From Flammeovirgaceae bacterium (GTDB lineage Bacteria; Bacteroidota; Bacteroidia; Cytophagales; Cyclobacteriaceae), in contig JAJTGQ010000009.1 of assembly GCA_021299455.1 (NCBI GenBank), positions 1 through 40,726 on the forward strand: 40,726 nucleotides of DNA, read 5' to 3'. The position numbers and the translations under genes are program-made. The first letter of the stretch is position 1. The number at the start of each line of letters is the position of its first letter. Under the pieces are notes generated by a model. That model searched no databases and was not told the origin of the DNA. It saw only the letters and a program-made list of their open reading frames with translations. This document shows positions 1 to 40,726 of this stretch, piece by piece.

Positions 1-461
1 ACATTTCCATTGTCTCTGAACTCAATTTCACCCAAGTCAAAATATTTCATGGAGGCAGCTACCGCCTCCTCACGGTTGATTTTGTAGAAGCCAGTTAAAT
101 GGACGATTCGCATGTCATTGATAATCTTGCCAAGCCACGGAGTATAAGACAATGAACCACCGTAGCCTTTGTCTATAAACGCAAGCTTTCCCGCATTCCA
201 ATAAGCTGACGCTGCATCGGGTGAGGTGGCCACTCCCACATCGCCCATTCCAGCTGCACGGCTATCGGGCGTAATTATTAAGAAAGGTACTGCTGTAGTA
301 ATATTCTTATTGTTGGGGTCTTGCCCTACAAGGGTTCCTTGCCCTTGTACTTGAGTTTGAGTAGTCAGGTAGTTAATTGTCCCATTTGGTTGACCTTGGG
401 CTGCCAAATAGGCGCCAAAAGTGAAAATGAAGATCCAACCTTTATTTAACTTATTCATCAT
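1..461 (-). CDS. porV: Type IX secretion outer-membrane protein PorV (N-terminal part)
   Basis: This partial gene is read leftwards and runs off the left edge, so only about 153 N-terminal residues are visible. ATG codons at 461 and 458 both fit the start. A hydrophobic signal segment (WIFIFTFGAYLAAQGQ) is followed by a low-complexity Q/T stretch and then the PorV hallmark AVPFLIITPDSRAAGMGDVG and TSPDAASAYWNAGKLAF, the start of a FadL-like beta barrel. PorV (LptO) is known to shuttle type IX substrates from the translocon to the PorU sortase at the cell surface. It lies 23 nt downstream of porU in the same direction, the expected partner and order. Identification is from motif and context. 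Confidence 0.9.
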   Translation of the reverse strand, partial: MMNKLNKGWIFIFTFGAYLAAQGQPNGTINYLTTQTQVQGQGTLVGQDPNNKNITTAVPFLIITPDSRAAGMGDVGVATSPDAASAYWNAGKLAFIDKGYGGSLSYTPWLGKIINDMRIVHLTGFYKINREEAVAASMKYFDLGEIEFRDNGN

Positions 462-484
462 CAACAGTTAGGCGGTAAAGTTAA

Positions 485-3400
485 CTAATTCATTATTATT
501 AATCTGGAGGCCAACTCATTATTTGAGCCGTCCGTTACGGAACGAACAAATAACCGTGCAATGTATAAACCATTGCTTAATTTTCTGCCATCCGGGTTCT
601 CCCCATTCCATTCATCCAAGGTTACCTGATATTGGCTTTCTTTGACATCATGCTCCTGACTATGAACAATCTGCCCTTGCGAGTTATAGACAACGATAGT
701 GGCAACCAAATCTTCGCCCGGACGGCTATGTGTGAATCTGAAACTCGTGGATTCCGTAACCGGATTCGGGAAATTATAGAATTCAGAAATCTGAATTTGG
801 TTTCCATCACTCACCACGAACTCGATTGTTTTCGTACTCGTATTATTGTGCGTATCCGAAACGGTTAGCGAAAGTGAATGCCGTCCCTTTTTCAATGTAT
901 CCAGCGGGTAAATAAGCAAGCCTTTTTTGTAGTTATCTTTCTCTGAAATGTAGTAGTCGTTAACCACAAAACGATACTGATTGTCCAAAAGGGCCACCAT
1001 GTTGTTGGTTGGGATAAATGAAGTTGTGTTCAATCCGCTCTCATCAAAAAGGCGAGCTACCAAATTTGTATTTGGCCCTACAACGCCACCGGCAACATAG
1101 GTTGTATCGCCCAAAAAAAGTGTGATTTCCGGTGGTGTATTATCGGGTGTCGGTGACGGTTCTAAGCCGCCAACTAGAAAATTAGAAGAGTATCCAAAAG
1201 CATCTTGGTTCGAAGCGGTAGCATAAAGACTTAGTTTGCCCGTTGAAGGTATTGCATCCACATTTCGGGGCATCACAAAGTTAACTTCAAAATTACCATT
1301 GATTGCCGAGGCTCTTCCACTAAAGAGTACATTATCCCACTGTGAATAAGTGAAAGGCGAAGTTCCTTCGGAGCCTTTCGTGATTTCAACGATTGGCTTA
1401 TCATAGAGGGTGATAAATACTTCGCCATTGAAATTCGCTAGTTTCGTTCCGGCTTCTTTTAGTTGCCCTTTTGCTTTAACTTGGGAGAGCCCTTTTAATG
1501 TTGAAGACCCAGTAGTTGTTTTTATTTCATCGATCACGACTTCTTTGTTGCTAAAGCCAATGGTCATTGAAGGATCTCCCAGCAAAGAAAAATTCCGATT
1601 GGATACACCCGAAATACTTGTGTTTTTTGTGTCGCGAAATATTGAGCCAAGATCACGGTACTTGTTGTTTTCCTTTAGAAATAGTGCTGTATAAAATGCG
1701 CGATTGAGGGTAAAATTAGTACTTGAGTTGACGGGACGAGCGGTGGTAACAAGCCCGATTCCTCCGCCTTTAGGTTGTAGTAAAATACGTTCCCCGCTTG
1801 ATATAATGAAAGGATCATCATTCCTACCAAATTCGCAGGTGGCGGTTACAAACAGTGGATACTCCGGGCTATTTTTCCAGTTTAAAACTATTGTTTCTGT
1901 CAATACTTGCTCTTGCATCCAAACTTTCTCAGAGCCATGCCCTGTGTAATTCACGATTGATTTTCCTTTGCGAATGTCCAGATCAAGCGCTCGTGTTGCT
2001 GCCGGGCTAGCCGGACCGGTGTTTCGTTGAATTTGGTCGAAGGAATCCAGATATAATTTTTTGATGTTTAACTCTGGATTTGAAACATCGATCGAATTTG
2101 CCATTTGATCTGCCTGGCTTTGGTGAATATTAAAGTCTGCATCATCGGCCACAAAAAGTATTTCCTTACGCCAAACGCCTTTTGCTTTTGGATTTGTTTC
2201 ATACTCGATCAGTTTGTCTACAACCGCCTTTGCCTCCTCTATTTTTTTTACGGGGATCCTGCCTATGCCCACATCCATCGTTGAGTTTTGAGCGGGACTT
2301 TCCAGCCAGGCACCCTCGTTATCTTCCAACATTCCAAAATAGTCGTCTGAAGAATACGTTTCAAGTGGGCTTAGCGAATTGAGTGACTCATAGATGGGAA
2401 CAAAATTGGTGTTGCTGGCTACCCGAGATTTGTAATCGTAAGAGCCACGCCCGAATAGAAGTACATTCTTCAGCGATGAGCCGGGCTTCCGATAAACATC
2501 CCTAATGAAATCGCGAATGGCCGTGACATCTTGTTTGCCTCCGGAATACTCGTGATAGACTTGATCAGTAGTAACAACCAGTGTTGACAAACCGTTCTTG
2601 CTTTGTCGGTGATTTGCTAATCGCTCTGCTTCCGACCTAAAAGCGGGATGAGTGACAATGATAAGGCTCTTGTTATCGACTGCATGAAGGTTTTGGTTTT
2701 TGATCGTGATTTCAAAGGTTGGAGATTTTGTTTTCTCTGAGTCAAAGGCAATAAATTTTTTTAACGAAGATGTGGGTGATGTAGTCAAAAGCGAGGTTCC
2801 GCTTAGCGTTAATGATTGTAAAACTGTATTGAACGGATCGGTGATATCCCACACGATTGTTTTTGAATTTACGGATGTTACTTCAAAAGTAGAAACCGTG
2901 TTGTCTAAACTTTTCGAAGAAGTAAAAATGGTCTGATCTCCATATAAAGCCAGTTTTCTTTTCATGGTGAAAAGAAAGAAGTCCAGGTATCCTACCGATA
3001 GCCCAGCGGTGCTACCTCTGGTAAACTGATATTTCACCTCTTGTGTATTTTGTGCAGCCGCCTTGACAAATGATGAATTAATACTGATCGTATCTTTTGT
3101 TATTCTCCCTTTGATGCCATACTGGGTATTTGGTATGGCTAGCACGGGTTGGTCAAGTACAGGCGTGTTGTTAAAAAATACCTTGAATGTGCAATCGCTG
3201 ATTGATTGCGACATCACATGGCTTGTCATTTTAATGGGTGAGTTGTCAATGATGCCAGCGATGTTAAATCGAATGACAGCCTCCGGGGTATTGTCAAATT
3301 GTTCGCCAAACCACAGGCGCCCTGATTTTAATAGGTTATATTTTTCAGTTTCATAATATGCAAAGTCATCGAATTCCTGCACGATAGGAAATATTCCCTC

Positions 3401-3880
3401 GATTGTTGCTTGATTGATAATTCTCTTGCCTGGAGTTGCGCCAACGGATAGAAAGTAGAAGTTCTTATCGGCATAAAGATGATTCTCGTATTCAAAGATT
3501 TCTTTCTGCTGATTATATCCATATTTATCTGGCCCCTGACCAAAAAAGAAGATAAAATCTCCTCTGTCAAACTTTCCATCTGCTTCACCTGAAACAAATA
3601 GTGATAACTGAACCAGATCGGCAATTCTTGATTTGTTGTTTGGCTGCGGAAGCATTCCATTGCCACCTGAAAAGAGCTGAATATTTCGAGGATCGATTTG
3701 ATCGGGATTAATACCTGTCTTTCTTAGAAGTTCGTAGTCAATTTTGTAAACACCATCATTTTCCACAGAAAGTTTATGCCAATCGCCAGTAGAAAGTACT
3801 GACGTGACTTGACCGCACGTTGGGAGCGCCAATGCATAGAAAAGCCAAAGTGTAAACGCTATTTTTAATTCTTTAGTCAA
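485..3880 (-). CDS. porU: Type IX secretion system sortase PorU (C25 family peptidase)
   Basis: A 1131-residue protein with an N-terminal hydrophobic export signal (about residues 5-24, ending PTCGQ). A long beta-rich N-terminal region precedes a gingipain-like C25 cysteine peptidase domain with the catalytic dyad His648 (in NYTGHGSEKVW) and Cys682 (in TATCEFGRNDDP). The C-terminal part carries an Ig-like segment and a final FlgD/T9SS-type domain (NFPNPV, NGLYIARL). In the known system PorU removes the C-terminal signal of type IX cargo and attaches cargo to A-LPS at the outer membrane. It starts 2 nt after pssA and is followed 23 nt later by porV, so the two secretion genes are cotranscribed with a phospholipid gene. 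Length and catalytic motifs match the family, and both catalytic residues are intact. Confidence 0.95.
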   Translation of the reverse strand: MTKELKIAFTLWLFYALALPTCGQVTSVLSTGDWHKLSVENDGVYKIDYELLRKTGINPDQIDPRNIQLFSGGNGMLPQPNNKSRIADLVQLSLFVSGEADGKFDRGDFIFFFGQGPDKYGYNQQKEIFEYENHLYADKNFYFLSVGATPGKRIINQATIEGIFPIVQEFDDFAYYETEKYNLLKSGRLWFGEQFDNTPEAVIRFNIAGIIDNSPIKMTSHVMSQSISDCTFKVFFNNTPVLDQPVLAIPNTQYGIKGRITKDTISINSSFVKAAAQNTQEVKYQFTRGSTAGLSVGYLDFFLFTMKRKLALYGDQTIFTSSKSLDNTVSTFEVTSVNSKTIVWDITDPFNTVLQSLTLSGTSLLTTSPTSSLKKFIAFDSEKTKSPTFEITIKNQNLHAVDNKSLIIVTHPAFRSEAERLANHRQSKNGLSTLVVTTDQVYHEYSGGKQDVTAIRDFIRDVYRKPGSSLKNVLLFGRGSYDYKSRVASNTNFVPIYESLNSLSPLETYSSDDYFGMLEDNEGAWLESPAQNSTMDVGIGRIPVKKIEEAKAVVDKLIEYETNPKAKGVWRKEILFVADDADFNIHQSQADQMANSIDVSNPELNIKKLYLDSFDQIQRNTGPASPAATRALDLDIRKGKSIVNYTGHGSEKVWMQEQVLTETIVLNWKNSPEYPLFVTATCEFGRNDDPFIISSGERILLQPKGGGIGLVTTARPVNSSTNFTLNRAFYTALFLKENNKYRDLGSIFRDTKNTSISGVSNRNFSLLGDPSMTIGFSNKEVVIDEIKTTTGSSTLKGLSQVKAKGQLKEAGTKLANFNGEVFITLYDKPIVEITKGSEGTSPFTYSQWDNVLFSGRASAINGNFEVNFVMPRNVDAIPSTGKLSLYATASNQDAFGYSSNFLVGGLEPSPTPDNTPPEITLFLGDTTYVAGGVVGPNTNLVARLFDESGLNTTSFIPTNNMVALLDNQYRFVVNDYYISEKDNYKKGLLIYPLDTLKKGRHSLSLTVSDTHNNTSTKTIEFVVSDGNQIQISEFYNFPNPVTESTSFRFTHSRPGEDLVATIVVYNSQGQIVHSQEHDVKESQYQVTLDEWNGENPDGRKLSNGLYIARLFVRSVTDGSNNELASRLIIMN

Positions 3881-3882
3881 GT

Positions 3883-4578
3883 CTATTGTTTTTCAAATCG
3901 TAGGCCGCCACCTATCAACGATGTGAGGATGTAAAGTAGTATAATCAAAGGGACTGCTGCTACCTGAAAAATGATTAATAATACTGCCGAAAGGCCAATA
4001 AAGCTAAAACGTGACCGATTGTCTGCCCATGTAAAGTTTTTGAATTTAAACGCAAAGAATTTTATTGGAGAAACCATCAAAAGGGAGAACACAATAGTAA
4101 TTAAAACCAAGAGCCAATCTTGACTTAGCCAGGTAGCTACGCTTCCAGAAAGTAGCGGTAGGGAAGTGATAAAAAGAGTATTTGCAGGGGTATTTAGTCC
4201 CTTAAAGGAATCTGTCTGCGATTCGTCTACATTGAAAATGGCTAGTCGCAATGCAGAGAAGGCAGCAATCATAAATGCTGCATAGGGCAGCCAAGCGATG
4301 GGTGATGACGAAGCAATTAATTTGTACATCACCAGAGATGGCAATACGCCAAAGCTTACTACATCGGCCAATGAATCCAATTCTTTGCCAATAATAGAGT
4401 GGACTTTCAACAGTCGTGCAGCGAAGCCATCCAAAAAATCAAAAAGGGCTGCGACCCAGACAAAATAGGCCGCGGGAATACTTCTTTCCTCGAGGCAGTA
4501 AACGATCCCTAAGCAACCACAAATCAGGTTACAACAGGTTAGAAAATTGGGGATGTATTTTTTTATGTTCATACTCAA
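3883..4578 (-). CDS. pssA: CDP-diacylglycerol--serine O-phosphatidyltransferase
   Basis: A 231-residue integral membrane protein with about seven hydrophobic segments. The CDP-alcohol phosphatidyltransferase signature is complete: LDGFAARLLKVHSIIGKELD followed by SLAD, i.e. D-G-x2-A-R-x8-G-x3-D-x3-D, which binds metal and CDP-diacylglycerol. It makes phosphatidylserine, the precursor of phosphatidylethanolamine. Serine as the acceptor is inferred from overall similarity to type II PssA rather than PgsA; the N-terminal IKKYIPNFLTCCNLICG is typical of PssA. The start codon overlaps the stop of the upstream MBL hydrolase by 4 nt, and porU follows after 2 nt, so translation is probably coupled along the operon. 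Confidence 0.9.
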   Translation of the reverse strand: MSMNIKKYIPNFLTCCNLICGCLGIVYCLEERSIPAAYFVWVAALFDFLDGFAARLLKVHSIIGKELDSLADVVSFGVLPSLVMYKLIASSSPIAWLPYAAFMIAAFSALRLAIFNVDESQTDSFKGLNTPANTLFITSLPLLSGSVATWLSQDWLLVLITIVFSLLMVSPIKFFAFKFKNFTWADNRSRFSFIGLSAVLLIIFQVAAVPLIILLYILTSLIGGGLRFEKQ

Positions 4579-5219
4579 TGGGTCAAGGCGCAGAAAGGGT
4601 TTAATTTTTTTTCTTCACCTATTGTTGTTGTAGGGCCATGTCCTGAATACACTACCACGTCATCAGGTAATAGAAAGAGTTTCTGTTGTATGCTTTTTAG
4701 CAATATGTCAAAATTGCCACCGGGAAGATCTGTTCGCCCAATGCTTCTCTTAAAAAGTACATCGCCACTAAAAATAGTTTTCTTTTGCTCATCATAAAAC
4801 GCAATGTGCCCCGGAGAATGGCCAGGAAGAAATAGAATTTTCCAGGTTGTATTCCCAAAAATAAAAGTCTCGTTTTCTTCTAAGAACCGATCGGGGAGTG
4901 TGGGCTGGTAGCCCGCAAAGCCATAGTTGGAGGCATATGATTGCACGGCCAGCAGCACCCTTTCATCGTGTCTGTTGATGAGTAAAGGAACTTTGTATTT
5001 CGTTTTACAATGAAAATTGCCCAATACGTGATCAATATGGCAATGGGTGTTGAGAATAAACTTGACAGTCAAACCTTTCGAAGTTATAAATTGATCAAGT
5101 TCGGCTTTCTCAGTTGGTTCGTAGCACCCCGGATCGATGATTACCGCTTCCTTGGTTTCGTCAAATGCTAGGTAGGTGTTTTCAGAAAATGGATTGAAAA
5201 CAAACGATTGGATAATCAT
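4575..5219 (-). CDS. MBL-fold metallo-hydrolase (glyoxalase II-like)
   Basis: A 214-residue single-domain metallo-beta-lactamase-fold protein. It has the zinc-binding motif THCHIDH (HxHxDH, about residues 59-65), a later His in LPGHSPGH, the bridging Asp in FSGDVLF and a final His in YSGHGPTT, so the dinuclear metal site looks complete. The length matches stand-alone hydroxyacylglutathione-hydrolase-like proteins of Bacteroidota; the true substrate cannot be told from sequence. It is the first gene of the operon leading to pssA-porU-porV. A TAATTTTG -7 box ends only 4 nt before the ATG, so the mRNA may be leaderless. Confidence 0.88.
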   Translation of the reverse strand: MIIQSFVFNPFSENTYLAFDETKEAVIIDPGCYEPTEKAELDQFITSKGLTVKFILNTHCHIDHVLGNFHCKTKYKVPLLINRHDERVLLAVQSYASNYGFAGYQPTLPDRFLEENETFIFGNTTWKILFLPGHSPGHIAFYDEQKKTIFSGDVLFKRSIGRTDLPGGNFDILLKSIQQKLFLLPDDVVVYSGHGPTTTIGEEKKLNPFCALTH

Positions 5220-5223
5220 CCCG

Positions 5224-5231
5224 CAAAATTA
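5224..5231 (-). promoter_or_regulatory. Candidate -7 promoter box for the MBL-pssA-porU-porV operon
   Basis: Read on the minus strand the sequence is TAATTTTG, a full match to the Bacteroidota -7 consensus TAnnTTTG. No TTG lies 19-21 nt upstream, so the -33 element is weak or absent. The box ends 4 nt before the ATG at 5219, much closer than the 18-25 nt seen for several other promoters in this window. Confidence 0.4.
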
Positions 5232-5273
5232 CGAAAACTTGCTTGGCTGGTACTTGATTAGCTCGCCATGCAG

Positions 5274-5281
5274 TACTTTTG
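5274..5281 (+). promoter_or_regulatory. Promoter-like -7 box overlapping the proposed TTG start
   Basis: TACTTTTG matches TAnnTTTG exactly, with a TTG at 5254-5256 (17-nt spacing, slightly short of the usual 19-21). If it is used, transcription starts downstream of the TTG at 5279 and translation must begin at a rarer codon, for example ATT at 5288 or 5291. Confidence 0.3.
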
Positions 5282-6361
5282 TTCTCTATTATTTTTATCG
5301 AACCTCAAGTTGACTATATTATTGTTGGCCAGGGCCTTGCAGGTTCTGCCTTAGCTATACGGCTTTTGGAAAGAGGTAGAAGAGTATCTGTTTTCGATGA
5401 GCCGCTAAAGAATAATTGCTCACGTGTGGCAGCAGGGTTGTTCAATCCCATAACCGGAATGGGCATTGTGAAGACTTGGTTGGCGGAAGAGGTTTTTGCT
5501 TCGTTGCATGCCTTCTATACTGGCTGCGAGAAGTTATTTGGCCAACGATTTTTCTTCCCTTCCTTACTTTATCGACCGTTTAATTCTGCCGAAGAGCAGA
5601 ATAACTGGATGGTCAAATCAGCTGAAAATGGGGTGAGTACTTTTGTGGAAAAGATATATACTGAGTCGGGTTTTGGAAAAGAAGTAAATGATCCCTTTGG
5701 TGGGATTTTATTGAACACTTGTGGGTATTTAGATACCGTATCTTTTTTAGCCTCGACCAGAAATTTTCTGATTTCAAATAATTCCTGGAGCGATTCTCAT
5801 TTTGCGGTAGAAGACGTAGAGCTATCGGGCGAGTCGGTTTCGTACCAGGGAGTGACCGCTCGTAAGATTATTTTTTGCCAGGGAATTGAAGCAAATCCTT
5901 TTTTTGATTGGCTTAACATTCGGCCTCTGAAAGGAGAAACGGTAACATTAAATTTGGATTTTGAGCCCGTTGTGATTTTTAATAAGGGCGTTTATATCGT
6001 TCCATCCAATGGAAACTCTACCTACAAAGCTGGTGCAACGTATGAGCTAAAAAACCTGAGCCCTGACGTGACTGACAAAGCCCGGGTTGAGTTAGTTGAG
6101 AAGTTAACCGGACTGTTAAAAAATCCCTTTTCTGTGGTAGCACAGGAGTGGGGCATCCGGCCAACCACTATTGATAGGCGACCGATTATTGGATCTCATC
6201 CACTCTACAAAAATTTAGTTATTTTTAACGGACTGGGGACAAAAGGTGTAAGTTTAGCTCCTTATTTTTCTGCCCATATAGCCCATTGGTTGGAAGGCAA
6301 AGCGGAAATACTGAAGGAAGTAAATATTAAGAGATTTAATGCGTTATATTCGAAATCTTAA
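5279..6361 (+). CDS. FAD-dependent oxidoreductase (DAO family)
   Basis: A roughly 360-residue protein with an N-terminal Rossmann dinucleotide-binding motif (DYIIVGQGLAGSALAIRLLE, GxGxxG) and a C-terminal FAD-domain segment (GIRPTTIDRRPIIGSHPLYK, then NGLGTKGVSLAPY), as in glycine/D-amino-acid oxidase-like proteins. The substrate is unknown. The start is uncertain: there is no ATG between the upstream in-frame stop (5255-5257) and the Rossmann motif, so the TTG at 5279 is the only common start codon available. That TTG lies inside a promoter-like TACTTTTG. The gene is divergent from the MBL hydrolase and ends 16 nt before the preferred start of the next gene, so the two may be cotranscribed. 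Confidence 0.85.
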   Translation: MFSIIFIEPQVDYIIVGQGLAGSALAIRLLERGRRVSVFDEPLKNNCSRVAAGLFNPITGMGIVKTWLAEEVFASLHAFYTGCEKLFGQRFFFPSLLYRPFNSAEEQNNWMVKSAENGVSTFVEKIYTESGFGKEVNDPFGGILLNTCGYLDTVSFLASTRNFLISNNSWSDSHFAVEDVELSGESVSYQGVTARKIIFCQGIEANPFFDWLNIRPLKGETVTLNLDFEPVVIFNKGVYIVPSNGNSTYKAGATYELKNLSPDVTDKARVELVEKLTGLLKNPFSVVAQEWGIRPTTIDRRPIIGSHPLYKNLVIFNGLGTKGVSLAPYFSAHIAHWLEGKAEILKEVNIKRFNALYSKS

Positions 6362-6377
6362 GCCGAACAAAGCAAAT

Positions 6378-9300
6378 ATGAGAAGGATTGGGGGGGTATT
6401 TTTAGTCTGGATGTTAGCAACGGGTGCAGTTCACGCGCAGCAAACCATAGAAACCTTTGGTCAAAATCGAATTCAATTCAAGAAATTTGACTGGAAATAC
6501 CTGAGTTCTGAGAATTTTGATGTCCATTTCTATGGAGAACGCAGGAAGGTGGCGGAAGAAGCCCTTCAATACCTGGAGTCGGAGTTTGATCGAATTACTG
6601 ACTTGATTGGTTTTTATCCATCTCAAAAGACAAAGGTGTTTTTGTACAACTCTGTGACTGATTTGCAGCAAAGCAATATTGGCCTGAACCACACAAGGTA
6701 CAGTGCGGGTGGCGAGACAGAGTTCATAAAGCCCTATGTAGAAATAGCCCATCCGGGAAATCTGGACGAATTCAAGGAAGAATTGATTTTCAAAATGTCT
6801 GATTTGATGGTGAATGAGATGATGTTTGGTGGCAGCTTAAAGGACATGTTTCAGAATTCGGTGTTGCTGAATTTGCCTGAATGGTTTATTGAAGGAAGCT
6901 CTTATTATGTGGCTCATGGGTGGGACGAGGAGATGGACGATTTTGTCAGGCAGCTGGTACAAAGTAATAGAGTAAATAAAGCATTGCGTTTTTCTGGAAA
7001 GGAGGCTGCGTTGGTAGGCCAGTCGATTTGGAACTTTATTGTTGAAAAATATGGGAAGAGCAGCATCAACAATATCCTTAACTATACACGAATCATTCGT
7101 AATGAAGAACGCAGCATTTTAATCACGCTTGGCATACCGTTTAAACAATTGTTGGTGGATTGGCGGGCTTTCTATAGTGGTATGGAGAAAAAAGTAAGTC
7201 AGAGCTATATGCCATTACAGGACTCCACTCGGTTTACGGAGAACCATCGCAGAACGTTGACTTACACTACCGTGAAGATCAGCCCTGATGGGAAAAAGAT
7301 TGCATATGCTGAAAATGATCGAGGAAGCTTTACGGTAAAAGTAAAGTCATTAGAAAGTGGCAAGGAAAAAATCATTTTAACGGGCGGGAAGCGAGCCATT
7401 AAGCAAACTGTTGACTATCGCATACCCTTGCTCAGTTGGGCTGATGCTAATACGCTAGGTGTAATTGGTGTGAAAAAAGGGCAGTATATATTTTGGCTCT
7501 ATGATCTCAATAGCAAAACGAAGCTACCTCGAGAACTGGATAAGTTTTCAAATATCCGAAGTTTCAACTTTTCGAATAACGGGAGACTCGTAGTTGTCAG
7601 TGCTGACTTCGAAGGTCAGAATGATTTATTTTTGCTAAGCAGTCGTAGAGATCGGACGAAAAGACTTACCAACGATAAGTTTGATGATCTGGATCCGGCT
7701 TTTATACCCAATACCAATACAGTTGTTTTTAGTTCTAACAGACCGTCCGATTCGTTGAATGTTTCTGTCAAGGGGCTGCAAAAACTTTCGCCTAACTACA
7801 ATCTTTTTTTGTACAACATTGACACCACAGTAAACTCGTTGAAGCGCGTTACCAATACATTGAGCAAAGATTTCCATGTTCGGCCCGTAGATGAAAATAA
7901 TTTTTTCTACCTGAGCGATCAGCGGGGCATTACCAACTTGTTTAGGTATAATATGTCCACAGGTATTTATTCGCAGCTAACTAACTACAACTCCAGCGTT
8001 AAAGATTTTGACATCAACTACGGCAATAAGATGCTAGCGGTGGTGCTAACTCAATCTTTGAGAGAAGATATTTTTATTGAACACAACCGGAATTTTGATC
8101 GACAGGTTTTTACTCCCGCTACCCGCAGAAAGGAAGTGGCTCAGGCAAGGGTTTTAACGGAGCGAAAAAAGAAGGAGCAGCCAAAAGCAACCTCCATTAA
8201 AGATTTGATCAATGCTCGTCTTAAGGAAAAAATAGATACTGTAAAATCAGAGCCTCTGCAACCGGCTGTGGAGCAGCCAGTAAAAAAGGACACCGTAAAA
8301 GCCATCCAAAAAAATGCCAACATTAATACTGATGATTATACATTTGATGAGTTAGCACCAGTCATTGCAAAGGTCGATAGCGTTCCAAAAAAAGAATTGT
8401 TGAAGCCGACAGAGAAACCCTTAAACACTGACGACTATGTGTTTGAAGAGGAGGCCATTAAGAATAAACAGCCGAGCGAGACATTCCTGACGCGCTATAT
8501 GAAAGCCAGAGAAGTAAACCGGGTCAAGGGGCCGTTTCCGTATTTTCCAAAATTCAGCTATGAAAATATTGTCACCAGTTTTGTGATCGATCAACTTCGC
8601 GGCCCGGGGTTGAAGCTAGAAGTGCAGATGAATGATATGTTGGAGAATTATCGAATTTTTGGTGGTCTTCAAACAGCTTTTGATTTTAAAAGTGGAGATA
8701 TGTTTGGGGAGTTTCAATATTTGCCAAACCGAGTTGATTACAGCATTCGTTTTGATCGGAAGGTAATTTTCTGGCAGCCGTTGCTGAGGGAATCAGCTGA
8801 AGACGAGAGACAAAAATATTCGTTTCAAAAACTAGAGTTGGGCGCCTCTTATCCAATATCTGTGCGAACACGGATTACACTAAAACCATTTGCAGGCTAC
8901 ACACAATATGTTGACTTGGGAAAAACAATTCCTGCTGCTGGTGTTCCCACGTTCTTGCCTTCGCGATCACAAACCTATCTAGGAGGCCGAGCAGAGATTG
9001 TTTACGATAATTCTATCACGACAGGGCTGAACATTATTGAAGGTACTCGAGGAAAACTGAGTGCAGTCTTCTATGAAGGAGTCGGTAATTCACGAAGAAG
9101 CTTTAGTCAGGTTTCGGTGGATATCAGACGGTATCAAAAAATATACAAAGAGATCGTTTTTGCTGTGCGTGGCTATGCTGGAAGCTTCTTTGGCGCGGCT
9201 CCAAAGAGCTATCTATTAGGTGGAACCGACAATTGGTTTAGTAATTGGTTTGGCCCCAATACGGGGCAAGCGTTCAATAGAGACGGAGCATTGAATCCAT

Positions 9301-9764
9301 TGGTTCATCCGGTCGGATCATACAATGAAAATCTTCTTTTTTCAGAATTCGTCAATCTTCGAGGCTTTGACTATGGTACGCTTTACGGAAATAGTGCAGC
9401 CGTTCTCAACGCTGAATTGCGTGTGCCCCTTGTGCGTGCGTTGTCGAGTGGCCCCATCACTTCCAATTTCTTCAGAAACTTGCAGCTCATCGGTTTCTAT
9501 GACATTGGCAGTAGTTGGACTGGACCCATTCCACTTGACAATCAAAGCGTGGGTCGGGTGAGAAATGTGCCCGAGCGATTTACTTCTGGTAATCCTTTTC
9601 AAGTTGAAATTCGAGAGTACTTGAATCCATGGCTTTATAGCTATGGGTTTGGATTTAGATCCGTAGTTTTTGGTTATTACCTGAAATTCGATTTGGCATG
9701 GCCGGTCGAGAATTTTGTCGTAAAAAGCCCACGTGCATTCGTGGCCATCGGTTTTGATTTTTAA
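6378..9764 (+). CDS. TolB-like propeller protein with pseudo-peptidase MA domain and outer-membrane barrel
   Basis: From the ATG at 6378 the protein has 1128 residues and begins with a good signal peptide (MRRIGGVFLVWMLATGAVHA, then QQ). An in-frame ATG at 6339 overlaps the preceding gene and would put 13 polar residues in front of that signal, so 6378 is preferred. The order appears to be: a peptidase-MA-like domain (about residues 20-280) with the LPEWFIEG motif but no HExxH; WD40/PD40-type propeller repeats (about 290-580; KISPDGKKIAYAEND, VVFSSNRPSD); a charged linker with two NTDDY-F-E repeats (about 650-700); and a C-terminal beta-rich region ending in Phe (AFVAIGFDF), as expected for a BamA/patatin-type outer-membrane barrel. 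It is probably an outer-membrane protein of unknown role. It follows the FAD gene and precedes yicC. Confidence 0.75.
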   Translation: MRRIGGVFLVWMLATGAVHAQQTIETFGQNRIQFKKFDWKYLSSENFDVHFYGERRKVAEEALQYLESEFDRITDLIGFYPSQKTKVFLYNSVTDLQQSNIGLNHTRYSAGGETEFIKPYVEIAHPGNLDEFKEELIFKMSDLMVNEMMFGGSLKDMFQNSVLLNLPEWFIEGSSYYVAHGWDEEMDDFVRQLVQSNRVNKALRFSGKEAALVGQSIWNFIVEKYGKSSINNILNYTRIIRNEERSILITLGIPFKQLLVDWRAFYSGMEKKVSQSYMPLQDSTRFTENHRRTLTYTTVKISPDGKKIAYAENDRGSFTVKVKSLESGKEKIILTGGKRAIKQTVDYRIPLLSWADANTLGVIGVKKGQYIFWLYDLNSKTKLPRELDKFSNIRSFNFSNNGRLVVVSADFEGQNDLFLLSSRRDRTKRLTNDKFDDLDPAFIPNTNTVVFSSNRPSDSLNVSVKGLQKLSPNYNLFLYNIDTTVNSLKRVTNTLSKDFHVRPVDENNFFYLSDQRGITNLFRYNMSTGIYSQLTNYNSSVKDFDINYGNKMLAVVLTQSLREDIFIEHNRNFDRQVFTPATRRKEVAQARVLTERKKKEQPKATSIKDLINARLKEKIDTVKSEPLQPAVEQPVKKDTVKAIQKNANINTDDYTFDELAPVIAKVDSVPKKELLKPTEKPLNTDDYVFEEEAIKNKQPSETFLTRYMKAREVNRVKGPFPYFPKFSYENIVTSFVIDQLRGPGLKLEVQMNDMLENYRIFGGLQTAFDFKSGDMFGEFQYLPNRVDYSIRFDRKVIFWQPLLRESAEDERQKYSFQKLELGASYPISVRTRITLKPFAGYTQYVDLGKTIPAAGVPTFLPSRSQTYLGGRAEIVYDNSITTGLNIIEGTRGKLSAVFYEGVGNSRRSFSQVSVDIRRYQKIYKEIVFAVRGYAGSFFGAAPKSYLLGGTDNWFSNWFGPNTGQAFNRDGALNPLVHPVGSYNENLLFSEFVNLRGFDYGTLYGNSAAVLNAELRVPLVRALSSGPITSNFFRNLQLIGFYDIGSSWTGPIPLDNQSVGRVRNVPERFTSGNPFQVEIREYLNPWLYSYGFGFRSVVFGYYLKFDLAWPVENFVVKSPRAFVAIGFDF

Positions 9765-9775
9765 AAATAGACTAC

Positions 9776-10654
9776 ATGATTAGATCAATGACTGGCTTTG
9801 GCCAAACCTCTTCCAGTTCAGGTTCTCTGGCTATTGCTGTCGAAGTGAAGTCTCTAAATTCTAAATTTCTCGATCTGAGTTTGCGCTTGCCGCGGAGGTT
9901 TTCCGAGAAGGAATTGGAACTACGCACATGGGTTGCAGATAGACTAGAACGCGGAAAAATTTCTTTGTCCATAGATTATCAACAGACGGCTCGGCCAGAA
10001 ATCGCTCAGCGCTATAACGAAGAACTGTTTGTCGCTTATTATAAGGAGCTCAAGCGGCTGGCCGACAAAGTTTCCTCAACAACAGATTCAATTTTTCAAA
10101 TTGCTCTTTCTTCACCTGATGTAGCTATCGCCAATGGTAAAGAAGAATTGGATCCGGCTGAGTGGGAAAATGTACGTAGTTTGATCGGGGAGGCCATTGA
10201 AAAATGCGAATCATTTCGACTTGCCGAAGGCAAATCTCTGGAGAAGAAATTGATCGACTATATAGATACGATTAGGAAGGGTTTGTTTGCTGTAGAAGAG
10301 ATTGATCCCAAGCGGATAGAGAAAATCAGGAGTCGAATCAAGGGCAACGTGAAGGAGCTTTTTGGAGGTGAAGGATTCGATGCGAATCGCCTCGAACAAG
10401 AGATTATTTTTTACATTGAAAAGCTCGATATCCACGAAGAGCGCGTACGCCTTAAAACGCATTTGGATTATTTTATCCAAGTGCTCAGCGACAAGCAAGC
10501 GAGCGGCAAGAAATTGGGCTTTATCGCACAAGAAATTGGAAGGGAGATCAACACGATCGGAAGTAAAGCCAATGATGCAGAGATGCAGCAGCAGGTGGTG
10601 ATGATGAAAGAAGAACTGGAGAAGATAAAGGAGCAGCTAAACAACGTCCTTTAA
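9776..10654 (+). CDS. yicC: YicC/YloC family endoribonuclease
   Basis: A 292-residue protein opening with the diagnostic MIRSMTGFGQ and VEVKSLNSKFLDLSLRLPRR of the YicC N-terminal domain, and ending with the DUF1732 region (KLGFIAQEIGREINTIGSKA, then a coiled coil to the C-terminus). Family members in E. coli and Bacillus are endoribonucleases involved in RNA turnover. The ATG lies 11 nt after the preceding stop codon. The gene ends at a strong bidirectional terminator shared with clpC, with which it converges. Length and motifs are ordinary for the family. Confidence 0.93.
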   Translation: MIRSMTGFGQTSSSSGSLAIAVEVKSLNSKFLDLSLRLPRRFSEKELELRTWVADRLERGKISLSIDYQQTARPEIAQRYNEELFVAYYKELKRLADKVSSTTDSIFQIALSSPDVAIANGKEELDPAEWENVRSLIGEAIEKCESFRLAEGKSLEKKLIDYIDTIRKGLFAVEEIDPKRIEKIRSRIKGNVKELFGGEGFDANRLEQEIIFYIEKLDIHEERVRLKTHLDYFIQVLSDKQASGKKLGFIAQEIGREINTIGSKANDAEMQQQVVMMKEELEKIKEQLNNVL

Positions 10655-10703
10655 AAGCAATCTCTAATTTTGATTTACAATTGGGCGTAACAAAAACGCA
10701 AAC

Positions 10704-10734
10704 AAAAAAAGGGGAACTAAATTCCCCTTTTTTT
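10704..10734. terminator. Bidirectional intrinsic terminator between yicC and clpC
   Basis: A perfect inverted repeat, A7-GGGGAA, loop ctaaa, TTCCCC-T7, lies in the 90-nt gap between two convergent genes. The A and T runs on opposite sides make it functional in both directions. Confidence 0.9.
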
Positions 10735-10744
10735 GTAGCTACCT

Positions 10745-13291
10745 CTATTCACTCTTTTTTTCTTTCGTGGAAGCTTTTCCCTTTTTTGTTTTGATGGTCA
10801 GCACATCACCCGTGCCTTCATAATCGGCCATAATGATAGCACCCTCTGTGACTTCTCCTTTCAGGATTTCCTCCGCAACGGGATCTTCCAAATATTTTTG
10901 AATAGCACGATTTAATGGTCTCGCGCCAAATTGTTGATCGTAGCCTTTTTCCGCTAAGAAGTCTTTTGCTTTTTCAGTTAATTCAACCGTGTATCCGAGA
11001 GTTAGTATGCGAGCAAATAATTTTCCAAGTGTGATATCAATGATCTTGTGTATGTGCTCTCGCTGCAGGGAATTAAACACAATAACATCATCAAGTCGGT
11101 TTAAAAATTCTGGAGAGAATGCACGCTTCAACGCATTTTGAATGGTTGATTTCATTACTTCCTCATCATTTTCGCGGCTGGCTTTGGTGGTGAAGCCGAT
11201 ACCAGAGCCAAAATCTTTGAGATCGCGCACTCCGATATTGGAAGTCATGATAATGATCGTGTTACGGAAATCAACTCTACGCCCTAATCCATCTGTGAGT
11301 ATTCCATCGTCTAAAACCTGCAGCAAAATGTTAAAGACATCTGGGTGAGCTTTCTCGATTTCATCCAGCAACACAACACTATACGGTTTCCTCCGAACTT
11401 TTTCAGTTAACTGACCGCCCTCTTCATACCCTACGTATCCAGGAGGTGCACCCACCAAACGTGATACAGAGAATTTTTCCATGTACTCACTCATGTCGAT
11501 GCGAACAAGTGCATCTTCCTTATCGAAGAGGTAAGTTCCCAAAACCTTCACCAACTCTGTTTTACCAACACCTGTAGGTCCAAGGAAAATGAAAGAGCCA
11601 ATTGGTTTTTTTGGATCCTTCAGACCAACTCTTGTGCGTTGAATCGCGCGCGTCAGTTTCTTTATTGCTTCTTCTTGCCCGATCACCTTGCTACTCAGCT
11701 GTTCGGCCATGCCCAAAAGTTTGTTGCTCTCTTTCTGTGCAATGCGGTTTGCTGGTATACCCGTCATCATACCAACGACATCAGCCACATTGTCTTCGGT
11801 AACCGTGTATTTCTCGGTTCTCGTTTTCTCTTCCCATCTGGCTTTGGCTAGGTCAAGTTGCTCAATCAGCTTCTTTTCCTTATCGCGAAGTTGAGCGGCC
11901 TCCTCATACTTCTGACTCTTAACAACCCGATTCTTTTCTTTTTTTACATCTTCAATAGCCGCTTCGAATTTTACAATATCGTCTGGCACATGAATGTTGT
12001 TGATGTGCACCCTTGCCCCGGCCTCGTCCATCACATCGATGGCTTTGTCGGGCAGGAATCGATCACTGATATAACGGTCAGATAATTTTACACATGATTC
12101 TAAGGCTTCTTTCGTATACGTTACGTGGTGGTGGTCTTCGTATTTTTCTTTGATATTCTCCAGGATCTGAATGGTTTCATCTACTGATGTGGAGTCTACC
12201 ATCACCATTTGAAATCTCCTCGCAAGTGCACCGTCTTTCTCAATATACTGACGGTATTCATCCAGGGTTGTCGCGCCAATACATTGTATTTCTCCTCGTG
12301 CGAGAGCAGGTTTGAACATATTGGAGGCATCTAACGAGCCAGAGGCTCCACCAGCACCGACAATTGTATGTAGCTCATCGATGAACAAAATAACATCAGC
12401 CGATTTTTCCAATTCGTTCATGACGGCTTTCATTCGCTCTTCAAATTGCCCGCGGTATTTTGTACCAGCGACCAGCGAAGCGAGATCAAGCGTGACCACA
12501 CGCTTGCCAAACAAAACGCGAGAAACTTTCTTCTGAATAATACGAAGCGCTAATCCTTCCGCAATGGCCGTCTTGCCCACGCCCGGCTCTCCTATCAATA
12601 TGGGGTTATTCTTTTTTCTACGACTCAGAATTTGAGCTACCCGTTCTATTTCTTTTTCTCTGCCAACGATAGGGTCAAGTTTGTTGTCTTCCGCTAGTTT
12701 AGTTAGGTCACGACCGAAGTTATCAAGCACTGGTGTACGCGACTTTTCCATTCCCTTTTTCTCTTTGCCTGCACCTGCCCCGCTGCCAAACATTTTGGAT
12801 GAATCATCATCCGGTTCGTCTGTATCCGAGGAAGCAGTAGGTTGCTCGTGCTGATACTCCAGCATTTCTTTGACTACATCATAAGCAACATCAAACTTGT
12901 TTAGGATTTGTGTGGCAAGATTATCCGGATCGCGAAGAATAGAAAGGAGTAAGTGTTCTGTACCGATCAACTGAGCTTTAAATACTTTGGCCTCCAGATA
13001 AGTGATCTTTAGCGTCTTTTCAGAAGCACGCGTTAATGGAATATTTGCCAAGTTTTTGATTTCATGAGTAGCCGTACCTTTGGAAATTTTTTCGATCTCT
13101 CCGCGGAGTTGATCAAGAGGCACACCTAATTTTTTTAACACGCCTACCGCAACACCTTCGCCTTCGCGAATCATTCCCAAGATAAGGTGTTCTGTGCCGA
13201 TGTAGTCGTGACCTAAACGCAATGCTTCTTCCCGACTCAGTGAGATTACTTCTTTGACACGGTTGGAAAATTTGGCTTCCATATTTGACAT
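10745..13291 (-). CDS. clpC: ATP-dependent Clp protease ATP-binding subunit ClpC
   Basis: An 848-residue Hsp100/AAA+ unfoldase. Domains in order: double Clp N-domain repeat (about residues 5-145; [14 protein letters not shown] and [14 protein letters not shown]); acidic/glycine linker (150-180); first AAA+ module with Walker A GEPGVGKT (234-241) and Walker B ILFIDE (about 301-306); UVR coiled-coil (about 445-480; [15 protein letters not shown]), which separates ClpC from ClpB/ClpA; second AAA+ module with Walker A GPTGVGKT (571-578); and a C-terminal D2 domain with a basic tail. It feeds proteins to ClpP. A second Met at codon 4 is an alternative start. It is probably monocistronic; the next minus-strand gene upstream starts beyond a gap of more than 100 nt. 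Confidence 0.97.
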
Positions 13292-13401
13292 AGTGTATTG
13301 ATATGTGTAAATGTAAAGTTTTAGAGACTATAATTCCAAACCCACTCCATTCATCCCATGAAATGACTTTTTGAAACCGAACTAGTAACGCTGACTTGAA
13401 T

Positions 13402-14040
13402 TTATTTGTTCAATGAGCGCAATGAAGCACGTAAAAGGTCAATTGACTTTGGCCCTTCGCAAAACAACAAGTCAAGGATGCTGAGATTGGAAACAAAAGT
13501 GTTGCCAAAGACTTGTTGATAGGATATTGGGTGATAGAATGTCCGTTCGAAGGCCACTTGTTTTGGGCTTATTGTTCCGCGAAGGTCTGAAACAGCGTAG
13601 GAAGGCACTTTTTCATACTGCTGAGTAGTTGAAACTTCTACTTTTAGGTGAGTGACTCGCAGACAGAATGACAGCAAGTCTTTGTTAAGGTTAAGTAAAT
13701 GTTCGTGACCCAGATAAATTATCTTTTTTAGCTCGTCCGCATAATGTTCAAAGTAGGGCGCATTTCGATAGGCTGATTCGATACTTCGCCAATGATTGTT
13801 TTGCCATTTTTGTTGATAGTCTATCCGTATTTCTTGAACGGAAACTTTGCCGTGTTTTTCTTTTAGCGGCACAATCAGCATCTGAACACCTTGCGAAGTG
13901 TTGATATAGCACCTATTGCGAAAAGTCTGTTTGAGGTAGTGTTCGTGAAATTCTAATTCAACCACATCAAAAGAAAGCAGTGCACAAAAGTATTCGAGGC
14001 AGGGAAGATACTGCAACTCAATCCGAGCAATCTTCTTCAA
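13402..14040 (-). CDS. WbqC family protein
   Basis: A 212-residue protein resembling WbqC-like proteins: an N-terminal strand-rich segment with IELQYLPCLEYFCAL, then NRCYINTSQGVQMLIVPL, WRSIESAYRNAPYFEHYADE and an aromatic-rich C-terminal part. The family is found in polysaccharide loci and in many Bacteroidota genomes, but its biochemical role is not firmly known. The start is a TTG at 14040; the in-frame codon five triplets upstream is the accD stop, so there is little room for another start. It begins 15 nt after accD and is probably cotranscribed with it. Confidence 0.75.
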   Translation of the reverse strand: MKKIARIELQYLPCLEYFCALLSFDVVELEFHEHYLKQTFRNRCYINTSQGVQMLIVPLKEKHGKVSVQEIRIDYQQKWQNNHWRSIESAYRNAPYFEHYADELKKIIYLGHEHLLNLNKDLLSFCLRVTHLKVEVSTTQQYEKVPSYAVSDLRGTISPKQVAFERTFYHPISYQQVFGNTFVSNLSILDLLFCEGPKSIDLLRASLRSLNK

Positions 14041-14055
14041 CGGTATAGAAAAGAA

Positions 14056-14895
14056 TTACTGAAGCATCTTAAGCAAAGTGCTGAGTCGCTGTTTCAGACT
14101 TCTTCTATCGATGATGAAATCCAAGAAGCCGTGTTCTAATACAAACTCTGCACTTTGAAAGCCTTTGGGAAGGTCTTTGCCGATTGTTTCACGGATTACA
14201 CGAGGTCCTGCAAAACCAATAAGAGCACCAGGTTCTGCAATATTAAAATCGCCCAACATCGCATAAGAGGCAGTTACTCCGCCTGTGGTTGGATCTGTTA
14301 GCAACGAGATGTAAGGGATTTTAGCTTCGTCCATCAAAGCCAATTTAGCCGATGTCTTAGCCATTTGCATTAGTGAAAGCCCTGCCTCCATCATGCGTGC
14401 ACCACCTGACCGTGAAATCATCAAGAAAGGTGTTCTTGTTTTAAGCGAATGATCAATCGCTCGTGAGATTTTTTCGCCCACCACAGAACCCATTGAACCA
14501 CCGATAAAAGTGAAATCCATACAAGCCACACAAAGATCAAGGCCATTGATTTTTCCATAAGCTGTTCTAACCGCATCTTTCAATTGAGTTTTAGATTGCG
14601 ACTCTTTTATTCTCTTGGGATAGGGTTTAGTGTCTACGAATTTAAGCGGATCGCCCGATTCCATATTGGCATCTAACTCGGTAAACTCGTTGTTATCGAA
14701 CAAGATTTCAAAATATTCTTCTGACCCGATTTTTACGTGAAGATCCTCTTCCGGAACTACGTATGCGTTGTTCTTAAGCTCACGTGTATGGATTATTTTT
14801 CCACCGGGTGATTTGAACCAAAGCCCATCGGGCACTTCCCGTTTTGATTCTGTTGGGGTGAGAATTCCTTTATCGGTACGTTTGAACCAAGGCAT
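14056..14895 (-). CDS. accD: Acetyl-CoA carboxylase carboxyltransferase subunit beta
   Basis: A 279-residue crotonase-fold carboxyltransferase subunit. It starts [18 protein letters not shown], aligning with the AccD N-terminus, and has the acyl-CoA/oxyanion segments [13 protein letters not shown] and [20 protein letters not shown] plus the C-terminal [13 protein letters not shown] and [15 protein letters not shown]. With AccA it transfers CO2 from biotin to acetyl-CoA to make malonyl-CoA for fatty acid synthesis. The zinc ribbon of E. coli AccD is missing: where the four Cys should be, residues about 27-50 read [10 protein letters not shown] and [11 protein letters not shown] believe this is common in Bacteroidota, but that is from memory. 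accA is not in the window. Confidence 0.95.
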
Positions 14896-15013
14896 TTCTT
14901 TTATTTTTTGATTTAAGAATTACGATTTTTGATTTTTGATTTGAATTTTATTAACTCACATTTTTACTTGAAGGGAAAATCCCCAATTCAAAAATCTTAA
15001 TTCAAAAATAATT
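14896..15013. repeat. AT-rich intergenic stretch with imperfect inverted repeat
   Basis: The gap between the aldolase and accD (both minus strand) contains a short tandem GATTTTT reiteration near 14924-14940. Its sequence from about 14916 to 14947 is an imperfect inverted match to about 14984-15014, where AATTCAAAAATC occurs with a near-copy AATTCAAAAATA. A long, weak stem could form. No promoter box with good spacing was found for accD. Confidence 0.4.
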
Positions 15014-16087
15014 CTATGCTATATCAATCGTCTTATCCAGGTAAACATCCTGTATAGCTTGCAGGATTTCTACTCCTTCTTTCATGGGGCGCTGGAATGC
15101 TTTTCTTCCTGAGATCAATCCCATACCACCAGCTCTTTTATTGATTACGGCCGTGCGAACTGCATCTGCCATGTCGCTAGATCCTTTTGAATCGCCACCG
15201 GAGTTGATTAGGCCGGCACGTCCCATATAACAATTTACTACTTGGTAGCGGCACAAGTCTATGGGATGGTCAGATGTAAGTTCTGTGTAAATACGCTCAT
15301 CCAATTTTCCATAAGAACTGCCACCTGTATTCAATGCTTTATAACCACCATTGTTTGTAGCTAATTTTTGTTTGATAATGTCGGCTTGGATAGTAACGCC
15401 TAAATGGTTTGCTTGACCGGTTAAATCAGCGGAAGTATGATAGTCAACACCGTCTTTTTTGAATGCGTCATTGCGCGTGTAGCACCAGAGTATGGTGGCC
15501 ATACCCAATTCATGAGCACGCTCAAACGCAGCGGATACTTCCTGTATCTGACGAGTGGCATTTTCCGATCCAAAATAAATCGTAGCACCAACTGCAATCG
15601 CGCCTAAGTTCCAGGCATCATCCACTGAACCATACATCACCTGATCTGCCTGGTTTGGGTACGTCAATAATTCGTTGTGATTTATTTTTACAATAAAGGG
15701 AATCTTGTGTGCATATTTTCTCGACATCATGGCGAGTCCACCAAAAGTAGTAGCGACTGCATTGCATTCGCCCTCGATCGCCAATTTGATAATATTTTCA
15801 GGGTCGAAATAGATTGGGTTTTTGGCAAATGAAGCGCCTGCGCTATGCTCGATACCCTGATCGATAGGGAGTATTGATAAGAAGCCAGTTCCGCCTAGCC
15901 GGCCTTTATTGAAAAGGCTTTGAAGACTGATAAGAGTTGGTGTGTTTCTATTGGAGACGGAAAAAATACGATCTACGAAATCAGGGCCCGGCAAGTGAAG
16001 ATGATCTTTTGAAATGGTCTTGCTCTTGTGAGTCAAAAGAGACTCGGCATCTTTACCAAGCAATTCGGTGGTGGAGGGTCTTGCCAT
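15014..16087 (-). CDS. fbaB: Class I fructose-bisphosphate aldolase (DhnA/FbaB type)
   Basis: A 357-residue TIM-barrel aldolase of the archaeal/DhnA class I type. Seen: [16 protein letters not shown] near residue 70-90, NHNELLTYP, a Schiff-base-lysine region ([12 protein letters not shown]), and the phosphate-binding loops [12 protein letters not shown] and [15 protein letters not shown] at the C-terminus. It interconverts fructose 1,6-bisphosphate with dihydroxyacetone phosphate and glyceraldehyde 3-phosphate without a metal ion. A well-spaced promoter lies 22 nt upstream, so the gene appears to be transcribed separately. Family assignment is firm; the active-site Lys is placed by family similarity. 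Confidence 0.92.
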
Positions 16088-16109
16088 TGTTATTTGTTTT
16101 AGTGAGGGG

Positions 16110-16140
16110 CAAATATAGTTTTCCGTGCCAATTCATCCAA
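16110..16140 (-). promoter_or_regulatory. Promoter of the aldolase gene
   Basis: On the minus strand TTG (16138-16140), a 20-nt spacer and TATATTTG (16110-16117) match the Bacteroidota housekeeping consensus. The ATG follows 22 nt later. Confidence 0.75.
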
Positions 16141-16156
16141 GGTAATCTCTAAATGC

Positions 16157-16192
16157 AAAAAACCCATTTCAATGGGTTGAAATGGGTTTTTT
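16157..16192 (-). terminator. Terminator of the rpsP-rimM-trmD-rplS operon
   Basis: A perfect 16-bp stem (AAAAAACCCATTTCAA paired with its complement) around a 4-nt loop (16173-16176) is followed by a T-run. It lies just after rplS; its symmetry would also allow plus-strand function, but no plus-strand gene precedes it. Confidence 0.9.
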
Positions 16193-16209
16193 GATTTTTA
16201 TTTTTTGGA

Positions 16210-16581
16210 TTAGGCTGCTTTAACGGCTGCTAATTTTTCTTTGATTCTGGCAGACTTGCCTTGGCGGCCTTTTAAGTAGAACAATTTCGCTCTGCGAACC
16301 TTGCCGGCCTTCACGAATTCAATTTTTTCGATGCTCGGGCTTAAAAGGGGGAATACACGCTCAACACCAACGCCATTGGAAACTTTTCTTACAGAAAAGC
16401 TTTCTCCATTGGTTGAAGTACCTCTCCTGTAAAGGACAACTCCCTGGAATTGCTGAATCCTTTCTTTATTTCCCTCGCTGATCTTTACATGCACGCTGAT
16501 GGTATCGCCTGACTTAAAGCTTGGTATACCTGCTCTTTTAGAGGCTAGCTCTTGCTCTACAATTTTCATTAAATCGGCCAT
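16210..16581 (-). CDS. rplS: 50S ribosomal protein L19
   Basis: A 123-residue protein matching bacterial L19: [52 protein letters not shown] and the basic C-terminal [21 protein letters not shown]19 sits at the 30S/50S interface. It is the last gene of the rpsP-rimM-trmD-rplS group, but a 77-nt gap after trmD contains its own -7 box (16607-16614), so it may also be transcribed separately. A strong terminator follows. Confidence 0.97.
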
Positions 16582-16606
16582 ACTACTCGGTTTTTAAAAT
16601 GGACTG

Positions 16607-16614
16607 CAAATATA
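16607..16614 (-). promoter_or_regulatory. Candidate internal -7 box upstream of rplS
   Basis: The minus strand reads TATATTTG, a consensus -7 element, 25 nt before the rplS ATG. No TTG is found at the normal -33 distance, so the promoter would be weak or secondary to the operon promoter. Confidence 0.4.
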
Positions 16615-16658
16615 GGCGAAGAAGTTGAATTTCGAAGTCCGGACAGAGAAAATTCCTT

Positions 16659-17345
16659 TTAAGAAGTTAAATCCATGTTTAAATCGGGCCTTCTGGACTT
16701 AGTCCTTTCCAGGGCTTTTTCCTGCTTCCAGTCTTCAATTTTGGCCTTATGCCCGGAAAGCAATACATCTGGCACCTTCCAGCCATTATACTCTGCCGGG
16801 CGGGTGTAAACAGGAGGCGCAATAAGGCCATCTTGAAAGGAGTCGCTTAGCGCGGATGTTTCATCATTGAGCACACCAGGAAGTAAGCGAATTACCGAGT
16901 CGGCCACTACGGCTGCGGCCAATTCTCCCCCAGAAAGCACATAATTCCCTATGCTGATCTCCCTGGTAATAAGATGCTCCCTTACACGTTCATCAATTCC
17001 TTTATAGTGACCACACAACAAAATCAGGTTTTCTTTAAGACTCAATTGGTTGGCGATAGACTGATTCAGTAGGTCGCCATCCGGGCTCATATAAATGATC
17101 TCATCATAGACTCTTTCGGCTTTCAATGCAGTAATGCATCTGTCAATAGGCTCAATCATCATCACCATTCCTGCGCCACCACCAAAAGCATAGTCATCTG
17201 TAGCGCGGTGTTTGTGGGTGGAATATTCTCTTAGATCATGGACTTTTACGGTAACGAGTCCTTTTTCCTGCGCTCTCTTTAAAATGGAGTCTGAGAAAGG
17301 ACTGTCCAATAGCCGAGGCAAACAGGTAATGATATCCAAACGCAT
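16659..17345 (-). CDS. trmD: tRNA (guanine(37)-N1)-methyltransferase
   Basis: A 228-residue SPOUT-class methyltransferase. The trefoil-knot S-adenosylmethionine site is visible as [15 protein letters not shown] and [16 protein letters not shown]; the N-terminus [17 protein letters not shown] and the C-terminal [18 protein letters not shown] are typical. It methylates G37 of tRNAs reading CNN codons, preventing frameshifts. It starts 4 nt after the rimM stop. Length matches the family. Confidence 0.97.
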
Positions 17346-17349
17346 AATT

Positions 17350-17859
17350 CTAAATATCTAAAAAGCCATCGGGCAAAGCAACTTTAATGACTTTCTTGGT
17401 TTTGTTGGTGCTAACAATGAATGGACTATTCAATGGAACGAGCACTTCTTTTCCCTTTACGTCTACTGACAATAGCCGGTTGGGTCCGGAATTTGAGATT
17501 TCCGTAATACTGCCCAATTCGCCTAAAGTCTCATCAATCACTGTAAAACCAATTACTTCATCATCATAAAATTGGCCACGCTTCAACTTAGGGCGCGCTT
17601 CCTTTGGCAAGTAAAGGCTACAGCCCTTTATTGCATTGGCTTGTTCTATCGAGTTGATTTCGTCAAATCGCACAAACGCTTTGTCGCCACGGTCGGAAAG
17701 CTCTTTTATAAAGTAGGGCACAAGGGTATTTTTCTGTTCTATGAAAACAGAATCCACGGAATCTAAATCCATTGGCTCTGTAACAATAACTGTTACTTCG
17801 CCTTTTAGCCCGTGTGCCTTGGCAACATAACCAATTTTGTAACAGTCCCGTTTTTCCAT
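17350..17859 (-). CDS. rimM: Ribosome maturation factor RimM
   Basis: A 169-residue protein with the RimM N-terminal beta barrel ([20 protein letters not shown]) and a C-terminal PRC-barrel ([30 protein letters not shown], ending LPDGFLDI). RimM binds S19 and assists 30S head assembly. It lies between rpsP and trmD as in most bacteria, and is separated from rpsP by a 66-nt gap holding a terminator-like hairpin. Confidence 0.95.
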
Positions 17860-17873
17860 GATTTTGTTAAAAT

Positions 17874-17907
17874 AAAAATGCCATCCCCAAAAGGCGATGG
17901 CATTTTT
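17874..17907 (-). terminator. Intra-operon hairpin between rpsP and rimM
   Basis: A perfect 12-bp stem (AAAAATGCCATC) with a 10-nt loop (17886-17895) and a T-run lies downstream of rpsP and just before rimM. It has the form of an intrinsic terminator, so it probably acts as a partial terminator that lets S16 be made in excess of RimM/TrmD. Confidence 0.75.
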
Positions 17908-17925
17908 TGTATTGAAAATAAGATA

Positions 17926-18447
17926 TTATGCCTGCTCTTCTGCCGCAGGAGCCTCTCCTTCTGCCACTTCAGCTGCTGGTGCAGCAACGACTACCTCAGC
18001 CTTCTTGCGAATAGCTTCAGCACGTGCTTCTCTTACTTTAGATTCTGCTGCTTTTCTTGCCTTCGCTTGATCTTCCTTAGATTTTGACAATCCAGAGATT
18101 TTCGACTGAATGCTTGCCTCTTTTGCTTTTAACCAATCTGCCAATTTCGCATCAGCAGCTTCTTGTGTTAAAGCGCCCTTATCCACACCAATCTGTAAAT
18201 GTCTCTTGTACATGATGCCTTTGTATGAAAGCATAGCTCTCACCGTATCAGAAGGCTCTGCCCCCACCATCAACCAATGGAAGGCTCTGTCTTCTTTAAT
18301 TAGAATTGAAGCGGGGTTTGTAGCTGGATTGTAGGTACCAATTTTTTCGATAAATTTTCCATCTCTGGGCGCTCTTGCGTCAGAAACCACAATGTCAAAC
18401 ATCGACAACTTCTTGCGGCCTCTGCGGGCCAATCTCAATTTTACCAT
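17926..18447 (-). CDS. rpsP: 30S ribosomal protein S16 with long C-terminal tail
   Basis: A 173-residue protein. The first 80 or so residues are S16 (MVKLRLARRGRKKLSMFDIV, IEKIGTYNPATNP, DRAFHWLMVGAEPSDTVRAM). The remaining 90 are a Lys/Ala/Glu-rich, probably helical or disordered extension ending AEGEAPAAEEQA; ordinary S16 stops near residue 80-90. Such tails are, to my knowledge, usual in Bacteroidota. It is the first gene of the rpsP-rimM-trmD-rplS operon, with a consensus promoter 49 nt upstream. Confidence 0.96.
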   Translation of the reverse strand: MVKLRLARRGRKKLSMFDIVVSDARAPRDGKFIEKIGTYNPATNPASILIKEDRAFHWLMVGAEPSDTVRAMLSYKGIMYKRHLQIGVDKGALTQEAADAKLADWLKAKEASIQSKISGLSKSKEDQAKARKAAESKVREARAEAIRKKAEVVVAAPAAEVAEGEAPAAEEQA

Positions 18448-18496
18448 TTTCTCTTACGTTTTTAATGTTGGAACACGTCCGTTTTTAAAAGGATCG

Positions 18497-18527
18497 CAAA
18501 GGTAATCGGATTTTGAATATATGCCAA
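18497..18527 (-). promoter_or_regulatory. Promoter of the rpsP operon
   Basis: The minus strand shows TTG (18525-18527), a 20-nt spacer, and TACCTTTG (18497-18504), a full match to the Bacteroidota consensus, 49 nt before the rpsP ATG. Confidence 0.75.
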
Positions 18528-18679
18528 CGCGGGGTGCAAGAAAGTCAAAAAATCATCCATTCATTCAATACGATAGTGTCATAGTATTGAAAATCAGGCG
18601 ATAAACACCGGCAAACCTCAATAAACACATAATATTTGTTCAAGCGATTATTAGGTTTTTAATTCTTGTCACGAGATTA

Positions 18680-18687
18680 TACATTTG
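18680..18687 (+). promoter_or_regulatory. Candidate -7 box of the sucA operon
   Basis: TACATTTG matches TAnnTTTG and lies 19 nt before the sucA ATG, the usual distance in this window. A TTG at the normal -33 spacing was not found, so activity may need an activator. Confidence 0.5.
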
Positions 18688-18706
18688 GTAGCTTTTTAAA
18701 TAAATC

Positions 18707-21424
18707 ATGGACAAATACAGCTATATATCCAATGCCGATACGAGCTATATCGATCAGCTCTATCAGAATTACAACCAAGATCCCACTTCTGTCGACCCTA
18801 CCTGGCAAAAATTCTTTGAGGGATATGATTTTTCCTCGCAACGCTACGGTGAAAATGGACAAGCATCGCCTGCAGAAGCCCCCAATATTAAGGAAACCTA
18901 TGTTCGCACACTTATTTTTGCATATCGCTCTTTTGGACATTTAAAGTCAAACACTAACCCGGTACGTACCAGAAGAGACCATGGCGTACAGTTAGATCAT
19001 ACCAAATTTGGGTTAACAGATTCTGATTTGGATACGGAGTTTGAGATTGCTTCTGAAATTGGGATGCCAAAATCTTCTTTGCGGAAAATCATTGAACGGT
19101 TGAAGGTGTTGTACTTAGGAACGATTGGCTTTGAGTATAACTTCATTCGCAATGACGAAGTGAGAAGTTGGTTCTTTGACAAAATTGAAAAAGAGTATTT
19201 TAGTTATAACCCAAATCAGGAAGAAAAAAAGCGAATCCTTGGCAAGTTGAATGAGGCAGTTGTTTTTGAAAATTTCTTGCACACTAAATTCTTAGGTCAA
19301 AAGCGTTTTTCATTGGAAGGTGGTGAAAACACAATCCCATCGTTGCAGACCATCATTAATAAAGCGGCTGAGTTGGGTGTAAAAGAAGTTGTAATTGGGA
19401 TGGCACATAGAGGTCGGCTGAATGTGCTAACCAATATTCTGGGAAAGATCTATGAGCAGATTTTTACGGAATTTGAGGGTAACATCAACCCCGATCTAAC
19501 AATGGGAGATGGAGATGTAAAGTACCATCTCGGCTACAGCAGTATTATTGATACCCCGTCTGGGAATCCGATCTATTTAAAATTGACACCTAATCCATCC
19601 CATCTGGAAGCTGTTAATCCGCTGGTGGTCGGCTACACTCGCGGGCAAATCGATGATGAGTATCAGGGTGATTTGAGTAAGGGCATGGCGATTCTGATTC
19701 ATGGGGATGCGGCAGTCGCAGGCCAGGGCATCGTGTATGAAGTGATTCAAATGTCAGGATTACCCGGCTATACAACCGGTGGGACAATTCATTTCGTGAT
19801 TAATAATCAAGTGGGCTTTACCACGGACTATGATGATGCTCGCACCAGTATATATTGTACGGATATCTCCAAAATTGTCGATGCCCCTATCCTACACGTA
19901 AATGGAGACGATGCAGAGGCAGTGACCTTCTGTTCCAATCTAGCTGTTGAATACCGCCAAAAATTCGGCAAGGATATTTTTATAGATATGCTTTGTTATC
20001 GCAGGCATGGTCACAATGAAAGTGATGAGCCAAAGTTTACTCAGCCCAAGCTTTACAATTTGATTGCGAAGCATCCTAATCCAAGGGAAGTTTATGTTAA
20101 AAGATTGATAGAGCGTGGTGATGTTGACGCTTCGCTGGCGGATGAAATGGATAAGAGTTTCCGGAGCCAGTTGCAGGATCGATTGAATGAAGTAAAACAA
20201 AAACCACTACCGTATAAGCCTCAGCAGGTGGAGAATGAATGGGAGAAGTTACGGAAATCAACACCTGAAGATTTTGACCAATCTCCCGACACAAGTATAA
20301 AGCAAGCACTGATCGATAAAGTGGCCAAAGCACTCACTACGATTCCGGAAGGGTTTAAGCCAATCAAGCAAATTGAAAAATTATTGAAAGACCGAACTAG
20401 TGCTTTTTTTGAGACAAAAGTGTTGGGCTGGGCAGAAGCAGAGTTGCTGGCCTATGGATCGCTGCTGTCGGAAGGCACGTTGGTTAGAATGAGTGGGCAA
20501 GATGTAAAACGAGGAACGTTCAGTCATCGTCATGCTTATTTTGCGGATGCAAATACCAACCAATCTTATTGTGGCTTAGATCATATTGATGCAGGTCAGC
20601 AAAAGTTTAAAATTTATAATTCGTTACTTTCAGAGTTTGGTGTTTTAGGTTTTGAGTATGGCTACGCGATGGCTTCGCCACATGCGTTGGTTATTTGGGA
20701 AGCACAGTTTGGGGATTTTGCAAATGGAGCACAGGTAATGATTGATCAGTTTATATCGAGTGCAGAGTCAAAGTGGCAACGGATGAATGGGTTAGTTGTG
20801 TTGTTGCCTCATGGCTATGAAGGACAAGGGCCAGAACACTCCAATGCACGGCCAGAACGGTTCTTACAATTATCGGCAGAGTACAATATGATTATCGCTA
20901 ATCCTACTACTCCCGCTAATATTTTCCACTTGCTAAGAAGGCAGGTAACATGGGAGTTCAGAAAACCTTGTATTGTATTTTCGCCAAAGTCTTTGCTCAG
21001 ACATCCTGCTGTGATTTCGCCTATGAAAGATTTCACCAAAGGATCTTTCCAGGAAGTTATTGATGATGTGAATGTGGTAGCAAAGGATGTTAGGAAAGTA
21101 GTTCTTTGTACTGGGAAAGTGTATTACGATTTGTTAGAAGCGCAGGCAAAGAAGAAAAATAAGGACGTTGCGTTAGTCCGAGTGGAACAGCTTCACCCCT
21201 TCCCAGAAAAGCAAATAAATGCCGTATTGAAAAAATACAAAGGTGCTAAGCTAGTGTGGGCGCAAGAAGAGCCATCCAACATGGGATACTGGTCATTTAT
21301 CTTGCGCTTTATGAATGGACTAGAACTCATTTCCCGCAAAGCAAGCGCTTCTCCTGCTACTGGTTACTCTAAAGTGCATAAGGCAGAACAAGAGAAAATT
21401 ATTTCCTCAGCGCTAGAAGTTTAG
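18707..21424 (+). CDS. sucA: 2-oxoglutarate dehydrogenase E1 component
   Basis: A 905-residue thiamine-diphosphate enzyme. The N-terminal E1o segment (YIDQLYQNYNQDPTSVDPTWQ) mediates contact with E2. GMAHRGRLNVLTNI and SHLEAVNPLVVGYTRG form the substrate pocket, and the ThDP motif runs from GD (333-334) to NN (366-367). The C-terminal transketolase-like region has HGYEGQGPEHSNARPERFLQ and ends in LVWAQEEPSNMGYW. It decarboxylates 2-oxoglutarate and transfers succinyl to E2 lipoate in the TCA cycle. sucB follows after 30 nt. Full length with no anomalies. Confidence 0.97.
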   Translation: MDKYSYISNADTSYIDQLYQNYNQDPTSVDPTWQKFFEGYDFSSQRYGENGQASPAEAPNIKETYVRTLIFAYRSFGHLKSNTNPVRTRRDHGVQLDHTKFGLTDSDLDTEFEIASEIGMPKSSLRKIIERLKVLYLGTIGFEYNFIRNDEVRSWFFDKIEKEYFSYNPNQEEKKRILGKLNEAVVFENFLHTKFLGQKRFSLEGGENTIPSLQTIINKAAELGVKEVVIGMAHRGRLNVLTNILGKIYEQIFTEFEGNINPDLTMGDGDVKYHLGYSSIIDTPSGNPIYLKLTPNPSHLEAVNPLVVGYTRGQIDDEYQGDLSKGMAILIHGDAAVAGQGIVYEVIQMSGLPGYTTGGTIHFVINNQVGFTTDYDDARTSIYCTDISKIVDAPILHVNGDDAEAVTFCSNLAVEYRQKFGKDIFIDMLCYRRHGHNESDEPKFTQPKLYNLIAKHPNPREVYVKRLIERGDVDASLADEMDKSFRSQLQDRLNEVKQKPLPYKPQQVENEWEKLRKSTPEDFDQSPDTSIKQALIDKVAKALTTIPEGFKPIKQIEKLLKDRTSAFFETKVLGWAEAELLAYGSLLSEGTLVRMSGQDVKRGTFSHRHAYFADANTNQSYCGLDHIDAGQQKFKIYNSLLSEFGVLGFEYGYAMASPHALVIWEAQFGDFANGAQVMIDQFISSAESKWQRMNGLVVLLPHGYEGQGPEHSNARPERFLQLSAEYNMIIANPTTPANIFHLLRRQVTWEFRKPCIVFSPKSLLRHPAVISPMKDFTKGSFQEVIDDVNVVAKDVRKVVLCTGKVYYDLLEAQAKKKNKDVALVRVEQLHPFPEKQINAVLKKYKGAKLVWAQEEPSNMGYWSFILRFMNGLELISRKASASPATGYSKVHKAEQEKIISSALEV

Positions 21425-21454
21425 ATTCATTAATTTTTAAAACAAGAGTTTTAT

Positions 21455-22978
21455 ATGGCTCAGCAAGTAAAAGTACCCACCGTTGGCGAATCAATCACCG
21501 AAGTAACGATCGCCAACTGGTTGAAGAAGGATGGCGATGTAGTGAAGATGGATGAGGTGATTGCAGAATTAGAATCTGATAAAGCCACGTTTGAGTTAAC
21601 AGCTCCTCAAGCAGGTGTACTGAAGATTTTAAAGGCAAAAGGAGAAGTCGTGCCAATTGGAACAGTTATTTGTGAGATAGCAGATGGTGGAGCAACTGCG
21701 GTGTCTGCGCCAGCAACTAAAGAAACCAAAACAGAAAATTCTTTAACCCAACCTATGAAAGCTACCGGAGCAATTAAGGAAATGAAAGTGCCAGCTGTTG
21801 GCGAATCTATTACAGAAGTGACTATTTCAACTTGGTTAAAAAAAGAAGGTGACTTTGTGAAGTTAGATGAAGTGATTGCCGAGGTGGAATCAGACAAAGC
21901 AACATTTGAACTGCCCGCAGAGGCCAATGGTATTTTACGCATTATAGCAAAAGAAAAGACGACACTTCCTATAGGAGGGTTGATTTGCAAAATTGAAGTG
22001 ACAGAAGGAGGTGCTCCCACAGGTGCGTCAAGTTCGTCTGCCGCTCCCGCATCCCAGTCGGCAACGAGTTCAGCCGTTTCATACGCAGCAGGTAGTCCCT
22101 CTCCTGCAGCTGCAAAAATTCTTGATGAAAAAGGCATTGCTTCCAGCCAGGTTGCCGGAAGTGGGGTGGGTGGCCGGATAACCAAAGATGATGCGGTGAA
22201 GGCCCAGGCAGCAGCACCCGTCAAAGACACAAAACCATCTCCAGCGATGGCTCCTCCGGTAATTGCATCAGGAGGAACCCGAGGCGAGCGTAGAGAGAAA
22301 ATGACATCGTTACGCAAAACCATCGCCAAGCGATTGGTAGCTGTTAAGAATGAAACCGCCATGCTCACTACTTTTAATGAAGTAGATATGAAACCCGTGA
22401 TGGATCTACGTTCCAAGTACAAGGAACAATTCAAGGAAAAATATGGGGTGGGTCTTGGCTTCATGTCATTTTTCACGAAAGCGGTTTGTACAGCATTGAA
22501 GGAATTCCCTGCCGTGAATGCGTCTATTGATAAAGACGAAATTGTCTATCACGATTATTGTGATATCTCAGTGGCGGTATCTACGCCACGTGGATTAGTC
22601 GTTCCCGTCATTAGAAATGCGGAATCATTGAGTATGAATCAAGTAGAGGCAGAAATTGCGAGACTTGCTGCCAGAGGTAGAGACGGAAAACTTTCGATTG
22701 AAGAAATGACGGGAGGAACTTTTACCATTACCAATGGAGGGGTTTTTGGTTCTATGCTATCAACGCCCATCATCAACGCGCCACAGTCGGCCATATTGGG
22801 CATGCACAACATTGTAGAAAGACCTATCGCTGTAAAAGGTGAAGTAGTCATTCGACCCATCATGTATTTAGCACTTTCTTACGATCACCGCATTGTAGAT
22901 GGTCGTGAGTCAGTAAGTTTCTTGGTGAGAGTAAAAGAAATGCTGGAAGATCCGGGAAGATTAATACTGGGTGTTTAA
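21455..22978 (+). CDS. sucB: 2-oxoglutarate dehydrogenase E2 (dihydrolipoyl succinyltransferase), two lipoyl domains
   Basis: A 507-residue E2. Two similar lipoyl domains occupy residues about 3-76 and 109-182, each with ESDKA and the lipoylated Lys at 43 and 148. An Ala/Ser/Pro linker leads to an E3/E1-binding domain ([25 protein letters not shown]), another linker, then the acyltransferase domain (about 275-507) with catalytic His478 and Asp482 in SYDHRIVDG. The succinyl, not acetyl, specificity is inferred from the position next to sucA and the [11 protein letters not shown] start. The classical SucB has a single lipoyl domain, so this one is longer than usual. The stop lies 10 nt before the preferred start of the AAA gene. 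Confidence 0.96.
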
Positions 22979-22988
22979 GTTATCACTT

Positions 22989-23948
22989 ATGATAAAGAAA
23001 CTTTCTATTCAAAATTTCAAATCTATTAAAGGCTTACATTTAGATTGTAAGAGGGTGAATCTTTTTATAGGCGAGCCAAACTCCGGTAAGTCCAATTTAC
23101 TTGAGGCACTTTCCATATTTGCTTTGCCAATTAATCCTGAGATTAATCAACTGGTAAGACTTGGTGACATGAGCAATCTATTTTTTGACAATGATCCATC
23201 AAGCCCAATTAAATTACTCGCTGACTCTAATACTTGCGAAATTATCTATGATATCCCGGGAAGTCAAATAGTCTTTAATTACTCTAATAATTCACAAATC
23301 AGATTGGCCACTATTGGAAAACTGCTTCAGAGTGGGTCTGATTTTGACTTTCTTATTCATCCGTATTTTTTCAAATCCACAAACACGTTTTCGAATAAAC
23401 GCTTTGATTTTTTATTTCCACCTGACGGCAATAATCTTTTTTCGCTTCTTCAATCTAACAAGACTTTGCGCACAATCGTAAGCGACTTTATTCAGGAACG
23501 AGGATTCAAACTAACCTTGAGACAGGCCACTTCAGAGATTGAAATATCCAAAGAAGTTGATAATATCCTTACAACGTATCCGTATCAGGTTATTTCAGAC
23601 ACTTTGCAGAGAATCGTCTTCTACTTATCTGCTATAGAATCAAATAAAGGAGGGACAACTCTCGTTTTAGAAGAGCCTGAATCTAATGTTTTTCCGTATT
23701 ATACTAAATACCTTGCTGAGCGGATAGCATTGGATAAAGGTAAGCAATATTTCCTGACGACTCATAATCCTTATTTTCTCATGTCTTTGATTGAGAAAAC
23801 ATCTATCGAAGATATAAGCGTGAACATTGTTCAAATGAATGAACGATATGAAACTATTGTATCAGTTCTTTCTGAGAAGGGGGTAGAAGAGATATTAAAC
23901 TTGGGTAGTGATGTGTTTCTGAATTTTGATAAGTTATTACAGGCATGA
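22989..23948 (+). CDS. AAA/ABC-type ATPase (OLD/AAA_15-like), accessory cassette
   Basis: A 319-residue ATPase from the ATG at 22989. An in-frame ATG at 22971 would overlap sucB by 8 nt and is less likely because IKKLSIQNFKSIKG is the normal start of this family. Walker A is GEPNSGKS (28-35), Walker B is LVLEEPES (E228, E229), and the switch His is H259 in TTHNPYFL. The signature region before Walker B is degenerate (ISDTLQRIVFYL). There is no long coiled coil, so it resembles a compact AAA_21/AAA_15 or OLD-type domain and not SMC or RecF. It overlaps the next gene by 4 nt (ATGA). Its position between E2 and E3 of a metabolic operon, and pairing with a Toprim-like partner, suggest a defence module; the function is inferred. 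Confidence 0.85.
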   Translation: MIKKLSIQNFKSIKGLHLDCKRVNLFIGEPNSGKSNLLEALSIFALPINPEINQLVRLGDMSNLFFDNDPSSPIKLLADSNTCEIIYDIPGSQIVFNYSNNSQIRLATIGKLLQSGSDFDFLIHPYFFKSTNTFSNKRFDFLFPPDGNNLFSLLQSNKTLRTIVSDFIQERGFKLTLRQATSEIEISKEVDNILTTYPYQVISDTLQRIVFYLSAIESNKGGTTLVLEEPESNVFPYYTKYLAERIALDKGKQYFLTTHNPYFLMSLIEKTSIEDISVNIVQMNERYETIVSVLSEKGVEEILNLGSDVFLNFDKLLQA

Positions 23949-24430
23949 CATTTTTTGAATGTTATGCGGATGAAGCGCTGTTAAGGTTCTTTGGATTTAG
24001 TTCAAAGCAGCTAAGCGGAGGGCATTCGTTTGGTAGAAGCAATGTTAGTAGAAAATTACGTAAAGTAGCCGACTCAATTGGAGTGGTTGATGAAGACCCA
24101 GGAGCGGCTCAGGACGACTATTTGAAATACTTGATGACATTACCTCCAATTCACAAGGATAGCTATCTGATATCTTCTAAAGATTCAAAAGTAAATAACA
24201 TACTTGTTGTTATGCGCCCAAATTTGGAGGCATGGGCAATAAAATTAGCCCATGAAAGAGGGATTGATTTAAGTAATGCCAAATACGGACTTTCAATGGA
24301 TGTAAGTAAACTTCATGAAATTCTGATGCTTCAAAAGAATTCAAAAAAGAGATCTAAATTTATTGAATTCATCTCAGATATTTCGGATCATAAGGCAATT
24401 GTCAAATTAAAGGAATTATTAAAAAAGTAA
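23945..24430 (+). CDS. Small Toprim-like/DUF4276-like protein coupled to the ATPase
   Basis: A 161-residue protein I cannot assign with certainty. It begins TFFECYADEALLRFFGF, which resembles the first Toprim motif (hhEGxxD; here E5 and D9 with the Gly replaced), and continues to VVDEDPG (D49, D51), resembling the Toprim DxD. A further RPNLEAW (E95, W97) is reminiscent of the E-x-W motif of DUF4276/DUF3226 proteins, which have Toprim-like folds. The C-terminus is Lys-rich. Its start overlaps the ATPase stop by 4 nt, so the two are translationally coupled; ATPase plus Toprim-like nuclease is the architecture of several known defence systems. lpdA starts 3 nt after it. A nuclease activity is inferred, not shown. 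Confidence 0.75.
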   Translation: MTFFECYADEALLRFFGFSSKQLSGGHSFGRSNVSRKLRKVADSIGVVDEDPGAAQDDYLKYLMTLPPIHKDSYLISSKDSKVNNILVVMRPNLEAWAIKLAHERGIDLSNAKYGLSMDVSKLHEILMLQKNSKKRSKFIEFISDISDHKAIVKLKELLKK

Positions 24431-24433
24431 TTT

Positions 24434-25834
24434 ATGCAATACAACGTCATTATTATTGGTTCAGGCCCAGGTGGATACGTTGCTGCTATCCGTTGTGCTC
24501 AACTTGGAATGAAAACAGCGATCATCGAAAAATACAATACTCTTGGAGGAACATGTTTGAATGTCGGATGTATTCCATCGAAAGCACTGCTTGATTCGTC
24601 TGAGCATTTTCATAATGCTGCTCATACCTTCAAAGAGCACGGCATTGATATCTCTGAGCCGAAAGCAAACATCAAACAGATGATCACGCGCAAATCCGGT
24701 GTAGTGAAGGCGAATGTGGAGGGCATTGCATTTTTAATGAAAAAAAATAAAATTGAAGTACATACCGGTGTGGGATCTTTCGTAGACAAGAACACTATTA
24801 AAGTAACTTCAGCAGATGGGAAAGAAGCAACCCTTACTGCAGAGAAAATAATAATTGCAACCGGTTCAAAACCAACGGCACTTCCATTTGCTCCATTTGA
24901 TAAGAAAAGAATTATCTCCAGTACAGAAGCATTAGAACTTCAAGAAATTCCAAAGCACTTGATTATTATTGGTGGAGGAGTGATCGGGATGGAGCTTGGT
25001 TCTGTGTATGCTCGCATAGGATCAAAGGTATCTGTGGTCGAGTACCTAGATAGTTTGGTTCCGACCATGGATAGCACGATGGGCAAAGAGCTACAGAAAG
25101 CGACCAAGAAACTGGGCATCGAATTTTATCTCGGTCATAAAGTGACAGCCGTAGAAAATAAAGGCAAGGAAGTAGTATTGAAAGCTGAGCCCAAGGCTGG
25201 CGGTGCTGCCATCGAACTAAAAGGAGATTATTGTTTAGTGTGTGTAGGAAGGAGACCGTACACAGATGGGCTAGGTCTTGATAAAGTTGGAATTGAATTA
25301 GATAAAGGTAAAGTGGCGGTTGATGATCACCTCAAAACAAAAGTGGATAACATTTATGCCATTGGCGATGTAGTGCGTGGTGCGATGCTGGCTCATAAAG
25401 CAGAGGAGGAGGGCGTAATGGTTGCCGAACAAATTGCCGGGCAAAAACCACATATTAATTATTTGTTGATTCCGGGAGTTGTTTATACCTGGCCAGAGGT
25501 TGCCAGTGTGGGCTATACTGAAGAGCAATTGAAAGAACAAGGTCGGGCATATAAAACGGGAAGCTTCCCGTATAAGGCGCTGGGCCGCGCCAGAGCTTCT
25601 ATGGATTTAGATGGACTGGTGAAAGTGTTAGCTGATAAAACAACGGACGAGATTTTAGGGATACACATCATTGGAGCCAGAGCAGCCGATATGATTGCGG
25701 CTGGTGTAGTCGCTATGGAGTATAGAGCATCTGCAGAAGACGTTTCGCGGATGAGCCATGCACATCCTACCTACATGGAAGCGGTGAAAGAAGCTTGTTT
25801 AGCGGCCACCGCTAATAGGCCGATCCATTTGTAG
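24434..25834 (+). CDS. lpdA: Dihydrolipoyl dehydrogenase (E3), 2-oxoglutarate dehydrogenase operon
   Basis: A 466-residue flavoprotein disulfide reductase. It has the FAD motif GSGPGG (9-14), redox-active Cys41 and Cys46 in GGTCLNVGCIPSK, the NAD motif IIGGGVIGMELGSV, the second FAD motif NIYAIGDVV, and the C-terminal active-site His in AHPTYMEAVKEA. It re-oxidises the dihydrolipoyl arms of E2 using NAD+. It belongs functionally with sucA-sucB but is separated from them by the AAA/Toprim-like pair. A second, clearly different lpdA lies at 39143. Confidence 0.96.
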   Translation: MQYNVIIIGSGPGGYVAAIRCAQLGMKTAIIEKYNTLGGTCLNVGCIPSKALLDSSEHFHNAAHTFKEHGIDISEPKANIKQMITRKSGVVKANVEGIAFLMKKNKIEVHTGVGSFVDKNTIKVTSADGKEATLTAEKIIIATGSKPTALPFAPFDKKRIISSTEALELQEIPKHLIIIGGGVIGMELGSVYARIGSKVSVVEYLDSLVPTMDSTMGKELQKATKKLGIEFYLGHKVTAVENKGKEVVLKAEPKAGGAAIELKGDYCLVCVGRRPYTDGLGLDKVGIELDKGKVAVDDHLKTKVDNIYAIGDVVRGAMLAHKAEEEGVMVAEQIAGQKPHINYLLIPGVVYTWPEVASVGYTEEQLKEQGRAYKTGSFPYKALGRARASMDLDGLVKVLADKTTDEILGIHIIGARAADMIAAGVVAMEYRASAEDVSRMSHAHPTYMEAVKEACLAATANRPIHL

Positions 25835-25919
25835 AAGCCAATGCAGTTTGGTAAATTATAACCTTGAGGTAATTCAAACAATGAAAAGAAAGGGTAAATT
25901 TATCTGTTAAACCTTTTCT

Positions 25920-28343
25920 ATGAGAAAACTAATTTTGCTTTTCTGTCTCAGCCCTGCTTTACTTTTTGCTCAAACAGCATCCGAACTGCAATCTAAAAGA
26001 ATCACGCTCCCGAATGGCTGGAGCTTAAGCCCTGCCGGAGCAAGTTTGCCGCTGGGCGATTTACCACTCCATATCGCAGTGGCGCCTAATAAAAAATACG
26101 TTGCCGTAACGAACAATGGCCAGAGTACGCAATCCATTCAGTTAATTGATACAAAAGCACGTCAAGTACTAGACACCAAAGAAATTGGGAAGGCTTGGCT
26201 TGGTCTTGTTTTTAGTGATGATTCAAAAACATTATATGCATCAGGGGGAAATGATAATTGGATTATTCGTTATGAGATCAAAGCGCAGAAAATTTTGATT
26301 AAAGATACGATCATCATTGGTAAACCCTGGCCTGAAAAAATCTCGGTAGCGGGCTTGGCATTGGATGATAAGGCAAGTCGGCTGTATGTGGTGACCAAGG
26401 AAAATAATTCATTGTACGTAGTCGATACGAAGACCAAGGGTACGATCAAACGTATTGCACTAAATGGAGAAGCGTATACCTGTATCTTATCGCCTGACAA
26501 AAAATTGCTATACATTTCATGCTGGGGTTGCGATAAGATTATTGTTGTAAATACACAACAACTTACCATCACTATTGAAATAACCGTTGGCGATAATCCT
26601 AATGATATGGTCTTGACTAAAAAAGGAACCTATCTGTTGGTTGCCAATGCTAATGACAATTCTGTTTCTGTCATCGATGTAAAAAATAATAAGGTAATTG
26701 AAGTTTTAAATACGGCACTTTATCCAAATGCACCTAGTGGGTCTACCACGAATAGTGTAGCATTAAGCGAAGATGAGAAGATACTTTATATCGCCAACGC
26801 TGACAACAACTGTTTGGTGGTTTTTGATTTTTCAAAACCAGGCAAGTCACAGAGCAGAGGATTTATTCCGGTTGGTTGGTATCCGACTTGCGTACGAACA
26901 ATGGGCAACCAGATTTTAGTTACCAACGGAAAAGGCGCATCTTCTTTCGCCAATCCCAATGGACCCAGCCCGGTGAAGAAAAAGCAAGTGGTTGCTTACC
27001 AAAAAGGAGATAATCAAAAACCTGTGGAAGTACAGTACATAGGGGGATTGTTCAAGGGTACGTTAAGTATGATTTCCGTTCCGGATGAAAAAGGTTTGGC
27101 TATTTTTTCTCAAGCCGTTTACGCCAACACACCTTATAACAAAGAATCCGAGACCGAATCAAAAGGAATGGTTGGCAATCCCATACCTATGAAACGCGGG
27201 GATAAGTCACCGATTAAGTATGTATTTTATGTGATTAAAGAAAACAGGACTTATGATCAAGTACTCGGTGATATGCCAAAGGGAAATGGGGATACTACTT
27301 TGGTTTTATTCGGTAGGAAAATCACACCCAATCAGCATGGGTTAGCAGATCAGTTTGTCTTGTTCGATAACTTTTACGTCAATGGAGAAGTGAGCGCGGA
27401 TGGACACAACTGGAGTCTTGGGGCCTACGCCACGGACTATTTGGAAAAAACATGGGTAACGAGTTATGGTAGAAGAGGTGGGTCTTATGATGCCGAGGGC
27501 AATCGAGCCATCGCTAACAATAAGAATGGCTACTTGTGGGATTTTTGTAAAAGACAGGGTGTTAGCTATAGAACCTATGGAGAGTTTGCAGATGGAGGCA
27601 AAGCGAATATCCCCTCCTTAGAGGGGCATGTGTGTAAGAAGTATACCGGGTGGGATGAGTCCGTTATGGACACAGCTCGTTATTATCAATGGAATAAGGA
27701 TTTTGATTCTCTTTTGGCGATCAATCAAGTGCCACAACTCAACACACTTCGAATCATCAACGATCATACCGAAGGTCTCCGACTCGGCAAACCTACACCT
27801 AAAGCGCATGTAGCCGATAACGATTATGCGGTAGGCCTATTTGTAGAGCACCTGAGCAAAAGTAAAATCTGGAATAAGAGTGCAGTATTTATCGTAGAGG
27901 ATGATGCGCAAAATGGCCCAGATCATGTGGATGCACATCGAAGCACATTGTATGTGGCTGGCGGATTTGTCAAGCGTCAGTTTGTAGATCACACGATGTA
28001 TTCAACAGCGTCAGTGCTTCGAACGATTGAGCAAATCTTAGGACTACCGCCCATGAGTCAATATGATGCAGCAGCTGAAACTTTGTGGAGGAGTTTTACC
28101 GACACACCAAATAGCTCAGTTTTTAAATCTATTATCCCAGAAATAGATCTTTCTGAACGTAATACTGCTTTCAATGAATGGCAACGAAAGAGTGAACAAT
28201 TTGATTTTAGGAAAGAAGACAGCATTCCGGATGATGCCTTCAATGAAGTGCTTTGGTACGCCATAAAAGGATCAGCAACGAAATGCCCTGCCCCAAGGCA
28301 TGCTGCTTTTGTTAAAGTGAGTGAAATAGAGGAGGATGATTGA
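25920..28343 (+). CDS. Secreted YncE-like beta-propeller / phosphoesterase fusion
   Basis: An 807-residue exported protein with a clear signal peptide (MRKLILLFCLSPALLFAQ). Residues about 40-400 form YVTN/YncE-type propeller repeats (DNSVSVIDVKNNKVIEVLN, TTNSVALSEDEKILYIANAD). From about residue 433 a phosphoesterase domain begins (KYVFYVIKENRTYDQVLGDM, then GEVSADGHNWSLGAYATDY and a late VEDDAQNGPDHVDAHRS), in the alkaline-phosphatase-like superfamily related to PF04185. The enzyme half probably hydrolyses a phosphodiester or phosphomonoester in the periplasm or outside the cell; the substrate is unknown. It starts 85 nt after lpdA with no obvious consensus promoter. The family is common in Bacteroidota and Acidobacteria. 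Confidence 0.85.
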   Translation: MRKLILLFCLSPALLFAQTASELQSKRITLPNGWSLSPAGASLPLGDLPLHIAVAPNKKYVAVTNNGQSTQSIQLIDTKARQVLDTKEIGKAWLGLVFSDDSKTLYASGGNDNWIIRYEIKAQKILIKDTIIIGKPWPEKISVAGLALDDKASRLYVVTKENNSLYVVDTKTKGTIKRIALNGEAYTCILSPDKKLLYISCWGCDKIIVVNTQQLTITIEITVGDNPNDMVLTKKGTYLLVANANDNSVSVIDVKNNKVIEVLNTALYPNAPSGSTTNSVALSEDEKILYIANADNNCLVVFDFSKPGKSQSRGFIPVGWYPTCVRTMGNQILVTNGKGASSFANPNGPSPVKKKQVVAYQKGDNQKPVEVQYIGGLFKGTLSMISVPDEKGLAIFSQAVYANTPYNKESETESKGMVGNPIPMKRGDKSPIKYVFYVIKENRTYDQVLGDMPKGNGDTTLVLFGRKITPNQHGLADQFVLFDNFYVNGEVSADGHNWSLGAYATDYLEKTWVTSYGRRGGSYDAEGNRAIANNKNGYLWDFCKRQGVSYRTYGEFADGGKANIPSLEGHVCKKYTGWDESVMDTARYYQWNKDFDSLLAINQVPQLNTLRIINDHTEGLRLGKPTPKAHVADNDYAVGLFVEHLSKSKIWNKSAVFIVEDDAQNGPDHVDAHRSTLYVAGGFVKRQFVDHTMYSTASVLRTIEQILGLPPMSQYDAAAETLWRSFTDTPNSSVFKSIIPEIDLSERNTAFNEWQRKSEQFDFRKEDSIPDDAFNEVLWYAIKGSATKCPAPRHAAFVKVSEIEEDD

Positions 28344-28394
28344 TGCTTCGATTTTCATATTGAGGGACCCTTTGTTCATGGCATTGTTGCACGG

Positions 28395-29654
28395 ATGAAT
28401 CGCTCTAAAATTTCCAGCGTTATTCTTTGGTCTGTAATTTCGGCAGCATTCATTGGGCCGGGTACAGTTACTACGGCCGTTTCTGCAGGATCACAATTTC
28501 AATTGCAACTTTTATGGGCCGTAGTGTTTGCGACCATCGCGTGTATTGTGTTGCAAGAAGTTTCTGCGCGAATTACGATTGCAACCAGTTTGTCTTTGGG
28601 AAGCGCTATTGAGAAAAAATTTGGAGAGCAAAAAGGATTTTGGATCAAGTGGTTAGTGGGCGGTTCTGTGGTACTTGGTTGTGCCGCCTATGAAGCCGGA
28701 AATATTTTAGGGGGAACAGCAGGATTGCTTTTGCTATTCGAAGGCAACGGAAAAGTTTATACCATTCTATTGGCATTGGTGGCAGCGTGGGTGCTTTGGA
28801 GCGGTCAGGGAAAATGGATTTCTACAATCATGACCGTTTTAGTGGGCATGATGGGTGTAGCATTTCTACTGCTTGCGTTAAATGGAAATTTTACTTTTTC
28901 CGAACTTATCTTTTCCAGTGTTGTTCCATCCATTCCTGAGGGTTCGGCATTGCTTACCCTTGGGTTAGTGGGTACTACCATTGTTCCGTACAATTTATTT
29001 CTTGGCTCTGGTATTAGCAAAGGTCAGACGATTCCATTGATGCGAATTGGATTGACCATTTCTGTTTTGATTGGTGGGCTGATTACGATCTGGATTTTGA
29101 TGGCAGGAACGTTGGTCGGAAATTTTTCTTCCTTTTCAGGATTAGCGAATGAGTTTCAACGGAAGATTGGAATGGTCGGTGTCTATGCGTTGGGCATTGG
29201 GCTGTTTGCAGCCGGATTTTCTTCAGCGATCACTTCGCCCTATGCGGCTTCCATCATAGCAACAAGCGTGTTTGGTGCCGAAAAGAAAAATACGGTGCGC
29301 CTGGTTTGGGGAGCAGTGTTGCTGATTGGATTTATTTTTGGCATTAGCGGAGTAAAACCCATTCCGGTAATACTTACCGTACAAGCATTGAACGGATTGA
29401 TCCTTCCGTTGATCACCGGATTCTTAATCTTAATTGTAAATGACAGAAACTTAATACCGGAAAATGCAAAACATGCCGGCTGGTATAATGTTATTTTGTT
29501 GTTGATTCTGGGAAGTGTTTTACTTATTGGGTTAAACAACATAGATAAGACATTTGTCACTGTCTTCGAATTGTCGTCCAGTCATTTTAGTTTAGTGGCA
29601 GCCGTCTCAGTGTTAACCACCGGATATGTAGGCTTTCTCCTGTATCGAAAATGA
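28395..29654 (+). CDS. Nramp family metal transporter, non-canonical metal site
   Basis: A 419-residue polytopic membrane protein with about 11 hydrophobic segments and the Nramp fold pattern. The two metal-binding unwound helices are altered: TM1 reads FIGPGTVTTA (G21-T24) where classical MntH has DPGN, and TM6 reads IVPYN (197-200) where MntH has MPH or APH. The Asp, Asn and Met ligands of Mn2+/Fe2+ are therefore all replaced. This places the protein in a divergent Nramp-related clade; whether it carries Mg2+, another metal or something else cannot be told. It starts 51 nt after the phosphoesterase gene. Its stop abuts the stop of the convergent minus-strand gene with no gap. Confidence 0.88.
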   Translation: MNRSKISSVILWSVISAAFIGPGTVTTAVSAGSQFQLQLLWAVVFATIACIVLQEVSARITIATSLSLGSAIEKKFGEQKGFWIKWLVGGSVVLGCAAYEAGNILGGTAGLLLLFEGNGKVYTILLALVAAWVLWSGQGKWISTIMTVLVGMMGVAFLLLALNGNFTFSELIFSSVVPSIPEGSALLTLGLVGTTIVPYNLFLGSGISKGQTIPLMRIGLTISVLIGGLITIWILMAGTLVGNFSSFSGLANEFQRKIGMVGVYALGIGLFAAGFSSAITSPYAASIIATSVFGAEKKNTVRLVWGAVLLIGFIFGISGVKPIPVILTVQALNGLILPLITGFLILIVNDRNLIPENAKHAGWYNVILLLILGSVLLIGLNNIDKTFVTVFELSSSHFSLVAAVSVLTTGYVGFLLYRK

Positions 29655-29903
29655 TTATTTGATTGAAGGCCTTCTCATGATGGAGACTAAGCTCACCATC
29701 GAAACCAAAACCCAAACGGCTTCCAGAATAATAAAGGGGGTGTAATTAATCATCCATGACGCAAGGCCTGCCAACAAGGCACCGATTAAGTTCATAGATG
29801 CATAACACACACTATCTTGCGCTATCCTCTTTAATAGATTTAACAGAAAGGCAACCAATAGGATACTGACTCCTACAGAGCCAATCCAATCTGCTAATGT
29901 CAT
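29655..29903 (-). CDS. Small membrane protein, CBU_0592-like
   Basis: An 82-residue protein with three predicted transmembrane segments (GSVGVSILLVAFLLNLL, NLIGALLAGLASWMI, FIILEAVWVLVSMVSLV). This pattern, with an N-terminal D-W-x-G-S-x-G, resembles the CBU_0592 family of small membrane proteins, whose function is unknown. Its start overlaps the stop of the lipoprotein gene by 4 nt (ATGA), so it is probably translated together with it. It ends exactly where the convergent Nramp gene ends. Confidence 0.75.
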   Translation of the reverse strand: MTLADWIGSVGVSILLVAFLLNLLKRIAQDSVCYASMNLIGALLAGLASWMINYTPFIILEAVWVLVSMVSLVSIMRRPSIK

Positions 29904-30640
29904 TTTACTTGAATGTTTGTGTTTTCTATTCGACTCAATTCCTTCAATTCATTTTTCTTATATAGCTCTTCCAAATCCTCCAGTTGGATTTTTCCATTAG
30001 GCGCAAAATTGATATAATCTAAAAAAAGAATCCCATTCACTTTTCTAGAGTTATACGCCTTTCGCAAGCGATAGCCAATGCCGTCATCTTCTGCATAGGA
30101 ATAGGCCAGAAAGCCAATCGTATAATCAGAAGTATTGATCCAGTAGACAAATCGATCGTCATGATCTTCGCCACCGCCTTCTTTGTTAAAGGTGATTTCA
30201 ATTTTATAATAGGTTTTATCATCAATGGTTGTTTCGCCCAAGAATTTTTTATTGACAGAGGCGTCATTCAGCCCATAAGGTAACAGTGCAAAATAAAGAA
30301 CTGAGTTTACAGAAGAGGTGTACTTCACCGCCATTGAATCGGGCACTGTAGTCAGTGTGTCGTTGATGAATCTTTTAAACCCGTCATTGGAAACAATATC
30401 GTGGATAGTTTGCGTGGAATCTTTCTCATTTTTAAAAATGCGTTCATACGAAAATTTTCCGCCCTCACGACTTCCTTTATAGTGCCGCCCTCTAAAGTCA
30501 AATTCGATGGAGGAGTGTAAATACTTTTCACCCCCTGCTGCGGCTATCACGTTATCAACAATGCGTTGGGGATTATTCTCGGAACAACTAATAAGAGAAA
30601 ATAGAATAATCGGAAAAATAGCTAAGTAGAATGTCTTCAT
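29900..30640 (-). CDS. Lipoprotein, DUF6503-like
   Basis: From the ATG at 30640 the protein has 246 residues with a lipoprotein signal (MKTFYLAIFPIILFSLIS then Cys19), so it should be anchored in a membrane through a lipidated cysteine. The body is beta-rich (IEFDFRGRHYKG, SYERIFKNEKD, YKIEITFNKEGG, YWINTSDYTIGFLAYSY), resembling the DUF6503 family and LolA/outer-membrane-lipoprotein folds; the role is unknown. Alternative starts are the ATG at 30652, which overlaps the upstream stop by 1 nt, and a TTG at 30655. Middle gene of a tightly overlapping three-gene operon. Confidence 0.7.
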   Translation of the reverse strand: MKTFYLAIFPIILFSLISCSENNPQRIVDNVIAAAGGEKYLHSSIEFDFRGRHYKGSREGGKFSYERIFKNEKDSTQTIHDIVSNDGFKRFINDTLTTVPDSMAVKYTSSVNSVLYFALLPYGLNDASVNKKFLGETTIDDKTYYKIEITFNKEGGGEDHDDRFVYWINTSDYTIGFLAYSYAEDDGIGYRLRKAYNSRKVNGILFLDYINFAPNGKIQLEDLEELYKKNELKELSRIENTNIQVK

Positions 30641-30651
30641 ATCAAACAGCA

Positions 30652-31812
30652 TCAAATCATTTTCGCCAGCGCACTTATATACCGCTCAGGTAACTCGCCT
30701 TTAGTTGCTGTTTGGTAGTCGTTGTAGCTGCACGGTACCATGGTGTTGCGTAGGTAACGGGCGCCCGGTTTGTGTTGTGAGATTTCCATCCACCACTTTT
30801 CAGTTACCTTGCTTTTATAAAACGTAATGGTTTCAGGATCTGTCTGCATGGAGACGACATATTTCAAAAAATCATTACTCTTAAAACTATGTTCTCCTTT
30901 GCGGTGATAAAATCCTTCAATAAAATACCAGATCATGGTAGCAATTACTGATGCTGTTTTTTTTCTTGCGTCATCCTCATCGGGATTATATTCATAGAAC
31001 CCCACAGAACTCAGTTTTTCATTCATGCCTGCATACCAACATAGCTGGCAAGCTTCTTCTCCGGTAAGTCCGAATGGTTGGGCGTTGCCATTGCCCGGAG
31101 CATCGGAAGATTTGATGGCAGTGATATCGAAAGAAAGAAGATCAGCATTGCGGATGGCTGGCTCCATTTCGGTGAGGTTGGTACGCATTTGCCCAATGCG
31201 AAACGCTTCAAAATAAAGCTTTTCTAATATAGCAGTAGACATTGGATCAATCAGGTAGGTCTGATGTGCCAGATGAGTGTAGCTCAACAAGTAGTTGGGC
31301 TCGTGCAAAAGAATTTTATGAATGTGTTGGCGAGAAGGCGGGATTTCCTTTCCGTCTTCCAGATCTAAAAAGGCATCGATATTTACCAGGCTAATTAGTT
31401 TCTCTATGTCCTCGTAGCCTAGATATTGGCCATAGTCCAGGTCGTGGGTGCCGCCCAGAATGATCGGGAGGACATTGTTTTCCAGAAGCATTCTGCAAAC
31501 TTCACTGATCCGCGTATAGGTTTCGTCTAAATCAATTCCCGTATTTAGATTTCCCAAATCAACGATGCGATAATTGCCCGTGCCTTTTTTCAGCTGATAT
31601 AGTTTCTTCCTTATCTCATCCGGGCCTTTAGCCGCACCCATATTGCTCGCTGTGCCTCGCTCTTCCTTCACGCCAAAGATTGCCAGTTGCATGCCTTTAA
31701 AGTCGGGCATTTTTTCCGTATAGGCTTTTATGTTTTTGTAAAACGAGTTGTTGGGATAGGTCTCGTTGTAGATGGATTCGGGAACAGGTGAGAAGAGAAT
31801 AGTGAGATCCAT
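30652..31812 (-). CDS. Ureohydrolase (arginase/formimidoylglutamase) family protein with altered metal site
   Basis: A 386-residue protein of the arginase/agmatinase/formimidoylglutamase superfamily. Landmarks: GTASNMGAAKGPDEIRK near 55-70, IILGGTHDLDYG (H123), NIDAFLDL (146-150), SFDITAIKSSDAPG (229-231) and GFYEYNP. Of the six Mn ligands in arginase (H; D, H, D; D, D), four positions are kept (H123, D146, D150, D229) but the central His is Phe148 and the last Asp is Thr231. A normal binuclear Mn site therefore cannot form. Related Bacteroidota proteins are annotated as formimidoylglutamase, but no histidine-degradation genes are nearby, so the substrate is open. First gene of an operon with the lipoprotein and small membrane protein. 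Confidence 0.8.
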   Translation of the reverse strand: MDLTILFSPVPESIYNETYPNNSFYKNIKAYTEKMPDFKGMQLAIFGVKEERGTASNMGAAKGPDEIRKKLYQLKKGTGNYRIVDLGNLNTGIDLDETYTRISEVCRMLLENNVLPIILGGTHDLDYGQYLGYEDIEKLISLVNIDAFLDLEDGKEIPPSRQHIHKILLHEPNYLLSYTHLAHQTYLIDPMSTAILEKLYFEAFRIGQMRTNLTEMEPAIRNADLLSFDITAIKSSDAPGNGNAQPFGLTGEEACQLCWYAGMNEKLSSVGFYEYNPDEDDARKKTASVIATMIWYFIEGFYHRKGEHSFKSNDFLKYVVSMQTDPETITFYKSKVTEKWWMEISQHKPGARYLRNTMVPCSYNDYQTATKGELPERYISALAKMI

Positions 31813-31838
31813 AGTAATTTAGTTAAACGAAATTAAGC

Positions 31839-31870
31839 AAAAAGCCCCTGAATTAACTCAGGGGCTTTTT
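31839..31870 (-). terminator. Terminator of nqrF
   Basis: A perfect 13-bp stem (AAAAAGCCCCTGA with its complement) around a 6-nt loop (31852-31857) and a T-run lies between the nqrF stop and the start of the ureohydrolase gene, isolating nqrF from the downstream operon. Confidence 0.9.
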
Positions 31871-31892
31871 TTGAAATGGATGGGATTGAACT

Positions 31893-33188
31893 CTATCCAC
31901 CAAAATCATCAAATCTCACGTTCTCTTTTGGGATTCCCATATCATCCAGCATCTTTAGCACAGCTGCGTTCATGAGTGGAGGGCCACACAAATAATACTC
32001 GACATCCTCTGGCGCTGGGTGATTGGCCAAATAGTTATCAAACAATGATTTGTGAATGAAACCAGTATAACCATCGCTCTCACGATCCTCCAAGCTCTTG
32101 CTTACTTTCCAGTTGTCTTCGGGAAGGGGCTCAGAAAGCGCTATATGAAAACGGAAATTAGGGAACTTCTTTTCAATCTCACGGAAGTGCTCGGTATAGA
32201 ACAATTCTTTCTTTGATCGGCCACCATACCAATAGGAAACTTTGCGGTTCGTTTTCTCTGTATGAAAGAGGTGGAAAATCTGAGCCCGTAGTGGCGCCAT
32301 ACCAGCACCGCCACCGATGTACACCATTTCCCTTTGCGTCTTATTGATATGGAACTCTCCGTAAGGGCCAGAGATGGTAACTTTATCTCCAGGCTTGCGA
32401 GAGAACACATAAGAGGAACAAATGCCCGGATTTACATCCATCCACTTGTTGTTCGCCCTATCCCAAGGTGGAGTAGCGATGCGGATATTTAACATTACAA
32501 TATTACCTTCTGCAGGATGGTTGGCCATCGAATAAGCACGGAAAATGGGCTCTTCGTTTTTCATTTTCAGATCCCACAACTTAAACTTATCCCAATCGCC
32601 TTTAAATACATCAGGATTGCTGTGACCTAATTCCGGATGGGGCTTGATATCCATTGTTTTGAAATCTACCTTAATTGAAGGAACATCAATTTGGATATAA
32701 CCGCCTGCTTCAAATTTCAATGTTTCCCCGGGAGGAAGTTTCACCACGAATTCTTTAATAAAGGTGGAAACGTTATAATTTGAGACCACTTCGCACTCCC
32801 ACTTCTTGATTCCAAAAATTTCATCCGGAATGCGAATATTTAGGTCTTGCTTCACCTTAACCTGGCAGCCCAACCGTACATGATCTTTCTGCTCAGCGCG
32901 TGTTAAATGGCCTACTTCGGTCGGCAATACATCGCCACCACCGGTTTCCACCACACATTTGCACATGGCGCAAGTACCACCGCCACCACATGCAGAGGGC
33001 AAGAATATCTTTTCATTCGCCAGTGTAGTCAAAAGTGAGCTGCCTGCCGAAACGGTTATCGTTTTCTCTCCGTTAATCAAGATTTTGACTGGTCCCGACT
33101 GCACTAAATGCTTTTGAGCAAATATTAAAAGGGCTACCAGTAGAAGAATAATGGCCGTAAATGCAACAATGGAAGTAATCGCTAACAT
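31893..33188 (-). CDS. nqrF: Na+-translocating NADH:quinone reductase subunit F
   Basis: A 431-residue membrane-anchored flavoprotein: one N-terminal transmembrane helix (about 4-26), a ferredoxin-type 2Fe-2S domain with ligands C67, C73, C76 ([14 protein letters not shown]) and C108 (RLGCQV), the FAD-binding [10 protein letters not shown], and a C-terminal NADH-binding domain ([29 protein letters not shown]). It is the NADH entry point of the Na+-NQR respiratory pump. It has its own promoter and terminator, and nqrA-E are not adjacent: upstream are a pseudogene fragment and a toxin-antitoxin pair on the other strand. It may serve an NQR complex encoded elsewhere. Confidence 0.95.
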
Positions 33189-33207
33189 AGATTGGAATTA
33201 AAGACTA

Positions 33208-33239
33208 CAAATATAGGAATCGGGGGTAAAAACTTTCAA
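33208..33239 (-). promoter_or_regulatory. Promoter of nqrF
   Basis: The minus strand has TTG (33237-33239), a 21-nt spacer and TATATTTG (33208-33215), 19 nt before the nqrF ATG, matching the Bacteroidota consensus. Confidence 0.7.
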
Positions 33240-33345
33240 TTCCCCGCTTTAAAAATTACTTCAAAAAGCAAAACGGCAACCCCTTGGCTGCCTCTGTAAA
33301 CGACTTGTTTAACTTCTTGAGTTTATCGATGCTTTGACCTACTCA

Positions 33346-33474
33346 TCAAACGGCTGAAGCCTCTTTAGCCGCGTTTTGTTCAGTAGCGTCTAATTTCAAC
33401 TGGGGCGCCAGAATGATCCCTTTTCGAGAGTGATTCAAGGGGTTCAAGAGTGAATTCCCTTGATTTGCTAGACT
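33346..33474 (-). pseudogene. Remnant of a homoserine dehydrogenase 3' end
   Basis: Within the 356-nt gene-poor stretch between nqrF and the antitoxin, the minus strand encodes a frame ending ILAPQLKLDATEQNAAKEAS then AV and a stop. Intact hom ends ILAPQLNLVAIDQKEAKQQL then LV and a stop: the same number of codons from APQL to the stop, and 35 of 43 identical bases between 33374-33416 and 34120-34162 by hand alignment. Upstream the match continues after a deletion of about a dozen bases (AGTGATT, TTCAAGAGTGA shared) and then fades. No start or dehydrogenase domain is present. The rest of the gap (33240-33345) shows nothing recognisable. Confidence 0.65.
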
Positions 33475-33495
33475 CTGGCGTGGTTGTTTATTGAT

Positions 33496-33526
33496 TTGTC
33501 CATCCATCTAATTCAAATTACCTTTG
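33496..33526 (+). promoter_or_regulatory. Promoter of the toxin-antitoxin pair
   Basis: TTG (33496-33498), a 20-nt spacer and TACCTTTG (33519-33526) form a full Bacteroidota consensus promoter ending 18 nt before the antitoxin ATG. Confidence 0.75.
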
Positions 33527-33544
33527 TTTCAAACTTTTTTGACT

Positions 33545-33784
33545 ATGAGAACTATTGCAATTCGACAAAAGCTTCATCACTATATTGAAACAGCAAAAGA
33601 CAAAAAAGTGAAGGCGATTTTTGCCATGGTTGAGGATGATATCGAGGAAGGCGCGATTATATGGACTGATGAATTTGTAACAGAGCTGAACAGAAGGGCA
33701 ATGGATTTTGAAAAGCAAAAAGTCAAGAGCCGAACTTGGGACGAAGTAAAGAAGAGGGCAAGACAATTATCAAAGCCGAAATAG
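33545..33784 (+). CDS. Type II antitoxin (addiction module component)
   Basis: A 79-residue, charged, mostly helical protein (MRTIAIRQKLHHYIETAKDK; later DEFVTELNRRAMDFEKQKVK and TWDEVKKRARQLSKPK). This matches the small antitoxins found directly upstream of RelE/ParE toxins in Bacteroidota: an N-terminal helical part and a C-terminal toxin-binding tail with a T/SWDEV-like motif. The ATG at 33545 is preferred over an in-frame TTG at 33524, which lies within the -7 promoter box. The toxin starts 2-5 nt after the stop. It probably neutralises the toxin and may repress this promoter. Confidence 0.8.
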   Translation: MRTIAIRQKLHHYIETAKDKKVKAIFAMVEDDIEEGAIIWTDEFVTELNRRAMDFEKQKVKSRTWDEVKKRARQLSKPK

Positions 33785-33789
33785 TTTTG

Positions 33790-34089
33790 GTGAACTATCA
33801 AATATTTTTTCACCCAATCGCAGAAATAGAATACCAAGAAGCCTACCTGTGGTATGAAGAGCAACAGTTAGGACTTGGAGATCGCTTTGAAAGCGCAGTA
33901 GATGGTAGGCTAAATCAAATTCTAACAAAGCCTTTTAGGTATCCCAAGAAAAGAGGGGTTTTTCGAGAAACAAAAATTGCCACCTTTCCTTATCTTGTCG
34001 TGTATAAGATTTACGAGAAAGAGAAAGCAATATTCGTTTCGGCAATATACCATGCAAGTCGAGATCCGAGAAAGAAGTATCGCAGATAA
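33790..34089 (+). CDS. RelE/ParE family toxin
   Basis: A roughly 99-residue protein typical of RelE/ParE toxins: YQIFFHPIAEIEYQEAYLWY near the N-terminus, GLGDRFESAVDGRLNQILTK, FRYPKKRGVFRETKIATFPY, LVVYKIYEKEKAIFVSAIYH and the basic ending ASRDPRKKYRR. Such toxins inhibit translation (RelE) or gyrase (ParE); the sequence looks closer to ParE, but the target is not certain. The start is a GTG at 33790 or the adjacent TTG at 33787, right after the antitoxin stop; longer versions would overlap the antitoxin. Its stop lies 2 nt from the stop of convergent hom, with no terminator. Confidence 0.85.
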   Translation: MNYQIFFHPIAEIEYQEAYLWYEEQQLGLGDRFESAVDGRLNQILTKPFRYPKKRGVFRETKIATFPYLVVYKIYEKEKAIFVSAIYHASRDPRKKYRR

Positions 34090-34091
34090 CT

Positions 34092-35318
34092 CTACACCAA
34101 CAATTGCTGTTTTGCTTCTTTTTGATCAATTGCAACTAAGTTCAATTGAGGCGCCAGAATGACACTTACATCCTCCCGTTTTGATAGTGATTGTATTTTT
34201 TCAAGAGTGATTGTACCTGTCATATACTGGTGCCCGGTTCCTTGGTACCCGCCTTTGAAAGTCTCGAAATCTGAGGGCGATATGGCTGACTTTTCTTGAA
34301 AACTGATTACCACGTCTACCTTGGCGTTGTTAGTGAAGGAAAAGCCCTCTCCTTGTGTGAACTTTTTGTATTCGTAGCGGTAGTCAAACGTTAGGGCTGA
34401 GATGTCAGAAAGCACAGCTGAGCCAGTGGGATAACCTCCGGCCCCTTTTCCAATAAATACTTGCTTCTCGGCAAACGCCCCCTCCACTAACACCGCATTG
34501 TACTCGTTGCGAACCGAAGCGAGCATATGATCGGCAGGAATGAATTGAGGCGCAACAAAACCAACAATCTGACCCTTGAGCTTGTAAGCACGGGCCACCA
34601 ATTTGATCGTCAGGTTGCTTTCCTTGGCATACTTCAAGTCTACTGCAGAAATTTTGTCAATTCCTACATTGATAATATTTTCCGGCTTGACAAAAACACC
34701 AAAGGTATGTGCGATAGCGATCGTCAATTTGAATTTTGGATCAAATCCCTTCACATCCAATGAAGGATCACTTTCAGCAAAACCAAGTTCTTGGGCGGCC
34801 TTCAATGCATCGGCATAGCTTTTCTTTTCTTCAAAAACTTTCGTGAGAATATAATTCGTAGAGCCGTTGAAAATACCTTCGATGCTAGTGATCAAATCAT
34901 TGTCGTAGTATTCTTCTAAATTTCTTAAAATGGGTATACTACCGCAGACAGAGCCTTCATACAGTATCGACCGATCATGTTTTTTTTGCAGCTCATAAAT
35001 CTCCCCTAGATTCTCCGCCAACATGCGTTTGTTGGCGGTCACTACATGTTTTCCGTTTTCTAAAGCGGATTTTACGATGGCAAAAGCAGCGGCAGCATCA
35101 TCAATCAATTCAACTACAATGTCGATGTCACTATCGAAAAGAATGTCATTTTTATCGTACGTGAAAATGGCGCTGTCGAGGTCGCGTTGTTTGTTTTTAT
35201 TTTTCACGCAGATCCTCTTAATCTCGGCTTTTACGCCATGTGTTTCATTGAGTACATGATAGAGACCGTGGCCGACTACCCCAAAACCAAACAAACCGAT
35301 TTTTAATTTTTTCTTCAT
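34092..35318 (-). CDS. hom: Homoserine dehydrogenase
   Basis: A 408-residue oxidoreductase with the N-terminal NAD(P)-binding motif GLFGFGVVGHGLYHVL (GxGxxG), the VTANKRMLAENLGE loop, the family signature in EGIFNGSTNYILTKVFEEKK and the catalytic region FAESDPSLDVKGFDPKFKL. It reduces aspartate semialdehyde to homoserine. The C-terminal part is short for an ACT domain, so threonine feedback control is uncertain. It starts 3 nt after the metX stop and is the last gene of the riboswitch-controlled metY-metX-hom operon. A diverged copy of its last codons lies beyond the toxin-antitoxin pair at 33346. Confidence 0.95.
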   Translation of the reverse strand: MKKKLKIGLFGFGVVGHGLYHVLNETHGVKAEIKRICVKNKNKQRDLDSAIFTYDKNDILFDSDIDIVVELIDDAAAAFAIVKSALENGKHVVTANKRMLAENLGEIYELQKKHDRSILYEGSVCGSIPILRNLEEYYDNDLITSIEGIFNGSTNYILTKVFEEKKSYADALKAAQELGFAESDPSLDVKGFDPKFKLTIAIAHTFGVFVKPENIINVGIDKISAVDLKYAKESNLTIKLVARAYKLKGQIVGFVAPQFIPADHMLASVRNEYNAVLVEGAFAEKQVFIGKGAGGYPTGSAVLSDISALTFDYRYEYKKFTQGEGFSFTNNAKVDVVISFQEKSAISPSDFETFKGGYQGTGHQYMTGTITLEKIQSLSKREDVSVILAPQLNLVAIDQKEAKQQLLV

Positions 35319-35321
35319 ATT

Positions 35322-36416
35322 CTACTGATTATAATCTTCTAATGATTTGAAGTCGTAAGGTGTCTCCTGCAATACGCTTTCATTATTTTTTGTTTCTGCA
35401 TGTAAGAATTTCCTTACAATCTTCTTAAACTGATCAAACTCTACCAAGAATCCATCATGTCCATAGAGCGAAGTGAGGCTTTCGAACACAGCGCCTGGGA
35501 TTGCGTCTGCTAAAGACTTTTGCTCTTGAACCGGGTATAGCAAATCGTTCTCTATTCCTACTACCAGCGTTTTAGCTCTTATTTGTTTCAACGCATTTGA
35601 CGCGCTACCCCTTCCTCTACCCACATGGTGACTGTCCATAGCTTTTGAAAGTGTCCAATAAGTGAAGGCATTAAAACGACTAGCCAGTTTTTGACCTTGA
35701 TATTTTTGATAGGAAGCAGCGCGGTAGTTATCTACTTTTTCAATCCCTCTCTCAGATTGAGTTGATAGATAGGTGTAATACGTTCGGTAAGAAATCATTC
35801 CCATCGCTCGAGCTGCTTTCATGCCTTCAATCCCTGCTCGTGCATCGTTCTCTTTCCAGGTGGGATCCGCTTCGATAGCCATTCGTTGCGCTTCATTGAA
35901 TGCTATACCCCACGGAGAATGTTGTGCGTTGCAGGCAATAGCGATCAGGTGATCGAACACAGTTGGTTGAGCGATGGCCCACTCCAACGTTTGCTGGCCA
36001 CCGAGTGATCCACCGATTAAAGTGTGTACTTTGTTAATTCCCAAATCTTGTCGAAGCAGATCAAACGCTTGTATGATGTCTCTGTTGGTGACAAGAGGGA
36101 AGTCATGAAAATAGCTTTTGCCTGTAGCTGAATTAATTGACAACGGCCCAGTTGAACCATAGCAACCACCCAGTGTATTCGCACAGATGATAAAATAATC
36201 GCGAGGGTCAAAGGGGCTTCCTTCTACGAAAAAGTCTTTCCACCAATCCGTAAAGTCAGAGCTGCCCGTAAGTGCATGACAAATCCAAGCCACGTTGCTT
36301 CTGTCTTTGTTCAACTGTCCGATCGTGGTGTATTTAAGTTGGAAGCCGGGGAGCTTTGCCCCCGACTCTAACTCAAACTCTTCTTCAAAATGAAAGATGG
36401 ATTCTGATTTTATCAT
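35322..36416 (-). CDS. metX: Homoserine O-acetyltransferase
   Basis: A 364-residue alpha/beta hydrolase. The nucleophile is Ser137 in LIGGSLGGQQTLEWA; the acid is the Asp of VGIENDLLYPVQE and the His that of YGHDGFLVEFDQF. CHALTGSSD and NTLGGCYGSTGP are family markers. It transfers acetyl from acetyl-CoA to homoserine, giving the substrate of MetY; acetyl over succinyl specificity is inferred from the MetX family and the MetY partner. Gaps are 38 nt to metY upstream and 3 nt to hom downstream. Confidence 0.93.
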   Translation of the reverse strand: MIKSESIFHFEEEFELESGAKLPGFQLKYTTIGQLNKDRSNVAWICHALTGSSDFTDWWKDFFVEGSPFDPRDYFIICANTLGGCYGSTGPLSINSATGKSYFHDFPLVTNRDIIQAFDLLRQDLGINKVHTLIGGSLGGQQTLEWAIAQPTVFDHLIAIACNAQHSPWGIAFNEAQRMAIEADPTWKENDARAGIEGMKAARAMGMISYRTYYTYLSTQSERGIEKVDNYRAASYQKYQGQKLASRFNAFTYWTLSKAMDSHHVGRGRGSASNALKQIRAKTLVVGIENDLLYPVQEQKSLADAIPGAVFESLTSLYGHDGFLVEFDQFKKIVRKFLHAETKNNESVLQETPYDFKSLEDYNQ

Positions 36417-36454
36417 TCCTTTTTAACTTCAAGCAAAAAACTACAAACTTTCCA

Positions 36455-37825
<1,371 letters not shown>

Positions 37826-37884
37826 TTAACGTAGAAGAAAACTTAGCCATAACCATACCCGTCACTCGGTAGGCCGTGCGCTAG

Positions 37885-37939
37885 TGTGTTGTTGGACGAT
37901 CAACCGATCATTACCAACAACGTACAGAGCAACAACACA
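37885..37939 (-). promoter_or_regulatory. Mutually exclusive RNA hairpins at the end of the leader ORF
   Basis: On the minus strand, segment 1 (37930-37939, TGTGTTGTTG, the Cys33-35 codons) is perfectly complementary over 10 bp to segment 3 (37885-37894, CAACAACACA). Segment 2 (37914-37921, GTTGTTGG, last codons of the ORF) pairs over 8 bp with 37888-37895, with a further GATC-GGTT-GATC hairpin in the loop. Only one of the 1:3 and 2:3 pairings can form, as in classical attenuators. No clear U-tract terminator follows, so control could act on translation, transcription or RNA stability. Confidence 0.55.
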
Positions 37940-38033
37940 TGCTGCACTGTTGATATTGAATGGAATAAAAGAAATTTAGGAGGAGGTGTTTCCCTTGGGT
38001 GATTGACTGAATGATAAATCTTTTCATTTTCAT
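37911..38033 (-). CDS. Cysteine-rich leader peptide of the metY-metX-hom operon
   Basis: A 40-codon ORF between the riboswitch and metY. It begins MKMKRFIIQSITQG and ends CSMCCCSVRCW before a TAA at 37911-37913; five of its last 11 residues are Cys (C30, C33-35, C39). The ATG at 38033 lies 5 nt after the 3' strand of riboswitch helix P1, so SAM binding could affect its initiation. A second ATG two codons later and one at 37940 (giving MCCCSVRCW) are alternatives. The Cys codons overlap one arm of alternative hairpins. Inferred role: ribosome stalling at Cys codons when cysteinyl-tRNA is scarce. No homologue is known to me; coding has not been demonstrated. Confidence 0.6.
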   Translation of the reverse strand: MKMKRFIIQSITQGKHLLLNFFYSIQYQQCSMCCCSVRCW

Positions 38034-38038
38034 ACCGG

Positions 38039-38138
38039 TTTATATTTCCTCAAAGACCTTCTTTGAGGCAGGAATTAGCACCTTTTTCGGGGTTGCTAGC
38101 GTTTCAAAGAGCCTGTTCTCTCCACGCTTCTATATAAA
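38039..38138 (-). ncRNA. SAM-I (S-box) riboswitch
   Basis: The minus strand has the S-box core: P1 formed by TTTATAT (38132-38138) and ATATAAA (38039-38045); a GCGT/ACGC P2 with the TTGAAACGC and GCTAGCAACC segments; P3 as ACC/GGT; the conserved AAGGTGCTAATTCCTGC; and P4 as a perfect 9-bp CCTCAAAGA/TCTTTGAGG hairpin. It lies upstream of metY-metX-hom, the expected target, and about 30 nt after the predicted transcription start. No terminator follows directly; the next element is the leader ORF, so it may act on translation. Confidence 0.92.
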
Positions 38139-38173
38139 TCGGTTGGCTTTTGGCTTCACCGATTATGATGACA

Positions 38174-38204
38174 CAAACGTATACTAGTTTAGTAGAGTTT
38201 CCAA
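38174..38204 (-). promoter_or_regulatory. Promoter of the riboswitch-metY-metX-hom transcript
   Basis: TTG (38202-38204), a 20-nt spacer and TACGTTTG (38174-38181) on the minus strand match the Bacteroidota consensus. Transcription would start near 38167, just ahead of a 7-bp dyad (AATCGGT/ACCGATT, 38137-38164 outer ends) and the riboswitch. The remainder of the 516-nt gap holds the riboswitch, the leader ORF and about 130 nt of AT-rich sequence before metY. Confidence 0.75.
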
Positions 38205-38293
38205 ATGCTTACTTAAAAATTTGTTAAGAAAGTTTTACTCACAAGTGTTTGGTAATACATTTAGATTGAAAAAGTAGATAGACAAAATGCTTT

Positions 38294-39040
38294 TTATGTC
38301 AGCATTCCTCCATCTACCTGTATAACCTGCCCCGAAATGTAAGTCGACATATCCGATGCTAAAAACACACATGCATCGGCCACGTCTTCGGGTTTACCAC
38401 CTCTCTTTAATGGAATCGCATCGCGCCAGCTTTGCACTGTTTTTTCATCCAGCTTGCCTGTCATTTCGGTTTCTATAAAACCAGGAGCAATGGCGTTAGA
38501 TCGGATGCCGCGTGAACCTAACTCTAACGCGATTGATTTTGTGAATCCAATAATACCTGCTTTGGATGCCGCATAATTTGCTTGACCAGCATTTCCTTTC
38601 AGCCCTACAACGGAGGTCATGTTAATAATGGATCCTCCTTTTTGTTTCATCATGGGTTTGCAGGCAGCTTTTACGGTATTGAAGCACGATTTCAAATTTA
38701 CGTTGATGATTTTGTCCCACGCCTCTTCTGTCATTCGAAGCAGCAAATTGTCCATCGTGATGCCGGCATTGTTCACTAGAATATCCAGAGAGCCAAATTC
38801 AGTCACCACATTATTGATTAGTTTATCAGCTTGTGCGAAATCTGAAGCATCGGAGCGATAGCCTTTTGCCTTCACACCTTTGGCAGCCAGTTCTGCCTCC
38901 AACGCTTGGCCTTGTTCTACACTTGATAAATAGGTAAAGGCAACGTTGGCACCTTGCTCGGCAAATTTGATCGCGATGGCTTTGCCTATTCCTTTGGAGG
39001 CGCCTGTGATGAGCGCAGTTCTATTTTGCAGTAGTTTCAT
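38294..39040 (-). CDS. fabG: 3-oxoacyl-[acyl-carrier-protein] reductase
   Basis: A 248-residue classical short-chain dehydrogenase with TGASKGIGKA (12-21) for NADPH, NNAG (90-93), catalytic Ser143, Tyr156 and Lys160 (NYAASK) and the C-terminal FLASDMSTYISGQVIQVDGG of FabG. It reduces 3-oxoacyl-ACP in fatty acid elongation. It stands alone here, without other fab genes, and is divergent from the second lpdA. A possible -7 box TAGTTTTG (minus strand, 39077-39084) lies upstream without a clear -33. SDR proteins are versatile, but the match to FabG is close throughout. Confidence 0.92.
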   Translation of the reverse strand: MKLLQNRTALITGASKGIGKAIAIKFAEQGANVAFTYLSSVEQGQALEAELAAKGVKAKGYRSDASDFAQADKLINNVVTEFGSLDILVNNAGITMDNLLLRMTEEAWDKIINVNLKSCFNTVKAACKPMMKQKGGSIINMTSVVGLKGNAGQANYAASKAGIIGFTKSIALELGSRGIRSNAIAPGFIETEMTGKLDEKTVQSWRDAIPLKRGGKPEDVADACVFLASDMSTYISGQVIQVDGGMLT

Positions 39041-39076
39041 AGACTGAATTTGTGTGAGAAATCAACAATTTGATCC

Positions 39077-39084
39077 CAAAACTA
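39077..39084 (-). promoter_or_regulatory. Candidate -7 box of fabG
   Basis: The minus strand reads TAGTTTTG, fitting TAnnTTTG, 36 nt before the fabG ATG. No TTG is present at the normal distance upstream. Confidence 0.3.
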
Positions 39085-39111
39085 ATCTTTTTTCCACATC
39101 AGATTTTGGTT

Positions 39112-39119
39112 TAATTTTG
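39112..39119 (+). promoter_or_regulatory. Candidate -7 box of the second lpdA
   Basis: TAATTTTG matches the -7 consensus and lies 23 nt before the ATG at 39143, the usual spacing in this window; a -33 TTG is not evident. Confidence 0.45.
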
Positions 39120-39142
39120 GCCGTTCTAAAAAAGCAAATTCT

Positions 39143-40534
39143 ATGGCGAGTTATGATGTAATTGTTATTGGCTCTGGCCCGGGAGGCTATGTGGCAGCTA
39201 TCCGTGCTTCTCAGTTAGGCATGAAAGTGGGTGTTGTTGAAAAGGCTGAATTGGGCGGAATTTGCCTGAATTGGGGGTGCATTCCCACAAAAGCGCTTCT
39301 AAAGAGCGCAAATGTATTTGAATACATAAGACACGCGAAAGACTATGGAATTGATGTGAAAGAAGCCGCGCCAGATATGGCCGCTATGGTAAAACGTAGT
39401 CGCGATGTGGCTGCTGGCATGAGCAAGGGTGTACAATTTCTATTCAAGAAAAACAAGATCGATCAGATTGAAGGGCATGGAAAGTTAAAGAAAGGGGGCA
39501 AGGTAGAAGTGACCGATGCCGCTGGCAAGAAAACGGACTACGATGCAAAGCATATTATTTTAGCTACCGGTGCACGTTCACGCGAATTGCCTGCATTGAA
39601 AATCGACAACAAAAAAATCTTAGGCTATCGGGATGCAATGGTGCTTCCATTCAAACCGCAAAAAATGATAGTGGTTGGCTCGGGTGCTATTGGTGTAGAG
39701 TTCGCGTATTTCTACAATACCATTGGCGTAGAAGTTACCATCGTAGAATTTTTGCCTCGCATTGTGCCAGTAGAAGATGAAGAGGTTTCTAAGCAATTGG
39801 AAAAATCGTTCAAAAAATCAGGTATGACCATTTATACCAACTCCGAGGTAACGAAAGTGGATACCAGTGGTAAGGGTTGTGTAGCGACAGTAAAAACTCC
39901 GACCGGGGAAATTAAAATAGAAGCCGATGTGGTGCTCTCTGCGGTAGGTGTTTCTACCAATTTAGAAAATCTTGGCTTAGAAGAAGTAGGGGTGAAGAAC
40001 GAAAAAGGAAAAGTAATAGTAGATGCCTTTTATAAAACAAATGTAGCGGGCGTTTATGCGATCGGTGATATTACCAGCGGCCCTGCACTGGCCCACGTTG
40101 CTTCAGCGGAGGGAATTATTTGCGTGGAGAATATTGCGGGCAAAAAACCTGAACCACTTAATTATCATAATATACCGGGCTGTACTTATTGTTCTCCCGA
40201 GATTGCATCCGTGGGTTATACTGAAGAGGCTGCGAAGAAAGCAGGCTACCAAATTAAAGTGGGTAAGTTTCCGTTTACAGCTTCCGGTAAAGCAAAAGCA
40301 GCTGGGGCCAGTGATGGTTTTGTAAAGGTGATCTTCGATGCAAAGTATGGTGAGTGGTTAGGCGCGCATATGATTGGCGCGAATGTAACAGAGATGATTG
40401 CAGAAGTGGTATCGGCTCGTAAGTTGGAGACGACTGGCCATGATGTAATCAAAACCGTGCATCCACACCCTACTATGAGCGAAGCGATTATGGAAGCGGC
40501 CGCGGCTGCGTATGGGGAAGTGATTCATTTATAG
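39143..40534 (+). CDS. lpdA: Dihydrolipoyl dehydrogenase (second copy)
   Basis: A 463-residue flavoprotein with FAD motif GSGPGG (10-15), redox Cys41 and Cys46 in GGICLNWGCIPTK, NAD motif VVGSGAIGVEFAYFYN, GVYAIGDIT and the C-terminal active-site His in HPHPTMSEAIMEAA. It differs clearly from the copy at 24434 (CLNWGC against CLNVGC, many substitutions), so it is an old paralogue rather than a recent duplicate. It probably serves pyruvate or branched-chain dehydrogenase or the glycine cleavage system, because the other copy lies in the 2-oxoglutarate dehydrogenase operon. It is monocistronic, between its own -7 box and a terminator. Confidence 0.95.
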   Translation: MASYDVIVIGSGPGGYVAAIRASQLGMKVGVVEKAELGGICLNWGCIPTKALLKSANVFEYIRHAKDYGIDVKEAAPDMAAMVKRSRDVAAGMSKGVQFLFKKNKIDQIEGHGKLKKGGKVEVTDAAGKKTDYDAKHIILATGARSRELPALKIDNKKILGYRDAMVLPFKPQKMIVVGSGAIGVEFAYFYNTIGVEVTIVEFLPRIVPVEDEEVSKQLEKSFKKSGMTIYTNSEVTKVDTSGKGCVATVKTPTGEIKIEADVVLSAVGVSTNLENLGLEEVGVKNEKGKVIVDAFYKTNVAGVYAIGDITSGPALAHVASAEGIICVENIAGKKPEPLNYHNIPGCTYCSPEIASVGYTEEAAKKAGYQIKVGKFPFTASGKAKAAGASDGFVKVIFDAKYGEWLGAHMIGANVTEMIAEVVSARKLETTGHDVIKTVHPHPTMSEAIMEAAAAAYGEVIHL

Positions 40535-40551
40535 TCTTAAGTTGAGTTATT

Positions 40552-40582
40552 AAAAAAGCCTCGCTGATTGCGGGGCTTTTTT
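40552..40582 (+). terminator. Terminator after the second lpdA
   Basis: AAAAAAGCCTCGC, loop tgatt, GCGGGGCTTTTTT: a 13-bp stem with one T-G wobble and a T-run, 18 nt after the stop codon. Confidence 0.9.
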
Positions 40583-40621
40583 GTTAGTTATTAATAGGAG
40601 CATAAATTGGTAAGGATTATG

Positions 40622-40629
40622 TATATTTG
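40622..40629 (+). promoter_or_regulatory. Candidate -7 box just before the right-edge gene
   Basis: TATATTTG fits the consensus but ends only 3 nt before the ATG at 40633, and no TTG has the right spacing. Either the mRNA is leaderless, or the box or the start is wrong. Confidence 0.35.
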
Positions 40630-40632
40630 TGC

Positions 40633-40726
40633 ATGGCAAAAAAAGATGGAAGGAACAGGACAGCCTCCGCTCAGGCTACGGTACGTGAGCAAGTGGTGCG
40701 TTTTTTGAAGAAGAAGGGGAATACTC
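40633..40726 (+). CDS. N-terminal fragment, possibly ribonuclease R
   Basis: An ORF open to the right edge gives 31 residues, MAKKDGRNRTASAQATVREQ followed by VVRFLKKKGNT. A basic start followed by a helix of the form REQVVRFLKKKGN resembles the N-terminal winged-helix region of some Bacteroidota RNase R proteins, but too little is visible to be sure. It follows the terminator of lpdA and therefore begins a new transcription unit. Confidence 0.45.
   Translation, partial: MAKKDGRNRTASAQATVREQVVRFLKKKGNT

Follow-up and report, generated by a model that had tools for sequence, protein, structure and literature searches.

A SAM-I riboswitch adjoins the start of a cysteine-rich leader ORF ahead of metY and other sulfur genes in Bacteroidota

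Introduction

Leader ORFs with runs of cysteine codons, and riboswitches that act together with upstream ORFs, have each been described in bacteria. According to the passages of the reports cited here, Cys-run leaders lie upstream of cys operons in Actinobacteria, with no obvious terminators (PMC1262725), and mycobacterial polycysteine ORFs (Canestrari 2020) respond to cysteine (as described in PMC9031893). Before cysS lies the uORFC-8-2 motif, which has a Cys uORF and closes with a run of U (PMC8632094), and at metE and ppe2 of Mycobacterium tuberculosis B12 riboswitches interact with uORFs (PMC11260477). A survey of riboswitch mechanisms found mostly translational control outside Firmicutes, in the part of that survey considered here (PMC2258182).

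Here we analysed a stretch of 40,726 nt from a Flammeovirgaceae bacterium (contig JAJTGQ010000009.1, assembly GCA_021299455.1), referred to below as the window, in which a SAM-I riboswitch adjoins a Cys-rich leader ORF, and compared it with other loci of Bacteroidota.

Results

A riboswitch and a Cys-rich leader precede metY-metX-hom

The locus comprises the following features, listed from 5' to 3' along the transcribed strand.

38174..38205, (-): match to the Bacteroidota-type promoter pattern TTTG-N20-TAnnTTTG, 33 nt 5' of the aptamer
38037..38140, (-): SAM-I riboswitch aptamer (S box, RF00162), full length; 76 bits, E 2.9e-16
37911..38033, (-): leader ORF with five Cys codons within the last 11 residues; from the ORF list and relatives
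37929..37937, (-): adjacent Cys codons TGT TGT TGC, which double as the 5' arm of candidate hairpin H1
37885..37895, (-): anti-Cys arm CCAACAACACA, 3' of the leader stop; its complementarity to the Cys codons gives candidate hairpin H1
37844..37883, (-): hairpin H2, conserved, loop GTGAC; from an alignment of 20 sequences
37833..37843, (-): pyrimidine-rich tract AGTTTTCTTCT 3' of H2; terminator-like here, unlike in most relatives
36455..37777, (-): metY, O-acetylhomoserine sulfhydrylase, the first gene of the operon; TIGR01326 673.4 bits (cut-off 495.1), PF01053
35322..36416, (-): metX, homoserine O-acetyltransferase; NF001209 331.1 bits (cut-off 331)
34092..35318, (-): hom, homoserine dehydrogenase; NF004976 334.9 bits (cut-off 205)

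RF00162 is the sole Rfam RNA at gathering score across the whole window. The match spans positions 1-108 of the 108-position model at 76 bits, against a gathering score of 44.4, and places the SAM-I aptamer 5' of the methionine and sulfur genes metY, metX and hom. The first-pass annotation had called an S box at 38039-38138, a 40-codon Cys-ended ORF, a gap of about 130 nt to metY and the identities of the three genes. All of these hold: the Rfam bounds are 38037-38140, the ORF is present at 37911-38033 and carries five Cys codons close to the stop, the gap from leader stop to metY measures 133 nt, and NCBIfam models confirm all three genes. The adjacency of riboswitch and ATG stands as well, and the spacing of 5 nt given earlier is corrected to 3 nt by the Rfam boundary.

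The leader ORF encodes 40 residues, MKMKRFIIQSITQGKHLLLNFFYSIQYQQCSMCCCSVRCW. Its first ATG lies 3 nt past the aptamer and a second in-frame ATG lies at 38027, at +9 from the aptamer end; since the starts of relatives cluster at +7 to +9, the true start in the window may be codon 3. Seven Met-Cys-Cys-Cys sites occur in the window's genome (three for the backward pattern), and among the seven only the one at metY closes an ATG-started ORF of leader length. A second Met-Cys-Cys-Cys-stop of this genome is found at positions 1501-1512 of locus L143, where it ends a 39-codon open frame that has no ATG further upstream; a long ORF, uvrA-like as judged by eye, begins 247 nt on. The genome carries two copies of RF00162; the second precedes metH, and no Cys leader lies behind it.

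The pattern TTTG-N20-TAnnTTTG, the Bacteroidota-type promoter consensus, matches twice in the window with 1.41 matches expected, about what chance would give, and the match 5' of the aptamer is thus weak alone. A looser pattern (TTG-N17..22-TAnnTTTG, at most 110 nt 5' of the aptamer) is present in 98 of 138 loci, versus a mean of 1.1 in letter shuffles.

Riboswitch and leader recur together

Of the 80 best metY loci from named genomes, 74 have RF00162 upstream of the gene; two of the six loci without it (L065 and L072) end short upstream. We added metY loci from a sample of the class, from the genus Mucilaginibacter and from the window's family, with at most 30 loci each, and the aptamer covariance model was positive in 70 of the 75 added loci given to it. 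With six duplicates dropped, the final set held 139 non-identical SAM-I + metY loci, the window included. A leader was called where an ATG between -15 and +25 of the aptamer end opened an ORF of 6-90 residues with at least three Cys in the last 12.

By this fixed criterion, 109 of the 139 loci, a sample that leans to relatives of the window's metY, carry a Cys leader, as compared with a mean of 0.44 loci and at most 3 in 100 rounds of dinucleotide shuffling. No restriction on the start was set for the antisense strand, which gave 3 leaders in 139 loci. After merging of loci that share >60% of their 12-mers the leader is found in 103 of 132. The median spacing between leader and metY is 128 nt (109 loci). 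Conservation in relatives was the check put forward in the first-pass annotation, and its outcome favours that reading: start position, frame and Cys run are kept in the sampled Bacteroidota, and the peptide body is variable. On this comparison of sequences, the composite of SAM-I riboswitch and Cys leader is real and widespread in sampled Bacteroidota, mainly Cytophagales and Sphingobacteriales.

The two modules also occur singly. By the criterion the Cys run is absent from 30 of the 139 SAM-I + metY loci. In a sample of the phylum, 13 of the 30 riboswitch loci with the best scores lie before metY-like genes, and none of these 13, which are top scorers and no random draw, has a Cys run. A Cys-rich ORF without a SAM riboswitch is present at L121, L124 and L128. 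In a Flavobacterium-like genus, 9 of 20 loci have a Cys-bearing ORF before metY homologs (L207-L214, L226), and seven of these nine ORFs share a motif of MMCC, later MCIP or CAP, and CC/YC near the end; RF00162 was not found in L133, the sole Flavobacterium-like Cys-ORF locus searched. Cys-bearing ORFs are also present without an RF00162 match at L031, L051, L061 and L069, the other four of the six loci lacking it among the 80 best metY loci.

The stack tends to mark sulfur-entry genes

To analyze which genes follow the riboswitch, we surveyed two families: all 58 RF00162 matches of 17 genomes (16 with a match) in one, and 90 of the 94 matches from 35 genomes in the window's family, two matches of G146 and one each of G449 and G453 being left out. 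A start of ATG, GTG or TTG at -3 to +16 and at least three Cys in the last 14 residues were required, a slightly different criterion from that of the overlapping 139-locus set. Cys leaders lie behind 72 of the 148 surveyed riboswitches, in 38 of 50 genomes, with one locus (L298) counted though flagged as not full length; 13 of the 72 start with GTG. Pfam/NCBIfam annotation was made for one representative per gene group, and the other members were assigned through blastp; the metX-like and hom-like groups, with two members each, were identified by eye. By first gene, the leaders are distributed as follows.

metY orthologs: leader at 32 of 43; 11 of 43 without a Cys run
Other PLP enzymes of the metY superfamily: 1 of 12
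cysH: 6 of 8 (L252, L262, L274, L312, L317, L326)
Nitrite/sulfite reductase (NIR_SIR): 5 of 5 (L329, L332, L333, L368, L391)
Amino-acid permease: 6 of 6 (e.g. L233, L267, L272)
RimK-like ATP-grasp protein: 6 of 6 (e.g. L235, L277, L321)
YfhL-type ferredoxin: 6 of 6 (e.g. L310, L350, L384)
osmC: 2 of 2
Sulf_transp protein: 1 of 1, a weak run with three Cys
metX-like: 0 of 2
hom-like: 0 of 2
metH: 1 of 46, a loose match
Other eight rows (a TonB-type pair, five single genes, one with a leader but no gene call): 6 leaders

Leaders at metY and at metH differ with a Fisher p of 1.4e-13, shared ancestry ignored, and the lone metH leader has a TTG start and no Cys run. This distribution by first gene suggests a tendency of the stack to accompany genes of sulfur entry, whereas methyl transfer lacks it. 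The genes carrying the stack fit the reading of the first-pass annotation that one transcript senses both SAM and Cys-tRNA, and it probably does so. The presence of the stack at all six loci each hints at unrecognised sulfur or cysteine roles for the RimK-like protein, the YfhL-type ferredoxin and the permease.

Where osmC is inserted between leader and metY (L005, L008, L014, L042, L197), the leader keeps its place ahead of both genes, at 114-171 nt from osmC. L017 has two SAM-I riboswitches within 1.7 kb, at 1055-1166 and 2607-2723, one before another gene upstream and the other with the Cys leader before metY.

The leader start codon lies next to P1

Leaders start at +7 to +9 past the aptamer in 73 of the 109 loci. 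When P1 is extended outward from the Rfam ends, it stops 3-10 nt before the start codon of 94 of the 109 leaders, and the 3' strand of P1 thus lies within the leader initiation region. In Flavobacterium johnsoniae, a member of a phylum naturally without Shine-Dalgarno sequences, structure around the start codon partly tunes translation initiation, according to the cited passages of PMC6847099. A pairing partner for the P1 3' strand, sought as the longest helix, is not enriched within the ORF (mean z 0.02, n=104) or past its stop (mean z 0.04, n=103), and a classical antiterminator is therefore not seen.

The Cys-less SAM-I + metY loci keep an ATG at +5 to +11 in 24 of 30 cases, against a background rate of 0.09, and these are not 24 independent events because many of the 30 loci, a large part of them Algoriphagus, are related; a few are near misses of the criterion (e.g. 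L171, L189, L200). Behind metH riboswitches, an ATG at this distance is found in 1 of 44. The retention of the start codon without a Cys run suggests that the target of the riboswitch is the start of that ORF, and that the riboswitch controls this start with or without Cys codons. L034, L037, L039, L045, L057, L068 and others keep a start at +9 with no Cys run. The Cys-less ORF of L060 stops 5 nt before metY, and that of L080 extends 13 nt into metY.

One possible alternative is that two independent devices stand in series, a riboswitch with its own platform, acting on termination or on metY translation, and a Cys attenuator translated at any SAM level, so that the signals add. The mgtCBR leader of Salmonella has two attenuators with independent and additive signals, as described in the cited part of PMC3641672, and the single occurrences of either module are in line with such an arrangement: riboswitches without a Cys run at the 30 loci and at the 13 of the phylum sample, and Cys-rich ORFs without a riboswitch at L121, L124 and L128. 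However, a start codon 3-10 nt past P1 in 94 of 109 leaders leaves little space for a separate platform, the P1 3' strand has no partner in or behind the ORF, and the start codon is retained where the Cys run is absent. We regard two serial devices as unlikely, though well short of negligible. The same three observations make P1 gating of leader initiation, an idea already raised in the first-pass annotation, likely.

The Cys run closes the reading frame

The 109 leaders have medians of 38 residues and 6 Cys. Cys frequency is 0.374 in the last 15 residues versus 0.014 in the body, and Cys is the final residue in 88 leaders, encoded by TGT in 43 and TGC in 45, about equally. The last 12 codons contain, in frame, 365 TGT, 222 TGC and 8 TGG (TGY 587), and TGY versus TGG is 32 versus 13 in one shifted frame and 147 versus 5, a high ratio, in the other; since the leaders were picked for Cys, this count is one-sided and supportive only. 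In 14 independent pairs of similar leaders, body substitutions at codon positions 1, 2 and 3 number 98, 86 and 112, with no third-position excess, and 15 of 24 changed Cys codons are non-synonymous. The pairwise codon test thus appears neutral to mildly contrary for coding. The missing third-position excess fits a leader whose residues matter only at the Cys run, and is itself no evidence of coding.

These features bear on three further explanations. The Cys-rich nascent chain could sense a metal or oxidation rather than Cys-tRNA; a nascent exported protein reported to sense copper by translational control offers a precedent (PMC9973294). This is very unlikely, as the peptide body is little conserved, the Cys run sits at the very end, and sulfur assimilation accounts for many of the genes that follow the stack. 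We give still less credence to the leader being a gene for a small functional protein co-regulated by SAM: a conserved start position and C-terminal Cys run would suit such a gene, but the body is little conserved, its substitutions are spread over the three codon positions as given above, and 88 of the 109 leaders end in Cys. That the TG-rich run is an RNA structural element, open in frame by happenstance, is barely credible: its Cys codons can pair with the anti-Cys arm in the window's clade and the pairwise codon test is neutral, but an in-frame run with its start at a narrow distance from the riboswitch (109 of 139 loci versus 0.44 shuffled), the about equal use of TGT and TGC as final codon and, in leaders chosen for Cys, the in-frame 587 TGY versus 8 TGG stand against it.

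RNA structure downstream of the leader

The consensus of H1 and H2 was derived from 20 sequences of the window's clade. A consensus fold of 26 sequences gave none, and L004, L010, L017, L020, L022 and L026 were left out of the alignment as not fitting. In H1, 94.2% of cells are paired over the 20 sequences with no two-sided changes, so that covariation neither supports nor opposes this helix. H2 shows two-sided changes. For H1 and H2 together, cells with two-sided change number 22, where shuffles have 8.6 and slid controls no more than 9. Two of the five covariation measures do not rise above shuffles, namely pairs with two-sided change (5 versus 3.5, reached by 78 of 500 shuffles) and further pair types (14 versus 15.8, reached by 498 of 500), and this alignment was also the source of the structure. 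On this alignment, H2 is supported by covariation and H1 is invariant. The H2 loop is GTGAC in 19 of the 20 aligned sequences and GTGGC in L014, and this constancy suggests a tertiary contact or a site for a binding partner. At gathering score, Rfam gives no hit to H2 of the window.

The Cys tail pairs with the 60 nt that follow the stop modestly more than in shuffles (mean z 0.73; 24% of 108 leaders at shuffle p<=0.05). Other downstream pairing of the anti-Cys arm was looked for in the window's clade and not seen. The downstream structure varies by clade, and the folds of Mucilaginibacter differ.

In the window H2 is terminator-like, a hairpin of -15.1 kcal/mol followed by GTTTTCTTCT. A terminator-like interval between leader stop and metY is present in 39 of 100 loci, nine of the 109 leaders having been left out of the scan for gaps of at least 400 nt, as against 12-28 of 100 in five shuffle rounds; an intrinsic terminator is thus not general as the last step. 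A scan over the whole interval from aptamer to metY gave 78 of 100 versus 18-35, a result confounded by the T-rich Cys codons. Nucleotides are unpaired with a mean probability of 0.60 around the metY start, 0.53 around the leader start and 0.46 in the interval as a whole, so local sequestration that would hide the metY start is not seen. The interval from leader stop to metY has C at 0.234 and G at 0.135; Cys-less loci have C at 0.209 and G at 0.119, and the C-richness is hence no special mark of Rho. A Rho gene is present in the window's genome.

A proposed model of a two-input leader

Comparison of the loci shows the riboswitch, the start position, the in-frame Cys run, the choice of genes and H2. 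From these elements we infer SAM binding, P1 gating, stalling, the sign of each response and a termination step. We then propose, as a reading that we hold to be rather likely, a two-input leader in which a SAM-stabilised P1 blocks the leader start and stalling at the Cys codons reports uncharged Cys-tRNA. RNA polymerase would first make the SAM-I aptamer and then the leader ORF, whose initiation region would be the 3' strand of the riboswitch P1 helix. When SAM is plentiful, P1 would be stable and ribosomes would be unable to start the leader, and the untranslated leader would lead to low expression of metY-metX-hom through termination or decay. When SAM is low, P1 would open and the leader would be translated. 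With charged Cys-tRNA, the ribosome would pass the Cys codons, end at the stop right behind them and leave, and expression would again be low. With uncharged Cys-tRNA, the ribosome would stall on the Cys codons and cover the 5' arm of H1 and the stop region, and the operon would be transcribed. Rho, an intrinsic terminator or decay are candidates for the last step. The two inputs, SAM and Cys, may be joined by AND logic or may be additive.

More broadly, the stack may act as a widespread gate across Bacteroidota: the SAM-I riboswitch would lack an expression platform and exert its effect through translation of a Cys-sensing leader that SAM vetoes, and the arrangement would be reused across sulfur-assimilation operons; we put the chances of this wider reading slightly above even. 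A SAM veto on a ribosome-based sensor of Cys-tRNA would integrate the end product and the sulfur supply through one start codon.

Discussion

Each sensor alone is of a known kind. For the stacked form, full-text searches of open-licence papers yielded no account of a Cys leader set against a SAM riboswitch. The first-pass annotation had been cautious about novelty, allowing that Cys-rich leaders might have been noted before. That caution was apt for the leaders, since Cys-run leaders are known from Actinobacteria (PMC1262725) and before cysS (PMC8632094); in the cited passages, none was found on a SAM riboswitch.

If the model holds, the locus would be a naturally occurring circuit that lets a metabolite-binding RNA switch a ribosome-based amino-acid sensor on or off. 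It would suggest a use of SAM riboswitches in bacteria that rarely rely on Shine-Dalgarno pairing, and provide a testable account of the balance of cysteine and SAM supply in a large phylum. Many short Cys-ended ORFs would be marked as regulatory, and the effect of a leader ribosome on transcription in Bacteroidota would become testable.

The following comparisons follow the cited passages of each report. The leaders of Actinobacteria and mycobacteria are alike in being short ORFs that precede sulfur genes, have a Cys run close to the stop and show no obvious terminator; they differ in that those passages mention no riboswitch, that the mycobacterial start is leaderless, and that the phylum is a different one. 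The uORFC-8-2 motif shares a uORF with tandem Cys codons in a stem and the use of both TGC and TGT, whereas it has two Cys codons, a terminal U run as in an intrinsic terminator, and no SAM aptamer. In the M. tuberculosis cases a riboswitch and a translated uORF likewise act jointly, and translation of one uORF is required for expression; the ligand there is B12, the passages do not describe the uORF as an amino-acid sensor, and ppe2 employs stop-start coupling. A stop-start overlap of the ppe2 kind is absent here, the distance to metY being 133 nt in the window and 128 nt at the median of 109 loci.

The mgtCBR leader of Salmonella (PMC3641672) also reads two signals in one leader, one of them through Pro codons, but has no SAM aptamer, uses two ORFs and keeps the signals independent. 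In the SAM-II riboswitch of Sinorhizobium metA (PMC9373788), a SAM riboswitch similarly acts on a translation start region at a methionine gene; that start region is metA's own, and no Cys leader appears in the passages cited. A further relation is to the SAM-I family (RF00162) itself, with which the locus shares a complete aptamer well above the family cut-off before methionine and sulfur genes; here, the apparent target of that aptamer is the start of a leader ORF rather than a terminator or the start of a metabolic gene.
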